The translations under genes were made by a program, and so were the position numbers. Positions 1-64,000 of a stretch of 64,000 bases of DNA are shown one piece after another. The stretch covers positions 186,001 through 250,000 of the forward strand of contig CALHBJ010000011.1 in the NCBI GenBank assembly GCA_937930845.1, in the 5' to 3' direction. Source of the stretch: an uncultured Rhizobiaceae group bacterium. Its GTDB lineage: Bacteria; Pseudomonadota; Alphaproteobacteria; Rhizobiales; Rhizobiaceae. Below the pieces are notes generated by a model, which was given only the letters and a program-made list of their open reading frames with translations, ran no database searches and had not been told where the DNA came from. Position 1 is the stretch's first letter, and each line of letters starts with the position of its first letter.

Positions 1-106
1 TCTGTCCTCCCATCACGGCCCGTTCAATAACGACGAGGCCCATTGGGCAGCGTAGCCACAAGCATTGGTGCCTGACAAGTTTTTGGCAACAATTCACACC
101 ACAAAA

Positions 107-137
107 CCAAAAAGGGAGCGCATTTGCGTGCGCTCCC
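107..137 (-). terminator. Rho-independent terminator of the TolC-family gene
   Basis: Read on the minus strand, a perfect 9-bp stem (GGGAGCGCA with TGCGCTCCC, six-base loop) is followed by a run of five T. It lies about 60 bases beyond the stop codon at 199 and fits an intrinsic terminator for the minus-strand gene. Confidence 0.8.
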
Positions 138-198
138 CAGTTCCGATGTCAGCGTTCAAATGCCCGGCCTCGAATTTCCAAGCCGGCATTTCGCTGCC

Positions 199-1701
199 CT
201 AAAGATGCACGTCACCCCGTTGCTGCCACGTCTCTTTCAAAATGCCGGAAAGTTGCGACACGCTCATGCTGGTATCGATATTTTGATCATAGGGATCAGA
301 CCCAACAGCTGCGTAAATGGCTGCAAAGGCATTTTGCAGATCCGCATAGGCAATGTCGTACTCGACGGCTGCAACCAGCGTGTTCATCTGTTCCCGAATA
401 AGCGTTTGTTCTGACGCAACCCGCGCCCTGACAGAGGCGGCAACCTGGGCTTCCAGCTTGCGTTGTATCTGATAATACTCCGCCGCCGTGGCAGCTGACC
501 GGCGCAGATATTTATAGCGCGCCCGTGAGACATAAACCTGGGTCATGATCGCCATTGTGGTGGCAAGTGCTTTCTGGTCCAGCAAGTCATCCTTGGCTTC
601 AACAGCAGACTTGCGTGCTGGATAGGTGAACACTTTCATCAAATTCCAGCCCACCTTGGCCCCGTAACTGACCCAGTTGGAATTGAACAGGAAATCATTG
701 GTATCAAGATTGGCCCCGGCATAGACAGATGCGCCGGGTAGAATTTCCAGAATAGCGGCTTTCGCCTCTTTCTTGTTGATGCGCTCCTGATAGCCAACCT
801 CGCGCAGTTCGGGTCTGTTTTGCAGGGCAATGTCGACCATCTGCTCGCCGGTGGCGTCAATCGCCAGATCGGTCAATCGACGTTTTGATATGTGCAAAGC
901 AAAGCTTGAGCCTGGATTCACATTCATCAGCGCCGCCAATTGCATTTTGGCCGTGCGCAATTCCCGTTCCAGGCGGTGCACCTGGCGTTTGATGTCCACA
1001 AGTTCACGCTGATAGGACAATGCGGAAACGGGAGAAGTATGACCACCATTGTAGAGATGGCGAGATTGCTTCAGCGCCTTTTCGGCGCGGTGGCGCAGTT
1101 TGTGAAAACCATCAAGCAACCGGTCAGCGCTCACCGCGCGCCAATAGGCCGTGCGCACATCTTCAATAATTTTATTGATAATCTTGCGCTTGCGCTCTTC
1201 CGCGATCAGCGCCTCATCAGCCGCCTGTTGCGCACGCACATAGGAAAGTCCAAAATCCAATACATGCCACGAAAATGTCACATCCCCGGCAAACGACCCA
1301 TTGTCTGTAGAGGTGGTGGGATCAACTGAACGCACACCGGCCACAAGCGTGCGGGTAAAACTCGCATTGGTATTGTTGCGATCGGCAACACCGCCATTGG
1401 CAACCAGTTTTGGCAACATGTCCGCCGATTTCAGCCGCAGGTTCTTATTTGCCAGCAGCCGGTTCATGATTTCCACGCGGTAGTCGAGATTGTATTTCAG
1501 TGCCCGCGCCATGGCATCGTATAATGTGATTTTGCCTGTGATTTGCTCTTGATTGGCGGTGACACGCTGCCGTTTATCACTGGCATATTCAGCCAGCGCA
1601 TGTTCCGAATAGGGCGTGGGCGTGATCTGACAACCGGCCAGTAGGAGGGCCGCACCTGCGGTCGCCAGTCCGGTAGTTTTCTTGAGCCGTTTGGCATCCA
1701 T
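199..1701 (-). CDS. TolC-family outer membrane efflux lipoprotein
   Basis: A 500-residue outer-membrane channel protein of the TolC/OEP family, the outer part of tripartite efflux or secretion systems. The N-terminus is a lipoprotein signal ending in LLAGC, so Cys24 would be lipidated. The rest is long alanine-, leucine- and charge-rich helices in two similar halves, as in TolC, with the conserved start of the first half (LYDAMARALKYNLDYRVEIM). An AGGA ribosome site lies seven bases before the ATG. No membrane-fusion protein or inner-membrane pump is adjacent, so its partner must be elsewhere or left of the window. The family is clear; the exported substrate cannot be told. Confidence 0.85.
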   Translation of the reverse strand: MDAKRLKKTTGLATAGAALLLAGCQITPTPYSEHALAEYASDKRQRVTANQEQITGKITLYDAMARALKYNLDYRVEIMNRLLANKNLRLKSADMLPKLVANGGVADRNNTNASFTRTLVAGVRSVDPTTSTDNGSFAGDVTFSWHVLDFGLSYVRAQQAADEALIAEERKRKIINKIIEDVRTAYWRAVSADRLLDGFHKLRHRAEKALKQSRHLYNGGHTSPVSALSYQRELVDIKRQVHRLERELRTAKMQLAALMNVNPGSSFALHISKRRLTDLAIDATGEQMVDIALQNRPELREVGYQERINKKEAKAAILEILPGASVYAGANLDTNDFLFNSNWVSYGAKVGWNLMKVFTYPARKSAVEAKDDLLDQKALATTMAIMTQVYVSRARYKYLRRSAATAAEYYQIQRKLEAQVAASVRARVASEQTLIREQMNTLVAAVEYDIAYADLQNAFAAIYAAVGSDPYDQNIDTSMSVSQLSGILKETWQQRGDVHL

Positions 1702-2037
1702 GGTGAAAAGTCCTTGGGTTCGGTCGTTGGATTGCAGATTTTATTTATTGCAACTTATAGTTGTATTTCTACTCAAATTGAAACACCTGCACATCATCAA
1801 TGATAAGATGAGTACGAGGTGAGATTAGGTTGCGTTTTATCTACAATACAACTTATTAGGGAATTATTGATGAAAGGTAAATGGCCTTGGGGCAAGAAAT
1901 TGACCTTACCGGCACCAAAAATAACCAATAAAGAACAACCGCTTGCACGTTCCGGCCAGAACAAATCAAGATCGACAGCACGTGTGGGTTGTATCAAGTC
2001 GCCAACGCAGGCTGAATCGAAGCAGCTCGTTTTCGGT
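1702..2037. other. 336-bp intergenic region, AT-rich
   Basis: Upstream region of the TolC-family gene and downstream of phnN. It holds the palindrome described at 1751-1763 and a second CAACTTATTAG half-copy at 1849-1859. A 60-codon plus-strand frame from 1870 has an AGGGA-like ribosome site but looks unlike any protein I know and runs into the 3' end of phnN. Nothing else is evident. Confidence 0.5.
1751..1783 (-). promoter_or_regulatory. Possible operator and promoter of the TolC-family gene
   Basis: The sequence CAACTTATAGTTG at 1751-1763 is a palindrome with 5-bp arms. On the minus strand it contains TATAAG, a fair -10 element, with TTTCAA about 19 bases upstream, a slightly long spacing. 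A regulator bound here would block the promoter 50-80 bases before the start codon at 1701. MarR- or TetR-type repressors commonly use such sites near efflux genes, but the regulator is not identified. Confidence 0.35.
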
Positions 2038-2643
2038 TTACGGTCGGTTTGATTCGGCCTCACCGACCAGCCCGGCCGCCTGGCCAATTACTTTGGCCAA
2101 CAAATGCCCACCTTCTTCAACAGTAGACGTATTTTCAACACGACAAACATGTGCATCCGGCGGGAATTCAAAAGGTGCGCGGTTCAATCTGGCCTCAATT
2201 TCTTCGGCATTTTCCCGGCCTCTGGCGCTCAACCTTTTGGCCAGAACATTATTGGGCACATGAATTTCGATCACGCAGACATTTTCATACCGCCTTATTG
2301 CTTCGCCGACCACCGAGCGTGATACATTCAACACGATGGTGTTGCCCGCGCGGATATCCTGCTCAATGGATTTCCCGATCAGATATCCAAGCCCATGAGC
2401 CTGCCATTGAAATGCATAATTACCAGCGCAAACCGCCCGATGAAATGCATCCACAGTCAATGTATGATGAACTTCCAGTTGCGGGTCACACTCTCGCGTG
2501 ATGCTGCGCCGTGCAAACAAAATTGTTTTCTCACTGGCCAGATACTTTGCCGCCGCAGTCAGCAGCGTATCCTTGCCTGCACCGGACGAACCGACCACGA
2601 GCACCAATGCGCCTGGGCCAATTGGAACGTCAGCGTCAGGCAA
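2038..2643 (-). CDS. phnN: Ribose 1,5-bisphosphate phosphokinase PhnN
   Basis: PhnN phosphorylates ribose 1,5-bisphosphate to PRPP, the last step in recycling the ribose released by C-P lyase. The P-loop GSSGAGKDT is near the N-terminus, followed by the kinase-like core with FARRSITR, QWQAHGLGYLIG and a lid with RLSARGREN. I chose the TTG at 2643: it follows GGTGGA by seven bases, overlaps the phnM stop as TTGCCTGA (the same 8-base arrangement as ATGCCTGA between DUF1045 and phnM), and gives the usual length of about 200 residues. An ATG at 2694 or GTG at 2655 are alternatives. It is the last gene of a three-gene transcript. Confidence 0.85.
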   Translation of the reverse strand: MPDADVPIGPGALVLVVGSSGAGKDTLLTAAAKYLASEKTILFARRSITRECDPQLEVHHTLTVDAFHRAVCAGNYAFQWQAHGLGYLIGKSIEQDIRAGNTIVLNVSRSVVGEAIRRYENVCVIEIHVPNNVLAKRLSARGRENAEEIEARLNRAPFEFPPDAHVCRVENTSTVEEGGHLLAKVIGQAAGLVGEAESNRP

Positions 2644-3781
2644 TTCTGCGTCCACCCCGCCAGACACTGCGCACCACCGGCACCTGCAAATCATGCCGCG
2701 AAACGCGCACCAGATCTGCCCGCTTGCCGCTCATAATCGCACCGCGATCATCAAGGCCAACAGTTTCGGCCGGTGTTTTCGTCACCATCGCAATCGCCGC
2801 AGGAAGGGAAATTTCATCGATCTCGTCGGCCAGGCAAAATGGAGCGTGAATCAGGCTCAATGGCACATAGTCGGAGGACAATACATCAAGCAGCCCAGCA
2901 CGGGCCAGATCATGGGCAGCAATATTTCCCGAGTGTGATTTGCCCCGCACCACATTTGGTGCCCCCATTAGCACACTCATTCCCGCGTCATGGCTCGCCC
3001 GCGCCGCCTCCACAGAGGTTGGAAATTCAGCCACCGCAACGCCGTCGCGCACAGCTTCCGCCACATGGGCAAGGGTGGCATCATCATGGCTGGCAATCGC
3101 AATGCCCTGCTGTTTACAAGCCAGTGCAATGTCCATGCGGTTTTTCCGGGAATATTTTTCCGAACGGGCAATCCGCTCGGCAACAAAACGTTCAAACTCT
3201 TCATCGCTCAGGCCACGATTGGTTTTGTAGTACAAGGTGAACTGATCCATGGTCACAAATTGCCGTTGCCCCGGTGCATGATCCATCAGGGACGCCAACC
3301 CCACCGACTTCATGCCTTCAAAGGCGGAAAATTCGTCAACCACGTCCGGCGACGAAACTTCGCAGCGCAAATGCAGGCGATGTTCACTGCGCAACCGGCC
3401 TTGCGATTGGGCACGGTCGAGAGCATCGGCAAGAATGCGCATTTCGCCAGGTTGCCAACTCGATTCCTCATCCGTGCCCATACGCAGGCAATCGAACACG
3501 GTGGTGATGCCGGATGTGGCAATTTGGGCATCATGAGATTGTAAGGCGGACATCACATCCCAGCGCACCCCGGGCCGCGGACCATAGTGATTTTCCAAAT
3601 GATCCGTATGCAATTCCACCAGACCCGGCAGGATATAGTCACCGGCCATATCTTCACCAAGGGCACTGGGGCCGGGTTGAGCTTCGACAATCACCCCATC
3701 GCGCACCACAAGGGTTCCCTCAACAATTTCATCGGGCAAAACCAGTTTTGCGTTGGTCAGTATCTGTTCCATGTCAGGCAT
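2636..3781 (-). CDS. phnM: Alpha-D-ribose 1-methylphosphonate 5-triphosphate diphosphatase PhnM
   Basis: PhnM is an amidohydrolase-superfamily enzyme of the C-P lyase pathway that removes pyrophosphate from the ribosyl phosphonate triphosphate intermediate. Metal-site motifs are visible: LVELHTDHLENH near residue 55 (HxxH), IASHDDATLAHV in the middle, and SSDYVPLSLIHAPF near the C-terminus. The length of about 380 residues is normal. The start at 3781 overlaps the preceding stop by eight bases; an ATG at 3772 is also possible. The genes for the lyase core (phnGHIJKL) are not in the window, so either they are encoded elsewhere or this is a separate salvage unit. Confidence 0.9.
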   Translation of the reverse strand: MPDMEQILTNAKLVLPDEIVEGTLVVRDGVIVEAQPGPSALGEDMAGDYILPGLVELHTDHLENHYGPRPGVRWDVMSALQSHDAQIATSGITTVFDCLRMGTDEESSWQPGEMRILADALDRAQSQGRLRSEHRLHLRCEVSSPDVVDEFSAFEGMKSVGLASLMDHAPGQRQFVTMDQFTLYYKTNRGLSDEEFERFVAERIARSEKYSRKNRMDIALACKQQGIAIASHDDATLAHVAEAVRDGVAVAEFPTSVEAARASHDAGMSVLMGAPNVVRGKSHSGNIAAHDLARAGLLDVLSSDYVPLSLIHAPFCLADEIDEISLPAAIAMVTKTPAETVGLDDRGAIMSGKRADLVRVSRHDLQVPVVRSVWRGGRRIA

Positions 3782-4520
3782 CTATCGCTGAAAATGTCCG
3801 GGGCAATCTGGAGCGACTTCTCCCAGGCGCACCAATTTCAAAACTCTCCAACACATAAAACGGCTGGTCCGCGCCTGGCTGTTTAAACACCGCCAGCCGG
3901 TCGATTTTGAGGCTGTGCTCCGACACTGGCTGGAAGTGCGCACGGGCAGCGCGTTCTACCGAGTCCCGTTGATCTTCAACAATGGGCCCGGCCAGTGTCA
4001 TGTGAAAGCGAAACTCATCCATCACATAAGGATATCCCCACTGGGCCAGCAATTCACGCTGCCTATTTGTAAGAGGCACGCGCAACCGCCGTTCCATCTC
4101 GTCATCAGTTAGTTGCGCACGAAAACTCTCAAATGCCTCAACGACATTGGCAGCCAAGGCACGCAGGGGCGGGCTGTCGACCTTGTGCACAAGTGCCAAA
4201 TGCGGCCCAAGCCAGCGGATGTCCATTTTAGGAATTTCAACAGGAGACAGCAGCGCCGCCTGAGCTTCCACGGCATCCAGAAGCGCACTTTCCGTTTCTC
4301 CAGCTTTGAGACGAAAGGGAGCTTTTAATGTTGCGTGAAAACCATATTTGCGCGGGTTGGCTGTCGCCCTGTCCAGGGCACCGGCAGACAGGCCGGCGAA
4401 CCCGGCCTGATCTACCCTGGCAAATTTCCAGGCACTGTACCCAAGCCAGGTATCTGCAAGGTGGGAAAGGGTCGTGGCCTGATGGGGCGAATAGAAAACG
4501 GCATAACGAACCACGGACAT
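3774..4520 (-). CDS. DUF1045 phosphonate-metabolism protein, 2H phosphoesterase-like
   Basis: A protein of about 248 residues of the family called putative phosphonate metabolism protein (DUF1045), usually found in phn operons. Two HxT-type motifs, HATLKAPF near residue 60 and FHMTLAGPI near residue 175, fit the 2H phosphoesterase / RNA-ligase-like fold, which acts on cyclic phosphates; that suggests a role near the cyclic ribose phosphate step. The start at 4520 is supported by GGAAGG five bases upstream; a longer frame to 4592 lacks this. It is first in the DUF1045-phnM-phnN transcript. The enzymatic reaction is not established from sequence. Confidence 0.8.
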   Translation of the reverse strand: MSVVRYAVFYSPHQATTLSHLADTWLGYSAWKFARVDQAGFAGLSAGALDRATANPRKYGFHATLKAPFRLKAGETESALLDAVEAQAALLSPVEIPKMDIRWLGPHLALVHKVDSPPLRALAANVVEAFESFRAQLTDDEMERRLRVPLTNRQRELLAQWGYPYVMDEFRFHMTLAGPIVEDQRDSVERAARAHFQPVSEHSLKIDRLAVFKQPGADQPFYVLESFEIGAPGRSRSRLPRTFSAIDA

Positions 4521-4720
4521 GAAAACCTTCCAGAAGACTTTGATAAATAATCCACCGCCGCCCGCAACGGACAAATACGGCAGATCATGCAATGGATGGG
4601 TGCGACATATATGGCGGATACATTTATCCCACCAAATTGCACACGACCATTGCTCAACAAGTCCTACAGGAAGTTGGCCCGAACTGCATCAGTTCGACCC
4701 GCATTGGATATCAATAGATA

Positions 4721-4960
4721 TCAGGCAGCTTGCGACAGAAAAACTTCAAGGTCGGCCATGCTGTCCAGCCGCGAAATATCAAAATCCGCATCCGCCAGGT
4801 CAACACCATGTTCGGCCTCAAGGTGCAGCATCAGTTCGGTGGCCGCCATGGAATCCAGAAGGCCGCTGGTGAACAAAGGATCACTATGGGCAATATCCGT
4901 CGATTTTCCACGCTCGCTCAAAAGCTGCTCAACGAAACTGCGAATGGGTGAATCAGTCAT
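4721..4960 (-). CDS. Acyl/aminoacyl carrier protein, DltC-like
   Basis: A 79-residue carrier protein. The pattern FTSGLLDSMAATELML around residue 36 holds the serine that would carry the 4'-phosphopantetheine arm, followed by the usual acidic helix. It starts three bases after the MBOAT gene stop with a TGGAG site nine bases before ATG, so the three genes are one transcript. Its role would be to accept an activated amino or acyl group from the adenylation enzyme and hand it to the membrane acyltransferase. The cargo is unknown. A general fatty-acid ACP is unlikely given the neighbours and the DSM motif in place of the usual DSL. Confidence 0.85.
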   Translation of the reverse strand: MTDSPIRSFVEQLLSERGKSTDIAHSDPLFTSGLLDSMAATELMLHLEAEHGVDLADADFDISRLDSMADLEVFLSQAA

Positions 4961-4963
4961 GGG

Positions 4964-6448
4964 TCAAACTCCAAACAGACTAAGGGCAAAATCAGCACGT
5001 TCCACGAGCGTGCCTTCACCCGATATGTCATCAAAAATCTTAAGAAAGCAGAAGAACGCGATCACATTCATGCGTGGCCAAACGTGATAGGCAAGAAAGC
5101 CATCCTCACGAGCAAATTTGCGGCCACGCCATTGGGAGATGACCAATCCTATGGCCAACACCAGCGAATAGAAAACGGCAGACTGGAAAATCGCCAGATT
5201 TGCGATCAGGTCACCTTCGGCAAATACATAGGTTTCGCGCATGAAGTGGTACATGAAATTGCCCACACCAGCCGCGCAGAAAGTGGCAAAGGCGATGCGC
5301 ACTTTCGTGTTCTTTTTGAAATAGCGCGCAAATGCCGGATAGAAAAAGAAATCCACCAGCAATTCCTTGAAGTAGTAAAAATACCGGTTCCAGAACTCAG
5401 ACAAGCTGCGCGATGCGAGAGGGTTCACCGTATTGCGTGGAATGCAATATCCACTCATGCGAACAACCGCCACAATAAGGTGCCCCCAAACCGAAATTAT
5501 CAGCAGGTCAATGAAGTAATTGACCAACAGGCTGCCCCAGTTCACCACGCCGGGCAAAGCAGCCCCCGTGGCATGGGCGATGATTGCATTGTGCAATGGC
5601 ACCAGGCCTGCCTGTTCATAGGCCGCCCATTGGGCAACCGTGAGAATACCGGTTAACACGAGTGCCCAGACGGCCAGTTTCAGCGCTTTAAGCCGTGTGA
5701 CTGCCAGCTCCCGGTCATCATTTGCCTTGAAGCGGTTGAGATAACCGAAGCTCTTACCAATTGGTGCGGCACTGCCGCCCCAAAACGGGCGCAGGAAAAG
5801 GGCGCGCAATGTGAGCGGTGTCGCGTCCTTGCCGCGCATATCAGCCACCGAATAGGCCAATATCCAGAAACAGGAAATCCACACCCCCACAATTGGCCAC
5901 AACACCGCGCTGGCCACAGACCCCGCGGGAACAGCCATGGCAATGGCCAACAGGCTAAACCACAGCACCATTTGTGCAACCAGCGGTCGCTTGGTCAAAC
6001 GGCCACCAAGGCCTGATTTCACAAGGCCCATAAACAAGGCCGCGATCGCAATAACGATGACAACTGAAAGCGCGGTCAGCCCCTGTGATCCAATTACTGA
6101 AGGCAATGCAGATGCTTTGGTTGACACCAGATCAGACCAGCCTTCGATCCGGAACGGCCGCAGCCCCACATAGGCGAGCGACGAAACCATCAGGATAGCA
6201 AAACGGTGAGCCGGCAGAACAGCCATCAAACCCAGGCTGACCGCAATCAATCCCAGGGCCGCCATGGACATTTTTGTGGTCGCCGCCAACACCAGCACAA
6301 AGATGCCGGAAAGGATCAGTCCGCCCAGATAGCTCGATGCCAGCGCGATGATGCGTTCATTGCTGTCAATCGACAACCAGGCCCGCCGCCAATGCAAGGG
6401 CGACAGGGACATTTGACGCCCCTGTGGCTGAATATCCACGGCACTCAT
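4964..6448 (-). CDS. MBOAT-like membrane acyltransferase (DltB-like)
   Basis: A 494-residue polytopic membrane protein with about ten hydrophobic segments. Residues around 345-405 carry the MBOAT signature: SLSEFWNRYFYYFKELL, then FFFYPAFARYF, then GVGNFMYHF with the likely catalytic histidine. DltB uses the same layout to move D-alanine from its carrier protein across the membrane. The ATG overlaps the adenylation gene stop by four bases and the carrier gene follows three bases after its stop, which ties it to both. The acceptor molecule, perhaps a polysaccharide or lipid at the cell surface, cannot be read. No DltD-like partner is adjacent. Confidence 0.8.
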   Translation of the reverse strand: MSAVDIQPQGRQMSLSPLHWRRAWLSIDSNERIIALASSYLGGLILSGIFVLVLAATTKMSMAALGLIAVSLGLMAVLPAHRFAILMVSSLAYVGLRPFRIEGWSDLVSTKASALPSVIGSQGLTALSVVIVIAIAALFMGLVKSGLGGRLTKRPLVAQMVLWFSLLAIAMAVPAGSVASAVLWPIVGVWISCFWILAYSVADMRGKDATPLTLRALFLRPFWGGSAAPIGKSFGYLNRFKANDDRELAVTRLKALKLAVWALVLTGILTVAQWAAYEQAGLVPLHNAIIAHATGAALPGVVNWGSLLVNYFIDLLIISVWGHLIVAVVRMSGYCIPRNTVNPLASRSLSEFWNRYFYYFKELLVDFFFYPAFARYFKKNTKVRIAFATFCAAGVGNFMYHFMRETYVFAEGDLIANLAIFQSAVFYSLVLAIGLVISQWRGRKFAREDGFLAYHVWPRMNVIAFFCFLKIFDDISGEGTLVERADFALSLFGV

Positions 6449-8067
6449 TTGGCAGTCGCCTTGGCCTTGCCATCGGCCAGATTGTCCGGAGACAGACTTG
6501 GAACTTCGACATTCTTCAATGCCGCTTGTGCAGAATCCAACTCCGCGACCAGAGCATTGCGATCCACCTTGTCATTGGTGTTGCGTGGCAGGTCGGCGCG
6601 AATTTCAACGCGACCTGGCACCATATATTCTGGCAATGTCTGGGCCATTTTCGCGCGAATTTCTTCAGCGCCCATGGCTGGATTGGTTGAAAATCCAACA
6701 AGGCCCTGGGCGCTGCCATCAACAATTGGCCAGGCCACAACTGTGGCAAGATCCGTTTCGCATGCCCGGCGAAGGTGCATTTCCACCTCTTCCAGCTCCA
6801 CCCGGTTGCCCTTGAGCTTCACCTGATTATCGGTGCGACCCATGTGATGGAAAATGCCGTTTTCATCTTTAAAGCCCAGATCACCGGTGAAGTACCAGCG
6901 CTTGCCATCAATCACCCGAAACTTTTCAGCCGTTTGCTGTGGCCGATTGAAATAGCCATCCGCCAGTTGAGCCGATGAAATGGCGATCTCACCTGTTTGT
7001 CCATCCGGCAGGTGATTTCCCTGCGGGTCAACAATTGCGATGTCATAATTGGGATAGGCTTCACCGATAGCCAGAATCTGCCGTTTCTGCGTGACAATGG
7101 GAGGATTAGTGAGGCGTTGGCGCGTGCAAACCACCGTGCCTTCGGTGGGGCCGTAGATGTTCTCTACCACAGAGTTTGAAGCAGCGTCCGCCCAGTCCTG
7201 AACGGCAGCGATTGGCAAAGGTTCACCGCAGAAAATAGACAGGCGAAGCGAAGGGAACATGCCGTGTTTCAAGACATTGTTGCCACGCATGTTGTTGATA
7301 ATTGTCGGGACGGACATCCAAACGCTTATCTCGCGCTTCCGGATAAATGCCTGGGGCGCCATCATATCAAGTGCCGACATAAGGTGCAGTGATGCCCCGC
7401 GTTGCCAGGCAAGAAACGTGTTATGAACGCTTAGGTCGAACGTAATATCATGGGCTTCAGCGATACTGTCTTCAATGCGCAGATCAGTCCAGGGTTGCGT
7501 ATCATCAAGATAGATTTTCAGCGCACCACAAGACACAACCACGCCCTTGGGTTCGCCGGTCGTGCCCGACGTGAACATGATGTAAGCGGTCTCTTCACCA
7601 GAACGCATAACGGGCTCGGCCATTGGTTCTGTGTCAATGAGATCAAGCGAAACTCCGCCCGCCATATTCTCCACCCCGGCACCATAGAAAATTGTTTTTG
7701 GCGCATGGGAAAGCACTTCATCGGTCAGCATTTTCGCGCCATTGTGATCCACCACCAGCGCATCCAGTTGCAGTTTGTCCATGAGGCTGATCAGTCGGGA
7801 CATCGGCCATTTCATGTTGAGTGGCACATAGGTCGCGCCCGCCCAGCAGGCTCCGGCAATACCCACATAGGCGGCAATACTGCGTGAGCCCAAGATGCCA
7901 ACCCGTTTGGTTTTCAAAATCGGCGCGAGAGCTGTCGCCAACCGGGCTGCTTTTTGGGTCAAATCCCCATAGGTGATTTCTTCGCGGCCGACACTGATCG
8001 CCAGGGCATCGGGAAATTTGTTAGCGGTTACGGCAAGATCGGAAACAATATTGTAATTGGACGGCAC
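6445..8067 (-). CDS. Amino-acid adenylation enzyme, DltA-like
   Basis: A 540-residue stand-alone adenylate-forming enzyme. Visible core motifs are YIMFTSGTTGEPKGV near residue 165 (ATP-binding loop), ENIYGPTEGTV near 295, YFTGDLG near 390, GRTDNQVKLKGNRVELEEVE and NDKVDRNAL near the C-terminus (adenylation lysine). The block DITFDLSVHNTF resembles DltA, which activates D-alanine. It begins with GTG; no in-frame ATG lies nearby. It leads the three-gene operon with the MBOAT and carrier proteins, so it most likely loads the carrier. The amino acid or acyl substrate needs structural comparison to define. Confidence 0.85.
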   Translation of the reverse strand: MPSNYNIVSDLAVTANKFPDALAISVGREEITYGDLTQKAARLATALAPILKTKRVGILGSRSIAAYVGIAGACWAGATYVPLNMKWPMSRLISLMDKLQLDALVVDHNGAKMLTDEVLSHAPKTIFYGAGVENMAGGVSLDLIDTEPMAEPVMRSGEETAYIMFTSGTTGEPKGVVVSCGALKIYLDDTQPWTDLRIEDSIAEAHDITFDLSVHNTFLAWQRGASLHLMSALDMMAPQAFIRKREISVWMSVPTIINNMRGNNVLKHGMFPSLRLSIFCGEPLPIAAVQDWADAASNSVVENIYGPTEGTVVCTRQRLTNPPIVTQKRQILAIGEAYPNYDIAIVDPQGNHLPDGQTGEIAISSAQLADGYFNRPQQTAEKFRVIDGKRWYFTGDLGFKDENGIFHHMGRTDNQVKLKGNRVELEEVEMHLRRACETDLATVVAWPIVDGSAQGLVGFSTNPAMGAEEIRAKMAQTLPEYMVPGRVEIRADLPRNTNDKVDRNALVAELDSAQAALKNVEVPSLSPDNLADGKAKATAK

Positions 8068-8209
8068 GGAGTTTGGGCCAGCTCTTCTCAGTGTAATGGA
8101 TCAGCTGAAAATGAAGTCATGGGGCAAAAAGTCAAACCGCTTTGCCGTTTAACCTTAATTGAATACCCTTTCGAAATAATGGGTTAAGCATGTTTGGTTA
8201 CCATTGCGA

Positions 8210-9301
8210 TTATAACTGGTGAACTGCCTCGAGTTTTTCCCAGTTAAACACCACGCCCGTGCCGGCTTCATTGGGTGCAACGGCCAGGTGATTTTCAACC
8301 ACCAAAGGCCGGGTTGTATAGTCATCAATCGGGAAGGAATGGACCTCAATCCATCCGCTGTCTTTTTGGCCAGCAACCAGGCTCACATGTAATTCCTGCA
8401 TCCCATGACTGCACACCGGCACCCCGTGCGCACGCGCAAGTTCGGCAACCCGAAGCCAGCCTGTAATCCCGCCACAATTGGACGCATCGGGCTGAATGAA
8501 CGCCAGGTCGCCATGGGTCAGCGCCTGTTCGAATTCCTCAAATGTGTGGAGGTTTTCACCCTGTGCCAGCGGCATGCCTGTGGCGCGGGCAATTTCCCCG
8601 TATCCGGCAAAATTATCGGGAATAATCGGCTCTTCAAACCACAACAGATTATACGGTTCGAACGCGCGGCAGGCCTCAATGGCCTGTTCCACGCCCATTG
8701 AATAATTGGCATCGACCATGAACGCCACATCAGGTCCGATGAGTTCGCGAATGGCGGCAATCCGTGCCACATCATCGGCGAGGTTGGGCTGTCCAATCTT
8801 GATCTTCACCCCGTTAAAACCCCGGGCCAGATAAGAGCGAATGCTGTCGAGAAGCTTCTCCAGCGGGAAGTTCAGATCGATTCCGCCGCAATAGGCTTTT
8901 GCCGTTTGTGAATTTCCACCTGCCATCTGCCACAATGGCTGCGCGCGCATCTTGCCTCTGATATCCCACAGCGCGATATCAACCGCAGATATGGCAAACC
9001 CGGCAATCCCTCCCCGGCCCACATAATGGGTGTGCCAATACATGGCATCATAAAGCCCATCGATATCTTCACCATCCCGCCCCAACAACATGGGTGCCAG
9101 GTCATGCTCGATCATCGCAAGAATGGCATGGCCACCCTTGCCGCCGGTGTAAGTGTAGCCGGTGCCCTGAATGCCATTGTCCAGCTCAACGGTGACGGTA
9201 ATCAGTTCAAAATGAAAATGATCCCCGTGCTTGGCATCAACCAGCACTTCTTTGAGGGGAACCTGGAAACGCCGTGCCTTAAGGGAAACAATCTGCGCCA
9301 C
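8210..9301 (-). CDS. Mandelate racemase / muconate lactonizing enzyme family, likely sugar-acid dehydratase
   Basis: A 363-residue enolase-superfamily enzyme. The catalytic KxK is in GVKIKIG near residue 167, metal ligands in VDANYS, FEEPI and QGEN, and the Asp-His dyad typical of the mandelate-racemase subgroup in QPDASNCGG and CSHGMQEL. Members with this set abstract a proton next to a carboxylate and usually dehydrate acid sugars. A GTG start with AGGAG seven bases upstream is used. It follows the sugar ABC genes in the same direction, so the transporter probably supplies its substrate or a precursor. Which sugar acid is not readable. Confidence 0.85.
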
Positions 9302-9330
9302 AGCACTTCTCCTTATGCATCAGGACGTAA

Positions 9331-9360
9331 GGGATGGCGACCCGTTGGAGCCGCCATCCC
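9331..9360 (-). other. Stem-loop between transporter ATPase and dehydratase genes
   Basis: Perfect 9-bp inverted repeat GGGATGGCG / CGCCATCCC with a 12-base loop, in the 64-base gap between two co-directional genes. No T-run follows, so it is more likely an RNA processing or stability hairpin than a strong terminator. Confidence 0.5.
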
Positions 9361-9365
9361 TGTCG

Positions 9366-10136
9366 TTAAATCGCGTTCAGTTCCTGCTCAAGATTTGCAA
9401 TCTCCGCACCGCCAGCCATCAGGCGGCGAATATCGGGACCATGCAAATCTGCCGCTTTGCCCTCGCCAATCACTTCGCCAAGCGAAAGAAACGTAAAGCG
9501 GTCCGCAATCAATTGGGCATGGATCTCATTATGGGTGATCAGGATGATGGCGATATTACCATAGCCGCGCACCTTCTTGATCGTTTTGAGAACTTCCATC
9601 TGCTGCTTTTGTCCCAGCGCAGATGTCGGCTCATCCAGGATGAGAACCTTTGCACCAAAATAAATCGCACGGGCAATCGCCAGCGTTTGGCGCTGACCGC
9701 CCGACATGGTGCCAACCGCCTGGCTGGGATCAGAGATATCAATCCCAATCTTGACCATTTCATCATGGGCGACCTTGTCCATATCATCCATTTTCAGCGT
9801 GCCGAAAATGTTGGTCAGTTCCCGGCCCATGAAGAAGTTGCGGGTCACCGACATCAGTTGGTTAAGCGCAAGGTCCTGGTACACGGTTCCAATTCCAGCC
9901 GTTGTCGCATCGCGCGGCGAGCGGAAATTGACCGGGTTGCCTTCGATATAAATCTGGCCACTTGTGGGTTCGTGAACCCCGGCAAGTGTTTTGATCAATG
10001 TCGATTTGCCGGCGCCATTGTCCCCCAGCAAGGCGTGAACCTCACCGGCAAAGACTTCCAGATTGACCCCGTTGAGCGCCGTAAACGGACCGAACCGTTT
10101 GACGATGTTTTCAACGCGAATGAGTGAATCAGCCAT
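9366..10136 (-). CDS. Sugar ABC transporter ATP-binding protein, FrcA-like
   Basis: A 256-residue single-domain ATPase of the CUT2 sugar family: Walker A GDNGAGKST, signature MSGGQRQTLAIARA, Walker B VLILDEPTSAL, switch histidine in LITHN. CUT2 ATPases such as RbsA are normally double-length; a single ATPase domain is the form seen in the rhizobial fructose system FrcABC. It starts two bases after the permease stop with a GGAGGG ribosome site. It would power the permease just upstream. Substrate assignment to fructose or ribose is not secure. Confidence 0.85.
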   Translation of the reverse strand: MADSLIRVENIVKRFGPFTALNGVNLEVFAGEVHALLGDNGAGKSTLIKTLAGVHEPTSGQIYIEGNPVNFRSPRDATTAGIGTVYQDLALNQLMSVTRNFFMGRELTNIFGTLKMDDMDKVAHDEMVKIGIDISDPSQAVGTMSGGQRQTLAIARAIYFGAKVLILDEPTSALGQKQQMEVLKTIKKVRGYGNIAIILITHNEIHAQLIADRFTFLSLGEVIGEGKAADLHGPDIRRLMAGGAEIANLEQELNAI

Positions 10137-10138
10137 GA

Positions 10139-11266
10139 TCAGATCCCTCCCGTGATGCGTTTGCGAATGCTTTCATTGGCAAAAACCGCCGCCAGCAGGA
10201 TGGTTCCAAGGAACACCCGGAAGAACGATCCATCAATCCAGGGAATGAAGAACACGGCATTGGCCACCAGGCCAACTGTGATCACACCGAACACGACCCC
10301 AATGATCGAACCGAAACCGCCCGTCATAAGCGTGCCGCCAACAACAGCTATCGCAATGGCATATAGCTCCTGCAGGTTGCCCTTCGCAGCGTCGGACGTA
10401 TTGGTGTCGAACACCTGACAGGCTGCAAACATGGTCGCGCAGAAGGCGGTGTTCATGAACAAGCCGATCTTCACCTTATTGGTGGGAACCCCATTGGCCC
10501 GTGCGGCTTCTTTGTTGTCGCCGGTTGCATAAATCCAGTTACCCAGCTTGGTGCGTGACAATACAAAATAAGCAACTGCAGAAATCAGCAACCACCAGAA
10601 CACGCGGGCATCAAACCCGGTGACCCATTGTTCGCCTTTCCGGTTCAAATTGCCGCCCAGATAGAACCAGATATCATAGAACCAGGTGAACACTTCACCG
10701 CCCATGATTTCGGCAAACCAGCTTTGCTCTTTGAAATCCGGCAGGCCTGAGATTTGCGTTGAGCCATTGTTCAGCAGGCGGAAGCAAACTTCGGTCAGAC
10801 CCCGAAGGAAGAACAAAAAGGCCAGCGTGACAATGAAGGAGGAAAGCCCCGATCGCACAACAATGGTGCCTATGAGCCAGCCAAATGAAAGTGTCATGAT
10901 GAGTGTGATGAAGAAGGCGGCAGCGGGCGTCGCTTCACCCAGACCAAAGGGCAGGCCCCATTTCATCATCATTGCCATGGACATGCCGGCAAAGCCGATC
11001 ATCGATCCAATCGACAAGTCGAATTCACCACCAATCATCAACAAGGCAGCGCCAGTTGCGATTATGCCAAACTGGGCAATGATCGCAAAGTTGTTGCGCA
11101 GCCCAAGCGCGTTGAATGCCAGCCCGTTTGAGGCCACTGCCAATAGCAGAATGACCACTATCATCACAATAAATGCCCCGGCCTCCGGCCGCCGCAACAT
11201 TCTTAGAACAAAGCCTTCTTCGTCCAGTCGGTCACTTTCAGATCTAGAGATCTCCGCTTCCGTCAT
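10139..11266 (-). CDS. Sugar ABC transporter permease, RbsC/FrcC-like
   Basis: A 375-residue inner-membrane permease of the CUT2 (ribose/xylose/fructose) type, with about eight to ten hydrophobic segments. The stretch IGGEFDLSIGSMIGF and the cytoplasmic loop YATGDNKEAARANGVPT with following KIGLFM are typical of the family. A longer loop around residues 190-225 (FTWFYDIWFYLGGNLN) is an insertion also seen in FrcC-like proteins. A GGGGAG site precedes the ATG. It lies between the binding protein and ATPase genes. Confidence 0.88.
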   Translation of the reverse strand: MTEAEISRSESDRLDEEGFVLRMLRRPEAGAFIVMIVVILLLAVASNGLAFNALGLRNNFAIIAQFGIIATGAALLMIGGEFDLSIGSMIGFAGMSMAMMMKWGLPFGLGEATPAAAFFITLIMTLSFGWLIGTIVVRSGLSSFIVTLAFLFFLRGLTEVCFRLLNNGSTQISGLPDFKEQSWFAEIMGGEVFTWFYDIWFYLGGNLNRKGEQWVTGFDARVFWWLLISAVAYFVLSRTKLGNWIYATGDNKEAARANGVPTNKVKIGLFMNTAFCATMFAACQVFDTNTSDAAKGNLQELYAIAIAVVGGTLMTGGFGSIIGVVFGVITVGLVANAVFFIPWIDGSFFRVFLGTILLAAVFANESIRKRITGGI

Positions 11267-11288
11267 CGTTTTCTCCCCGATACCAAAT

Positions 11289-11325
11289 AAAAAAGCCGGG
11301 CGGGCCTTGTCAGCTCGCCCGGCTT
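11289..11325 (-). terminator. Attenuating terminator after the sugar-binding protein gene
   Basis: On the minus strand, a 13-bp GC-rich stem with one G-U pair (AAGCCGGGCGAGC with its partner, 7-base loop) is followed by six T. It lies in the gap between the binding-protein and permease genes. Partial termination here would leave the periplasmic binding protein more abundant than the membrane parts, a common arrangement. Confidence 0.8.
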
Positions 11326-11348
11326 GAACTTACTCCGTTAAACCGGAA

Positions 11349-12263
11349 TTAGCGGTTCACACCAGCTTGAGACGCAACGCTTGCTGCGTTGGACTTGTCC
11401 ACAAAACCAGGACCGGAAGGAATGCTTGCACCAGGCAGCATGCCAGCGTTGGTGTTGTAGAGGTGCAGTACGATGACAGGCATATAGCCCTGCAGGCGCT
11501 GCTGCTGGTCAATCGTGTAAGCAACTTTGCCACCGTCGATCAGCTTCATGACTTCAGGGGACAGATCGAAGCAGGACAGGTGGATGCCATCGGCACCAAC
11601 TTCTGCAATCGCGTCAGCAGCCGCAGCACATACGTGCGGGCCAGCAGCCATCACACCGTCAATGGACGGGTCAGCCTGAAGGGCAGCAGCTGTACGGGTT
11701 TTGATCTGAGCCACATCGTTGGACACGTCGATCATGTTCAGATCCTGACCAAGGCCATCGAAATAACCCTGGCAACGGTCAACCAATGCTGTGTTAAAGG
11801 CTTCCTGGTTAAGGCAAAGGCCTTTTTTCACGCCTTCAGATTTCGCGCGGTCACCAGCTGATGTACCGGCCAGTTTTTCTGGCTGACCAACATGCATCAA
11901 AGCGCCGAGTTCTTTTGAAGACTCAAGGCCGGAGTTAATGGTCACAACTGGAACACCAGAGGCCACAGCGGATTTGATTGCCGGTCCAAGTGCCGCCGCA
12001 TCAGGCAGCGAAACGATGATGCCGTCTGGCTGAGTAGCCGTGGCAGCTTCGATCAGTTTGGCCATACCGGCCATGTCACCGGAAGCATCGAAGTTATATT
12101 CAAGCTCGGCGCCAACTGCTTTTGCAGCGTCGCGTCCGCCTTTTTCAACAACGGGCCAGAAAGGGTCAGTACCCTGCGTATGCGTGATCATCACGTAACG
12201 CTCGGCCATTGCGGCAGTGGACATTGCAAGGACGGCAGCGGCCGCCAACAGAATCTTCTTCAT
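11349..12263 (-). CDS. Periplasmic sugar-binding protein, RbsB/FrcB-like
   Basis: A 304-residue type I periplasmic binding protein. Residues 1-20 form a signal peptide (ending STAAMA). The mature part has the family pattern YVMITHTQGTDPFWPVV, then ATQPDGIIVSLPDA and GVPVVTINSG. A strong GGAGGAAG site precedes the ATG. It is the first gene of the transporter-dehydratase operon and the likely determinant of specificity; its Cys-containing C-terminal half is ordinary for FrcB-like proteins. The ligand is probably a ketose or pentose. Confidence 0.88.
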   Translation of the reverse strand: MKKILLAAAAVLAMSTAAMAERYVMITHTQGTDPFWPVVEKGGRDAAKAVGAELEYNFDASGDMAGMAKLIEAATATQPDGIIVSLPDAAALGPAIKSAVASGVPVVTINSGLESSKELGALMHVGQPEKLAGTSAGDRAKSEGVKKGLCLNQEAFNTALVDRCQGYFDGLGQDLNMIDVSNDVAQIKTRTAAALQADPSIDGVMAAGPHVCAAAADAIAEVGADGIHLSCFDLSPEVMKLIDGGKVAYTIDQQQRLQGYMPVIVLHLYNTNAGMLPGASIPSGPGFVDKSNAASVASQAGVNR

Positions 12264-12322
12264 TAGTATCTTCCTCCCAAGGAAATAAAAATTGCCGGAA
12301 CTTGTGTTTGTCCCAATTCCGG

Positions 12323-12342
12323 CTGGTCGAACGCTAGACCAG
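12323..12342 (-). promoter_or_regulatory. Inverted repeat, possible operator of the sugar transporter operon
   Basis: CTGGTC and GACCAG arms separated by eight bases, 60-80 bases upstream of the binding-protein ATG in the divergent region shared with ureD. It could bind a sugar regulator, but no regulator gene is adjacent. Confidence 0.3.
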
Positions 12343-12505
12343 TCAACAACCCTTGCGCAAGAGGGCGCAGCATGGAAACCTCAAAAAACTAAATCGATTA
12401 AGTATAAACTCGCTATCGACCAGACCATCCTTGACCAACACAGTTTCGCGACGGTTAGCAATGTCTGCCAGGCTTTACATAAACGGCACTTGCAATTCGT
12501 TGCAT

Positions 12506-13396
12506 ATGGCCGACTTAATCAATATCAATTTTACCGGGCAATCCGTGACTGTGCTTTCATCCATCCAGATTTCAAAGGACGTTTCTATTTCCAGCACTGA
12601 TGGACAGCAGCGGGCGCAAGGCAGTGCCACATTGTCCACAAAAATGACAAACGAGCGATCTCGCCTCGACCGGCTGCACCAGCAGGGCTGCGCCAAATTA
12701 CGTGTCCCCACAGGCCACGCCAGTGGGCTGGAAGCCGTGATGATCAATTCGTCCGGCGGCATGACCGGGGGGGACAGGCTCAACTGGACATTTCACGCCG
12801 GCGCCAAGACCGACCTTACAATCACCACCCAGGCTTGCGAGCGGGTTTATCGATCAGCATCAGGCACCGCAGATACCCAAATTGATCTGACCATAGGCGC
12901 AAACGCCAGACTGAACTGGCTGCCCCAGGAAACCATCCTGTTCGACGGCGGTTCCTATGCCCGAACACTGAACGCAGAACTTCACCGCGACAGCGAGCTA
13001 TTGCTGTGCGAACCGGTGGTTTTTGGCCGCCGTGCCATGGGAGAATTGGTGCGGCAGGGAAAATTGCAAGATTCCTGGCGCATCCACCAAAACGGCAAAT
13101 TGATACACGCTGAAGAATGCCATCTGGATGGTCCCATCAACGACATTCTCAATCGCCCCTTTTGCCTCAATGGAGCCACCGCCATGGCGACCATAGTGCT
13201 CGTTTCGCGTGATATAGACGCCAAACTGGATGGCGTACGCAGGCTGATTGGCAATCAAGGGGACTGTTCGGCGTGGAATGGCAGGCTTCTTGCACGGCTG
13301 GTTGGCGAAAACAGCTACGAACTTCGCAAAACCCTGCAACCGCTCATCGCCCTGTTGAATGATGGGAAAAATCTGCCCAAAGTCTGGGCAACGTGA
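12506..13396 (+). CDS. ureD: Urease accessory protein UreD
   Basis: UreD (UreH) forms the scaffold with UreF and UreG that loads nickel into apo-urease. Motifs seen are [13 protein letters not shown] near residue 80, [21 protein letters not shown] and GRRAMGE. I use the ATG at 12506, giving 296 residues, close to the normal 270-290; the frame runs open to 12353 but the upstream part has no family likeness. It heads the urease operon, 19 bases before ureA. Confidence 0.9.
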
Positions 13397-13415
13397 ACTG
13401 AAAAAAGGCAATTTA

Positions 13416-13718
13416 ATGCAACTCACCCCCCGGGAAAAAGATAAACTGCTCGTTGCAATGGCTGCGGAAGTTGCCCGCAAACGGTTGGCGCGCGGCGTCA
13501 AGCTCAATCACCCTGAAGCCATAGCTCTGATCACGGAATACGTAGTAGAAGGTGCCCGAGATGGCCGCAGCGTGGCCGACCTCATGGATGCAGGTGCCCA
13601 TGTGATTACGCGCGATCAAGTGATGGAAGGCATTGCCGAGATGATCCACGACATTCAGGTGGAAGCAACTTTTCCAGACGGGACCAAACTCGTGACCGTT
13701 CACGAACCCATACGATAG
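13416..13718 (+). CDS. ureA: Urease subunit gamma
   Basis: A 100-residue urease gamma subunit, structural part of the UreABC heterotrimer that hydrolyses urea. It begins [12 protein letters not shown] and contains [14 protein letters not shown] and [17 protein letters not shown], all standard for UreA. The start at 13416 follows an AAGG site; a longer frame from 13359 is not needed. Complete. Confidence 0.96.
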
Positions 13719-13727
13719 GAAATTCCG

Positions 13728-14036
13728 ATGATTCCAGGTGAAATTTTCCCGGCGACCGGCACAATCACATTTAATGAAGGTGCCGAAACGCGCACCCTAA
13801 AAGTCGCCAATACCGGCGACAGACCGGTTCAGGTTGGCAGCCATTACCATTTTTATGAAACCAATCCCGCTTTACAATTTGACCGGGCGGCAAGCCGGGG
13901 CATGCGTCTTGATATCGCGCCTGGTACTGCCGTGCGGTTTGAGCCGGGCCAGGAGCGCGACGTGACTTTGGTGGCTATTGGCGGTGCCCGCAAAATTTTT
14001 GGCTTCAACGGAAAAATCATGGGAGCGCTCGAATGA
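13728..14036 (+). CDS. ureB: Urease subunit beta
   Basis: A 102-residue urease beta subunit. MIPGEIFP at the start, [12 protein letters not shown] in the middle and [16 protein letters not shown] at the end are the family blocks. It starts nine bases after ureA. Its stop overlaps the start of an acyltransferase gene by four bases (ATGA), so an unrelated gene is translationally coupled to a urease subunit. Confidence 0.96.
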
Positions 14037-14842
14037 GAAATTTTCTGTTTCAGGCCCTGTATTGGATCACATCCATTGTCGTTGCCCTGTTTGCCCTGCC
14101 ATTGCTGTTCATCCCTGGGCGCAAATTACTCATGCACTGGTTGCAGCTATATGCCAAAACCATGGTGTTTTGGATGCGTACCATTGCAGGCATCAAGGTC
14201 GCCACACGCGGGCTGGAACACGTGCCCGATGGCCCCTGCATCATTGCCGCCAAACACCAAAGCTGGGGGGACGGCTATGCCACGTTTTCAAAACTGCACG
14301 ACTTGGCCATTGTCACCGGCGATCATCTGGAAAAAATACCATTGGTCGGTTTCATCCTGCGCAAAATGGATGCGGTTGTCGTCGATTCCTGTGGCGGTGC
14401 ATCCTCCCGCGACCGATTGGTCGATGTCGAATTGGCCCGCGCCCGCGATGCAGCGCGCAAGGTGCTTATCTATCCTGAAGGCCATCTGGCACCGGTTGGA
14501 TATCACTACCGCTACAAGAAAGGCATCTTCCACATGTATGAAGCCTATGGATGTCCGGTTATTCCCGTGGCAACAAATCTGGGCCTGTTCTGGCCGGGCG
14601 ATAAATGGACGCTGACACCCGGCGATGCGGTGATTGAATTCCTCGACCCCATCCCGCCCGGTCTCGACAAGGCCAGCTTCATGGCCGAATTGGAAGAGCG
14701 CATTGAATCCGCATCCATCGCCCTGCTGCCGGAAGGGTTTGAACTCCCCCTGCACCGCGAACTGGAATATGACCCGGTGACCGAAACCGGCATTCCAATC
14801 GTGCCTGAAGAATTGCCACAGCCAACCGGTCCGGCACAATGA
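14033..14842 (+). CDS. 1-acyl-sn-glycerol-3-phosphate acyltransferase (PlsC family)
   Basis: A 269-residue membrane acyltransferase that would add the second acyl chain to lysophosphatidate or a similar lysolipid. The catalytic HX4D motif is HQSWGD near residue 76, and the acceptor-phosphate block is [11 protein letters not shown] near 145. Residues 10-30 form an N-terminal membrane segment. The ATG overlaps the ureB stop and its own stop overlaps the next gene (ATGA at 14839). Its place inside the urease operon is unusual and suggests only co-expression, not a known biochemical link. Whether it is the main PlsC of the cell is unknown. Confidence 0.88.
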
Positions 14843-15285
14843 AGGTACAAAGAAAAACATTGCGACCCACCGTTCGGGCACTGGCAGTTTCTTTCACACT
14901 GGCAATGGCTCTGGCATCTGGGTTGTTTAAAATTCCAGCCAATGCGCAAACATTGGACTGCACCAACCCCACTTCACAGGCTGAAATGACCGGCTGCGCC
15001 GCGCGCGCCCATGAGACCGCCGATGCCAAATTGAACGCTGCTTACCGTTTGGCCGTGAAACAGGCCAAAAGCCAGGACCAATATCTCGATGCCGGTCAGG
15101 TGCCCAGCCAAACCATGTTGCGCGATGCCCAGCGCGCCTGGATCACCTATCGAGACCGGGCGTGCGAAACCGAAAGCACACTGGCCCGGGGTGGGACGAT
15201 GCAAAATCAGATTTTTTTCATTTGCATGGAGCGGCTGACGAAAAACAGAGCCCGCGACCTGATGCTCTTCGGCCATGACCGATAA
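14839..15285 (+). CDS. Secreted LprI/DUF1311-family protein
   Basis: A 148-residue exported protein: basic N-terminus, hydrophobic segment and cleavage near ANAQT around residue 37. The mature part has the LprI/DUF1311 layout with paired cysteines: [19 protein letters not shown], the lysine-rich helix, [17 protein letters not shown] and a final Cys in FFICMERL. Some members inhibit lysozyme. Small open frames between ureB and ureC are known in rhizobial urease operons, so this placement is likely inherited. It is coupled to plsC by a 4-base overlap and ends 13 bases before ureC. Confidence 0.8.
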
Positions 15286-15298
15286 GGAATATACATCA

Positions 15299-17011
15299 AT
15301 GCCTGCCACCCTCACACGCGCAGAATATGCCGCAATGTTCGGCCCCACCACGGGCGACAAACTACGCCTTGCCGACACTGATCTGATCATCGAGGTGGAG
15401 CGCGATCTCACGACTTATGGCGAGGAGGTCAAATTTGGCGGCGGCAAGGTCATCCGCGACGGCATGGGACAGGCCCAGACTACGCGGGCGCAGGGAGCAG
15501 TCGACACGGTGATCACCAATGCCCTGATTGTTGATCACACCGGTATTTTCAAGGCCGACATTGGTTTGCGCGATGGCCGCATCGCTAAAATCGGCAAAGC
15601 GGGCAACCCGGACACCCAGTCGGGTGTCGACATCATCATTGGCCCCGGCACCGAGGCGATTGCCGGCGAAGGCAAAATTCTCACTGCCGGGGGATTCGAC
15701 AGCCACATTCATTTCATCTGTCCGCAGCAGATTGAAGAAGCCCTGCATTCAGGCATAACCACCATGATGGGCGGCGGCACCGGCCCAGCCCACGGCACGC
15801 TTGCCACAACCTGCACACCGGGGCCCTGGCATCTTGGCCGCATGATCCAGAGTTTCGATGCGTTCCCCATGAACCTGGCCCTGTCCGGCAAGGGCAACGC
15901 CTCCTTGCCCGGAGCCTTGCACGAAATGATCCTCGGCGGTGCCAGCGCATTGAAGCTACACGAGGATTGGGGAACCACACCCGCCGCCATTGATAACTGC
16001 CTGGCAGTCGCCGACGAACACGATGTTCAGGTGATGATACACACCGACACGCTCAATGAATCCGGTTTCGTTGAAAACACGGTTGAGGCTTTCAAGGGCC
16101 GCACCATCCATGCATTCCACACCGAAGGTGCAGGCGGCGGCCACGCCCCCGACATCATCAAAGTGTGTGGCATGGAAAACGTCTTGCCCTCTTCAACCAA
16201 TCCCACGCGGCCCTATACGGTCAACACACTGGAAGAACATCTCGACATGCTGATGGTGTGCCACCACCTCGACGCATCGATTCCAGAAGATATTGCCTTT
16301 GCCGAAAGCCGCATCCGCAAGGAAACCATTGCAGCCGAAGACATTCTCCACGACATGGGTGCGTTTTCGATCATCGCATCGGACTCGCAAGCCATGGGAC
16401 GTGTGGGCGAAGTGTTGATCCGTACCTGGCAAACCGCAGACAAGATGAAAAAGCAGCGCGGACGACTGACCGAAGAGACCGGAGATAATGATAATTTCCG
16501 CGTCCGGCGCTACATCGCCAAAGTGACAATCAATCCAGCCATCGCCCAGGGCATGGCCACCGAAATTGGCTCTGTCGAAGAAGGCAAGCGAGCCGATCTG
16601 GTGCTTTGGGATCCGGCATTCTTCGGTGTCAAACCCGCCATGGTGTTGATCGGCGGCACCATTGCAGCAGCACCCATGGGCGATCCCAATGCCTCCATTC
16701 CCACGCCCCAGCCAGTGCACATGCGCCCCATGTTTGGCGCGTTTGGCAAGGCCATGACGAACTCGTCCGTCACTTTCGTGTCCAGGGCCGCACTGGAAAG
16801 CAATCTGCACGAACAACTTGGTGTGGAAAAAGCCTTTGCTGGCGTTAGCAACACACGCGGGGGCATTTCAAAATCGTCGCTCATTTTGAATGACGCCACG
16901 CCGGAAATAGAAGTCGATCCGGAAACCTACGAAGTCCGCGCCAATGGCGAATTGTTAACCTGTGAACCCGCAGAAATATTGCCCATGGCACAAAGGTATT
17001 TTCTGTTTTGA
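15299..17011 (+). CDS. ureC: Urease subunit alpha (catalytic)
   Basis: The 570-residue nickel-containing catalytic subunit that splits urea to ammonia and carbamate. Visible elements are the nickel-ligand block [26 protein letters not shown] with the lysine that is carbamylated to bridge the two nickels, [26 protein letters not shown], the mobile-flap block [20 protein letters not shown] and the nickel aspartate in [11 protein letters not shown]. The ATG at 15299 follows ATAAGGAA by eight bases; an in-frame ATG at 15275 overlaps the previous gene. All key residues seem present, so active urease is expected. Confidence 0.97.
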
Positions 17012-17181
17012 GCTGGTTTACAACGCGGTGATCACAGAGGTTCTCATCCGGCAAGCGCATATATGTAAATTTGATCAATGCGAAATTGAGCTCCACCCAA
17101 ATCATGTCTAATGAGTGATGGGTTCATGCCCGATTGATGCATAACTGCCACAAGATCTATTTCTCGGAGTTTCAAGCTGCC

Positions 17182-17664
17182 ATGCCCGTATCCCAAACCC
17201 GTCTCAACGCCGCCCTCTTCATCATCCGCGCAGGTATAGGTGCATTCCTTGTGGTTTGGGCGTCGCTCAAATTTCTACAGCCTAAATGGATGGTGAATGT
17301 ATTCACCAATACCTACAAGCTGGACTGGGTCACCCAGGACCACGCATTCATCGTTGGTACGTTGCAAATGTTTGTGGTGATTATTTTCATTTTGGGCCTG
17401 TGGCGCACGGTCACCTATGCCTTCATCACGCTCATGCACGGCACCGGAATTTTGAGCACTTTGCTGGGCGGCAATCTGTTGTTCAAGGGCGGTCTGATCA
17501 AAGCCATCACCACCGGCACATTTGAAATTGGTTATACCAGCTTCCCGTCCAATCTGCTCTGGACATCGGTGGCAACGCTGGCCGCGCTGGTTGCACTATT
17601 CCTCCTGCGCCACCATGATGGCTGGACCATTGATGGCCTGCGCGCAAAAAGGAAAACCCCATGA
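17182..17664 (+). CDS. Small four-helix membrane protein (DoxX-like)
   Basis: A protein of about 160 residues with four predicted membrane helices (roughly residues 9-29, 53-73, 76-99 and 129-149 from the start at 17182). The pattern of IRAGIGAFLVVWASLKFLQP is reminiscent of DoxX-like proteins, but I do not recognise it firmly. The frame is open from 17134. It sits between ureC and ureE and overlaps the following ABM gene by four bases. A part in urea or nickel handling is possible only by position. Confidence 0.65.
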   Translation: MPVSQTRLNAALFIIRAGIGAFLVVWASLKFLQPKWMVNVFTNTYKLDWVTQDHAFIVGTLQMFVVIIFILGLWRTVTYAFITLMHGTGILSTLLGGNLLFKGGLIKAITTGTFEIGYTSFPSNLLWTSVATLAALVALFLLRHHDGWTIDGLRAKRKTP

Positions 17665-17957
17665 TTCATCTGATCGCCACCCTGCAGATTAAACCGGGCT
17701 CCCTGCCTCAGATCAGGGAAGCCGTCATGCCGTGCATTGAAGCAACACGCCAGGAAAAGGGCTGCATCTCTTACGACCTGCACCAGAGCATGACCGACGA
17801 GAATACGCTGGTCTTTGTTGAACGCTGGACCGACAGAGACTCCCTTGCAGCACATTTTACAGAGCCCCATCTGATTGCCTGGCGCGATGCCGGTGAGCCA
17901 TTTTTCCTCGATCGTAAGATTGAGATCATCCACCCGGAACGGGTTGAAGTTCTTTAG
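17661..17957 (+). CDS. Antibiotic biosynthesis monooxygenase (ABM) domain protein
   Basis: A 98-residue dimeric alpha-beta barrel protein of the ABM/YgiN type. The blocks LIATLQIKPGSLPQ, QEKGCISYDLHQ, VFVERWTDRDSLAAHF are typical. Relatives include quinol monooxygenases and enzymes of unknown substrate. It is coupled by ATGA to the upstream membrane protein and lies 33 bases before ureE, so the pair is an insertion in the urease operon. Function unknown. Confidence 0.8.
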   Translation: MIHLIATLQIKPGSLPQIREAVMPCIEATRQEKGCISYDLHQSMTDENTLVFVERWTDRDSLAAHFTEPHLIAWRDAGEPFFLDRKIEIIHPERVEVL

Positions 17958-17990
17958 TCCCATCCTGTTTTGGCAAAGAAACGTTCAAAC

Positions 17991-18485
17991 ATGAGCGACA
18001 CGATTCCAAGGGCGTCTTCGGTTGATGGTCATTGCCACAATCCAGATGACACCATCACACTTAATGAAACCGACAGGCATCGGCGCAGAATCATGATGAT
18101 CACTGACGGTGGTTTGTCCTTTCTGCTCGACCTGCCAACCGCCCGCCTGTTGCGCCATGGCGAAGCGCTCATTCTGGATGATGGCCGTAAAATTGAAGTC
18201 CGCGCGGAACCCGAACGTCTTTACAAAATATCCGGCCGTGATGGCGCTCATCTGTTGGCGCTCACATGGCAAATCGGCAACCGCCACCTGGCCGCCCAGA
18301 TTGGGCTGGACCATGTGATCATTCGCCATGATCCCGTGATACGGGACATGCTGGAAGGTCTGGGTGCCGTGGTGGAGGAGGTCACGGCTGCGTTCAATCC
18401 CGAAGGTGGCGCATATGATGCGCTGCCCCATTCGCACGACTATGGCGATGAAGGCGATACCGAGCACCACCACGCCCATGGATGA
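17991..18485 (+). CDS. ureE: Urease accessory protein UreE
   Basis: A nickel chaperone of 164 residues that passes nickel to UreG. The C-terminus is rich in metal ligands, HSHDYGDEGDTEHHHAHG. The central part has LTWQIGNRHLAAQI and HVIIRHDPVIRDML, the conserved UreE blocks with the metal histidine. I prefer the ATG at 17991; 17970 is in frame. Its stop lies inside the ureF start region (8-base overlap). Confidence 0.93.
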   Translation: MSDTIPRASSVDGHCHNPDDTITLNETDRHRRRIMMITDGGLSFLLDLPTARLLRHGEALILDDGRKIEVRAEPERLYKISGRDGAHLLALTWQIGNRHLAAQIGLDHVIIRHDPVIRDMLEGLGAVVEEVTAAFNPEGGAYDALPHSHDYGDEGDTEHHHAHG

Positions 18486-19140
18486 TACTTCGCTGCTGCG
18501 TTTGATGTCCTGGCTTTCTCCCGCCTTTCCCGTGGGCGCGTTTGCCTATTCCCAGGGACTGGAAGCTGCCTGCCAAAGCGATAAAGTCGCCAGTGGCGAT
18601 GATTTGAATGACTGGTTGCACACCGCGCTCACATACGGCTTTTTGAAAACCGATGCCGTGGTGCTCGTTGCCACAATGAACGAAGAGCAACCGATTGCCC
18701 AAATTAACGACCTGGCACTTGCTCTCGCCGGTTCTGCGCAACGTTATGACGAACTCACCAATCTGGGCGCATCCTTTATCAAAGCTGCGGCTCCCTGGCG
18801 ACCACAAGAGGCTGTTCGATTCCCAACTTCTTTCACCGCCCCCCTCGCCTATCCAGTTGCCGTGGGTGTGGTGGCGCACGAAAACAATATTGAGATTGAG
18901 ACAATCCTGCGCGCCTTTCTCCACGCCGCTATTTCCAACCAGCTACAGGCTGCTCAACGTTTAATGCCGCTTGGTCAATCAAAGGCCGTGGCCATGCTGG
19001 CCGCATTTGAACCCATCATCATCCAGCGATCCGCCGAACTTGCGGTCGCGACACTCGACCAACTTGGCACCAGCGCCATATCAATGGATATTGCGGCGAT
19101 GGCCCACGAAACACTCAATTCAAAACTATTTCGATCCTGA
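18478..19140 (+). CDS. ureF: Urease accessory protein UreF
   Basis: A 220-residue helical protein that joins UreD and UreG in the urease activation complex and gates GTPase activity. LSPAFPVGAFAYSQGLE at the N-terminus and FLHAAISNQLQAAQRLMPLGQ in the second half are the family blocks. The start at 18478 overlaps the ureE stop by eight bases; the longer frame from 18364 overlaps ureE without likeness to UreF. Confidence 0.95.
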   Translation: MDDTSLLRLMSWLSPAFPVGAFAYSQGLEAACQSDKVASGDDLNDWLHTALTYGFLKTDAVVLVATMNEEQPIAQINDLALALAGSAQRYDELTNLGASFIKAAAPWRPQEAVRFPTSFTAPLAYPVAVGVVAHENNIEIETILRAFLHAAISNQLQAAQRLMPLGQSKAVAMLAAFEPIIIQRSAELAVATLDQLGTSAISMDIAAMAHETLNSKLFRS

Positions 19141-19194
19141 CTGTCATCCCATCCGGGGTGCCGCAGCGATGACCTATTGGAGAACCGCACATCA

Positions 19195-19830
19195 ATGACC
19201 CAAACAAATAATGGCCCATTGCGTATTGGCATTGGCGGCCCGGTAGGTTCCGGCAAGACAACGCTGACCGAAAAACTGTGTAAGGCCATGGGCGCAGAAT
19301 ACGAGCTGGCCGTGGTAACAAACGATATCTATACCCGCGAAGATGCGGAAGCTCTCGTTCGCATGCAGGCCCTGCCGTCAAATCGGATTATTGGTGTTGA
19401 AACGGGCGGTTGCCCCCACACGGCCATTCGCGAAGATGCATCCATCAATCTGCGGGCCATTGACGAACTCAACGGCCGCCATCCCGATCTGGATATGATT
19501 TTCATAGAGTCCGGTGGTGACAATCTGGCAGCCACCTTTTCCCCCGACCTTGCCGACATCACACTTTATGTCATTTCCGTTGCCCAGGGCGAAGACATTC
19601 CCCGCAAGGGCGGTCCTGCGATCACACGATCAGACCTGTTACTGGTCAACAAGATCGATTTGGCCCCACATGTGGGTGCCGATCTGGATCGCATGCGCAG
19701 TGATGCTCACAAAGCGCGGCCTGACCGGCCAACGCTTTTTACTGACCTGCGCCGCGGCGAAGGTGTTGCAGATATTGTGGAATTCCTCAAAACCAAAGGG
19801 GGTTTACAGGCATCCCAATCCGCAGCCTAA
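19195..19830 (+). CDS. ureG: Urease accessory GTPase UreG
   Basis: A 211-residue SIMIBI GTPase that drives nickel insertion. The P-loop is [11 protein letters not shown], the metal-binding CPH is in [13 protein letters not shown], and [19 protein letters not shown] and [13 protein letters not shown] follow. It starts 54 bases after ureF and is the last urease gene; a TetR gene converges on it 20 bases beyond its stop. Confidence 0.97.
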
Positions 19831-19850
19831 CCGCGGCACAGCACACATGT

Positions 19851-20432
19851 TTACCGCTCAAGTGCCGCAATGGTATCATTGGCCGCCGAGCGCAGAACGT
19901 CGATTCCTTTCTGCCCACGGGCCAGCACACGCAAGCCCACATAACTTAGCGTGAGACTGCGCGCCTTGGCGCGGCGTTCAGCAGCGCTGGCATCTTGCAT
20001 GACCGGCACATCTTTCAAAGCTTCTGCGAATGCGTTGGTCAAACGGTCAAGTTGATTGTTTACCCGAACCGCAATCTCTTCATCCTCTGCTGAGGCGCCC
20101 GCAGACGTATTGCACAAAAGACAGCCGCGCCGGTCTCCATCCTTGGCGGCCTTTACCGCACCTTTGAAAACCTTGGCGAGACGTTGCGAACCGCCTAATC
20201 GTCGATCGGCCAGCATGGTCTCAGCCGGCTGCACGTGCTTTTGATCATAAAGCTGCAAGGCTTTCAGGAATAATGCTTTCTTACTGCCAAATGCCTTGTA
20301 GAGACTGCCACGTGTGATCTTCATGCCTTCCAGCAAATCAGGGAGACTGGTTCCTTCATATCCATGTTCCCAGAACACGTTCATTGCGCGTTCTACAACT
20401 TCATCGATTTCAAATTCCCTTGGTCGAGCCAT
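19851..20432 (-). CDS. TetR/AcrR family transcriptional regulator
   Basis: A 193-residue repressor-type regulator. The HTH covers residues 10-50 with AMNVFWEHGYEGTSLPDLL and ITRGSLYKAFGSKKALF. The C-terminal part has RRGCLLCNTSAGASAEDE, a motif common in one TetR subgroup with two closely spaced cysteines that could sense oxidants or electrophiles. The ATG at 20432 begins MARPREF. A possible operator lies at 20537-20550. Targets are unknown; the divergent PfkB gene is a candidate. Confidence 0.88.
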   Translation of the reverse strand: MARPREFEIDEVVERAMNVFWEHGYEGTSLPDLLEGMKITRGSLYKAFGSKKALFLKALQLYDQKHVQPAETMLADRRLGGSQRLAKVFKGAVKAAKDGDRRGCLLCNTSAGASAEDEEIAVRVNNQLDRLTNAFAEALKDVPVMQDASAAERRAKARSLTLSYVGLRVLARGQKGIDVLRSAANDTIAALER

Positions 20433-20886
20433 TAGCTCTTGCCTCATTTTGATGGGCGAACCTGTCGCCGTTACCCATATTACATATTCGGAACTTAATA
20501 GTACACAATTCACGTTGTGGTGAGTTAAAATTTACTGGACTATACGGTCCCTAATACCCAATTAATTAGGGTACAGCCAACACATATTGTTCAAAAAAGG
20601 TACTGAAAAAGGAATAAGCACGCCCATCTCCACAAGATTTCGCAAAATTGACCCCGGCACCGCTTTTGCGTGTCTGGGTTGGACAAACAGCCAATGCAGT
20701 CGCTCCCTTGCGCAGATAAATCAACAGAACGGCCTGTGGCGTGGTTCTTTATGTATTCGCCTTTAAGGGACACATTGTCTTCGAGCCGTTTGTGGGCTTG
20801 ATCTAAACTCCCCGCACTGCTGTTCTTGCAGGCATGTAAAATTTGGCTGGCAAAATATGCGCCAGCCGTCCACAGGGCCTAAAGCC
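20433..20886. other. 454-bp divergent intergenic region between tetR and the PfkB gene
   Basis: AT-rich near the TetR end, with the GGAC/GTCC repeat noted at 20537-20550 and an imperfect hairpin CCCTAAT / ATTAGGG at 20550-20571 beside it. The right half (20600-20860) shows no gene: the frames there are short and have no recognisable domain. It must hold promoters for both flanking genes. Confidence 0.5.
20537..20550. promoter_or_regulatory. Candidate TetR-type operator
   Basis: GGAC-TATACG-GTCC, two 4-base arms around a 6-base centre, located 105 bases upstream of the TetR start codon within the divergent region. Spacing and symmetry suit a TetR dimer; binding is inferred only from position. 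Confidence 0.3.
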
Positions 20887-21783
20887 ATGACCCGAATTCT
20901 CGTCTCCGGCGTGGCCGTGCTTGACTTCATATTTCATATGGATGCGTTTCCCAACCGCCCAGACAAATATCGCGCCAAGGGGGCTGATATTGTGGGGGGT
21001 GGCAACGCTGCAAATTCGGCGGTTGCCATCGCAAGGCTGGGCGGCACAGCCCAACTGGCCAGCCGTCTGGGGGACGATGAGGTTGCCGAACTGATCCTTA
21101 CCGGCCTCAAAGCAGAAAACATTGATTGCAGTCTGGTTCGGAAATTTTCCGGCAAGAAATCTTCATTTTCATCCATATATATCGACGCGACCGGCGAACG
21201 GCAGATCATGAACTTCCGCGACAACAACCTGTCGATGAACGCTGACTGGCTGTCCAGCCAACTGCCGGAAACATTCAGCGCCGCCATGGCCGATACCCGC
21301 TGGCCGGATGGCGCCGCCATTGCAATGCAAGCTGCCAAAGAGCGCAATGTGCCCGGCATTATCGATGCAGAAGCACCAGTCAATGAATCCGCCAGGGCCT
21401 TGCCATTGGCCAGTCATGTTGCCTTTTCGGCCCAGGGAGTTGCAGATTTTACCGGTGAAAGCGATGTGGAAAAAGCCGCCCTTAGAGCCGCCAAAGACCT
21501 GCCCGGCCGGGTTCTCGTAACCGACGGCGCCCGCGGCGTTGTCGTTGTGCGCGATGGCAAACCCCACTGGCATCCGGCAATCCCGATCACGCCTGTGGAT
21601 ACACTGGGCGCAGGCGATGTATGGCACGGCGCATTTGCCCTGGCCCTGGGTGAAGGAATGGACGAAGATCGTGCCATTGGTTTCGCCAGTGCTTGCGCAT
21701 CATTGAAATGCACCCGCACCGGTGGTCGCGACGGCGCACCGACCCGGGCGGAAGTGAACAGGTTTTTGGAGGAACACGAATGA
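20887..21783 (+). CDS. PfkB family carbohydrate kinase
   Basis: A 298-residue ribokinase-like sugar kinase. Signature 1 is VGGGNAANSAVAIARLGG near residue 40, and signature 2 is DTLGAGDVWHGAFALAL near 240, with the catalytic aspartate in GAGD. The start at 20887 drops ten upstream in-frame residues. The stop overlaps the aldose epimerase start by four bases, so both act in the same sugar pathway. Substrate could be a ketose or its derivative; PfkB members are hard to separate by eye. Confidence 0.88.
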   Translation: MTRILVSGVAVLDFIFHMDAFPNRPDKYRAKGADIVGGGNAANSAVAIARLGGTAQLASRLGDDEVAELILTGLKAENIDCSLVRKFSGKKSSFSSIYIDATGERQIMNFRDNNLSMNADWLSSQLPETFSAAMADTRWPDGAAIAMQAAKERNVPGIIDAEAPVNESARALPLASHVAFSAQGVADFTGESDVEKAALRAAKDLPGRVLVTDGARGVVVVRDGKPHWHPAIPITPVDTLGAGDVWHGAFALALGEGMDEDRAIGFASACASLKCTRTGGRDGAPTRAEVNRFLEEHE

Positions 21784-22805
21784 CGAATGTGATACCGGCA
21801 CGCGACAGGGAAATTTTTGGCCAAACCGACACCGGGCAATCCGTCTATCGGGTATCCCTCACCGGTGGCGGATTGACGGCAAATATTTTGACCTGGGGCG
21901 CGGTGTTGCAGGATTTGCGGCTGGCTGGCCACGACACGCCACTGGTCCTGGGCTTTGATAATTTTGACTCTTACACCGCCCACTCCCCCTATTTTGGTGC
22001 CACCCCTGGCCGTTTCGCCAACCGCATCGCCAATGGCCAGTTCACAATCGATGGCCAGACTTTTCAAACAGACCGGAATTTCCTCGACAAGCACACTTTG
22101 CATGGTGGCAAGGCCGGAATCGCCAAACGCAATTGGCGCATTGCCGATCTGGGCACATCCCACGTTATTTTGACGCTTGATGATACAGATGGTGAAATGG
22201 GGTTTCCCGGCAATTGCCAACACACCTGCACGGTGACGCTGAAAGACGATGGCGTATTGCAGTTCGCCTATGCCACCAGCACGGACGCTCCCACCCCGGC
22301 CAGTCTTGCGCACCATTCCTATTTCACGCTTGACGGGTCAGCCGATTGCCGCAACACGCAATTGCAAGTTCACGCCCAGGCCTATCTTCCCGTGGACGAT
22401 GAACTCATTCCCACCGGTGAAATTGCACCGGTGGATCAAACGCCGTTCGATTTCCGCCAACCCAAACTCATCGGTGCTGATCTAAAGGGCGACACGATTT
22501 ATGATCACAATTTCTGTCTCGCGCCGAAACGTCGCAACCTACAAGATGTGGCAATCGCCCATTCGCCCCTATCGGGCCTGTCCATGACAGTGGCCACCAC
22601 AGAACCCGGCCTGCAGTTTTATGCAGGCCACAAGGTCAACACACCGGTGCCCGGCCTTGGTGGCACAACCTATGGCGCCTATGCCGGTTTCTGCATGGAA
22701 ACCCAGGCATGGCCGGATGCCCCAAACCACAAAGATTTTCCCAATGCCATATTGCGCCCCGGTGAAGAACAAAGACAGGTGAGCGAATATCGGTTCACGC
22801 GCTAA
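21780..22805 (+). CDS. Aldose 1-epimerase (GalM family)
   Basis: A 341-residue mutarotase interconverting alpha and beta sugar anomers. FGATPGRFANRIANGQF, the HTLHGGKAG block, the catalytic histidine in LAHHSYFTLDG and the catalytic glutamate in GFCMETQAWPDAPN are all present. It starts at 21780 in an ATGA overlap with the kinase. It ends before one copy of the 50-bp palindromic repeat. With the kinase it would feed an imported sugar into central metabolism. Confidence 0.9.
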   Translation: MTNVIPARDREIFGQTDTGQSVYRVSLTGGGLTANILTWGAVLQDLRLAGHDTPLVLGFDNFDSYTAHSPYFGATPGRFANRIANGQFTIDGQTFQTDRNFLDKHTLHGGKAGIAKRNWRIADLGTSHVILTLDDTDGEMGFPGNCQHTCTVTLKDDGVLQFAYATSTDAPTPASLAHHSYFTLDGSADCRNTQLQVHAQAYLPVDDELIPTGEIAPVDQTPFDFRQPKLIGADLKGDTIYDHNFCLAPKRRNLQDVAIAHSPLSGLSMTVATTEPGLQFYAGHKVNTPVPGLGGTTYGAYAGFCMETQAWPDAPNHKDFPNAILRPGEEQRQVSEYRFTR

Positions 22806-22860
22806 AGCGCATTTCGTACAGCTGGATTCACCGGAACACGCTTATGCTGTCTTTTAAGCG

Positions 22861-22910
22861 GGGTCCGTATCGCTCATTCGTGAGGACGAACAAGCGCAAC
22901 ACGCATTGAG
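22861..22910. repeat. 50-bp palindromic repeat, copy A
   Basis: Aligns without gaps to the copy at 25206-25255 over 50 positions. The core is TTCGT-GAGG-ACGAA followed by a shared GCGCAACACGCATT-like tail. It sits between two convergent genes. It may end transcription from both sides or be a REP-like mobile palindrome. Confidence 0.6.
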
Positions 22911-22911
22911 G

Positions 22912-24171
22912 TTAAATCTGGTCGATAATCTCGCGCATGGCCGTCAAAAACCGGCCAACCTCCGCTTCCGAATTATAGTGGCACATGGACACACGCACAC
23001 AAGAAGGCAGGCCAAGCGGGTTGAGAATATTGCCTGAATAGTGGTCGGCTTTTCGAATGTGAACGCGAATACCGCGCGCGCGCAGGGCAGCGACCAAATC
23101 ACCTGCCTCCATCCCATCCACATTCATGGCAACCAATCCCTCGCGTTTTGGATTGTCCACCCCGCCAATAATGCTCACCTGTGGCATGTCGGCCAATCCT
23201 TTCAGATTGCCGGTGCCATGCAACATGGCATCACTCAACGCCTTTTCATGAACATGAATGGCCTGTGCCGCCGCTTCCAACCGGGTGCGCCGGTCATCGG
23301 AATCGGTAAAATGCCCGCCCAGCCAGTCGAAATACGACACCACATCTGAAAACGTTGCATACGATCCGGTATCGCGTGTTCCCAATTCCCAATTCCCCTC
23401 AGGCCCGTCAATCAGGCTATCATGGGGCAAATGGGTTAGCCGGTCTGATATCCAGGCCATGCCATACCCATGTCTTGAGAAAACCTTGTAGGGAGAAATG
23501 GCATAGCCATCGATGCCGTAGCTGGCGATATCCAGTGCCCCATGGGCGGCATGTTGAATGCCATCAACAATAATATAACAGCCCGGTGCCACGGCCCGAA
23601 TGGCCTGGGCAATGCCACCCACATCAACCCCCATGCCGGTCACGGGAGACGTGTGAATGATCGTCGCCACGCGGGTATCGGGGGTAAGATGGGGAATATA
23701 AGCCTCCGGCCCGACCGTGCCAGTGGCGTCATCATGGGCCACAGCCACATATTCTTTGCCCGCCAGTTTCGCCCACCGCGTCGCAGCGCTGCGGGATGCG
23801 GGATGTTCCAATGTGCTGCCAACCACACGCCCGCCTGAAGGCGTTTCCATAATCGCATTACTGATCATGCGAAACAGCAATTCCGTTCCGCTTTCTCCCA
23901 CAAAGACCTGCCCCTCGCTGGCGTTGAGAAACACCATAGCGTCCCTCTTGGCTTTGGCGATCACGTCCACCAATTGCGCCGACATCGGGTTGTCTCGCCC
24001 CTGATTGTCGGCGATTGCGGCATATTTCGTACTGGTGTCCACAACTGATTTTAGTGTCAGTGCCCCCCCGGCATTTTCAAAAAACACGCGATCCCCTTCC
24101 ACAGGACAAGAAGCCACATGGGCAAACCGGTCACGGATTTCAGCCATCAATTGGGCATCGTGAGTAAACAT
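22912..24171 (-). CDS. Class V aminotransferase, cysteine desulfurase-like
   Basis: A 419-residue PLP enzyme of fold type I. The likely PLP lysine is in YAISPYKVFSRHGYG near residue 233, with IIVDGIQHAAHG upstream supplying the cofactor aspartate. TLEHPASRSAATRW resembles the histidine region of NifS/SufS relatives. It fits the broad subfamily named cysteine desulfurase-like protein, whose reaction is mostly untested. It is a single minus-strand gene between convergent and divergent neighbours. Confidence 0.8.
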   Translation of the reverse strand: MFTHDAQLMAEIRDRFAHVASCPVEGDRVFFENAGGALTLKSVVDTSTKYAAIADNQGRDNPMSAQLVDVIAKAKRDAMVFLNASEGQVFVGESGTELLFRMISNAIMETPSGGRVVGSTLEHPASRSAATRWAKLAGKEYVAVAHDDATGTVGPEAYIPHLTPDTRVATIIHTSPVTGMGVDVGGIAQAIRAVAPGCYIIVDGIQHAAHGALDIASYGIDGYAISPYKVFSRHGYGMAWISDRLTHLPHDSLIDGPEGNWELGTRDTGSYATFSDVVSYFDWLGGHFTDSDDRRTRLEAAAQAIHVHEKALSDAMLHGTGNLKGLADMPQVSIIGGVDNPKREGLVAMNVDGMEAGDLVAALRARGIRVHIRKADHYSGNILNPLGLPSCVRVSMCHYNSEAEVGRFLTAMREIIDQI

Positions 24172-24402
24172 GGGGCGGAATCTTTCGTATTATTCAATGC
24201 ATCATGTTTTCATCGGTGACTGGCACGAAAATTACAAGCCACCACCTCAAACACATCGCCAAGAATGGCACTGCTGTACGTAGCTGTGTCCCTCACCCCT
24301 TGAAGTATCTCTTGAACGTGTCTTCAGCCGCGTTGACCCCATTAAAAATTATCGACACATTGCCCAAAGTCGAACAATCACCTGTGTATCCAAGAGGCAA
24401 TC

Positions 24403-25191
24403 ATGAGATTTTCAGGTAAAACGGCCATCGTGACCGGTGCAGCCCGGGGCATCGGATACGCCATCGCCCGGCGTCTTTTGCGCGAAGGTGCACAGGTGGT
24501 CATCTGTGATGTGGACGACGAAGCCGGGGAATCTGCGCAGGAAGATTTAAAGCAATTTGGCGATGTGCGTTATGTGTCGGCTGATGTGGGCGAGCGGCTG
24601 GATGTGCACAATCTGGTGGCCGCAACCATCGACACATTCAATGACATCGACATCCTAGTCAACAATGCCGGCATCGTCCTGGGTGGGGATTTTCTGGAAA
24701 TCACAGAAGACGAATTCGACAAAGTCATGCGGGTCAATCTGAAAGGCACATTCCTGTGTTCTCAAGCCGTCGCCCGGCACATGGTCCAGCGCGTCAAGGA
24801 TGGTGGCCCGGCCGGATGCATCATCAACATGTCGTCGATCAATGCCAAACTGGCGATACCGTCGCAAATTCCTTACACAATCTCCAAGGGCGGTGTGCGA
24901 CAGCTCACCAATGTGATTTCCCAATATCTCGCACCCTATGGCATTCGGGTCAATGCAATTGGCCCCGGCTCCATTGCCACTCAAATGTTGGATTCGGTTA
25001 ATGCGAATCCGGAAGCAAAACGCAAAATGCTCTCACGCACCCCCATGGGCAGAGTGGGCGAACCGGAAGAAATTGCCGGTATCGCCGCATTCCTGGCTTC
25101 CGATGATGCCGCCTATATGACCGGACAGACCGTCTATGCCGATGGCGGCAGGCTGGGCCTCGCCTATACGGTTGACGTTGCCGATCAATAA
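24403..25191 (+). CDS. Short-chain dehydrogenase/reductase (SDR)
   Basis: A 262-residue classical SDR. NAD(P) motif TGAARGIG at residue 9, NNAG near 88, serine in INMSSIN and the catalytic YxxxK as YTISK near 158. C-terminal MTGQTVYADGGR is usual. An aspartate-rich strand end (VICDVDDEAG) suggests NAD over NADP. An AGAGG site precedes the ATG. Possibly a sugar or polyol dehydrogenase given the nearby sugar genes, but it is separately transcribed. Confidence 0.85.
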   Translation: MRFSGKTAIVTGAARGIGYAIARRLLREGAQVVICDVDDEAGESAQEDLKQFGDVRYVSADVGERLDVHNLVAATIDTFNDIDILVNNAGIVLGGDFLEITEDEFDKVMRVNLKGTFLCSQAVARHMVQRVKDGGPAGCIINMSSINAKLAIPSQIPYTISKGGVRQLTNVISQYLAPYGIRVNAIGPGSIATQMLDSVNANPEAKRKMLSRTPMGRVGEPEEIAGIAAFLASDDAAYMTGQTVYADGGRLGLAYTVDVADQ

Positions 25192-25205
25192 TGCGCGTTT
25201 TGTGT

Positions 25206-25255
25206 GCGGGTCAGCTTCGCCCATTCGTGAGCACGAATAGGCGCGACACGCATTA
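25206..25255. repeat. 50-bp palindromic repeat, copy B
   Basis: Second copy of the element at 22861-22910. Here the core is a perfect TTCGTG-AG-CACGAA palindrome. It again lies in the gap between two convergent genes, downstream of the SDR and of trcR. Confidence 0.6.
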
Positions 25256-25266
25256 GGCTATTCGGA

Positions 25267-25965
25267 TCAGGACTGGCCGTCCCCTTCGTCGGAACGGGAT
25301 TCGCCCATGGACGCAAAGTTTTTAAACACATCATCCGCGCTTACATTTTCAGACGCCAACGCATCTGATTCCGCATCTCCAGCCTGGGTTTCGCTGGCAG
25401 GCAACAGGCTGTCATCAGCCGCACCCTCTTCAACCTTCGGCAGATATTTGGCCGCCTTGGCAACTTCCATGTCCAAATCGATCTGGCTGCAAATACCCAG
25501 TGTGACCGGGTCAAGCGGCTGAAGATTGGCCGAATTCCAATGGGTGCGGTCACGGATCGCAGCAATTGTGGTCTTGGTGGTGCCCACGAGGCGGATGATC
25601 TGGGAATCTTTCAATTCAGGATGGTTGCGCACCAGCCATTGAATGGCATTTGGCCTGTCCTGACGGCGTGAGACGGGCGTGTAACGCGGACCCTTCTTTT
25701 TCAGTTCCGGCACTTTGACTTTTGGCTCAAGCAATTTCAGCCGCACATCAGGATCAGCCTCCGCATTGGTAATTTGCTCACGCGACAATTGGCCGTTCTG
25801 GATCGGGTCCAGCCCTTTGATGCCCTGGGCGGAATCCCCATCCGCGATCGATTTGACTTCCAGCATGTGAAGACCGCACAGGTCGCCAATCTGGTCAAAT
25901 GTCAGTGCTGTATTGTCCACCAACCAAACGGCGGTGGCTTTTGGCATCAGGAGCGTGGGAGCCAT
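25267..25965 (-). CDS. trcR: TrcR-type cell-cycle transcriptional regulator (DUF1013)
   Basis: A 232-residue alphaproteobacterial protein of the DUF1013/TrcR family. The body contains LMPKATAVWLVDNTALTFDQI and an HTH-like part (IQWLVRNHPELKDSQIIRLVGTTKTTI) around residues 110-140. The C-terminal 50 residues are acidic and likely disordered. The family is conserved in Hyphomicrobiales and annotated as a cell-cycle regulator. The nearby rcdA gene supports that context. Symbol is by family only. Confidence 0.75.
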   Translation of the reverse strand: MAPTLLMPKATAVWLVDNTALTFDQIGDLCGLHMLEVKSIADGDSAQGIKGLDPIQNGQLSREQITNAEADPDVRLKLLEPKVKVPELKKKGPRYTPVSRRQDRPNAIQWLVRNHPELKDSQIIRLVGTTKTTIAAIRDRTHWNSANLQPLDPVTLGICSQIDLDMEVAKAAKYLPKVEEGAADDSLLPASETQAGDAESDALASENVSADDVFKNFASMGESRSDEGDGQS

Positions 25966-26187
25966 ATCAGATCATTCCTTCAGTGAACCTTGGCGGCAAG
26001 CGCCAGACAAATCTTTCCTGTCTGCCTGTCCGGGTAAGGGGCAGGCCGTGGAGTGAGCCACGTTTTCGGGATTGCCGTTCGTATACAAGCGTAATCGGCC
26101 AATTGCAATCGCGGGCTTTTGAAATGCCCCCACAGATCATATGTTATTGGCCGACCCCATCTTGGCCGCCAGCAAGGAACCGAAAAA

Positions 26188-26376
26188 ATGAACGCCGATG
26201 AACCACTTGCCAAACGTCTCGCTGAAATCTCCCTTGGCGGCGATATTTCCACACTTTCTCTCGACGACCTGGACGAACGGGTCGAACTGCTGAAAATGGA
26301 AATTGCGCGCCTTCAAGATGAGCATAAGCGCAAGTCCAGTAGTATGGCAGCCGCCCAATCATTCTTCAAAAATTGA
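26188..26376 (+). CDS. DUF1192 small protein
   Basis: A 62-residue protein with the DUF1192 pattern LSLDDLDERVELLKMEIARLQDE, a short coiled coil, and an SSSMAAAQSFFKN tail. AAGGAA lies eight bases before the ATG at 26188. This small family occurs in Hyphomicrobiales beside trcR and rcdA. Function unknown. Confidence 0.8.
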   Translation: MNADEPLAKRLAEISLGGDISTLSLDDLDERVELLKMEIARLQDEHKRKSSSMAAAQSFFKN

Positions 26377-26404
26377 ACAAATAAACGGGGCATTGTTAAC
26401 CCTG

Positions 26405-26419
26405 TTAAGCATTCGTTAA
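26405..26419 (+). promoter_or_regulatory. CtrA-type box TTAA-N7-TTAA
   Basis: TTAA, seven bases, TTAA, with another TTAA nine bases upstream at 26396. This matches the CtrA consensus of alphaproteobacteria. It lies just before the small RNA candidate and about 210 bases upstream of rcdA, whose product helps degrade CtrA in Caulobacter. Confidence 0.6.
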
Positions 26420-26443
26420 GCTTTATGGGTCTTTAATAAAACT

Positions 26444-26534
26444 GTTCAGTTTTCTGAACTTCGTTGCGATGAACTCCTTCATTGAGACGAGCCTCCCTGT
26501 AAAACTTCAAGAGCCGCTCGCGGCTCTTTTTTTT
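26444..26534 (+). ncRNA. Candidate small RNA with anti-Shine-Dalgarno motifs
   Basis: About 90 bases with three hairpins in a row. The first is GTTCAG-TTTT-CTGAAC (26444-26459). The second is CGATGAA-CTCC-TTCATTG (26467-26484, one G-U pair), showing CUCC in its loop. Then comes unpaired CCTCCC (26492-26497) and a terminator with a T8 run. CUCC/CCUCCC exposed in loops is the hallmark of rhizobial trans-acting RNAs such as the alpha-r14 type. No protein frame occupies it. The 5' end is inferred from the first hairpin; a TTTAAT-like -10 lies just upstream. It could instead be a leader attenuator for rcdA. Confidence 0.55.
26510..26534 (+). terminator. Rho-independent terminator of the small RNA candidate
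   Basis: AGAGCCG-CTCG-CGGCTCT, a 7-bp stem with a 4-base loop, followed by eight T. It lies 98 bases before the rcdA ATG and 134 bases after the DUF1192 stop, so it separates the two genes and most simply ends a short transcript. Confidence 0.85.
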
Positions 26535-26631
26535 GCCTTCAAGGCGTTAGCCTTATTGCCGCATTTGCATGCCGCAGCGCTTTACCCATCATTTTCAGCC
26601 GCCTATGCTTGCCTCAACAGGGTGGAGTAAT

Positions 26632-27159
26632 ATGACCGTACACGATCAAACCCGGCCGGTTCGGCTGGCCGAGCATTTTGCAAGTTCAGAAAAATTCAAC
26701 GAGCTATTTTCCGGTGGCATGGACCTGGTGGAAGAAACAGCGGCGTTTCTCGACGGAGAAGGTCGTCTGGCTTCCAAGACCCTGTCGAAAACCGCCCATG
26801 CTCTATATGGCGCCGAATCCATGCGCCTGACCACCAGACTGATGCAACTCGCCTCATGGCTTTTGTTGCAACGCGCCGTATCAGAGGGCGAAATGACCGT
26901 TGATCAGGTCGTGGCGGAAAAGAAGAATGTGAAGCTCAATCAACTGCCTTCACGCCGTACCAGCGCCGGGTGGGAAGAATTGCCTGAAGGATTTCTCAGC
27001 CTCGTTGATCGCTCAATCTCCCTGCAACGCCGCATTCAAAGGCTCGACCAGGACATCTATCCCGCCGGAGACAGTGTTTCTGAAGAAAACAAGGAAAACC
27101 CCGTGGCCTCCCAGCGCGCATTGCTGGAAACCGCGTTTGATCCGCGCTTTAGAAATTAG
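26632..27159 (+). CDS. rcdA: RcdA-like protease adaptor (DUF1465)
   Basis: A 175-residue helical protein of the DUF1465 family. RcdA in Caulobacter helps deliver CtrA and other substrates to ClpXP during the G1-S transition. Typical parts are LAEHFASSEKFNELFSGGMD, a helical bundle with SMRLTTRLMQLASWLLLQRA, and a variable C-terminal tail. GGTGGAG lies five bases before the ATG at 26632; the longer frame to 26569 is less likely. It lies downstream of a CtrA box and a terminator, so it needs its own promoter after 26535. Confidence 0.85.
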   Translation: MTVHDQTRPVRLAEHFASSEKFNELFSGGMDLVEETAAFLDGEGRLASKTLSKTAHALYGAESMRLTTRLMQLASWLLLQRAVSEGEMTVDQVVAEKKNVKLNQLPSRRTSAGWEELPEGFLSLVDRSISLQRRIQRLDQDIYPAGDSVSEENKENPVASQRALLETAFDPRFRN

Positions 27160-27167
27160 AGCTTAAA

Positions 27168-29117
27168 CTAGTTCGTTACGGGCAGTTCAGCGAAAGCGAC
27201 CCGCGTGAGCGAACGGCCACTGAACCGGTCTGATTGCAGCTTAAATCGCGCATTGGCAAAGCCCGTGGCGTAGACCGTCGATGGCATCAAACGTTGTGTG
27301 CTGCGGCGATAGTCTGGTGCCCGCAACACGGCGCTGGATCCAACACGGGTGGACGCTGCAATAGCCCAGCGCTTCACTTCTCGCCCATCCAGATCACCAA
27401 TACTCAATTCGGCAACCATGGCGTTTTTAGCGCCGGTCCTGATCAGCGGTTCCGTCCTGGCGAGATTGCGCGCCGGCTGTTGCGAAATATCAAGCCGCGG
27501 TTTGGCAGCAGGAACAGGCACACTATTGCCATTCACCGGCTGGTTAGTCTTGGCGACAGCTGGCTGCTGGCGTGGCGTTGGAACGGAAGCCTTGAATGTT
27601 TCTGCCTGGGTATTGAGTGATGCAGAAATAATCTTTTCCTGCTGCGGCTGTCTGCGAATGCGTGCCGCCTCCAGCGCGCTGCGCGACAGAGCGGCAATCT
27701 GTGCAGCACTTGGCTGTGCAGCACTTGGCGTAACAGGTTGAGCAGGCGCTGCCGGGGCGACCAATTCCGTTGGTCGCAACACATTTGCAGGGGCCGTTGT
27801 CAGAGCAGCCTGTTGTACAGCCCGTTCGGGCGCGCTGTCAGACAGGCGACGAGCAAGCGCCGTCTGAACACGGGATCTCAACTCGTTTTGTTCGTTTTCA
27901 GTCGACCCCGGAAGCGGTATTGCCTGGGCAATGGCGTTTTGACCCGGGGTTGGAACAGCAACCGCCGGGCGCAACGCCTGGGTAACTGGTGACGGCGCAA
28001 TCAGATCAGCAGCAGCCACCTGCACCGGCGCTTCAACGATACTACCGGGGCGTTTGCGAGGAACGGCAAGTCGGTCCGCGGGCATGGCAGCCAGAACGAT
28101 TGTTTCTTCTGGAATTGCTTCACCAACAGCCGGCTCTTCCGCGGCATCGGGCTTGGCTTGTTCAACATTCGCGTTGCGAGCCGCCTTCAACTCGACATTA
28201 AACGGATCAGGTCCGCTGGATGCGGCCACAGCAACCGGTTTTTTCGCCACTGGCTTTGGGGCCGGTTTTGCCTTTGCAACCCGAACAGGTTTCGCAACCG
28301 CCTTTTTTGAAGCAGCGCTTTCGTTTTCATCACCATCATTGCCGGATGGTTTAAAGATGGAGGCCAGCAGCGATTTGGAAACCGGCGTAGAACGACGCGA
28401 ACCATCCGCATTGCGGCCACGCTTAAGATTGGCCGCAGCCACCTTATAGCCCTTCAAAGGCTTACCATTGGACGGCACGTGTACAGTGCGCCCGCGTGGG
28501 AACACTCTGGCCAACTGCTTGCGGCTCATACGGGGCCAGTGGCGCACACGACCGGTATCCAGGTGTACAAATGAGCCACGATAATAACCAACACCACCCC
28601 GGTGAGCCTGAAGACCCAGCGCCCGCAGCTTGGTCACTTTCACATCCGGCATGAAGAAATCAAGCGCTTTACCACGGGTGTGCTGGCTTGTTTTGGCAAC
28701 TCCGCGGCCCCGGCGACGCAACATATTGTTGGTGCGCGGCGAACGGTAACCGGAAATCACATGAATGGGTTTGCGCGAACCACTCTTTTGATAAACCTCC
28801 CAAACCAGGTCGAGGAGTTTTGGGTCCATCTTGGTGGGTTCCTTGCGGCGCCAGTCGCGCAGGAACCGGTTGGCCTTTCGCAGCCCGCTTGGAATATATT
28901 TGCCGTTACGCTTGAAAGTGATCGTGGCACTTTCCTTGGTGTGGGTGAAATACATGCGCAGCGTTCGCGTTTCCGCGTTTGCGGCGACTGAGGTGATGAA
29001 AAACACCACCAATGTTGAGACAATCACCAAAAGCGCGCGCCAGCGCATTGAAGCTTGCGGTAAGCAAACCGTGCGTGCGGCATTCGCCCGCTCAATGTTC
29101 CACAACGCAAACAACAT
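27168..29117 (-). CDS. DUF882 / M15-like peptidase with long disordered C-terminus
   Basis: A 649-residue exported protein. Residues about 50-215 form the DUF882 (YcbK-like) domain of the LAS metallopeptidases: VISGYRSPRTN, then SQHTRGKALD (HxxxxxxD metal motif) and SFVHLDTG with the second histidine. From residue 230 the protein is rich in Ala, Pro, Lys and Gln, probably disordered, with a small folded C-terminal part from about 560. The best signal peptide begins at an inner ATG (29048, MRWRALLVIV). It probably cuts or binds cell-wall peptides. The start is uncertain. Confidence 0.8.
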   Translation of the reverse strand: MLFALWNIERANAARTVCLPQASMRWRALLVIVSTLVVFFITSVAANAETRTLRMYFTHTKESATITFKRNGKYIPSGLRKANRFLRDWRRKEPTKMDPKLLDLVWEVYQKSGSRKPIHVISGYRSPRTNNMLRRRGRGVAKTSQHTRGKALDFFMPDVKVTKLRALGLQAHRGGVGYYRGSFVHLDTGRVRHWPRMSRKQLARVFPRGRTVHVPSNGKPLKGYKVAAANLKRGRNADGSRRSTPVSKSLLASIFKPSGNDGDENESAASKKAVAKPVRVAKAKPAPKPVAKKPVAVAASSGPDPFNVELKAARNANVEQAKPDAAEEPAVGEAIPEETIVLAAMPADRLAVPRKRPGSIVEAPVQVAAADLIAPSPVTQALRPAVAVPTPGQNAIAQAIPLPGSTENEQNELRSRVQTALARRLSDSAPERAVQQAALTTAPANVLRPTELVAPAAPAQPVTPSAAQPSAAQIAALSRSALEAARIRRQPQQEKIISASLNTQAETFKASVPTPRQQPAVAKTNQPVNGNSVPVPAAKPRLDISQQPARNLARTEPLIRTGAKNAMVAELSIGDLDGREVKRWAIAASTRVGSSAVLRAPDYRRSTQRLMPSTVYATGFANARFKLQSDRFSGRSLTRVAFAELPVTN

Positions 29118-29202
29118 GTTAGAAGGCGGCTCGCTTCATATTCGATTGACTGACCGGATCACGGTCGCAACTGGTGACGACCTGCAGTACCCACCCCCTT
29201 AT

Positions 29203-29222
29203 GGTCACAAAACACTGTGACC
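29203..29222. promoter_or_regulatory. 20-bp inverted repeat upstream of the DUF882 gene
   Basis: GGTCACA and TGTGACC, perfect 7-bp arms with a 6-base centre, 86-105 bases before the long start of the DUF882 gene, in the 258-bp gap before the sigma-54 regulator. There is no T-run on either side, so it is more like an operator than a terminator. TGTGA halves recall CRP/FNR sites. Confidence 0.35.
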
Positions 29223-29375
29223 AATTCAAGGCTTTTCCAAGGATGGTCTTGCATGGTTAATATAGCGTTTCAGTGCGCAAAGTTAAACCTGTTGATGCTT
29301 TTCGGCCACTTTGGCGACTGGCCTGTGAATACTTTCCAGCTGGCCGCTATGGGAAGGGAATTTACTTCCCTAACG

Positions 29376-30896
29376 TCATGCTGCATCTGCCCCACTATCA
29401 AGAGCCTCATCTGCGTCCTGGTCGATGCCATATTCTTTCAGCTTGCGATAAAGAGTTGAGCGGCCAATACCCAGCGAACGGGCAACCCGCGTCATGCGGC
29501 CATTGTGGTGTTCGATGGCATGGCGAATGGCATGTTCTTCCAGTTCGTTGAGCGATTTCAATTTTCCATCTGCCGATTGAAGATCCGTTTGCGGCAAAGG
29601 CGTTGAATGGGCGGTTTCCCCATCTGTGGCCGTGTCGCGGGGGTGCGATGCACTTGTTTTATCAAACCGGTATACCGATGCACCCGCTTCTCCTTCATTG
29701 CCAATTCCCTCCACCAGATCGGCCAATTGCGGAAAGTCATTGACCGTCAATTCGTCGCCTTCGCACAGGATGATTGCCCGAAAAATTATGTTCTCCAGTT
29801 GGCGTACATTCCCCGGCCAATCATGGGCCTCCAGCAATTGCAGGGCATCGGAACGAATGCCCCGGATATTGCGGCACCCTTCCTGCAAGCAAATTCGAGC
29901 GGTCAAATGTCGCACCAATGGTGCAATATCTTCCCGTCGCTTGCGCAATGGCGGCAAACCAATGGGAAAAACGTTCAAACGATAATACAGATCTTCGCGA
30001 AAATGACCGCTTGTTACCATGTCGATCATGCTGCGATTGGTTGCCGACACCAGACGGAAGTTCACCTTGATCGGCCGCTTGCCGCCCACCGGATCAACTT
30101 CCCCTTCCTGAATGGCGCGCAGAAGTTTCACCTGAACATCAAGGGGAAGTTCCCCCACTTCATCGAGGAATAGTGTTCCCCCATCAGCTTCCTTGAATTT
30201 ACCCGCATGGGAAGCGTTGGCACCCGTGAAAGCCCCTTTTTCGTGGCCAAATAGAATGCTCTCCACCAGATTTTCCGGCAATGCTCCACAATTGACCGCA
30301 ACAAATGGCTTGCGCGCCCGGTCGCTTGATCCATGAATGGCCCGGGCCACAACTTCTTTGCCCACGCCGGATTCACCCTCCAGCAGGACCGGGATCTTGG
30401 AAGCAGCAGCGCGGCGGCCAAGGTCGATCACCCGTTCCATCGCTCCGCTTTGCGCGATCATATCATCAAATGAAAACTCACCGCTACTGGTCTTGCGGAT
30501 GTGATGGACGGCTTCCTCCATGGCATCCAGTTTAAGCGCATTTTCCATGGAAATTTTCAGCCGCTCAAAGGAAACCGGCTTCACGCAAAAATCAAACGCG
30601 CCCGCGCGTATGGCACCAACCACCGTATCAATGCCGCCCTGTGCAGTTTGCACAATGACAGGAATGTTCATGCCCAGCTCGCGCATGCGCCCCAGCACGC
30701 CCATGCCATCCAGTCCCGGCATGACAAGATCAAGCACAATCAGGTGCACCGATGCGCCCTGCGGACTGTCCAACACGTCCAGCGCCATTTCGCCATCATT
30801 TGCCATGATGGCGCGAAAACCGGCTTTGTTGACCGCATTTTCCAGCAAACGCCGTTGTACCGGATCATCGTCAACGATAAGTATGGTTCTCGACAT
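29376..30896 (-). CDS. Sigma-54-dependent response regulator (NtrC family)
   Basis: A 506-residue three-domain activator. The receiver (1-120) has DDD, LDLVMPG with the phosphoacceptor aspartate, and VKPVS. The AAA+ domain (about 140-370) has GESGVGKE, the sigma-54 contact GAFTGA and GGTLFLDEVGELP. The Fis-type HTH is at the C-terminus (RVARSLGIGRSTLYRKLKEYG). The ATG at 30896 follows AGGA by six bases; a TTG at 30911 is possible. No histidine kinase is nearby, so the partner is unknown. The divergent neighbour is pepF. Confidence 0.9.
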   Translation of the reverse strand: MSRTILIVDDDPVQRRLLENAVNKAGFRAIMANDGEMALDVLDSPQGASVHLIVLDLVMPGLDGMGVLGRMRELGMNIPVIVQTAQGGIDTVVGAIRAGAFDFCVKPVSFERLKISMENALKLDAMEEAVHHIRKTSSGEFSFDDMIAQSGAMERVIDLGRRAAASKIPVLLEGESGVGKEVVARAIHGSSDRARKPFVAVNCGALPENLVESILFGHEKGAFTGANASHAGKFKEADGGTLFLDEVGELPLDVQVKLLRAIQEGEVDPVGGKRPIKVNFRLVSATNRSMIDMVTSGHFREDLYYRLNVFPIGLPPLRKRREDIAPLVRHLTARICLQEGCRNIRGIRSDALQLLEAHDWPGNVRQLENIIFRAIILCEGDELTVNDFPQLADLVEGIGNEGEAGASVYRFDKTSASHPRDTATDGETAHSTPLPQTDLQSADGKLKSLNELEEHAIRHAIEHHNGRMTRVARSLGIGRSTLYRKLKEYGIDQDADEALDSGADAA

Positions 30897-30910
30897 GCTG
30901 GTTCCTGACA

Positions 30911-31004
30911 AATTATTAACGGGCCGGCGCAGACCATCTCAATCTGGCACACTTCCTTGAACGGTCTTTTAACGCGGACCATGAATAAATTCTTAACGGG
31001 CCGG
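30911..31004. repeat. Two direct repeats AATTNTTAACGGGCCGG in the divergent promoter region
   Basis: Copies at 30911-30927 and 30988-31004 differ at one of 17 positions and are 77 bases apart. They flank the region between the sigma-54 regulator and pepF. Paired sites seven helical turns apart could bind one regulator with looping. Confidence 0.5.
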
Positions 31005-31052
31005 TAATCTGAGCGTTCCCTGCGCCCAAACCGGAAAATGGCGGAGAATCCC

Positions 31053-32876
31053 ATGCCTCAAGCACCGACAAGAGCTGCTTCCACAGCCCCAAATACGGAA
31101 TTCGGTGAACTGCCGGAATGGAATCTCAACGATTTATATCCGGGCATTGATTCGCCGGAATTTAAAGCCGATTTCGAAGATGCCGTCCCCGCTTCGGCCA
31201 ATTTTGAGGCCAAATTCAAAGGCAAGCTGAGTGATTGTCTAAATGAAAGCGGCGATGCACTCGCCCAGGCAATCGCAGAATTTGAAAACCTACAGGACAA
31301 GCTGGGACGGCTGATTTCCTTCGCCGGGCTTATTTATGCAGGGGATTCATCCAACACAACCAACGCGAAATTTTACGGTGATGTTCAAGAGCAACTCACC
31401 AAAGCCAGCGGCCATTTGCTGTTTTTCACGTTGGAAATAAACCTGCTTGATCAAAAGTCGGTGGACGGTTCCATGCAAGGCACCAGGCTTGCCCATTACC
31501 AACCTTGGCTTGCAGAACTGCGCCTCGACAAACCTTACCAGCTTGAAGACAAGCTGGAGCAATTATTCCTGGAAAAAGCAGCCACCGGGCGCGGCGCATT
31601 CAACCGGCTGTTCGACGAAACCATCGCCAGCTTGAAATTCAATGTCGACGGGCAGGAACTGGCGATCGAACCAACGCTTAATCTGTTGCAGGATCGGGAT
31701 GGCGCAATGCGCAAATCCGCCTCAACCGCCCTGTCGACAACGTTGAGCGAGAATCTACGCCTGTTTTCGCTGATCACCAACACCCTCGCCAAGGACAAAC
31801 AGATCAGCGATACGTGGCGCGGTTTTGAAGATGTGGCCGATGACCGGCACCTTGCCAACCGCGTGGAAAAGCCGGTTGTCGATGCACTTGTCTCGGCGGT
31901 GCAGGACGCCTACCCACGCATATCCCATCGCTATTATGCCATGAAGGCAAAGTGGATGGGCATGGACCAGCTCAGCCACTGGGACCGCAATGCCCCATTG
32001 CCAAAGGGGCCAACGCGCATCATCGCCTGGGACGAAGCGCGGGAAACTGTGTTGACTGCCTATGAGGGCTTTGCCCCGGAGATGGCCAATATCGCCCGCG
32101 ACTTCTTCGACAAACGCTGGATCGACGCGCCGGTTCGTCCCGGCAAGTCGCCTGGTGCTTTTGCCCACCCGACCGTGCCTTCCGTTCACCCTTATGTGCT
32201 GCTCAACTATCAGGGCAAACCGCGTGATGTGATGACGCTGGCCCATGAACTGGGCCATGGGGTCCATCAGGTGCTTGCCGGTGATCAAGGTGCGCTGATG
32301 GCTTCAACGCCGCTGACTCTGGCCGAAACCGCAAGCGTGTTCGGCGAGATGCTCACTTTCCGGTCCCTGCTGGCGCAAACCAAATCGCCCAGCGAAAGAC
32401 AGGCCATGCTGGCCGCCAAAGTGGAAGACATGATCAACACCGTTGTGCGGCAGATCGCGTTTTACCAATTTGAACGCAAGGTCCATGAAACCCGGCGCGA
32501 AGGTGAACTGACGTCTGAGCAGATCGGCGAATTGTGGATGTCGGTCCAACATGACAGCCTTGGCCCGGCTGTGAAACTTGAACAAGGATATGAGGTTTTC
32601 TGGACCTATATTCCCCACTTCATACATTCCCCATTTTACGTCTACGCCTATGCATTCGGCGACTGCCTGGTCAATTCGCTCTATGCGGTTTACCAGAATT
32701 CCGAAGAAGGTTTTCAACAGCGCTATTTCGAAATGCTGCGCGCAGGTGGCACAAAGCACCACTCACAATTGCTTGCACCGTTTGGACTGGACGCGACCGA
32801 ACCTTCGTTTTGGCAACAAGGCTTGGCTGTTATAGAAGGGCTGATTGACGAATTGGAGGCACTTGACCTATCGTAA
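31053..32876 (+). CDS. pepF: Oligoendopeptidase F (M3 family)
   Basis: A 607-residue cytoplasmic zinc oligopeptidase. The active site is TLAHELGHGVHQ (HExxH) near residue 395, with the third ligand in LAETASVFGEM. The N-terminal helical M3B part (LNDLYPGIDSPEF) is typical of the alphaproteobacterial PepF type. A GGAG site six bases before the ATG at 31053 decides it over the ATG at 31038. It degrades short peptides. It is a single gene. Confidence 0.92.
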   Translation: MPQAPTRAASTAPNTEFGELPEWNLNDLYPGIDSPEFKADFEDAVPASANFEAKFKGKLSDCLNESGDALAQAIAEFENLQDKLGRLISFAGLIYAGDSSNTTNAKFYGDVQEQLTKASGHLLFFTLEINLLDQKSVDGSMQGTRLAHYQPWLAELRLDKPYQLEDKLEQLFLEKAATGRGAFNRLFDETIASLKFNVDGQELAIEPTLNLLQDRDGAMRKSASTALSTTLSENLRLFSLITNTLAKDKQISDTWRGFEDVADDRHLANRVEKPVVDALVSAVQDAYPRISHRYYAMKAKWMGMDQLSHWDRNAPLPKGPTRIIAWDEARETVLTAYEGFAPEMANIARDFFDKRWIDAPVRPGKSPGAFAHPTVPSVHPYVLLNYQGKPRDVMTLAHELGHGVHQVLAGDQGALMASTPLTLAETASVFGEMLTFRSLLAQTKSPSERQAMLAAKVEDMINTVVRQIAFYQFERKVHETRREGELTSEQIGELWMSVQHDSLGPAVKLEQGYEVFWTYIPHFIHSPFYVYAYAFGDCLVNSLYAVYQNSEEGFQQRYFEMLRAGGTKHHSQLLAPFGLDATEPSFWQQGLAVIEGLIDELEALDLS

Positions 32877-33060
32877 TGGCGAAATTCTGCCAACTGCAGG
32901 ACGCGCCTGTTTCAATTCAAACAGATGTCGAATTGCACGGTATAACGAAAGAATTCCGGCGCGTTTGGGGAAACTCTGCTAAGAAAAACGCGGCTTGAGG
33001 GGTCATTGTAGTCAAAATTCTGCGCTTGCAACAGGCGAGTACACCAGCGAGGTAGCTGAA

Positions 33061-33474
33061 ATGCGTAACGTAAATTCCATTGCCATATTGATTTCCAGTG
33101 CTCTGATTTTGAGCGCTTGCCAGTCAAGCAACACACAACAGGCAGCACCGGGTTCCGGCCTGCGGCCCGCAACCCCCACAGCGCCAGCGGTACGTTCGCG
33201 CGTGGAGCTTGATGGTGTGTGGGCTCCGGTCGAAGCATCCAACGCGGGCACATATACCGCCAGTTTCTCAAACGGTCAGTTTCTCACCAAGGCAGCCGAT
33301 ACCAAGGCCGTGATTGGCGCGGGGAAATACACCATCAAATCCAATGACAAGGTTGATTTGTTCTGGGTCGGTGCCTTGAGCAAGACGGAAAACAACGCCA
33401 CCTGCGTTTGGGGACAGGAAACGCTCAATTGCAGCGCCACCAACGGATTTAAATTCACCCTGAAAAAGACCTGA
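33061..33474 (+). CDS. Omp10-like outer membrane lipoprotein
   Basis: A 137-residue lipoprotein. The signal ends ALILSAC so Cys18 is lipidated. The mature part (LDGVWAPVEA, YTASFSNGQFLT, GAGKYTI, and a late C-WGQETLNC-S pair with KFTLKK) follows the layout of Brucella Omp10: a Gly-Trp strand, a repeated strand pattern and two C-terminal cysteines. GAGG lies eight bases before the ATG. Omp10-like proteins contribute to envelope integrity; the exact role is open. Confidence 0.75.
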   Translation: MRNVNSIAILISSALILSACQSSNTQQAAPGSGLRPATPTAPAVRSRVELDGVWAPVEASNAGTYTASFSNGQFLTKAADTKAVIGAGKYTIKSNDKVDLFWVGALSKTENNATCVWGQETLNCSATNGFKFTLKKT

Positions 33475-33611
33475 CGGTCTTTTCCAGTCGGGCGGGCGTG
33501 GTTAAGCGACACAATTCACACTTTGTCTACTTGCCAATCGGCGTCAGCTTGAGTACCTGAAAACTTAAAGCAAACTTGTGTCATAGCAGTGTTGAAAGAG
33601 AGCCCCAGACC

Positions 33612-33836
33612 ATGGCCGATCAAACATACGAAGTGAACCATGACCACGGCGCTCCGATGGATTATCCGGAGCACGAACAAACCTACTCAATGTTTCTTTT
33701 TCTGACCAAATGGGGCGTGTTGTTTAACGTGGCTCTGCTGGTAGCGATGGCCGTAGGTTTTTTCCTCGGCGGCGGTTGGCTCGGTGGCGTCCTCACTCTG
33801 GTTGTGCTGCTCATTGCAGCGCGTATTTTTGCCTAA
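33612..33836 (+). CDS. aa3-type cytochrome c oxidase subunit IV
   Basis: A 74-residue one- or two-helix protein. MDYPEHEQTYSMFLFLTKWG at residues 16-35 is the conserved block of the alphaproteobacterial aa3 oxidase subunit IV family, followed by hydrophobic segments to the end. The genes for the other oxidase subunits are not in the window. An AGAGAG site precedes the ATG at 33612. Confidence 0.85.
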   Translation: MADQTYEVNHDHGAPMDYPEHEQTYSMFLFLTKWGVLFNVALLVAMAVGFFLGGGWLGGVLTLVVLLIAARIFA

Positions 33837-33909
33837 GCTTCGCGGCTCAGCACAAAATCCATGGTATGTTCCATTGGTTTGGACCGCATTCAGAAAATAA
33901 GAAACTGCC

Positions 33910-34758
33910 CTATGAGCCGCGTGTGCGGCTCATGCCTTCTTGCGCGGGCTGGTAATCCCGGTTGAGTGCCACGGCCCGCGAATAAGATCTAAACGCGCGC
34001 TTCTTGTCCCCACGCTGTTCATATACCAACGCCTGATTGGTCCATGCCTCGGCATATTGAGGATCAAGCTTCAGCGCCGTATTGAAATCATCCAGCGCAT
34101 TTTGCTCGCCATTTGTCGCAAGATAAGACAAACCACGGGCATTGTAGGGTTCCGCCTGCTTGTCTGCCAGCGATATGGCTTTGGAGAAATCTTCAATGGC
34201 CGAACGGTGATCCCGCGACTGTTGATAAAGCAGGCCGCGATTATGGTAAGCGCGGGGATTGGTCGTGCCCAATTGAATGGCCCGGTCATAATCATTAAAC
34301 GCGGAGCGCAATTGATTGGCCTGGCGATACACATCACCGCGACCGACATAGCCATCTGTATATTGGGAATTAATCGTCAGCGCGGCGTCATAATCCTTCA
34401 CCGCCTGATTCAGATTGCCCGTCCGGCTGTAAACAAGACCGCGATTGGCGTAGGCCTGAAAATAGCGCCGGTCCAAAGAAATGGCCGTGTTGAAATCATT
34501 CAATGCAGCAGAGAAATTGCCAGCGCGGCCATAGGCACTGCCGCGCACATTATACGCGGCCGGGTCTCGTGGATTGCTTTTCACAACCTGGCTGAGCGAA
34601 CTGATATTCTCGCTCGACCCCTGATTGCTTTCAAATTCAAGCCCGCTCACCGGGGAAGTGGTGGTACAACCGGCCAGCACAAAAGCTGCAACAACCATTG
34701 GCAGCCAAACTTTTGTCAAAGCAGCGCTCCCGCTTGATAAGGCATAAGTCATTGGCAT
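33910..34758 (-). CDS. TPR-repeat lipoprotein (NlpI-like)
   Basis: A protein of about 282 residues. The signal ends AFVLAGC, so it is a lipoprotein. Six or more TPR units fill residues 55-270, each with the pattern YNxRGxxYxRxGNxxxAxxDF-type and AYANRGLVYSRTG, AYHNRGLLYQQS, AEAWTNQALVYEQRG. Such proteins bind partner proteins in the periplasm. The ATG at 34758 is preceded by GAGG at some distance; 34752 is also possible. The last codons form a 9-bp hairpin (ATGAGCCGC / GCGGCTCAT) that may aid termination. Confidence 0.82.
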   Translation of the reverse strand: MPMTYALSSGSAALTKVWLPMVVAAFVLAGCTTTSPVSGLEFESNQGSSENISSLSQVVKSNPRDPAAYNVRGSAYGRAGNFSAALNDFNTAISLDRRYFQAYANRGLVYSRTGNLNQAVKDYDAALTINSQYTDGYVGRGDVYRQANQLRSAFNDYDRAIQLGTTNPRAYHNRGLLYQQSRDHRSAIEDFSKAISLADKQAEPYNARGLSYLATNGEQNALDDFNTALKLDPQYAEAWTNQALVYEQRGDKKRAFRSYSRAVALNRDYQPAQEGMSRTRGS

Positions 34759-34832
34759 TATGATTGGGGCCTCTTCCCGGGCCAGACACCGACCGCGAAT
34801 ACTTCTCACACTATCAAAAACTTTACGCAACG

Positions 34833-34863
34833 CAAAAAGGGCGATCCGGCAGCGGATCACCCT
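34833..34863 (-). terminator. Rho-independent terminator of rpsU
   Basis: On the minus strand AAGGG-T-GATCCG pairs with CGGATC-G-CCCTT across a 4-base loop (one internal mismatch) and runs into five T. It is 48 bases beyond the rpsU stop, upstream of the TPR lipoprotein start. Confidence 0.8.
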
Positions 34864-34910
34864 TCAAACTATAATCCAATTACGGCACAAATAGACCGCA
34901 TCAGATAATC

Positions 34911-35135
34911 TTAGCGAGGCGATTTGCCGGGCAGAAGGCCTTCGCGCTGAGCGCGTTTACGGGCCAGCTTGCGGGCACGGCGAACAGCTTCTGCTTTTTC
35001 GCGGGCACGCTTTTCAGACGGCTTTTCATAAAAATTACGCAGCTTCATTTCGCGGAAGACACCTTCGCGTTGAAGCTTCTTTTTCAAGGCACGCAGGGCC
35101 TGGTCTACATTGTTGTCACGTACGACGACTTGCAC
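34911..35135 (-). CDS. rpsU: 30S ribosomal protein S21
   Basis: A 74-residue basic ribosomal protein. [20 protein letters not shown] at the start and [20 protein letters not shown] are the S21 blocks, with the arginine- and lysine-rich end. It uses a GTG start with a GGAAAAG site. Monocistronic, with its own terminator. Confidence 0.95.
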
Positions 35136-35349
35136 GGGCTTTTCCGTTTCAGTTGAGTTTCAAAAATGTTCGAGAAGCGATCCGGGATAGCAGTGCGCCA
35201 AGCCCAAAAGCTTTTCCGGCGCAACCAAACCGGCTGCCTGGACCCTTTCAGGCCCAATCGTTGCGCGGCGATACCAGAACCACCGCACATTGTCCAGCCC
35301 GAAGAGGCATGCTCGAGGCAATTCTCATACATTGAGCCGACAAAAAAAA

Positions 35350-36453
35350 TCATACACCAGTTAAAGGCAAAAGGCGATTCAAATGGCCCATTTTTCGCCC
35401 CTTGCGAGACTGGGCCTTGCCATAAAGGGTTACGCTGACACGAGCATCATGCATCAACGCCGCAATATCGCTGGCCTCATCGCCCAACAGATTTTCCATA
35501 ACGCAATCGCTGTGCCTGTCGGCGCTGCCAAGCGGCAATCCGCAAATGGCGCGAATATGTTGCTCAAACTGAGACGTTTGACACGCAGTATCCGTCCAAT
35601 GCCCGGAATTATGCACCCTGGGCGCAAACTCATTGACCAAGATGCCGTCAGCGGTTTCAAAAAACTCAATTCCAATCACGCCGACATAATCAAGTCCGTT
35701 CAGCAACTTGCCCGCAATATCCATCGCTTCAGACAACGCCTGTGCAGCCAGACCGCTTGGCACCGTCGAGCGCCGCAAAATTCCGTCTTCATGTTCGTTG
35801 CGGGCCGGTTCAAAACATGCCACCTCGCCATGCCATGAGCGGGCGGCAACAATTGAAAATTCACTTTTGAAATCCACCAATTGCTCAAGCACATATGGGC
35901 CAGCGCCGGTTTCCGCCAACACAGCATCAGGGTCATCACATTCAGCCGATTTGAAGACCCGCTGGCCTTTGCCATCATATCCAAAACGTCGCGTTTTCAG
36001 CACACCGCCGCCAAAAGCATTAAGTGCAGCACTCAATTGCGCGCCCGTATCCACTGTCTTGAACGGGGCAACGGGTATGTCGCTGGCTTGCAAAAACTGC
36101 TTTTCAAGCAGCCGGTCTTGAGAAGTTGTCAGCGCAATCTGCGGTGGTGAGAGGGGAACGATGGACTGCAAGGCAACGGCACTTGCGTCCGGCACGTTTT
36201 CAAACTCATAGGTGACCACATCACACAGCCGGGCCATCTCGTCCAAAGCCGCGCTGTCATCATATGCCGCAACGATCTGCCGGTTGGCTGTTTGTGCCGC
36301 TGGACAATCCTGTTGCGGCTCAAGAATGAGGGTCGCAAAACCAAGGCGCGCAGCTGATGCAGCAAGCATGCGCCCCAACTGGCCGCCACCAATGATCCCG
36401 ATCGTACTACCGGGCGCCAACGGCGCATCAATTCGGGCCAATTGATCACTCAT
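35350..36453 (-). CDS. purK: 5-(carboxyamino)imidazole ribonucleotide synthase PurK
   Basis: A 367-residue ATP-grasp enzyme that carboxylates AIR at N5 in purine synthesis. [14 protein letters not shown] opens the protein. [24 protein letters not shown] and [24 protein letters not shown] are the ATP-grasp and catalytic blocks. The ATG at 36453 overlaps the purE stop by eight bases; the frame extends to 36675 inside purE and is not used. Partner of PurE. Confidence 0.95.
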
Positions 36454-36943
36454 GGGGACGTTCAGCCACCGAATCGCATTGGGTCGCGCGCCACTCGTCC
36501 AACCGCTTGGCAAGGCCTTCATCCCCCAGCGCGAGCACGGCTGCTGCAAGCAAGGCTGCATTGGTGGCCCCCGCCTTGCCAATTGCCAGTGTACCCACGG
36601 GAATACCCGCCGGCATCTGAACAATCGATAACAAACTGTCCTGTCCCGACAGCGCAGCAGATTGAACCGGTACACCGAACACGGGCAAAGGTGTCATTGA
36701 CGCCACCATGCCCGGCAGGTGCGCTGCACCCCCGGCACCGGCAATGACAACCCGAAAGCCATTTTCCCTGGCGGATTTAGCAAATTTCACCAGCCGGTCC
36801 GGCGTTCTGTGGGCCGAAACGATGCGGGCATCATAGGCCACACCCAACCCATCCAGCACGTCGGCTGCATGTTTCATCGTTGCCCAGTCAGATTGGCTGC
36901 CCATAACGATGGCAACCGGCACATTTTTTGGATCAGCACTCAT
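36446..36943 (-). CDS. purE: N5-carboxyaminoimidazole ribonucleotide mutase PurE
   Basis: A 165-residue class I PurE mutase. GSQSDWATM, the catalytic histidine in VSAHRTPDR, and [14 protein letters not shown] are present. The ATG overlaps the stop of the preceding DUF465 gene by four bases and its stop overlaps purK, so DUF465-purE-purK is one transcript. Confidence 0.95.
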
Positions 36944-37146
36944 GCGATAATATCCGGAATAACTGCTGACGCCACTCTCTCAATACGATCTTTCAAGGCG
37001 AGCTTTTTCTTCTTCATGCGTTGAATCTTCAAGGGGTCGCAATTCAGCTTGGTCATGGCGTCGATTGCCGTGTGATAGTCATCATGCTCAATCTGCAATC
37101 GGACAAGGTGCATTTTCGTATCCGCTTTTTCCTGATCGTCATGCAT
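36940..37146 (-). CDS. DUF465 (YdcH-like) small protein
   Basis: A 68-residue basic coiled-coil protein: [24 protein letters not shown], then [14 protein letters not shown], the DUF465 pattern. GGGGAAC lies eight bases before the ATG at 37146; the frame extends to 37299 without support. It leads the purEK transcript. A second DUF465 gene is read divergently from 37343. Function unknown. Confidence 0.8.
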
Positions 37147-37342
37147 GGCCTGTTCCCCAATTCCGTGCAGCCTTCTAACCCTATGGCACCAATGGTGCCA
37201 AGCCCAAGCTGGCCCCCAGGCCTTAGAAGTTTCCCACAGCCCGGGTTCCACGGAAATTTTATCTGTCAATTTGTCGACAGGCCCGCATTTCTGTGACACC
37301 TTTTAAGTGTGGGGAGCAAGATGCAAACACCGGAGGTTGCCC

Positions 37343-37513
37343 ATGAGCATAGAAGCACATATCGAGCAGTTGAAACAAAAACACCGTTCGTTGGAAGAAC
37401 AGCTATCCAGTCTCAAAAGTAATCTATCTGTTCCTGATCGGGATCTGGCCTCAGTCAAACGAGAAAAACTGAAACTCAAGGACGAAATATCAAGACTTGA
37501 ATCCCAGCACTGA
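37343..37513 (+). CDS. DUF465 (YdcH-like) small protein, divergent paralogue
   Basis: A 56-residue coiled-coil protein: IEQLKQKHRSLEEQLSSL and LASVKREKLKLKDEISRLE match the same DUF465 pattern as the gene at 36940. GGAGG lies five bases before the ATG. The pair are read away from each other over a 196-bp gap. Confidence 0.85.
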   Translation: MSIEAHIEQLKQKHRSLEEQLSSLKSNLSVPDRDLASVKREKLKLKDEISRLESQH

Positions 37514-37638
37514 GTAAACCGCGCGTATATTTTCTAAACCCGATATCGGCCTGCGCCCCCCACTTTTCAACAAGCAGGTCGATCATCGGATTTCCCGGCC
37601 CATCTTGTGATATTCCATAGCCCGGACTATGTCGGGCC

Positions 37639-38388
37639 ATGACCAATATTTCTTCAAATTCGCCACCTGCTGCCAATCCGGCCCGTGATCCGTCCAATCC
37701 CCGTGATCCGTCCAATCGTTGTCGCCTGGTGATCACGCTTACCGGCGACCGGGTTGGTGAAATCGCCAGATGGCCAGCGACAGAACGTCAGGCCCTGTGG
37801 GCAGCCGGAGATATTGCGAGCATCATTTTATCCCCCGGCACCCTGGACGAAACCGAGTTTTCCCAGGCCGTCAAACCAATGGTGGCTGAAATGCAGTCGG
37901 CAGGCATCGCCGTCATCATTGCCGAGATGAGCCGTATTGCCGGGCGCGTTGGGGCCGATGGGCTTCAATTCGGACAGGATCCAAGGGCAATAGCCCAGGC
38001 CGTCGAACAATATTCCCCAGCCTTCATGGTCGGGTCTGCCAATGTGAAAAGCCGCCATACCGCCCTGGAAATCGGCGAAACCCAGCCCGATTATCTCATG
38101 TTCGGTAAGCCCGGTGGCGATATTCGCCCTGAACCCCACCCCAAAAATCTGGATCTGGGCAAATGGTGGTCAGCCATGGTCGAAATCCCCTGCATCATAT
38201 TGGGTGGCAACGCCGTGGAAAGTGTTGTTGAAGTTGCCGCAACGGGTGCGGAATTTGTGGCACTGGAAGCTGCCATTTTTGCGCCAAATGAAGATGCAAC
38301 AAGTCCAGCGGAGGCTGTTACAATCATTCAATCTGCAAATGCCCTGCTTGACCAACATGCACCTAACTTCGAGATCGATGATGCTTGA
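37639..38388 (+). CDS. ThiE/TenI-like protein, probably not a standard TMP synthase
   Basis: A 249-residue TIM-barrel protein like thiamine-phosphate synthase. The frame GADGLQFGQDPR, MVGSANVKSRH, PDYLMFGKPGGD and IPCIILGGNAVESV follows ThiE strands. The pyrophosphate/pyrimidine-binding residues expected in the QLR-K segment and the following N-D segment are replaced (IILSPGT and IIAEMS here), so normal activity is doubtful. The first 30 residues hold a repeated RDPSNP. Its stop overlaps the start of the Sel1 gene. No thi gene is near. Confidence 0.7.
   Translation: MTNISSNSPPAANPARDPSNPRDPSNRCRLVITLTGDRVGEIARWPATERQALWAAGDIASIILSPGTLDETEFSQAVKPMVAEMQSAGIAVIIAEMSRIAGRVGADGLQFGQDPRAIAQAVEQYSPAFMVGSANVKSRHTALEIGETQPDYLMFGKPGGDIRPEPHPKNLDLGKWWSAMVEIPCIILGGNAVESVVEVAATGAEFVALEAAIFAPNEDATSPAEAVTIIQSANALLDQHAPNFEIDDA
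37682..37717 (+). repeat. Perfect 18-bp tandem duplication in the ThiE-like gene
   Basis: Two exact copies of an 18-bp unit (cccgtgatccgtccaatc), in frame, encoding RDPSNP-RDPSNR near the N-terminus. It looks like a slippage event in a disordered leader. Confidence 0.9.
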
Positions 38389-39460
38389 TCAAAGGCGCCC
38401 TCGTCCTGGGCTGACCAATATTGCGCTCACCTTGGTGGTGCTTGCCGGTTTTGCAATGGCCGCCTCCTCACCGGTTTTGGCTGACACAGATAAGACGGTG
38501 GACAAAAGCGCGAGCCGCAATTCGACCAAACACAGCCAGCCCCTGTCTGGTCCGGAATTCGACACCCCGCTGACACCGGGTGAAACGGCTTCACCGGAAA
38601 ACAGCCAAACCGCCCAACCGACACCAGATTATGCTTTTGGTGCCTATCAACGCGGTTATTACCTCACCGCCCTTCAATTGGCATTGCCCCGTGCAGAGAC
38701 CGGCGATCCGGCCGCACAGACCTTGATTGCAGAATTATACTGGAACGGCCTGGGGGTTGCACGAGATCGTAAAAAGGCCGTTGATTGGTACAAGTTCGCC
38801 GCCGATGCGGGCAATCGCGAATCCCAGTTCGCCTATGCCAATATTTTGCTGCGCGGCAAACTGGTGGAAGCCGACAAAATCGCTGGCGAAAATTTCATGC
38901 GCAAAGCAGCCCAGGCGGGGCACGCCAAGGCGCAGTTCAATCTGGCGCAAATCATCACAGCCAAGCGCCCCACCTGGGCCGGTTTCAAGAATGCTTTTCC
39001 CTGGTATGAAGCAGCAGCCAAAGCCGGGTTGCCAGACGCGCAATACGCGCTCGCCAATATTTATTCCGAAGCCAAAGGCATTAATTTCAACGATGACAAG
39101 AAGGCCCGCGTGTGGATGGCACGCGCAGCTGAAAACGGCTTTGACACCGCGCAGGTTGAATATGCGATTTGGTTGATCAATGGACGCGGCGGGCCGGTTG
39201 ATAAAACACGGGCACTATATTGGTTCCAGCGCGCCGCAGCCCAGGGCAATACCATCGCCCAGAACCGCCTGTCGCGCATGTATGCCTTCGGCATTGGCAC
39301 CAAGGTAGATTTGGTCCGCGCCGCAGCCTGGCATGTGGTGACACGACGCGCAGGATTCAGCGACAGCGAGATGGACAGAACCTTCGCTGCCCTTGAGAAT
39401 ATCGACAAGAAACGCGCTCTGGAGCTTGCCAACCGCCTGGTTGGCGCACGCGGTTCTTGA
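38378..39460 (+). CDS. Exported Sel1-repeat (TPR-like) protein
   Basis: A 360-residue protein: signal peptide near the N-terminus (ALTLVVLAGFAMA), a Thr/Ser/Pro-rich linker to residue 85, then five to six Sel1 units such as AQTLIAELYWNGLGVARDRKKAVDWY, SQFAYANILLRG, AQYALANIYSEAKG, AQNRLSRMYAFGIGT. Sel1 repeats bind other proteins. The ATG at 38378 (or 38381) overlaps the ThiE-like stop. In Hyphomicrobiales a similar gene often precedes efp. Function unknown. Confidence 0.82.
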   Translation: MMLDQRRPRPGLTNIALTLVVLAGFAMAASSPVLADTDKTVDKSASRNSTKHSQPLSGPEFDTPLTPGETASPENSQTAQPTPDYAFGAYQRGYYLTALQLALPRAETGDPAAQTLIAELYWNGLGVARDRKKAVDWYKFAADAGNRESQFAYANILLRGKLVEADKIAGENFMRKAAQAGHAKAQFNLAQIITAKRPTWAGFKNAFPWYEAAAKAGLPDAQYALANIYSEAKGINFNDDKKARVWMARAAENGFDTAQVEYAIWLINGRGGPVDKTRALYWFQRAAAQGNTIAQNRLSRMYAFGIGTKVDLVRAAAWHVVTRRAGFSDSEMDRTFAALENIDKKRALELANRLVGARGS

Positions 39461-39546
39461 ACCCCATCGCAAAGTGTGGTCAACCGTGCCGATATTGTGC
39501 TGAAAACAGCACCTAACGCGACATCTATTCTAACAGGCCTTTTCCC

Positions 39547-40113
39547 ATGAAAATGAATGGCAATGAAATCAAGCCCGGCAACGTAATCGAGCACAAGGGC
39601 GGCCTATGGGTTGCTGTGAAAACCAACGCCGTTAAGCCCGGCAAGGGAGGTGCTTTCAACCAGGTGGAGATGAAAAATCTCATCGATGGCACCAAGCTCA
39701 ACGAACGTTTCCGCGCCTCCGAAACCGTGGAAAAGGTACGCCTGGAACAGAAGGATTTCCAATATCTTTATGCGGAAGGCGACATGCTGGTTTTCATGGA
39801 CACGACCACCTACGAGCAGTTGGAATTGCAAAGTGAATTTGTGGGCGACCGGTCCGCATTTCTCCAGGACGGCATGCAGGTCACCGTGGAAATGTACGAA
39901 GAGCGCCCCATCGGCATCCGGCTTCCTGATTTCGTCACACTGGAAATCGTTGAGGCCGATCCTGTCGTGAAGGGCCAGACCGTATCCTCTTCATATAAAC
40001 CGGCAGTCATGGACAATGGCATCAAGGTGATGGTGCCACCCTTCATCGAAGCCGGTGAAAGAATTATCGTTGAAACCAACGAAATCACCTACGTGCGCCG
40101 CGCTGAGTCCTGA
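39547..40113 (+). CDS. efp: Elongation factor P
   Basis: A 188-residue three-domain translation factor that rescues ribosomes stalled at polyproline. [18 protein letters not shown] opens it; the loop lysine that may be modified is K33 in KPGKGGAF. The C-terminal [18 protein letters not shown] is standard. An inner ATG at 39553 is possible. Confidence 0.96.
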
Positions 40114-40177
40114 CCCTAAACCTTTCGCCTCACAGCGCCCATGCGGCCGCTCTTGATTTAATCTGATTGGATACCCA

Positions 40178-40993
40178 ATGGCCCGTTCGGCGCTGATGAA
40201 TGTTATGGTCACTGCGGCCACCAAAGCCGGGCGATCCCTGACGCGGGATTTCAACGAACTGGAAAATCTCCAGGTGTCGCTCAAAGGCCCCGGTGATTTT
40301 GTATCCCAGGCCGACCTGAAGGCGGAAAAAACCCTGCGTGATGCGCTCAACAAAGCGCGGCCCGGTTATTCCTTCCTGATGGAAGAAGGCGGCGAGATCG
40401 ATTCCGGTTCCGACTACCGCTGGATTATCGATCCCCTGGACGGCACCACCAATTTTCTTCATTCCAATCCCTTTTTCGCCGTATCGCTGGCGCTGGAACA
40501 CAATGGCCAGCTTGTGGCCGGTGTGATTTACAATCCCGCTTCCGAAGAATTGTTCACCGCCGAGAAAGGCCGGGGTGCATTCCTCAACGACCGCCGGTTG
40601 CGGGTCGCCGCACGCACGGCGCTGGACGAATGTGTCATTGCCAGCGGCATTCCAGCACTTAACAGACGCAAGCACGGCATTGCCCTGTTTGAGCAGCGCA
40701 ATTTGATGAGCCGCGTTGCAGGCATCCGCGCAACCGGGTCAGCCGCACTTAACCTGGCCTATGTGGCAGCGGGACGTTTTGACGGCTATTGGGAATCCGA
40801 CCTGCACCCCTGGGATATTGCAGCGGGATTGCTGATGGTGCGTGAGGCCGGTGGTTTTGTCAGCGAACCTGACCCCAAAGCATCCATGTATGACACTGGG
40901 CGCGTCCTGGCAGGAAACGAAAGCATACATGGTCAGATGCGTGAGATTCTCAACCGTCCCCTGCCCGAAGCATTGCAAGCCCAAAAGGCATAA
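40178..40993 (+). CDS. suhB: Inositol monophosphatase family protein (SuhB-like)
   Basis: A 271-residue Mg-dependent sugar phosphatase. MEEGG with the metal glutamate, WIIDPLDGTTNF with the metal aspartates and HPWDIAAG near residue 210 are present, so it should be active. The start MARSALMNVM is typical of alphaproteobacterial SuhB, which may also act as a ribosomal RNA maturation factor. It follows efp in the same direction. Confidence 0.92.
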   Translation: MARSALMNVMVTAATKAGRSLTRDFNELENLQVSLKGPGDFVSQADLKAEKTLRDALNKARPGYSFLMEEGGEIDSGSDYRWIIDPLDGTTNFLHSNPFFAVSLALEHNGQLVAGVIYNPASEELFTAEKGRGAFLNDRRLRVAARTALDECVIASGIPALNRRKHGIALFEQRNLMSRVAGIRATGSAALNLAYVAAGRFDGYWESDLHPWDIAAGLLMVREAGGFVSEPDPKASMYDTGRVLAGNESIHGQMREILNRPLPEALQAQKA

Positions 40994-41148
40994 CCAAGCG
41001 GTTGATTTGACCCAATGATTGCCCTTGACGAACCGACATCATTTCTGCGCATTGCTGTTTTCAACTTTAGACGAAATAGCATAGATTGCTGAAATGATTT
41101 GGCACGGGAGCAAACTGTCTCCACCCGGCTCGGAAGATGAGGTTTTAA

Positions 41149-42174
41149 ATGGCGCGCGAATACGATCCCCACAAACTCTCCTCTCCCCGCGTCTATCTGC
41201 TGTCCATGATCATCTTCACCGCTCTGGTGGGATTTCTTGTCTACATTCTGCTTGATCAGATTTCTTCGGCATTTTTTACAAATCCGGGTCTAAATGGCCT
41301 CATTCTGGGTGTGCTGACCGTTGGCATTTTGCTGGCCTTTCTCCAGGTCATACGGCTGATGCCAGAAATCTCCTGGGTGAACTCGTTTCGCCGCGGCCAG
41401 GGCTCTGAATCGCGCCGCAAGCCGGTTTTGCTGGCACCCATGGCGGCCCAACTGGCCGGGCGTTCCAGCGATGTGGCGCTGACAACAACATCAACCCAAT
41501 CCATGCTCGATTCAATCGGCAACCGTCTGGATGAACGGCGCGACATATCCCGCTATTTGATCAGCCTGTTGGTATTTCTGGGCCTGCTGGGCACCTTTTG
41601 GGGCCTGTTGGGCACGATCGGCTCCATTGGCGATACAATCGGCTCACTCGACCCCGGCACCGGCGACACCAATGATGTGCTGGATGCCCTTAAAGGGGGG
41701 CTGAAAGCGCCACTGGACGGCATGGGGACCGCATTTTCGTCCTCCCTGTTTGGCCTCGCCGGCTCCCTTGTACTTGGCTTCCTCGATCTGCAATCGGGCC
41801 AGGCACAAAACCGGTTCTACCTGGAGCTTGAGAACTGGCTGTCTTCGGTCACCGACATGAGCAATGATTTCGCCGGTGCTGCGGCAAAGGGCCAGGATGT
41901 GACGCAGGCCATGGAACGCATTGCTGCTCAAGTGCGCGAAGGCGGCGGCGGCGCACGCACCACAGCCGCCATGGCGTCACTCGCCGAAGGCATTCAGGGA
42001 CTTGTCAAACACATGCGCAACGAGCAACAGCTCATGCGCGACTGGGTGGAAGGACAGGCTAAAAGTCAAGAAGACATCAAACGCCTGTTGACCCAGTTGA
42101 ACCAATCCCTTTCCGCGTCGGAACGCGCTGCCAGAAAGCCTGCGCCAAAGACCGACCCGAAGTCTGGAAGCTAG
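41149..42174 (+). CDS. MotA/TolQ/ExbB-type proton channel protein
   Basis: A 341-residue inner-membrane protein with four helices (about residues 13-35, 45-70, 130-155, 190-215) and a MotA/TolQ core: LVFLGLLGTFWGLLGTIGSI and GMGTAFSSSLFGLAGSLVLGF. A coiled cytoplasmic tail follows. It is four bases before a MotB/OmpA-like gene, so they form a proton-driven motor unit. No flagellar, tol or ton genes are nearby, so it is not the flagellar stator or TolQ. GAGG precedes the ATG. Confidence 0.85.
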   Translation: MAREYDPHKLSSPRVYLLSMIIFTALVGFLVYILLDQISSAFFTNPGLNGLILGVLTVGILLAFLQVIRLMPEISWVNSFRRGQGSESRRKPVLLAPMAAQLAGRSSDVALTTTSTQSMLDSIGNRLDERRDISRYLISLLVFLGLLGTFWGLLGTIGSIGDTIGSLDPGTGDTNDVLDALKGGLKAPLDGMGTAFSSSLFGLAGSLVLGFLDLQSGQAQNRFYLELENWLSSVTDMSNDFAGAAAKGQDVTQAMERIAAQVREGGGGARTTAAMASLAEGIQGLVKHMRNEQQLMRDWVEGQAKSQEDIKRLLTQLNQSLSASERAARKPAPKTDPKSGS

Positions 42175-42177
42175 GCC

Positions 42178-43212
42178 ATGGCCTCCACCCGCAACAGACG
42201 GCGCGGCGGCGGTTCAGTCGACTACTGGCCGGGATTTGTCGATGCCCTGTCCACATTGCTGCTGGCCATCATGTTTCTGTTGTCCGTGTTCGTGCTGGCG
42301 CAGTTTTTGTTGAGCCAGGAAATTTCCGGCAAAGACACGGTGCTTAATCGCCTCAACAGCCAGATCAATGAACTGACCCAGTTGCTGGCCCTGGAACGCT
42401 CCTCCAAGCAGGATCTTGAAGACCAGATCGATACATTATCCTCCAGCCTTGCCACGTCACGCGATGAACGCACACGGCTGCAAAGCCTGTTGGAGAGTGG
42501 ATCAGGCGCAGCCAGCGAAGCCGAACAGCGGGCCACGGGACTTTCCCAAACCCTCGATGAAGAACGCAAGGTCAGCCGCCGCGCGCTCAGCCAGATTCAA
42601 CTGCTCAATCAGCAAATATCCGCCCTGCGCCGTCAGATTGCCGCGCTCGAAGATGCGCTTGATGCATCCGAGGTGAAGGACCGCGAAAGCACAACCAAGA
42701 TCGCCGACCTTGGCAAACGTCTCAACGTGGCGCTGGCCCAACGGGTACAGGAACTGAACCGTTACCGGTCAGACTTCTTTGGACGGCTGCGCGAGATCCT
42801 CGGCAATCGCGACGACATTCGCGTTGTGGGTGACCGGTTTGTATTCCAGTCAGAAGTCCTGTTTCCCTCCGGTGGCGCTAATCTCAATCCTGAAGGGCTT
42901 CAGGAAATGGCCAAACTGGCAAGCGCGCTGGTTGAACTTGGGGAAGAAATTCCAGACGAGATAGACTGGGTTCTGCGCGTCGATGGCCACACCGACAACA
43001 TCCCCCTGTCCGGCGGCGGCCGCTATCGAGACAACTGGGAATTGTCCTCAGGCCGCGCCACATCGGTGGTCAAATATCTCATCGAAGAAGGCGTACCCGC
43101 CAACCGGCTGGTGGCCGCTGGTTTCGGTGAATTCCAGCCCCTCGACCAGGAAGACAGCCAGGAAGCGAGAAACAAAAATCGCCGCATTGAGTTAAAACTC
43201 ACCGAAAAATAA
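42178..43212 (+). CDS. MotB-like OmpA-domain peptidoglycan-binding protein
   Basis: A 344-residue partner of the MotA-like protein. The single helix (17-43) has Asp22 in YWPGFVDALSTLLL, the place of the proton-carrying aspartate of MotB. A long coiled coil covers about residues 55-190. The OmpA domain (200-344) has VDGHTDNIPL, NWELSSGRATSVVKYL, VAAGFGEFQP and NRRIELKL. The long coiled coil differs from MotB. It may transmit force across the periplasm to peptidoglycan. Confidence 0.87.
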   Translation: MASTRNRRRGGGSVDYWPGFVDALSTLLLAIMFLLSVFVLAQFLLSQEISGKDTVLNRLNSQINELTQLLALERSSKQDLEDQIDTLSSSLATSRDERTRLQSLLESGSGAASEAEQRATGLSQTLDEERKVSRRALSQIQLLNQQISALRRQIAALEDALDASEVKDRESTTKIADLGKRLNVALAQRVQELNRYRSDFFGRLREILGNRDDIRVVGDRFVFQSEVLFPSGGANLNPEGLQEMAKLASALVELGEEIPDEIDWVLRVDGHTDNIPLSGGGRYRDNWELSSGRATSVVKYLIEEGVPANRLVAAGFGEFQPLDQEDSQEARNKNRRIELKLTEK

Positions 43213-43253
43213 TCGGGCCTGATCTATGGCAACGGCACCGCAGCCAGCACCAT

Positions 43254-44336
43254 CTATGGTTTTAACACCCCAAGGTCCGGCTCGGTCAGACTTGTGATAT
43301 AGCGCTTGCCATCGGCCCCTTCGATCAGGCCGGTCGTCAACGCATAACCGCCCTTGGGGTCTTGGATGGTTTCCAGCACGTCCCCGGCCTCATTGATTTT
43401 CACGACGAAACCATGGCGCTGGGCAGCCGGGCGCATGAATGGCGGCAAACGCATAACCAGCTTACGCAAAAACGGATAGCCCGCCATTGCATCCGCCGCA
43501 TCGGACCGCGGGCTTACCAATCCCACCCAAAAAGTACCGTCAGGGTTTCGATTGATGTTGTCAGGGAAGCCCGGAAAATTTTCGACAATGGTTTGGGGTT
43601 CAGATGCGCCGCTTAGATCAACCTTCTTGATTGAATAAGTGCCCGTCTCCACCACAAGATAATGTTGGCCGCTGGCGGTCAACGCGATCCCGTTAGCAAA
43701 GCTGAGACCGTCCAATATAATCGTCGCCTCGCCGGTCACAGGATCATAGCGTAACACACGCCCGCTGGCACTGTGTTCCATCAAATCAAGAAATGAAGCA
43801 GGCAGAGTGCCACCCGATGGCTCCGCGCCAAACCGTGTTGAAGCATCGGTGAAATAGACCGAACCATCGTCAGCGATATCCACATCATCTGCATAACGGA
43901 TGGGCGTGCCGGACTTGGTTTTATTGGCCAAGACAGTGACCTTGCCAGCCGCCGAAATTTTCAAAAGTCCCAGATAGGCGTCCGCCACATAAAGCGTGCC
44001 GTCTTTGCCAAACTCCAACCCAAGGGGGCGCCCGCCGGTCTTCGCAAATTCCACCACATCCCCTGAAACGGGGTCATATTGGATGATGCTTCCCTCGTGG
44101 GACGTGATGTATAATTGCCCGTCTGGTCCAAAAGCTGCATCCTCCGGCCCACTGAACGCGCCCAGTTTCACGCGATCAATTTTGGCCGTGGCTTCATTGG
44201 GGGCATAAACGCCCACATATCCTGGATTTTTGGGCGCATTCCAGGCAACCGGATCAATTGGCACCGGCCATAGGACGAGATATGCCCCAAGCAGCACGAT
44301 CGCCAGCAACAAGAACGCAAACAGTTTTCTGATCAT
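43254..44336 (-). CDS. SMP-30 / strictosidine synthase-like beta-propeller protein
   Basis: A 360-residue protein with an N-terminal membrane anchor (LFAFLLLAIVLLGAYL) and a six-bladed propeller: FSGPEDAAFGPDGQLYITS, GRPLGLEFGKDGTLYVADAYLGL, YADDVDIADDGSVYFTDAS, LSFANGIALTASG, NFPGFPDNINRNPDGTFWVG. These blocks are those of strictosidine-synthase-like/APMAP proteins, often lactonases or esterases. Probably in the periplasm. It lies convergent to the motor pair. Confidence 0.82.
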   Translation of the reverse strand: MIRKLFAFLLLAIVLLGAYLVLWPVPIDPVAWNAPKNPGYVGVYAPNEATAKIDRVKLGAFSGPEDAAFGPDGQLYITSHEGSIIQYDPVSGDVVEFAKTGGRPLGLEFGKDGTLYVADAYLGLLKISAAGKVTVLANKTKSGTPIRYADDVDIADDGSVYFTDASTRFGAEPSGGTLPASFLDLMEHSASGRVLRYDPVTGEATIILDGLSFANGIALTASGQHYLVVETGTYSIKKVDLSGASEPQTIVENFPGFPDNINRNPDGTFWVGLVSPRSDAADAMAGYPFLRKLVMRLPPFMRPAAQRHGFVVKINEAGDVLETIQDPKGGYALTTGLIEGADGKRYITSLTEPDLGVLKP

Positions 44337-44411
44337 TATCTCACTACCTGATTTGGCGTAGCCACAACGGCGGGCTGCACAAAACGCATTGGATAAAAGT
44401 TCAGTTGGGCG

Positions 44412-46259
44412 TCATGCCGCCCGCGTATCAAATTGCAACTTAGCCAGTCCGGCATAGACACCGCCCTTTTTGACCAACTCGTCATGGGTGCCCGTTTCAA
44501 TGAAATGGCCGTCTTCCATCACAATGATGCGGTCGGCCTTCAAAATTGTGGCCAGCCGGTGCGCAATGACAATGGTTGTGCGGCCCGCCACCAGTCCATC
44601 CAGTGCTTTTTGAACCAGCTGTTCGCTTTCCGCATCAAGTGCGCTTGTGGCCTCATCCAGCAACAGGACCGGGGCATTCTTGAGGATTGCCCGCGCGATA
44701 GCAATACGTTGCCGCTGGCCGCCTGAAAGCGTGATGCCACGCTCTCCGATGGTCGTTTCATAACCGGACTTCATCTTCGAGATAAACTCATCGGCCAGTG
44801 CCAGTTTCGCTGCTTCGCGCACCTCAGAATCGCTGGCGTCCGGGCGGCCAAAGCGAATATTATCCATGGCCGACATGGCAAATATCGTCGTGTCCTGGGG
44901 CACAAGTCCAATGCGCTGGCGCACCGCTTGGGGGTCTGCCTTGGAAACGTCCACCCCATCCAACCGCACCGTGCCGTGAGACGGGTCATAGAACCGCAGG
45001 ATCAAATTGAAGATGGTGCTTTTGCCAGCGCCGGAAGCGCCCACCAGCGCCACAGTCTCACCTGGCTCAATATCCAGTGTCAGGCCTGAAACAATATTTT
45101 GTTCCAGGCGGGTGGGATAGGCAAAAGCCACATCATCCAAACTGACCGATCCAATGGCAGGACTGGGCAAGGCAACCGGGTTTGCCGGAACATCAATATC
45201 CGGCTCCGTGGCCAACAGTTCAGACAGGCGTTCCGCCGCCCCGGCAGCTTGCGAAAGTTCGCCCCACACCTCTGACAGGGCACCCAGCGAGCCAGCCGCC
45301 ATAACAGAAAACAGCAGGAACTGACCCAGCAGGCCTGGGCTCATTGATCCCTCCAGCACCAGGCCAGCACCAATCCACAACACCGCCACCACGCTTGAGA
45401 AAATCATGAAAATGGCAAACGCCGTCAATATGGACCGGGCAAGGATTGAAGCGCGCGCCGCTGAAAATGCCAGCTCGACAGCTTGCGAAAACCGTTGCCC
45501 CACCATGCCCTCATTGGTGAAAGCCTGAAGTGTGCGCACCGACGAAATGGTTTCAGACGCATAAGCCGTTGCATCCGCCAACATGTCCTGTGCCTTGCGC
45601 GACCGGGCGCGCACTTTGCGGCCAAACGCAAAGATAGGGAGAATGATCAACGGAATGGCGGCCAGCACGATCAGGGAAAGACCGGGGCTGGTAACGACCA
45701 TGCCAATGGCAGCGCCCACAAACAGCACCGTGTTGCGCAGCGCCAGTGATGACGTTGCCCCCGCCGCTGATTTGATCTGTGTTGTATCGGCTGTCAGCCG
45801 CGACACCAATTCGCCGGTTTTTGCCGTGTCAAAAAACGAAGAGGACAGCCGTGTAATATGGATAAACACATCACGGCGCAGGTCAGCCACAACCCGTTCC
45901 CCAAGCCAGATCACAAAATAATAGCGCCCGGAACTGGAGATCGCGAGCAGGGCCACAATGGCAAACAGGGCGTAGAAATAGTTATTGACGAATGAACTGT
46001 CTGCTTTGGAAAAGCCATTGTCGATCATGCTGCGCACAGCCAGCGGCAGTGACAATGTGGTTGCCGCAGCAATTGACAAAAACACCAACGCCACAACAAC
46101 GCGCTTCTTATAGTTCCAAAGATAGGGCAGCAATCGTGCCAGCGGGCGCAGGCCCACCCGGTCTTTTTTGGAGGGCTCTGCACCAGGTGTCAGCTTCCCG
46201 TCGTCCGGTTCGGAATTAGGCTCGGTATTGGAAATTTCTGTCACGGGATTGCTGTACAA
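44412..46259 (-). CDS. ABC exporter, fused permease-ATPase (MsbA-like)
   Basis: A 615-residue half transporter. Membrane part residues 45-320 (six helices). ATPase part: Walker [11 protein letters not shown], signature [14 protein letters not shown], Walker [20 protein letters not shown]. Homodimers of this type flip lipids or export drugs. The start is uncertain: the frame opens with a TTG at 46259 and has a GTG at 46244; no good ribosome site is visible for either. It is divergent from rpmE. Confidence 0.88.
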
Positions 46260-46434
46260 CGCTTGTCTTGTCTTGTTTCAAACCATCATGTATAGCCTGC
46301 GCCAAGAAAATCAAAGATCGGTCACGTGCTGTTCATCGACATATGTCAGTGTGGCCGTCTTTATCCTTACAATATGCTGGCACACATGTCCTCCCTTTGA
46401 GAGCATGGTCTGGCTTGAATTCAGGACGACGACA

Positions 46435-46656
46435 ATGAAAGCCGACATCCACCCGGACTACCACACCATCAAAGTTGTCATGACCGATGGCACCGAATAC
46501 GAAACCCGCTCCACCTGGGGCAAAGAAGGTGACACTTTGAACCTTGATGTTGACCCCACATCGCACCCTGCCTGGACCGGCGGTGGCGGACAGATGCTCG
46601 ACCGCGATGGCCGTGTATCAAAGTTCAACAAGAAGTTTGGTGGCCTGGGTATCTAA
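46435..46656 (+). CDS. rpmE: 50S ribosomal protein L31
   Basis: A 73-residue L31. [42 protein letters not shown] and VSKFNKKFG are the standard blocks. There is no cysteine, so it is the zinc-free form. Start at 46435; the frame is open from 46168 but that overlaps the divergent gene. A terminator follows. Confidence 0.96.
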
Positions 46657-46678
46657 GACCTGCCGAATTTGAGATTCC

Positions 46679-46712
46679 AAAACCCGCCCTGCCCCGCAGC
46701 GGCGGGTTTTTT
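46679..46712 (+). terminator. Rho-independent terminator of rpmE
   Basis: AAAACCCGCC and GGCGGGTTTTTT around a 12-base GC-rich loop, 23 bases after the rpmE stop. Confidence 0.88.
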
Positions 46713-46763
46713 GTGAAATCCCCACAGAGTCCCCACGGGGATTGCCCAACACACCCATCTGGC

Positions 46764-46782
46764 TTGACTCAGAAATTTCTGA
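46764..46782 (+). promoter_or_regulatory. Palindrome overlapping a possible -35 element before the glycosyltransferase
   Basis: TTGACT at 46764-46769 suits a -35. The perfect 14-bp palindrome TCAGAAATTTCTGA at 46769-46782 overlaps its end. A dimer here could control the glycosyltransferase gene that starts 64 bases later. Confidence 0.4.
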
Positions 46783-46845
46783 TGTCAGGCTCTGGCTGTA
46801 GTGCTTAAGCTTTTCGATAAAGCTTGACGGGGGAGGCTGCTAAAA

Positions 46846-48666
46846 TTGTTCATGCGCAAGGCAAATTTGGTAAATCTAAAACCGCTGATGCGATGGCCCG
46901 TGGGCAGGTCCAGACCAACATCCTATGTCGACATCACTGACCTGCTGGAATATTATCACATTTCGCCTGTGGGCACGGGCATTCAGCGCGTTCTCGTCGA
47001 GACCATTCGTTACCTGTCATCGAACAACAGCCATGAAGACGAGGCGACATTCGTTTTCTTCGATTTCGACCGCAAGTGGAAAATAATCCCGCACCACCTG
47101 GTGCGCGCCATGCTGGCACGGGCAGCAGCGGGCGATAAGGGCTGGAAAACGGCTTACCCAAAAATGTTCGCCGACTTTCAAAATGGCCAGGCAGTGTACT
47201 TCAGCAACGAGGATGTTCTTTATTTTCTGGGAGCGCCGTGGAGCAATTTCGGCATTATTGAATCAATCATCGCCATGGGCACAAAGGGCCCCCGTTGCGT
47301 CTATTACATTCATGACGTGATACCGCTCAAACATCCTGAGTATTTTGTCCCTGAGCACGAGAAAGTATTTTCCTATTGGGTGCGCCAATTGCGCCATCTC
47401 GCCCAGGCGGTCATTTGCAATTCCCAGGCAACACAGCAGGATTTCATCGATATTACCGGATATACCGGACTGACCACCGTTGCAGATCTGGCCATTATGC
47501 CAAAGAACATGCAGAGCAACGATGCGACGTTTGAAGCCACGGTGCTGAAAGAACTTGGCCTGGCTGGAAAACGCTTTGTGCTGATGGTCGGCACGATTGA
47601 ACCGCGCAAGAACCATATCGCTGTTGCCAATGTCTGGAATGATCTTAGCAAACGGTTTGGCGACGATTGCCCCATTCTGGTGGTAGCCGGAACAGTGGGC
47701 TGGAAGGCCGAAGGCATCGTTCAGCACTTCGAAATCATGAACCGCTCCGGTAAGATCAAACTGGTCGGCGCTCAAAATGATCAGCGGCTGGCCACTTTGT
47801 ATCGCCACTGTGAATTCACCATTTACGTCAGTCGTTACGAAGGCTGGGGCTTGCCGGTCACCGAAAGCCTGGCCTTTGGAAAGGCGTGCATTTCCGCCGA
47901 CAATACCTCACTGCCGGAAGCTGGGCAGAGCCTGTCACATCTGGTAAACCACCGCAACGAGGCCAGCATCGAAGCCCAGGCCATAAAACTGATCAGCGAA
48001 CCGAAATTTCGCGCTGCAACAGAAGCTGAAATTGCCAGGAAGCTGAAGCTGAAAACCTGGCAGGACTTTTTTCACGAAGTGTGCAGCGTTGAACCCAAGC
48101 TTCCCTCCATACCCCGTTTTTCTGTTCCGCAGATCCAGCGCAACACCCCCTACTGGATTGGCCGTGGCAAATTGAGCAATGCATTTGCCGAAACCGGTGC
48201 TGGTGAAATTCTACGGACCGGCCCCGGTTGGCTATCCCTGGAGGAATGGGGATGCTGGAGTTCTGCGCGCCAATCGGCCCTGTTGCTGACCCTGCCCGAT
48301 GACGGCGTTTACGAAATATTCCTCCACCTCGTGCCCCCGCCAGGTGGCGCCAAATTGAAAATCAGTGGCCCAAATGGGCGCATCTGGCAGGGCCGCATGG
48401 TTAAAGAGCGCTTGATCGTGGGAGATCTGGGATGGCTTGAAGGCGATGCCCCCGTGCGCATTCAGGTCCGCTCGGACAGGCTGGCACCCAATCCTTCCAA
48501 CAATCCCGCCCTGAAGAAATTTCCCGTCAGTGTCGGTTGGGTTGCGATTAATATTATCAAACGCGAGTCAAATGATTCCGGTGCAGCCAGCCCGGCACCG
48601 CGAAATACAACGCTGAAAGCGCTCTCCCAATTGCTGGACAACGCCCCAAAGGCCACGCACCCATAG
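46846..48666 (+). CDS. Glycosyltransferase (GT-B, family 4-like) with extra C-terminal domain
   Basis: A 606-residue protein. The N-terminal GT-B half has VDITDLLEYYHISPVGTGIQRV and YYIHDVIPLKHPEYF; the nucleotide-sugar half has MVGTIEPRKNH and the EX7E motif in SRYEGWGLPVTESLAFG. This matches family GT4. Residues 445-590 form a separate beta-rich domain with no clear likeness. The first codon is TTG, nine bases after GGGGGAGG; an ATG two codons later is possible. It probably adds a sugar to a surface polysaccharide. It is a single gene. Confidence 0.8.
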   Translation: MFMRKANLVNLKPLMRWPVGRSRPTSYVDITDLLEYYHISPVGTGIQRVLVETIRYLSSNNSHEDEATFVFFDFDRKWKIIPHHLVRAMLARAAAGDKGWKTAYPKMFADFQNGQAVYFSNEDVLYFLGAPWSNFGIIESIIAMGTKGPRCVYYIHDVIPLKHPEYFVPEHEKVFSYWVRQLRHLAQAVICNSQATQQDFIDITGYTGLTTVADLAIMPKNMQSNDATFEATVLKELGLAGKRFVLMVGTIEPRKNHIAVANVWNDLSKRFGDDCPILVVAGTVGWKAEGIVQHFEIMNRSGKIKLVGAQNDQRLATLYRHCEFTIYVSRYEGWGLPVTESLAFGKACISADNTSLPEAGQSLSHLVNHRNEASIEAQAIKLISEPKFRAATEAEIARKLKLKTWQDFFHEVCSVEPKLPSIPRFSVPQIQRNTPYWIGRGKLSNAFAETGAGEILRTGPGWLSLEEWGCWSSARQSALLLTLPDDGVYEIFLHLVPPPGGAKLKISGPNGRIWQGRMVKERLIVGDLGWLEGDAPVRIQVRSDRLAPNPSNNPALKKFPVSVGWVAINIIKRESNDSGAASPAPRNTTLKALSQLLDNAPKATHP

Positions 48667-48689
48667 TATAGGCCCATGCGCCGCCCGGC

Positions 48690-49820
48690 TCACCCGCCGC
48701 TGGCAATGGCCGTTCCGTCCACCAGGGCTTTAAGCTTGGCATAAGCAATTTCCGGGTCCACCGATCCATATCCGGCAAATGTGCCAAAGCCACAATCGGA
48801 CCCGGCAACCACCCGCTCCGCACCCACAATATCGCGAAACTGTGCCACCCGCTGGGCCACCACCTGGGTGTGTTCAATAAAGTTGGTTGTCGTGTCCACG
48901 ACACCGGGCACCAGAACCTTATCATCGGGAATTTCAGATTTGCGATCACGAAACACCGTCCACTCATGGGCGTGGCGGGGATTGGAAGTTTCAAAAAGCA
49001 CATAGCGTGCCTTGGTCGACATCAGCGTGGAAAACACCGTGTCCATATCAATGTCACAGCAATGGGGGCCTTCGTAATTGCCCCAGCAAATATGCACCCG
49101 CACTTTTTCCGCCGGAACATTGGCCAGCGCGTGGTTCAGCGCCGCCACATGCATGTCAGCAATCTTGATGAATTCCGCATCCGACAAATCAGCAAACAGC
49201 ATGTGCCGCGAAAGCGCCAGATCGGGGCAATCCAGTTGCAGGTCTAACCCGCTGGCCACGATGGTTTCATATTCCGCTCGCATGGCATCGGCCAGCGCTT
49301 CAAGATATTTTTCACGGCTGGGATAATGCACATTTTGCAAAAACAGCGAGATCACACCCGGCGATGCCGCGTTCATGAAACCGCGCTTGACCCCGTGTTT
49401 GGCCATGGCGGTTTTGAGATTGGCAATATCCTTGTTGAGTTCGTCCTGCCCTTTCGAACGCACATCTCCAGTACATTGGGGCCGCGCATAGGTGGGCGTG
49501 CCACCGCCGTCCGCCAGCCGTTTTAGAAACGTGGGAAACATCTTCAAATCCGCAGGCGCATTGCGCTCGCTGTCGCCGGAAAAACCCGTATAGCGGTCTT
49601 TCACATAGGTGGCGTAGGAAATTTTCGAGGTCTCACCGTCGGAGACAATATCGACCCCGGCTTCCGCCTGGCGCCGCACGGTTTCATCCACCGCCTGTGT
49701 CATCGCCACATCAAAAGCGGCCTCGTCATAGGGCGTGCCCTGCTCACGGGCAAAAATGAAATCGACCACTTCCTGGGTGCGCGGCAGCGAACCGGTATGT
49801 GTCGTTAGAATTTTCGTCAT
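48690..49820 (-). CDS. MetE C-terminal-like (cobalamin-independent methionine synthase) protein
   Basis: A 376-residue single-domain protein like the C-terminal half of MetE. THTGSLPR opens it. Zinc ligands are visible: His and Cys in VHICWGNYEG, Glu in FETSN and Cys in GSDCGFGTF. Full MetE is about twice as long, with an N-terminal half for folate. Stand-alone C-terminal forms use other methyl or thiol substrates, for example core MetE or coenzyme-M-type transferases. Its physiological substrate is unknown. A strong palindrome lies just before it. Confidence 0.82.
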   Translation of the reverse strand: MTKILTTHTGSLPRTQEVVDFIFAREQGTPYDEAAFDVAMTQAVDETVRRQAEAGVDIVSDGETSKISYATYVKDRYTGFSGDSERNAPADLKMFPTFLKRLADGGGTPTYARPQCTGDVRSKGQDELNKDIANLKTAMAKHGVKRGFMNAASPGVISLFLQNVHYPSREKYLEALADAMRAEYETIVASGLDLQLDCPDLALSRHMLFADLSDAEFIKIADMHVAALNHALANVPAEKVRVHICWGNYEGPHCCDIDMDTVFSTLMSTKARYVLFETSNPRHAHEWTVFRDRKSEIPDDKVLVPGVVDTTTNFIEHTQVVAQRVAQFRDIVGAERVVAGSDCGFGTFAGYGSVDPEIAYAKLKALVDGTAIASGG

Positions 49821-49843
49821 GCTGTTCCCAAACTTGCAACAGG

Positions 49844-49862
49844 TGTCCCCAACTTGGGGACA
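49844..49862. promoter_or_regulatory. Perfect 19-bp palindrome upstream of the MetE-like gene
   Basis: TGTCCCCAA-C-TTGGGGACA, arms of nine bases around one base, 24-42 bases before the ATG at 49820. A CCCAAACTTG half-copy lies next to it. It looks like an operator or a 5' leader hairpin. Confidence 0.5.
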
Positions 49863-49960
49863 AACCTATCAGTCCGGGCACCCTTTGCAAAAGTACGCAA
49901 AGCTGCAATCCACCGCTCTTCAACTATTAACCTCAAAGGGCCGGTCTGAGCGGATACAGA

Positions 49961-50284
49961 TCAGGATGCGTAGAGGCAGCGGCGGGCCACATAGGCGCTT
50001 CGTGCGCCATTGTTGCGGAACTGGCGTTTCCAGCGATTGGCCTGGGCGCGGCTGCCTGGACCTTCTGCAATCACGAAAAAACCTTTCCCCGCATTGGGGC
50101 TGTCGGAGGAATCCAGATCCCAGATACTGCCACCCACCTGGCGTTGGCGGCGTTGGGCATTGTTGTAGTTTTGAAAAGCACCGGCAAATGCCCAAAACCC
50201 GCAGGCGGCTTCAGCGGGGGTTCGCTCAGCGCTGAGTGTCAGCGCGGTTACGGCAAGGGTGGCTGCAAGGACTGTTTTCAACAT
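49961..50284 (-). CDS. Small secreted protein of unknown function
   Basis: A 107-residue protein with a signal peptide (MLKTVLAATLAVTALTLSA) and a cleavage near AEAACGF. The mature part has two cysteines (in AACGF and RRCLY) and the block GKGFFVIAEGPGSRAQANRWKRQF, slightly like a SPOR-type binding domain. AGGAGAG six bases before the ATG at 50284 sets the start. Not recognised. Confidence 0.65.
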   Translation of the reverse strand: MLKTVLAATLAVTALTLSAERTPAEAACGFWAFAGAFQNYNNAQRRQRQVGGSIWDLDSSDSPNAGKGFFVIAEGPGSRAQANRWKRQFRNNGARSAYVARRCLYAS

Positions 50285-50466
50285 GGTTCTCTCTCCTGAA
50301 ATATCAACATATGCCCCAAAGCCATAAAACCGCATCCAACCTGAACACGATGTGAATTGAATCACACACTGGCGTTCATGTTGAATGCGCAGATTGTTGT
50401 CTAGTAGCGCTCTGTCGACGATGTAGGTCGATAGCAACCATCTAGGAAACTCGGCAATTTAAATAT

Positions 50467-50529
50467 ATACGGAAATTATCTGTTATTGGGTTGACTTGAC
50501 CGGATTTTTCCGTAAATTACCGTAAATTT
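50467..50529 (+). promoter_or_regulatory. Promoter with repeated CCGTAAATT operator-like motifs
   Basis: TTGACT (50491) and TAAATT (50513) form a plausible promoter with 16-base spacing. Two tandem CCGTAAATTA/T units (50510-50529) cover the -10 and start, and an inverted relative, ACGGAAATTA, lies at 50470. This arrangement suggests repression, probably by the HTH protein encoded downstream. Confidence 0.45.
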
Positions 50530-50548
50530 TGACTGAAACAAAGGTTGT

Positions 50549-50710
50549 ATGATGACTACTGCATATATTACACTGTCAATCGGACTTGCCACCGTATTGT
50601 TAGCGTTTGTAATGGCCGAAAACAGCCGTGAAAAAACGTCCACGTCGCCAAGCCCTAAGCTAAACACCAGTAGAGACATCATCAATGTTGAGTCTCAGAA
50701 AAACATCTAA
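50549..50710 (+). CDS. 53-residue hydrophobic-leader peptide
   Basis: A short frame: residues 4-22 are hydrophobic (AYITLSIGLATVLLAFVMA), followed by a polar 30-residue tail rich in Ser, Thr, Asn and Lys. It could be a one-helix membrane protein or a secreted pro-peptide with cleavage after VMA. An AAAGG element lies before the ATG (50549, or 50552). Its stop is eight bases before the GTG of the HTH-TPR gene, so they are co-transcribed. No family recognised; it is too short for routine gene calling. Confidence 0.5.
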   Translation: MMTTAYITLSIGLATVLLAFVMAENSREKTSTSPSPKLNTSRDIINVESQKNI

Positions 50711-50718
50711 GGCAAACA

Positions 50719-52335
50719 GTGTCATTTGGAGTTCTATTTGGATCGCTTATTCGCCAGTTGCGGGAAGACGCAAGTTTGTCCGCGGGCGAACTAGCATTAC
50801 GTGCATTTGGTGATGAAGCTAAACGATCCCGTATTTCAGAGCTAGAGAACGGCAAGGTCAAAAATCCTCAGGCGAAGACAATAACAGCACTAGCGAAATA
50901 TTTCGATTTGAATGCCGCACAGATCGAAGCATTACGCCAAGAGAAAGTTGAAGTAACCGCATCACTCCAAGTACCAAGTGCAGACATCAACCTTCCCCAA
51001 GAACTCCTCGAAAACCTTGCCCAGCGTTTCGGAATCGACAACCCAAACCGGCCACCAGCCGCCCTCTCTGCATTCCTCAAGCAAAAGGCCGAGGAATTCA
51101 ACGAACTCAAATCGGCCACCGAAGCTCTGCCTCAAAGTGATGAGCGGGTGGCCAATATTCGTGCCGCCGCGGAAGATGCCATTGAACGGGGAGATTTTGA
51201 CGAGGCCCGCGCCCGGCTGGACGATGCCATCGAAATCGAAATTCGCGATCATGCATTGGTCAGCGCAAGCAAGGTAGCCGATATGTTGGAGTTGAAGGCC
51301 AAAAGCTACTTGCTTGAAGGTGATTCAGAATCCGCCGCAGCGACCTTCACGAGAGCCGCAAAAATGGTTGCACCATTTGATGAACTTGAAGGTGCCCGAC
51401 GCAGTTTTCTTTCAGGATTTTCACTCAATCAACATGGTCTTCGCTATGGTGGAATAGGAGTTCAACTAGCCATAAAAGCATTTGAAGAATCCCTTACTAA
51501 ATACACTAAACAGGACCAGCCCTTAGATTGGGCTGCGACTCATAACAATCTTGGCATAGCTCTTTCACTTCACAGCAACAGAATGGCAGAAGCTGAAAGT
51601 ATTGAATTGTTCCAAAGGGCAGTCATGTCATATGAGGCCGCCCTCACCATATTTACCAAACAGAGCCACCCAGCGGACTGGGCCACAACGCAAGACAATC
51701 TTGCTCGCACCCTCAGTGACCAAAGCGATAGGCACAACAATTCTGAAAGTGTCAAACTACTAACCAAAGCCATCATTGCTTATGAAGAAGCCCTCACCGT
51801 ACGCACAAAACAGATCTATCCAGCAGACTGGGCCATGACCCAGAACAATCTAGCTATTGCCCTTGCCAACCAAGGCAATAGATTGGGCGGAGCAGAAGGC
51901 GTCAAACTACTAACCAAAGCCATCACTGCCTACGAATCAAGCCTGATTGTGTTCACCAAACAGGACTATCCCGTGCAATGGGCCATGACACAGAGCAATC
52001 TGGCTGTGACATTTGCTGATCAAGCAAATAAAATGGGCGGGGCAGAAGGCGTCGAACTCCTTACCAAAGCCGTCAATTCCTATGAAGCTGCCCTCACAGT
52101 TCGCACCAAACAGGACCATCCTGTGAGCTGGGCTGAAACGAACGAAAACATCGCTTTAGCCTATGAAGGGCTTTCAGCAATAGAAGACAAAAAAGCCAAA
52201 CAACATCTTAAGCAGGCCCTGCATCACGTAGATGAATCCCTGACCATCTATGATTCCGACCACATGCCTTACCGTTTCGAAAAAGCCACCAAACTACGCG
52301 ACCACATCATCGCCCTGCTCGCAGCCCTCGACTGA
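50719..52335 (+). CDS. HTH-TPR regulator
   Basis: A 538-residue protein. Residues 5-75 form an XRE-type HTH (IRQLREDASLSAGELALRA, RSRISELENGKVKNPQAKTI). Residues 145-245 are helical TPR-like. From about 250 to 500 there are five nearly regular 50-residue repeats, each with a DWAxTxxNLxxAL-type pattern (for example YPADWAMTQNNLAIAL). GTG start with AAGG six bases upstream, overlapping the small ORF stop. Base use is more AT-rich than in the neighbours, which suggests acquisition. HTH plus TPR recalls the peptide-sensing Rap/NprR/PlcR group of Firmicutes, but homology is not shown. Confidence 0.8.
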   Translation: MSFGVLFGSLIRQLREDASLSAGELALRAFGDEAKRSRISELENGKVKNPQAKTITALAKYFDLNAAQIEALRQEKVEVTASLQVPSADINLPQELLENLAQRFGIDNPNRPPAALSAFLKQKAEEFNELKSATEALPQSDERVANIRAAAEDAIERGDFDEARARLDDAIEIEIRDHALVSASKVADMLELKAKSYLLEGDSESAAATFTRAAKMVAPFDELEGARRSFLSGFSLNQHGLRYGGIGVQLAIKAFEESLTKYTKQDQPLDWAATHNNLGIALSLHSNRMAEAESIELFQRAVMSYEAALTIFTKQSHPADWATTQDNLARTLSDQSDRHNNSESVKLLTKAIIAYEEALTVRTKQIYPADWAMTQNNLAIALANQGNRLGGAEGVKLLTKAITAYESSLIVFTKQDYPVQWAMTQSNLAVTFADQANKMGGAEGVELLTKAVNSYEAALTVRTKQDHPVSWAETNENIALAYEGLSAIEDKKAKQHLKQALHHVDESLTIYDSDHMPYRFEKATKLRDHIIALLAALD

Positions 52336-52339
52336 CCGC

Positions 52340-53323
52340 TCAATTCAAATCTGTCGCCGTTGGTCCTGCCGGGTCGTCCGTATTGATCACCCGAAACAGG
52401 CTCGCCATGCCGGTCATGGCGGGTTCCAGTGTGTAGCTCACGCCGGGGGGCACGGCGCAGGTGTCGCCAGGCGCGATGGTTTTGGTGTGGCCCTCCCAGC
52501 CAAGCGTCCAATGGCCATCCTGCACCAGCAAAATATGATGGCGCATGGCGTCACCCCCCTGGGGACCCGCCAGTGAAGTGCGGGTGATAAACTCGCACTC
52601 AAAACCCGGTCGGTCCCGCAGCATGGCGGCCTCGCCAATCACCTTGGCCGGGGCATCGGCGGACAATGCCACCATGTCCCAATAGCGCGCCACATAATGG
52701 GGCACCACCTGCGCTGCACTGGGCGAGGGATAACGGTCGGCATCTTCATCGCTCATGATGGCCATGGGTTTTACGCCCTCCGGCAGGCGCTCACCTTTCT
52801 TGGTGTCATAAAGCTTGCCGGTTTCCGCCAGCACCAACCCGTGGTCTTGCGCGTCTTGAATAACCTGGGGTGCCCAGATCACCCCGCCGCCGGCATCATC
52901 ACCGCCAAGCACGGCCATGATCATTCCATAATCCGTGCCGATATTTTCAAATCCGCGAAAAATGCCCGTGGGAATATTGATGATATCCCCCTCTTCCAGC
53001 ACCACTTCGCCTGCCGTGCCATAACGGCCCCAGAAAAACCGCCAGCGGCCTTTGAACACGGTGAACACTTCCGCCGTGCGGTGGCTGTGCAGGGAATTGC
53101 GACATCTGGGCGGCTGGCCCGCAGCCCCAATGTTAAAGCCCGGCGTGTCCTTGATATGCACATGCTGGTCCGGAGATTCCGACACCCCGCCACCAATGAT
53201 GGTGAAATTTTCCTTCTGGTCACTGCCCGGCGTATGGGCGTCAATAAAGGCGGTCTTGCAGGGCACAAGATCGCCATAACGCACAATGCGGGCTTCCATG
53301 TCTTCCGGACTGATGCTGCTCAT
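52340..53323 (-). CDS. Bicupin protein
   Basis: A protein of 327 residues with two cupin domains. The first has HSHRTAEVFTVFKGRWRFFWG and EGDIINIPTGIFRGFEN with metal histidines; the second has HHILLVQDGHWTLGW and IAPGDTCAVPPGVSYTLEP. It overlaps the preceding SnoaL-like gene by four bases (start 53323). It is the last gene of the minus-strand catabolic operon and converges on the HTH-TPR gene four bases away. Probably a dioxygenase, isomerase or similar; the reaction is unknown. Confidence 0.82.
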   Translation of the reverse strand: MSSISPEDMEARIVRYGDLVPCKTAFIDAHTPGSDQKENFTIIGGGVSESPDQHVHIKDTPGFNIGAAGQPPRCRNSLHSHRTAEVFTVFKGRWRFFWGRYGTAGEVVLEEGDIINIPTGIFRGFENIGTDYGMIMAVLGGDDAGGGVIWAPQVIQDAQDHGLVLAETGKLYDTKKGERLPEGVKPMAIMSDEDADRYPSPSAAQVVPHYVARYWDMVALSADAPAKVIGEAAMLRDRPGFECEFITRTSLAGPQGGDAMRHHILLVQDGHWTLGWEGHTKTIAPGDTCAVPPGVSYTLEPAMTGMASLFRVINTDDPAGPTATDLN

Positions 53324-54330
53324 GAGAAATCTCCGGTCTGCATCTTGATCTGTTTCCAAATGGCGATTTCGTCATAAAGCGCGCATTCGCGGCGGATTGT
53401 GGCATCGGCTCCCGAACCGTTTTCCACAAACGGGCCATATTCCCCGTGGCATATGCCCATCACATGCACATGTGCACCCGTGGGTGCGCCGAACGCACCA
53501 AATCCTTCGTGCTTGCCGTCCAGCGACCAACGCAGCGCCGCGCGCGGCGGCAACATGTCCCCATCCATGCCGATCTGGTGATGAATTTTAAATTTCGCAT
53601 TGGGAAATGACGACCGCAGACCAAGCCAGAACCCTTCCACCGCCTCCCAGGAAATCCCGTTGACCCCACCGGCATATTCGCCCTGCACGGCGCGGTCATA
53701 ATCCATCCACACCCGGTTGAAGTCATTGTTCATCAGCGCGGTCAGCGTATCGCCATAGCGCTGGCCCCAGGGATTGTCATTACCCGTGCCGTGGTATCCG
53801 CCATCCACATCGATCCCGGGCGTGAAGGGTTTGGAACAAGCCTCCGGCCCGCCCTCCTGTGCGATCAATGCCGTTGCATAAGCTTCTGGATCCATGCCCA
53901 ATTGGCGCACAATGCCGCCATAGTCGCGCACCAGCCATTCGTCGAAAATCGTGTCATTCTTGGCCGCGCAATCGGCAATCACCCGAACCGTGAACCGTTT
54001 GCCGGTCGCCGGGCCAAACGCCCCATCGCGCGAATGGGTCGCCGTGGTGATGATACGATGTGACGAGAGCAAGCCGGTTTCCGGGTCGCCCGACCAGATA
54101 ACATCTTCGCCAAACAATTGCCGGTCCGGGAATTCGTGGCAGGTGGCCATGGTGGCCGCCATCACCGCCTGATTGCCGCGCTGAATACCCATGGGCGAGC
54201 GCACGGGAATATCGGGCGCATAATAATGGTTCAGCGTACCAATGCCCCGGCTTTCCCAGATTTCCCGCGTGATGCCGACAATATAATCGGGAAAGTCTTT
54301 CCACTGTTGCGAGAAACCGGGAATGCTCAT
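53320..54330 (-). CDS. Double SnoaL-like (NTF2-fold) protein
   Basis: A 336-residue protein with two SnoaL-like domains. Each half starts with a helix and has a pattern of strands such as LNHYYAPDIPVRSPMGIQ and FDEWLVRDYGG in the first, then FWLGLRSSFPNAKFKIHHQIG and GAHVHVMGICHGEYGPF in the second. SnoaL-type enzymes cyclise polyketides, but many relatives in catabolic clusters have unknown, perhaps isomerase or hydratase, roles. Coupled to the bicupin gene by ATGA. A second double-domain relative is at 61755. Confidence 0.78.
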   Translation of the reverse strand: MSIPGFSQQWKDFPDYIVGITREIWESRGIGTLNHYYAPDIPVRSPMGIQRGNQAVMAATMATCHEFPDRQLFGEDVIWSGDPETGLLSSHRIITTATHSRDGAFGPATGKRFTVRVIADCAAKNDTIFDEWLVRDYGGIVRQLGMDPEAYATALIAQEGGPEACSKPFTPGIDVDGGYHGTGNDNPWGQRYGDTLTALMNNDFNRVWMDYDRAVQGEYAGGVNGISWEAVEGFWLGLRSSFPNAKFKIHHQIGMDGDMLPPRAALRWSLDGKHEGFGAFGAPTGAHVHVMGICHGEYGPFVENGSGADATIRRECALYDEIAIWKQIKMQTGDFS

Positions 54331-54347
54331 GTATCGTTTCCTGTCTG

Positions 54348-55115
54348 TTAGTCTGCGGTCCAGCCGCCATCAATGAGAAGGCTTGTGCCGGTGATCAGTG
54401 CGGACGCATCACTGGCGAGAAACACCACCGCGCCCATAATGTCCTCAATCTCACCCACACGCCCCAGCTTGATTTTTTCCTCAAGCCATTTCACCCGCTC
54501 AGGATTATCGAACGTAGAGCGGGTCATCGGCGTGCGGATAAAGGTCGGGCAAATCGTATTAACGCGAATTTTATGGGCGGCCAGTTCGATTGCGGAGGCT
54601 TTGGTGACGCCTTCGATACCAAATTTAGAGCCGCAATAGACCGAACGGTCGATGCCGCCCACATGGCCCATCTGGCTGGACGTGTGAATGATCGACCCGG
54701 AAATACCCGCATCAATCATGCCCTTGGCCACCGCCTGGGCGACGAAAAATGCCGCCTTCAAATTAAGATCAGTGATCATGTCAAAATTGTCAGGCGTCAC
54801 ATCCACATAGGGCGTGGGATCATTGGTGCCGGCATTGTTGAACAGCACATCAAAGGGGCCATGTTCGGCAACGCTGGCAACCATCGCATCGTGATTGCCC
54901 ACATCGAGCGAAATCGCTTGCGCTGAAAATCCCGCATCTCGCACAGCCTGTGCAGCAGCTTCCGTGTCAGCAAGATTGCGTGCCGCCATCACCACATGGG
55001 CACCATGTTCAGCCAGCGCCATGGCGCCGCCAAGGCCAATGCCACGGGAGGCGCCGGTTACCAGCGCGCGTTTGCCATCAAGGCGGAAGGAAGGTGTTTT
55101 GGGTAGCTCAGTCAT
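54348..55115 (-). CDS. Short-chain dehydrogenase/reductase
   Basis: A 255-residue classical [12 protein letters not shown] near residue 19, NNAG near 92, serine in [10 protein letters not shown] and YCGSK with the catalytic Tyr and Lys. C-terminal [15 protein letters not shown]. The ATG overlaps the HisD-like stop by four bases. With that enzyme it would oxidise or reduce the imported compound in two steps. Confidence 0.88.
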
Positions 55116-56440
55116 TCGGCAGCATCCACAATAGGTTCAGCAGCAGCACCATAAGGGATGTTGCGTCCCCCATACCGGCGCGCACGCAAATTGCACTGCT
55201 CCGCGTGTCCCACAAAACCTTCCAGCATGCAAAGCCGCGAGCCAACTTCGCCCATTTCAGTTGCGGCTTCGTCGGTGAGCACCTTTTGATAGGAATGGGT
55301 TTTCAAGAATTTGCCAACCCATAGCCCCCCCGTATAACGGCCGGCTTTTTTGGTTGGCAAAGTGTGGTTGGTGCCAATCACCTTGTCGCCATTGGCCACA
55401 TTGGTGCGAGGCCCCAGGAACAAAGCGCCGTAACAGGTCATGTTTTCCAGGAACCAGTCGTCTCTGTCTGTCATCACCTGCACATGTTCTGAGGCGATGT
55501 CATCGGCGACTTCAAGCATCTCCTCATAGGTGTCGCACACGATCACTTCGCCATAATCTTCCCAGCTCTTCGATGCCGTGTCAGCAGTAGGAATGATTTT
55601 GAGAATCCGCTCAATCTCGCCCATCGTTTCCCGGGCGAGTTTTTCCGAATTGGTCACCAGAACCGCTGGCGAATTATATCCGTGTTCCGCCTGGCCAAGC
55701 AGGTCGGTGGCGCACATTTCAGCGTCAACCGTCTCATCGGCAATCACCATGGTTTCGGTTGGTCCGGCGAAGAGATCAATACCAACCCGGCCAAACAGCT
55801 GGCGCTTGGCCTCAGCCACAAAGGCATTGCCCGGCCCAACAATCATGTGACACGGCTCAATGGTTTGGGTGCCAAGCGCCATAGACCCAACCGCCTGAAT
55901 ACCGCCCATCACATAAATTTCGTGCGCCCCGCCAAGCTGCATGGCGGCAACAATGGCCGGGTGCGGCGCGCCGTTTTGCGGCGGGGCCGAGGCAACAATC
56001 CGCGGCACCTTGGCAACAGAGGCGGTGAGCACCGACATATGCGCCGAAGCGACCATGGGAAATTTTCCACCCGGCACATAACACCCCACGGACTGAACCG
56101 GGATGTTTCGGTGGCCCAGAATCACGCCCGGCAAGGTCTCAATTTCAATATCCGTCATGGACGCCCGTTGCGCCTCGGCAAACCGCCTGATCTGTGTTTG
56201 TGCGAACTTAATGTCGTCCATATCACGGGTGGAGACTTTCGACATGGCCGCTTCAATTTCGCTGTCATTGAGCCGAAACCGCTCTGGCGCATAATTGTCA
56301 AACTTCGCCGAGAGTTCACGCACGGCCGCATCACCGCGTGTTTCAATATCAGCGAGGATTTCCTCCACTGTGGCGCGCACTTTCGCATCATCATCGGCAC
56401 GGTCAGCTTCGCTACGCGCAGTTTTTAAGTGTCGGATCAT
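55112..56440 (-). CDS. Histidinol-dehydrogenase-like alcohol dehydrogenase
   Basis: A 442-residue HisD-superfamily enzyme. The zinc and catalytic residues of HisD are kept: QAEHG (Gln, His), the ASEHVQV Glu-His pair, [14 protein letters not shown] with Asp, and a C-terminal GHAEQC histidine. NAD-binding [16 protein letters not shown] is usual. Without other his genes it more likely oxidises a terminal alcohol through an aldehyde to an acid, as the sulfopropanediol dehydrogenase HpsN does. Its substrate here is not known. The gene is tied to its neighbours by short gaps and overlaps. Confidence 0.82.
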
Positions 56441-56441
56441 G

Positions 56442-56993
56442 TCAATTCTCCAGCTGGGTTTCAGCTACGGGGCCAGGCGCAGGCGGCGTGAGCGTGCCTT
56501 CATCAAAATTTTCCCACCCCTGCCCGTCAAACACATCCCGACCCAGCATGGAGAGTGTTTTGGCATAATCGACACTGACCCAATTGTCGGCGATTTTGCC
56601 ATCGCGCACGAGCCAGAAGTCGATATAGGGAATTTTTACACGCTTGCCGGTCGCTTCAATTCCCATGAACACGCCGCTATGGGTTGCTTCAATATGGCCG
56701 AAACACGACACCCAATTGCCATCGGCGAGAAACCGTTCGGTGCGATAGCTGCGATTAGAAAACGCTGCCCTGAGTGGCAATTGCCAATGGCGACGAAATG
56801 CATCAATGCCTTTTTTCGTGCCGCATCCCTGATTGCCCATCCAGCGAAAATCGTCATGAAAATATGCAGCCATATCGTTCGATTGTGCCGCCAGGGCATC
56901 TTCCATGGCGCGCACGATCTTGAGACTTTGCGCAGACAAGCGCGCATGTGCCTGGGCATCAAATTCCGGTGCATCGAAGTCTGTCTGGTTCAT
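56442..56993 (-). CDS. SnoaL-like (NTF2-fold) protein, single domain
   Basis: A 183-residue NTF2-fold protein: [15 protein letters not shown], then [10 protein letters not shown] and the strand block [21 protein letters not shown], typical of SnoaL-like polyketide cyclases. One base separates its stop from the HisD-like start. A short unstructured tail ends the protein. It is the first enzyme gene after the transporter ATPase. Confidence 0.8.
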
Positions 56994-57081
56994 TAACTGG
57001 CTCTTTTATATTCAGGTATTTTGATCCGACTAAAACAGTGTCCGCCCTTAAATTCTGTCAGGGACAGCAGGCAATCGCCCA

Positions 57082-58131
57082 TCAATCGATGCGTTCGCCC
57101 GATGCTCCGTCAAACAGATGACAGATGCCTGCTGGAATTTTGATCTCGACCGGGTCTCCGATCCGGGTGCGGTATTCTTTCCCGGCTTTGACCGACACCA
57201 GGGCACCGCCGGCCTTGCAGGTAACCATGGTCGCCTCACCCAACAATTCCATGGAATAGACAGGCGCTTTGAGATGACCCTTTGAAGCTACGATATCAGC
57301 GTCTTCGGCCCTAAAGCCCAGCGTGACTTTCCCGGAGACCTTTTTGGGCAGACCGGTGACCTTCACATTTTGCGCTGTAAACGTGCCATTGCGCAGTTCA
57401 CCATCCATCAGGTTCATTGCCGGAGAACCGATGAAGGCAGCCACAAACGTGTTTTGCGGTCGGTCATAAATATCCACCGGCGTGCCCACTTGCTGGACAA
57501 TTCCGGCATTCATGACCACAACCCGGTCCGCCAGGGTCATCGCTTCAATCTGGTCGTGGGTGACATAGATTGTGGTTGTGGCCAGCGTGTTTTGCAGGTT
57601 CTTGATTTGCGCCCGCGTGGAAACCCGCAGCTTGGCGTCAAGATTGGACAGGGGTTCATCCATCAAGAACACCGTCGGCTCCCGCACAATGGCCCGGGCA
57701 AGGGCAACCCGCTGGCGTTGTCCACCGGAAAGTTCTGCCGGGCGGCGATGGGTAAAATCATTGAGTTCCACCATATCCACGGCGCGCTGAACCCGCTCAT
57801 CATGGGTCGCAGGATCAATCTTGCGCACCTTGAGCGGGAAGCGAATATTCTCCCACACGGTCATGTTGGGATAGAGGCCATAGGACTGGAAAACCATGGC
57901 AATGTCACGGTCCTTTGGCTCCAGATTATTGACCATTCGGTCGCCAATCCAGATGTCCCCGGAGGTTGCCTGCTCAAGGCCTGCGATCATGCGCATGGTT
58001 GTTGTCTTGCCACACCCGGACGGTCCGAGCAGAACGAGAAATTCCTTATCGGCGATTTCAAGGTCGAATTCGTGAACTCCAACAAAGTCGCCCCAACGCT
58101 TTGTGACCTTTTTCAGGCTAATGGTGGCCAT
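57082..58131 (-). CDS. ABC transporter ATP-binding protein (UgpC/MalK family)
   Basis: A 349-residue CUT1 sugar-type ATPase: Walker A GPSGCGKTT, Q-loop FQSYGLYPNMTV, signature [14 protein letters not shown], Walker B VFLMDEPLSNLDAK and IYVTHDQIEAM. The C-terminal TOBE domain (residues 240-340) with FVAAFIGSPAMNLMDG is standard. It drives the two permeases upstream. Confidence 0.93.
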   Translation of the reverse strand: MATISLKKVTKRWGDFVGVHEFDLEIADKEFLVLLGPSGCGKTTTMRMIAGLEQATSGDIWIGDRMVNNLEPKDRDIAMVFQSYGLYPNMTVWENIRFPLKVRKIDPATHDERVQRAVDMVELNDFTHRRPAELSGGQRQRVALARAIVREPTVFLMDEPLSNLDAKLRVSTRAQIKNLQNTLATTTIYVTHDQIEAMTLADRVVVMNAGIVQQVGTPVDIYDRPQNTFVAAFIGSPAMNLMDGELRNGTFTAQNVKVTGLPKKVSGKVTLGFRAEDADIVASKGHLKAPVYSMELLGEATMVTCKAGGALVSVKAGKEYRTRIGDPVEIKIPAGICHLFDGASGERID

Positions 58132-58135
58132 CCGG

Positions 58136-59020
58136 TTACCCTTTGACTGCGCCAGCGGTCAGCCCACTGACAATCTGACGCTGGAAAAACATGACAAGTA
58201 CGAAAAGTGGTGCAGTTGCTGATACAACTGATGCAACGGCAAACATGACATTGCCCTCGGTTTGAGTGGTGCCAAGGAAACTGGCGATCTTGGGAACCAT
58301 TGTCTGGTTCTCCTTCGACAACAGCATCGCCGTGACAGCAAAGTCATTATAGGCAAGCAAAAACGAAAACAGCCCGGTGGTGATCACCCCCGGCCACATC
58401 ACCGGAATGATCACATAGCGAAATGCCTGAAACGATGTGCAGCCATCCACCATGGCGCTTTCATCTAGGTCCTTGGGGATCTTCTGAAAGAAGGAATGCA
58501 GCATCCAAAGCGTGAAGGGCTGGTTGATCGCCACCAGCACGATGATGGTGGTCGACAAATGGCCCCACAATCCCCATTCAAAAAACGGCAGCAGATAGCC
58601 CGCCACCAGCGTGATGGGCGGCATGGCGCGGAATATCAGCGCAATGATCAACAGCCAAAAGGCATAGCGGAACCCTGAACGGGACAGCGCATAACCACCA
58701 AGTGTGCCAATTGTCAGGGATGTGCAGACAACAAAGAAACACACAATCGATGTGTTGAGCACGGCCCGCCAGAATTCTTCCTGAACCCAGGCACCGTCAT
58801 AACCGTTACCGGTAAACGGGCCGCCGGTTTCGGTAACCGTGCGCACCCCCACGATTGCGTTGGTCCAGTTTTCCTTGGAGAAGAAATCCAGTTCAACCTT
58901 GAACGAACCCCAAAATGTCCACAAAAACGGGAACGCCGCAATAATCAGCCACACGATGATAAACAACGTGGAAAGCGTGCGCAGAACCGGGGATTTATTG
59001 TCAACCACAGAAGACGCCAT
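58136..59020 (-). CDS. ABC transporter permease (MalG-like)
   Basis: A permease of 294 residues with six helices. The conserved cytoplasmic loop is SAMVDGCTSFQAFRYVIIPVMWPGV, the EAA motif. The ATG at 59020 starts MASSVVDN; a longer frame to 59092 overlaps the upstream permease and is not used. Gap of four bases to the upstream gene and four to the ATPase. Confidence 0.92.
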   Translation of the reverse strand: MASSVVDNKSPVLRTLSTLFIIVWLIIAAFPFLWTFWGSFKVELDFFSKENWTNAIVGVRTVTETGGPFTGNGYDGAWVQEEFWRAVLNTSIVCFFVVCTSLTIGTLGGYALSRSGFRYAFWLLIIALIFRAMPPITLVAGYLLPFFEWGLWGHLSTTIIVLVAINQPFTLWMLHSFFQKIPKDLDESAMVDGCTSFQAFRYVIIPVMWPGVITTGLFSFLLAYNDFAVTAMLLSKENQTMVPKIASFLGTTQTEGNVMFAVASVVSATAPLFVLVMFFQRQIVSGLTAGAVKG

Positions 59021-59024
59021 GCCC

Positions 59025-60050
59025 TTACACCTTCCTGTTCCAGTCGCGCCAGGTGCGCACCAGCACCGGCGAAAGAAGTATGGCGACACCAATGATGGTC
59101 AGAACCGATGTCGTCGCCGCTGAAGACAACAAACGGGTTTCGCCCCCAAGGTCGTTATAGATAATCCATGAAAGCGATGTGGCATGGGCCTCGGCGTTGA
59201 ACCCGACAATGGGTTCAAAGACGCGGAAATTATCCATCAGCTGGATGAGTGCCACAAATGTAACCAGTGGCATGATATGTGGAATCACCACGTAACGAAT
59301 GCGTTGCCAGCGCGTTGCGCCATCAATCATGGCAGATTCCAATGTGTCCTGCGGCAGGGTTTGCAGGCCCGCGTAAAAGACAACAAAGGCAAATGGCGCC
59401 GCATGCCAAACCCCATACACAATTAGCATGACCCAGGTGAGCCCGGTAGACGCCTTGAGCGACAAATCAGGGTTGGCGAACAGATATTGCAATGTGTTGC
59501 CGATAATCCCGCGTGAATCGATCATCCAGAAAAGGATGAGGGAACCAACCAGTGGCGTCACGATCATTGGCAACAGGGAAAAGAAAATAACCACGCCCTT
59601 GAGCTTTTGATTAAGTGCATTGACCGCAATGGCAATCACGAATCCAAGCACAATCAGCAAAGGCGTGACCGTGAACGTGAAGGTCAGCGTGAAAATGAGT
59701 GCTTTGTAAAATGGAAGATTGATCAACAGACCAAGAAATTCGCCCCACCCTTGGGAGCCCGACCAGGCCTGACCAACCTCTGTTGTCGCCAGATGACTGC
59801 GGTTGAAATAGGTGGAAAGACCGGCAAAACGTCCCAATGGCTGCGCTTCACGCAGAGCCTCGGTCGCCTCATTGTCGATCATCATCTCATTCTTGCAGCC
59901 AAAAATATCGCAATTTTCGACTTCGCGAAAAACCTGTTGGTGATCGACAAACAACGACTGGGTCACCACCGAGACGATCGGCAGGAAGATAAACAGCAGC
60001 ATGGCCAGCGCTGTGGGCAGAAAAAACCAGAAAAATGTGCGGTGTTTCAT
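59025..60050 (-). CDS. ABC transporter permease (MalF-like)
   Basis: A 341-residue permease with six helices and a large periplasmic loop after the first (residues 30-105). EAA loop: ESAMIDGATRWQRIRYVVIPHI. It follows the binding-protein gene after a 110-base gap with a strong hairpin. Confidence 0.92.
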   Translation of the reverse strand: MKHRTFFWFFLPTALAMLLFIFLPIVSVVTQSLFVDHQQVFREVENCDIFGCKNEMMIDNEATEALREAQPLGRFAGLSTYFNRSHLATTEVGQAWSGSQGWGEFLGLLINLPFYKALIFTLTFTFTVTPLLIVLGFVIAIAVNALNQKLKGVVIFFSLLPMIVTPLVGSLILFWMIDSRGIIGNTLQYLFANPDLSLKASTGLTWVMLIVYGVWHAAPFAFVVFYAGLQTLPQDTLESAMIDGATRWQRIRYVVIPHIMPLVTFVALIQLMDNFRVFEPIVGFNAEAHATSLSWIIYNDLGGETRLLSSAATTSVLTIIGVAILLSPVLVRTWRDWNRKV

Positions 60051-60121
60051 CGCTCAGCAAACGCAAATGAGAAGTTTGGATCAGTGTTCCCGGGAACAAA
60101 TAGCTTCAAAGGAAGCGGGCC

Positions 60122-60144
60122 GCGGGGAAGAACATCTTCCCCGC
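60122..60144 (-). other. Perfect stem-loop between binding-protein and permease genes
   Basis: GCGGGGAAGA and TCTTCCCCGC, 10-bp arms around three bases, with no T-run on the minus strand. It follows the binding-protein stop by about 17 bases. It probably protects the upstream message from 3' decay, raising binding protein over permease. Confidence 0.6.
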
Positions 60145-60160
60145 AACCGTTCGGTATTGC

Positions 60161-61432
60161 TTACTTGATGAAGCCTTTTTCCTTGGCAGCCGTGATATAG
60201 GCGGCTTCGGCATCAGCAAGGGTTTTTTCAGCAGATTCTTTGCCCGACAGGAAGTCGGCCAATTCTGCACCCAGCGCTGAATGAAGCAGCGCCTGATAAG
60301 GCAACATTGGATAAGGCGTGGCGTTCGCCTTCATTGTGGCAAACACACCAGCAGAAGCCGGTGTTGGTTTATACCCATCAATCATCCATACCGCCTGTGT
60401 GGCCACATCATCATTCATGATCTTGGGATCAATCGCATTGACCATGGCCAGATAGGAAGCCTCGGCATCCGCATCGGAAATGTTTTTCGCGATGGTGAAC
60501 CCGTCCCACCACAATGTCGTGGCTGGAATGCCTTTACCGGCGACAGAAAGCGGGCCGGAAAGAACCGTTGATTCAGCCACACCTGGTGCCGAACCTTCGC
60601 CCGTCAGAAGAGGGCCCGCGCGCGAACCCCACATCTGCATCATAGGCAGATTACCGGCTTTCCATTCAGCATTGATTTCGTTGTTGTTCATGGTCAGGAA
60701 ATCTGGGTTCATGTAAGCGGTGAGCTTTTTCATCATGCCCAATGTGGCAATGCCCTCAGGACCATTGATGCTTGGCATCGCGGACCCATCTTTGAAGAAC
60801 TTACCGCCATGGCCGAGATACATGTTGTTGAATTCCTGGGCGAGGCCCCAACCGGCTGAATAAGCACCGCCAAATGGATATTGGGCGATGCCCTTGTCCT
60901 TCATGACTTTCGCCACAGCCAGAACATCTTCATATGTCTTTGGCGCTTCCATGCCAGCTTTTTCCAGCATGTCTTTGCGATAAACAAAGTGCTGGGCATT
61001 CGCCATGAAGCCAATGGCCATGACCTTGCCGCCAATGGTGATCTGCTGGTTCTTGCCAAAATTGCCGCCATGTTTGGCGATGAGGTCATCAAGCGGGCGG
61101 ATCAGATCGTCGTTCATCAACGGAACGATAGATGAGTTCGCCACAATAGCCACAGTATATTCAGCCGGATTGCCCGAAAGGCCGGGAACCTGAATGTTCT
61201 TGTGTTCTTTGGTCAGGTTGGCAGAAATCTTAACATCACCAGCCGCGCAGGCTTTTGCGCCTGTACCAATGGTCTGAATGGCCGGAAACTCGTTGCCGAT
61301 AATGTTCACGCGGCCATTTTCAATACCACATTTGGCATGACCATCCGCGAGCGCACTCGTGCTTGTGAAAGTGGTGTTCGCTGCTGTGAATGCGACAGTC
61401 ATTGCTGCCGCCAGCATCAGTTTTTTCAACAT
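60161..61432 (-). CDS. ABC transporter substrate-binding protein (CUT1 family)
   Basis: A 423-residue periplasmic binding protein with a signal peptide (ending STSALA). Typical blocks are IRPLDDLIAKHG, YRKDMLEKAGMEAPKTYEDVLAVAKVM, MMQMWGSRAG and TTLWWDGFTIAKN. The pattern fits carbohydrate type 1 proteins (MalE/UgpB-like). The ligand is likely a polyol, glycerol derivative or sugar. It is the first gene of the minus-strand cluster. Confidence 0.9.
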   Translation of the reverse strand: MLKKLMLAAAMTVAFTAANTTFTSTSALADGHAKCGIENGRVNIIGNEFPAIQTIGTGAKACAAGDVKISANLTKEHKNIQVPGLSGNPAEYTVAIVANSSIVPLMNDDLIRPLDDLIAKHGGNFGKNQQITIGGKVMAIGFMANAQHFVYRKDMLEKAGMEAPKTYEDVLAVAKVMKDKGIAQYPFGGAYSAGWGLAQEFNNMYLGHGGKFFKDGSAMPSINGPEGIATLGMMKKLTAYMNPDFLTMNNNEINAEWKAGNLPMMQMWGSRAGPLLTGEGSAPGVAESTVLSGPLSVAGKGIPATTLWWDGFTIAKNISDADAEASYLAMVNAIDPKIMNDDVATQAVWMIDGYKPTPASAGVFATMKANATPYPMLPYQALLHSALGAELADFLSGKESAEKTLADAEAAYITAAKEKGFIK

Positions 61433-61452
61433 ATGCTAATCTCCCTGTTGAA

Positions 61453-61471
61453 CCGTCAAACCATTTGACGG
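61453..61471 (-). promoter_or_regulatory. Inverted repeat CCGTCAAA-CCA-TTTGACGG
   Basis: Perfect 8-bp arms, 21-39 bases before the binding-protein ATG. It is either an operator near the start of transcription or a leader hairpin. Confidence 0.5.
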
Positions 61472-61665
61472 GGTAAATCAAATTGATCTTCCAAATCTCT
61501 GCCCCAAAACCTTGCCCGAAAGCCGGAAGACCTTACGTCGTTTTCCTGTTCGTCCCAACCGAACTAATCCAGTAAAACACAAACTGTATTGAAACCGGAA
61601 TCATGTCCAAATTTCACGCAAAAAGGTGCAACCGCAGGCAGCCTTCCCCGGTCAGGCAAACACTT

Positions 61666-61681
61666 TTTGCATTCGTATGCA
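61666..61681. promoter_or_regulatory. Candidate LacI-family operator
   Basis: TTGCATTCGTATGCAA: 6-bp perfect arms around TCGT, with CG at the centre, the usual layout of LacI/GalR-family sites. It lies between the divergent genes, with the LacI gene (62937-63929) next door. Confidence 0.55.
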
Positions 61682-61754
61682 ATAGCCGATTGTGAAGCAT
61701 GGGTTTTTGGGTTTATCTGGCAGGCAATTCTTCGCGAAATTGCAAAAGCACACC

Positions 61755-62882
61755 ATGTCAGTTGAAAATTCGCCCCCCATTGGCGCCAAGCCCATCGATC
61801 AGACCCAAAATGTCGCCAACAAAAAATGGGTGCACCAACAGATGCAGGCCATTGTGGCGGCTGGCAGGGCCGGTGTCCAAGAAATATTGGCCAACACATA
61901 TCATGCCGATGCGCACTGGCGCGGTGCCCACCCTCTCAATGAAATGTCGGGGATAGCGGCAATGGCACAACAGGCGTGGCAGCCGCTGTTTGAAGCCATG
62001 CCCGACATTGAGCGCCGCGACGAAATTGTCGTCGGCGGCCGTTTCACAGACCGTCACAGCGAAACCCGCGATATGGTGGCAATGGTGGGCCATTATATCG
62101 GCACATTCAAAAACGACTGGCTGGATATCCCGGCCACGGGCCAGCCGATGTTTTTGCGTTATGGCGAAGTCCATGAATTGCGCGACGGCAAGATCGAACG
62201 CTCGTCCTGCATCTGGGACATTTTAGACTTCATTCGTCAGGCCGGATTTTGGCCGCTCGCACCAAGTTGGGGAACCGAAGGCTTGTGGCTTGGCCCGTTC
62301 ACCGGCGATGGCCTGGTTTTCGATACGCAGGACATGGATGAGGGACTTGCGTCAATTGCCCAGACCCTGGCCATGCACCAGACACTTGGAGAATATAACG
62401 ACCACGAATTGGCGGGCCGGGAAGGCCTGCTGAACATGCCCCAAAAGGAACACTGGCACGATAAGATGATGTGGTACGGCCCTTCGGGCATTGGGACCAC
62501 GCGCGGGCTGGCCGGATTTGTCGATTTCCACCAATTGCCTTTCAGACTGGCTTGGCCAGGCCGCAAAGGGGGCGCAAACCTGTTTAAGGACGAGAACCCG
62601 CGCTTTGGCCATTACATTCAGATCGGCGATGGCGCTTATTCGGTAACCGGTGGCTGGCCCAGCGTTGTAGCCTATCATTCCGGCGGTGGTTTATTTGGCA
62701 CCGGCCCCACCAACCGGCAGGTGGAAATGCGGGTCATGGATTTTTATCTGCATCACGAGGGCAAAATTCGTGAAAACTGGGTGCCCATTGATATCCTGCA
62801 TCTGCTTTTGCAAATGGACATTGATGTCATGCAACGCATGCGCGACCAGTTTGGCCGCAACCGCCTTGGCCTGCGGGCCTAA
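61755..62882 (+). CDS. Double SnoaL-like (NTF2-fold) protein
   Basis: A protein of 375 residues, with two SnoaL-like domains (about 30-170 and 190-365). Blocks such as FLRYGEVHELRDGKIERSSCIWDILD and MRVMDFYLHHEGKIRENWVPIDILH are the closing strands of each. It resembles the protein at 53320 in having two domains. The ATG at 61755 begins MSVENSPP; an upstream ATG at 61692 is less likely. It is read away from the transporter genes and shares their control region. A 22-bp tandem duplication covers its 3' end. Confidence 0.8.
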   Translation: MSVENSPPIGAKPIDQTQNVANKKWVHQQMQAIVAAGRAGVQEILANTYHADAHWRGAHPLNEMSGIAAMAQQAWQPLFEAMPDIERRDEIVVGGRFTDRHSETRDMVAMVGHYIGTFKNDWLDIPATGQPMFLRYGEVHELRDGKIERSSCIWDILDFIRQAGFWPLAPSWGTEGLWLGPFTGDGLVFDTQDMDEGLASIAQTLAMHQTLGEYNDHELAGREGLLNMPQKEHWHDKMMWYGPSGIGTTRGLAGFVDFHQLPFRLAWPGRKGGANLFKDENPRFGHYIQIGDGAYSVTGGWPSVVAYHSGGGLFGTGPTNRQVEMRVMDFYLHHEGKIRENWVPIDILHLLLQMDIDVMQRMRDQFGRNRLGLRA

Positions 62883-62902
62883 CCGCCTTGGCCTGCGGGC
62901 CT
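62859..62902 (+). repeat. Exact 22-bp tandem duplication over the stop codon
   Basis: Two identical 22-base units (starting AACCGCCTTGGCCTG) abut at 62880/62881. The first supplies the last codons (NRLGLRA) and the stop; the second lies after it. As 22 is not a multiple of three, the duplication could have changed the C-terminus. Confidence 0.9.
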
Positions 62903-62936
62903 AACCCGCTTCAAATAGACGGGGCACAAACGTCCC

Positions 62937-63929
62937 TCACGCCGTCCCTCGTTCAACCAATCGGGCGGGCAATACGGCCGCACGGCGGGTCACGGATTTC
63001 TCTTCTATCTGGCCCAGCAGAATTTCCACCGTGGCATCCACCATGGCGACAGAGGGTTGCTCCACCGTGGTCAAGTCATAGGCTTTCCAGCTTGCCTGCG
63101 GCACGTCATCATAGCCGACGATGGCAATATCGCCGGGGATCGACAGGCCAAGTTCGTGGCGCACCACATCCATGACCGCAAATGCCATGTGATCATTGGC
63201 AACAAAAATCGCGTCCGGCGGTTCCCGTAATGCAAACAACTCACGTGTCGCCCTTGCCGCGCCCTCAGCCGTATACGCACCAACCGTGCGTGCATGACAA
63301 ACCACACCGCGTTCAGCCAGGCCTTTGGTGAAACCGGCTTCCCTGTCCCGATTGGTCGATGAATCCTCATATCCCGCGATATAGGCGATGCGCTGATAGC
63401 CCTTGTCAGCCAACAGATTGCCAACCAGACGCCCGCCTTCCAGATTGTCCGAGGTCACACTGCTGGCTGGAGAAGCTGCAATGTAACGGTTGAACAGAAC
63501 CACCGGAATCCCATTATCCGCACAGCGCCGGGCAAGCTGTGATGACAGATGCGCCGAGGCCATGACCACGCCCTCCACCTGATATTGCAACATATCATTG
63601 ACCACCACATCCTGGTCGCCGGTATCCGTCATGAACATGAGAACCCGAAACCCCTTTTCCTGCAGGCTGCGCGACAATCGTTCAAGAATGGTCGGATAAA
63701 ACTGATTATCCAGATAGGCGACCAACACACCAACAATCCCCGATTTTCCCGAAATCAGCGACCGGGCCAAAGCGTTGGGCCGATAGCCCAGCTCATCGGC
63801 GGCCACCATGACACGCTGCCGCGTTTCGGCAGACACCGATGCCCCATGGGTGAATGTGCGACTGACGGCCGATTGGGAAACATTCGCAACCCGTGCGACA
63901 TCAGAGGAGGTGACCGTTGGTTTTACCAT
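62937..63929 (-). CDS. LacI family transcriptional regulator
   Basis: A 330-residue repressor. The HTH at residues 8-55 is SDVARVANVSQSAVSRTFTHGASVSAETRQRV followed by the hinge ELGYRPNALARSL. The sugar-binding domain has GVLVAYLDNQFYPTILE, FRVLMFMTD and IFVANDHMAF. Its likely target is the divergent region 61433-61754. Its own promoter is in the last 71 bases of the window, where a TTCGTATTGC-like half-site is seen. Confidence 0.92.
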   Translation of the reverse strand: MVKPTVTSSDVARVANVSQSAVSRTFTHGASVSAETRQRVMVAADELGYRPNALARSLISGKSGIVGVLVAYLDNQFYPTILERLSRSLQEKGFRVLMFMTDTGDQDVVVNDMLQYQVEGVVMASAHLSSQLARRCADNGIPVVLFNRYIAASPASSVTSDNLEGGRLVGNLLADKGYQRIAYIAGYEDSSTNRDREAGFTKGLAERGVVCHARTVGAYTAEGAARATRELFALREPPDAIFVANDHMAFAVMDVVRHELGLSIPGDIAIVGYDDVPQASWKAYDLTTVEQPSVAMVDATVEILLGQIEEKSVTRRAAVLPARLVERGTA

Positions 63930-64000
63930 AACCCCACCCTGTCACACGCCCTCGCCATGGGGCAATACGAACTTATGCATGTGACCAACACCGCGCACTG

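Follow-up and report, generated by a model that had tools for sequence, protein, structure and literature searches.

The window analysed here, a 64,000-nucleotide stretch of DNA, carries a 91-nt element between a DUF1192 gene and a DUF1465 gene, with the divergent trcR gene lying further upstream (Table 1). We take DUF1465 (PF07323) to be RcdA and designate the downstream gene rcdA. These three neighbours had been named in an earlier reading of the DNA letters (the sequence-only reading), and Pfam matches agreed with it for each (PF06698, PF07323 and PF06242).

Table 1. Features at the small RNA locus, in window coordinates
Feature	Position	Strand	Evidence
trcR, divergent upstream gene	25267..25965	-	PF06242, E 7.7e-66
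DUF1192 gene, upstream	26188..26376	+	PF06698, E 2.5e-15
Extra TTAA half-site overlapping the box (TTAA-N5-TTAA), common to many genus relatives	26396..26408	+	alignment
CtrA-type box TTAA-GCATTCG-TTAA, 8/8 consensus letters	26405..26419	+	sequence; conserved across loci
Possible -10 hexamer TTTAAT	26432..26437	+	by eye
Small RNA body (BjrC1505 / SmelC671 family)	26444..26534	+	fold; model R1 match
Hairpin 1, GUUCAG-UUUU-CUGAAC	26444..26459	+	fold
Hairpin 2, 4-nt loop CUCC at 26474-26477	26460..26491	+	fold
Single-stranded CCUCCCUGU, anti-Shine-Dalgarno element, likely pairing site	26492..26500	+	fold
Intrinsic terminator: stem 26509-26528, eight T at 26527-26534	26509..26534	+	terminator scan + fold
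rcdA (DUF1465), downstream	26632..27159	+	PF07323, E 5.8e-53

The element folds at -31.0 kcal/mol (z -4.64); 200 dinucleotide shuffles gave -17.7 +/- 2.9 kcal/mol, and none folded as low. The fold reproduced the three hairpins described in the sequence-only reading, together with the CUCC displayed in the second loop of the window copy and the unpaired CCUCCC (26492-26497, within the single-stranded CCUCCCUGU) ahead of a strong terminator with eight T. In a longer fold (160 nt from 26377), the CCUCC region is paired with an upstream GGGGC, as read from the bracket line; thus, the unpaired state depends on where the RNA starts. An ATG ORF at 26469-26630 in the ORF list overlaps the element and had no Pfam match. 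The corresponding frame in 5 genus relatives, taken from the start nearest that place, spans 5-10 codons in 4 (two of these starts being GTG, not ATG) and 41 codons in one. With the short frames in 4 of the 5 relatives and no Pfam match, a real gene is unlikely; therefore, we rejected a protein frame within hairpin 2, in line with the earlier statement that no protein frame explains the element.

The model R1, built from 68 sequences, matched the window at 26444-26533 (G000:C11:212444-212533) with 74.1 bits (E 6.4e-10), which is the only R1 place in its own genome at E 0.001. A 26-base near match to the junction between CCUCCCUGU and the terminator occurs elsewhere in that genome (G000:C1:542215; L002:1501-1526). 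Its stem is imperfect and a T run is missing, and it was rejected as a second copy.

The hairpins are conserved by compensation, a check that the sequence-only reading had proposed. In alignment A2 (68 rows, of which 18 come from the 26 loci of the BLAST set and 50 from the 66 distinct named segments), 11 of 18 consensus pairs changed on both sides, and compensated cells numbered 41, whereas shuffles gave 9.1 +/- 2.6 (none of 500 reached 41) and slid structures 3-20; these counts lean toward conserved members, since A2 omits L015-L018, L020, L022, L031, and L034, mostly loci with a diverged middle. Changes on both sides were found in 4 of the 6 pairs of hairpin 1 and in all 5 counted pairs of hairpin 2, whereas 4 of the 7 counted pairs of the terminator stem were invariant in 67 distinct rows, partly because many rows came from a pattern that fixes GAGCCG. 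The sequence CCUCCCUGU is identical, by eye, in 22 of the 26 BLAST-set loci (window included), and the core CCUCC is kept in most diverged members, some of which retain nothing else of it. Of 8 relatives that we folded, 6 hold CCUCCC in a 6-nt loop above a UUGACG/UGUUAA stem; in the other two, S. meliloti and an Ahrensia metagenome-assembled genome, the motif is single-stranded, as in the window. Two anti-Shine-Dalgarno elements had been claimed for the RNA. The CCUCC(C) before the terminator is indeed shared, but the CUCC loop is not a family trait, since only 27 of the 68 aligned members have CTCC in the region of hairpin 2. In 5 loci of the window's genus as the tool defines it (L015-L018 and L020), the middle of the RNA is very different, and the box, CUCCCUGU or CCCUGU, and the terminator are kept.

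The RNA is widespread and closely linked to rcdA. A DNA search of 40 relatives and the window's own genome matched 27 of these 41 genomes; the 26 relative loci studied (L010-L035, with a few weaker DNA matches left out) include 25 with RcdA by tblastn and one, L035, without. Across 150 genomes of the order, own genome included, R1 found the RNA in 128 (131 places), and RcdA (PF07323) is present in 134 of the same genomes. In 122 of the 123 genomes that have both, the RNA precedes the RcdA domain on the same strand by 138-1224 nt (median 223); in the exception, G031, the two are on different contigs. The conserved neighbourhood that the sequence-only reading had associated with the cell cycle is supported. 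The 131 places comprise 122 beside RcdA, 3 (G031, G239, and G303) away from RcdA, and 6 in 5 genomes that lack an RcdA match. Of these 5 genomes, G232 carries two RNA copies, and G232 and G334 have the core CCUCC without CCUGU. Among the 11 genomes with RcdA and without an R1 match, 8 have a weak match (E <= 0.0063) just upstream of RcdA, obtained by searching only that region. In 192 genomes of the wider class, R1 matched 18 and the Rfam family BjrC1505 matched 34, of which 11 were over the cut-off; these 11 have RcdA near in 8 and only DUF1192 near in 3, and the 19 fetched BjrC1505 matches below the cut-off (own included) have RcdA or DUF1192 near in 11.

A pattern scan of named genomes, in which CCTCCCTGT and GAGCCG were fixed and which was blind to rcdA, gave at least 118 loci. 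The box and the rcdA linkage lay outside the pattern; the invariance of CCTCCCTGT and GAGCCG among the 118 listed loci is circular, and many of these loci are Mesorhizobium-like, so that counts are not independent events. Among the listed loci, a terminator is present in 111 of 118, and in 103 of these 111 RcdA follows on the same strand; with 900 nt of sequence required as well, RcdA is found in 85 of 91 (the others being L086, L088, L108, L119, L137, and L157). Of the 7 listed loci without a terminator, 6 lack both RcdA and the box and are titled Natronoglomus, Natronosalvus, Nocardiopsis, a Myxococcales, a Spirochaetia, and a "Proteobacteria bacterium"; L097, which has no called terminator and a slightly different T run, has RcdA and the box. 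Other listed loci include Mesorhizobium, Phyllobacterium, Devosia, Hyphomicrobium, Chelativorans, Hoeflea, Brucella, and Ahrensia.

Judged by these comparisons, the element is a real, conserved small RNA and a diverged, sub-cut-off copy of a known uncharacterised family, Rfam BjrC1505, a small RNA from Bradyrhizobium/Rhodopseudomonas. In the Rfam covariance search that the sequence-only reading had suggested, no family reached its cut-off with the element itself; the best matches were BjrC1505 (RF02356), with 29.4 bits against a gathering cut-off of 50 (E 0.00058 in a 271-base search), and suhB/MmgR (RF00519), with 25.5 bits against 41. BjrC1505 and the window RNA share the same hairpin order and CCUCCCUGUU ahead of a GAGCCGC terminator, and differ in hairpin 2, which has diverged in the window's genus. 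Relatives at the same locus exceed the BjrC1505 cut-off in 10 of the 34 loci given (6 of 20 and 4 of 14, the 14 including 8 fetched as weak own-genome matches). Nine of them lie beside RcdA (L021, L023, L024, L027, L028, L029, L030, L032, and L033); the tenth is L035, where RcdA was not detected in its 3,042 bases. A Methylobacterium bullatum copy upstream of RcdA also passes, with 50.5 bits.

Other identities were rejected. SuhB/MmgR resembles the window RNA in having a hairpin, CCUCCCU, and then a terminator, but it stayed below its cut-off throughout the window's own genome, and MmgR occupies a different S. meliloti place (as tabulated). Hairpin loops with CCUCCUCCC are an alpha-r14 trait. 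The kinship to alpha-r14 (NfeR1) that the sequence-only reading had proposed was not supported: no ar14 row appeared up to E 10, where only the best of overlapping clan-mates is printed, and the element has no CCUCCUCCC, a loop motif given for SmelA075/SmelA099 (PMC3927594). SorX missed its Rfam cut-off. EcpR1 and GspR are also rhizobial small RNAs linked to cell-cycle control, but their loci differ, being divK-pleD/rpmG and SMc03844/SMc03845 (PMC4414408, PMC5928217), and PmaR reportedly occurs only in Agrobacterium and a single Rhizobium sp. strain. The Caulobacter RNA CcnA is likewise CtrA-linked, with a C-rich loop that pairs near ribosome sites (PMC8959179); BjrC1505 had no match in 14 control genomes, Caulobacter included, and the likeness to CcnA is one of description. 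Elsewhere in the window, Rfam 5_ureB_sRNA matched at 15451-15740 on the minus strand (129.9 bits), antisense within a 578-aa ORF (15275-17011) that resembles, by eye, a urease alpha subunit; the match probably reflects coding-sequence conservation and is no evidence of an RNA.

The closest known system is Sm84/SmelC671 of S. meliloti, with which R. etli ReC71 is grouped. Sm84, located between SMc03988 and SMc03989, was predicted, with a sigma-70 promoter, and then detected as an ~80-nt band (PMC2573895); SmelC671 is listed as the same RNA, with 100 nt (PMC2873474). This RNA (SMc06875) is encoded on the + strand between two forward genes, and it is in print, by northern blot and RNA-seq, as a discrete RNA of 80-100 nt (PMC2573895, PMC2873474). 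A review table gives SmelC671 without a promoter entry and with the entry ZII (PMC7143759), which we read as a nodule zone. SmelC671 is further described as having a long single strand with the conserved CUCCCUGU, a 3' terminator, a wide spread in Rhizobiales, and extensive microsynteny (PMC3927594); a word search of the text of that paper returned no CtrA, rcdA, DUF1465, or DUF1192. In S. meliloti Ak57, the R1 match is exactly 100 nt long (L281:2703-2802) and lies between DUF1192 and DUF1465, the same arrangement as in the window. The 6S RNA lies upstream at a distance of 13.0 kb in Ak57, compared with 14.3 kb tabulated for Rm1021; by coordinates, the Ak57 match would be SmelC671. The window RNA has the single-stranded CUCCCUGU domain between hairpins, as defined after PMC3927594 (here CCUCCCUGU, 26492-26500), and the 3' terminator. 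No link of Sm84, SmelC671, BjrC1505, or ReC71 to CtrA or rcdA was found in the literature within our searches, outside which lay most subscription papers and supplements. As far as these searches show, BjrC1505 and SmelC671, hitherto two unconnected names, are joined here, and the rcdA linkage and the conserved CtrA box of this RNA family are new.

The CtrA-type box ends 24 nt 5' of hairpin 1; with 26444 as the inferred start of the RNA, it would cover about -39 to -25. The sigma-70 promoter scan listed no promoter, and the TTTAAT was not picked up by it. A ctrA gene is present in the window's own genome, and TTAA-N7-TTAA is the reported CtrA consensus (PMC12403871, PMC3616915). Among the first 80 listed pattern loci, a box of at least 7/8 letters is found at the same place in all 64 usable ones (48 at 8/8), whereas shuffles have it in 1.3% and random places in 0.6%. 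Among all 118 listed, it is found in 105 of 106 usable loci (78 at 8/8), and its end lies 64-81 nt before CCTCCC in these 105 and 69-75 nt before it in 93. Windows at other offsets gave 0-2 loci with a box, except for one just past the terminator (11 of 106), which may be the place of rcdA's own promoter. Loci chosen by R1 or by RcdA have the box in 32 of 34, with the RNA start set roughly for some of them; one failure has no upstream sequence and the other scores 6/8. In the 8 loci with weak R1 matches, the box is eroded: 2 score 8/8 (gaps 23 and 32), 2 score 7/8 (odd gaps of 12 and 19), and 4 score 3-6 of 8. The guess of the sequence-only reading that the promoter is CtrA-controlled thus gains strong comparative support, with a consensus box at promoter distance, as in members of the CtrA regulon, in the window (26405-26419) and in nearly all usable listed loci.

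In S. meliloti, ChIP-seq found CtrA bound at the rcdA promoter region, and rcdA expression was unchanged on CtrA depletion (PMC4433202). Binding of this kind, with rcdA itself unaffected, is consistent with a box that acts for the RNA. Besides the box upstream of the RNA (L281:2665-2679), however, this species has another 8/8 TTAA-N7-TTAA box, seen by eye between the small RNA and rcdA and thus nearer to rcdA (L281:2839-2853); therefore, the ChIP signal is not assignable to the box of the RNA. CtrA motifs have also been reported upstream of an rcdA transcription start site (PMC3616915), which could be that of the small RNA itself, and rcdA has more than one start site in all agrobacterial lineages studied (PMC10469942), of which one could belong to this small RNA.

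In alphaproteobacteria, CtrA is the master regulator of the cell cycle, and RcdA is an adaptor that helps destroy it. To our knowledge, few small RNAs are tied to CtrA. Comparison shows the existence, structure, and single copy of the RNA in its own genome, its linkage to rcdA, and its CtrA-type box. The best explanation, which we hold to be probable, is a CtrA-driven, trans-acting small RNA with its own terminator that pairs with ribosome sites through CCUCC(C): (i) CtrA would bind the box over the -35 region and switch the RNA on; (ii) an RNA of ~90 nt would be made from its own promoter and ended by its own terminator ahead of rcdA; (iii) CCUCC(C) would be displayed, as a single strand in the window and in a hairpin loop in several relatives; and (iv) it would pair with Shine-Dalgarno regions of mRNAs, lowering translation in the part of the cell cycle in which CtrA is active. 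The CtrA half of this mechanism draws on strong comparative evidence, and the ribosome-site half on the sequence of the element and on analogy with anti-Shine-Dalgarno RNAs; the exact start, the binding and activation by CtrA, the action at ribosome sites, and the mRNAs hit are predictions.

Boxes over the -35 region can activate or repress, and TTAA-N7-TTAA by itself is no proof of CtrA. That the box belongs to another regulator, or that CtrA represses the RNA, is unlikely in our view. Against another regulator stand the identity of the motif with the CtrA consensus (PMC12403871, PMC3616915) and the binding of CtrA to the rcdA region in S. meliloti (PMC4433202).

The near-constant position and orientation upstream of rcdA would also suit a terminated leader (attenuator), in which a long 5' region under a CtrA promoter tunes rcdA by conditional read-through, and no second TTAA-N7-TTAA box was seen by eye between the terminator and rcdA in the window. 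We consider such a leader quite unlikely. In L287-L292, from 5 genomes of three families, the RNA, the terminator, and the box (6 of 6) are retained at places where RcdA was not found, and S. meliloti makes a discrete RNA of 80-100 nt (PMC2573895, PMC2873474). The CtrA motifs upstream of an rcdA start site (PMC3616915) also speak against it, though that site could be the RNA's own.

A further alternative is that the RNA mainly represses rcdA, by which CtrA would shield itself from RcdA-aided proteolysis in a positive feedback. The linkage to rcdA suits this idea, and ACAGGGUGG before the rcdA start (26617-26625) pairs, by eye, at 8 of 9 positions with CCUCCCUGU. A crude comparison of 56 loci favoured rcdA (-12.1 vs -10.0 kcal/mol, rank test p 0.0002), with crude gene starts and related loci. 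With homology-based starts, however, the preference over DUF1192 was nearly gone (rcdA -11.8 kcal/mol, n=116; DUF1192 -11.0, n=31; TrcR -9.9, n=39), so that the rcdA ribosome site seems to pair little better than that of DUF1192 across loci. The rcdA ribosome sites listed also vary between genera, and genomes without an RcdA match keep the RNA; we hold repression of rcdA as the main role to be very unlikely. It is scarcely credible that the RNA is no more than a 3' end or 3' UTR processed from the DUF1192 mRNA, an alternative that the sequence-only reading had itself raised. The scan gave no + strand terminator in the gap from DUF1192 to the RNA, so that DUF1192 transcripts could end here. Against this, a DUF1192 gene was detected in just 44 of the 99 loci that have 700 nt or more of sequence 5' of the RNA, different long ORFs (translations only) lie there in two Phyllobacterium loci and in others, a promoter-like box precedes the RNA at nearly fixed spacing, and the S. 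meliloti RNA is discrete (PMC2573895, PMC2873474).

Beyond the trans-acting, CtrA-driven RNA at this locus, we give even weight to a wider reading, in which an order-wide anti-Shine-Dalgarno RNA, hidden under the names BjrC1505 and SmelC671, would form a conserved RNA component of the CtrA regulon, released each time CtrA is active to repress a group of mRNAs, with its locus kept next to rcdA. If this is true, an order-wide, CtrA-boxed RNA beside the gene of the CtrA-proteolysis adaptor would place RNA control inside the CtrA circuit, and the element may be an RNA branch of the bacterial cell-cycle circuit. The RNA may also bear on the odd S. meliloti result of CtrA at rcdA with rcdA expression unaffected (PMC4433202). 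Since the RNA is already on northern blots in a laboratory model, the idea is testable at once.

Target searches gave ctrA and rcdA no support beyond ordinary Shine-Dalgarno pairing; pairing with the ctrA ribosome site was weak in the 7 genomes computed (of 10). In 11 genomes of the genus, the exact complement ACAGGGAGG followed by ATG occurs at 29 places in 10 genomes, compared with 3 for the reversed control, an enrichment expected regardless for a Shine-Dalgarno-like pattern. By position, 6 of the 29 (L257, L259, L266, L268, L272, and L276) are the antisense of the RNA gene, and no recurrent cell-cycle target appeared among the places in these 11 genomes. The one BLASTP-similar pair among them is a DctP-type transporter protein (L261 and L279); further places precede a DctP-family protein (L253) and FlbT (L278), as seen when 4 proteins were searched against Pfam.
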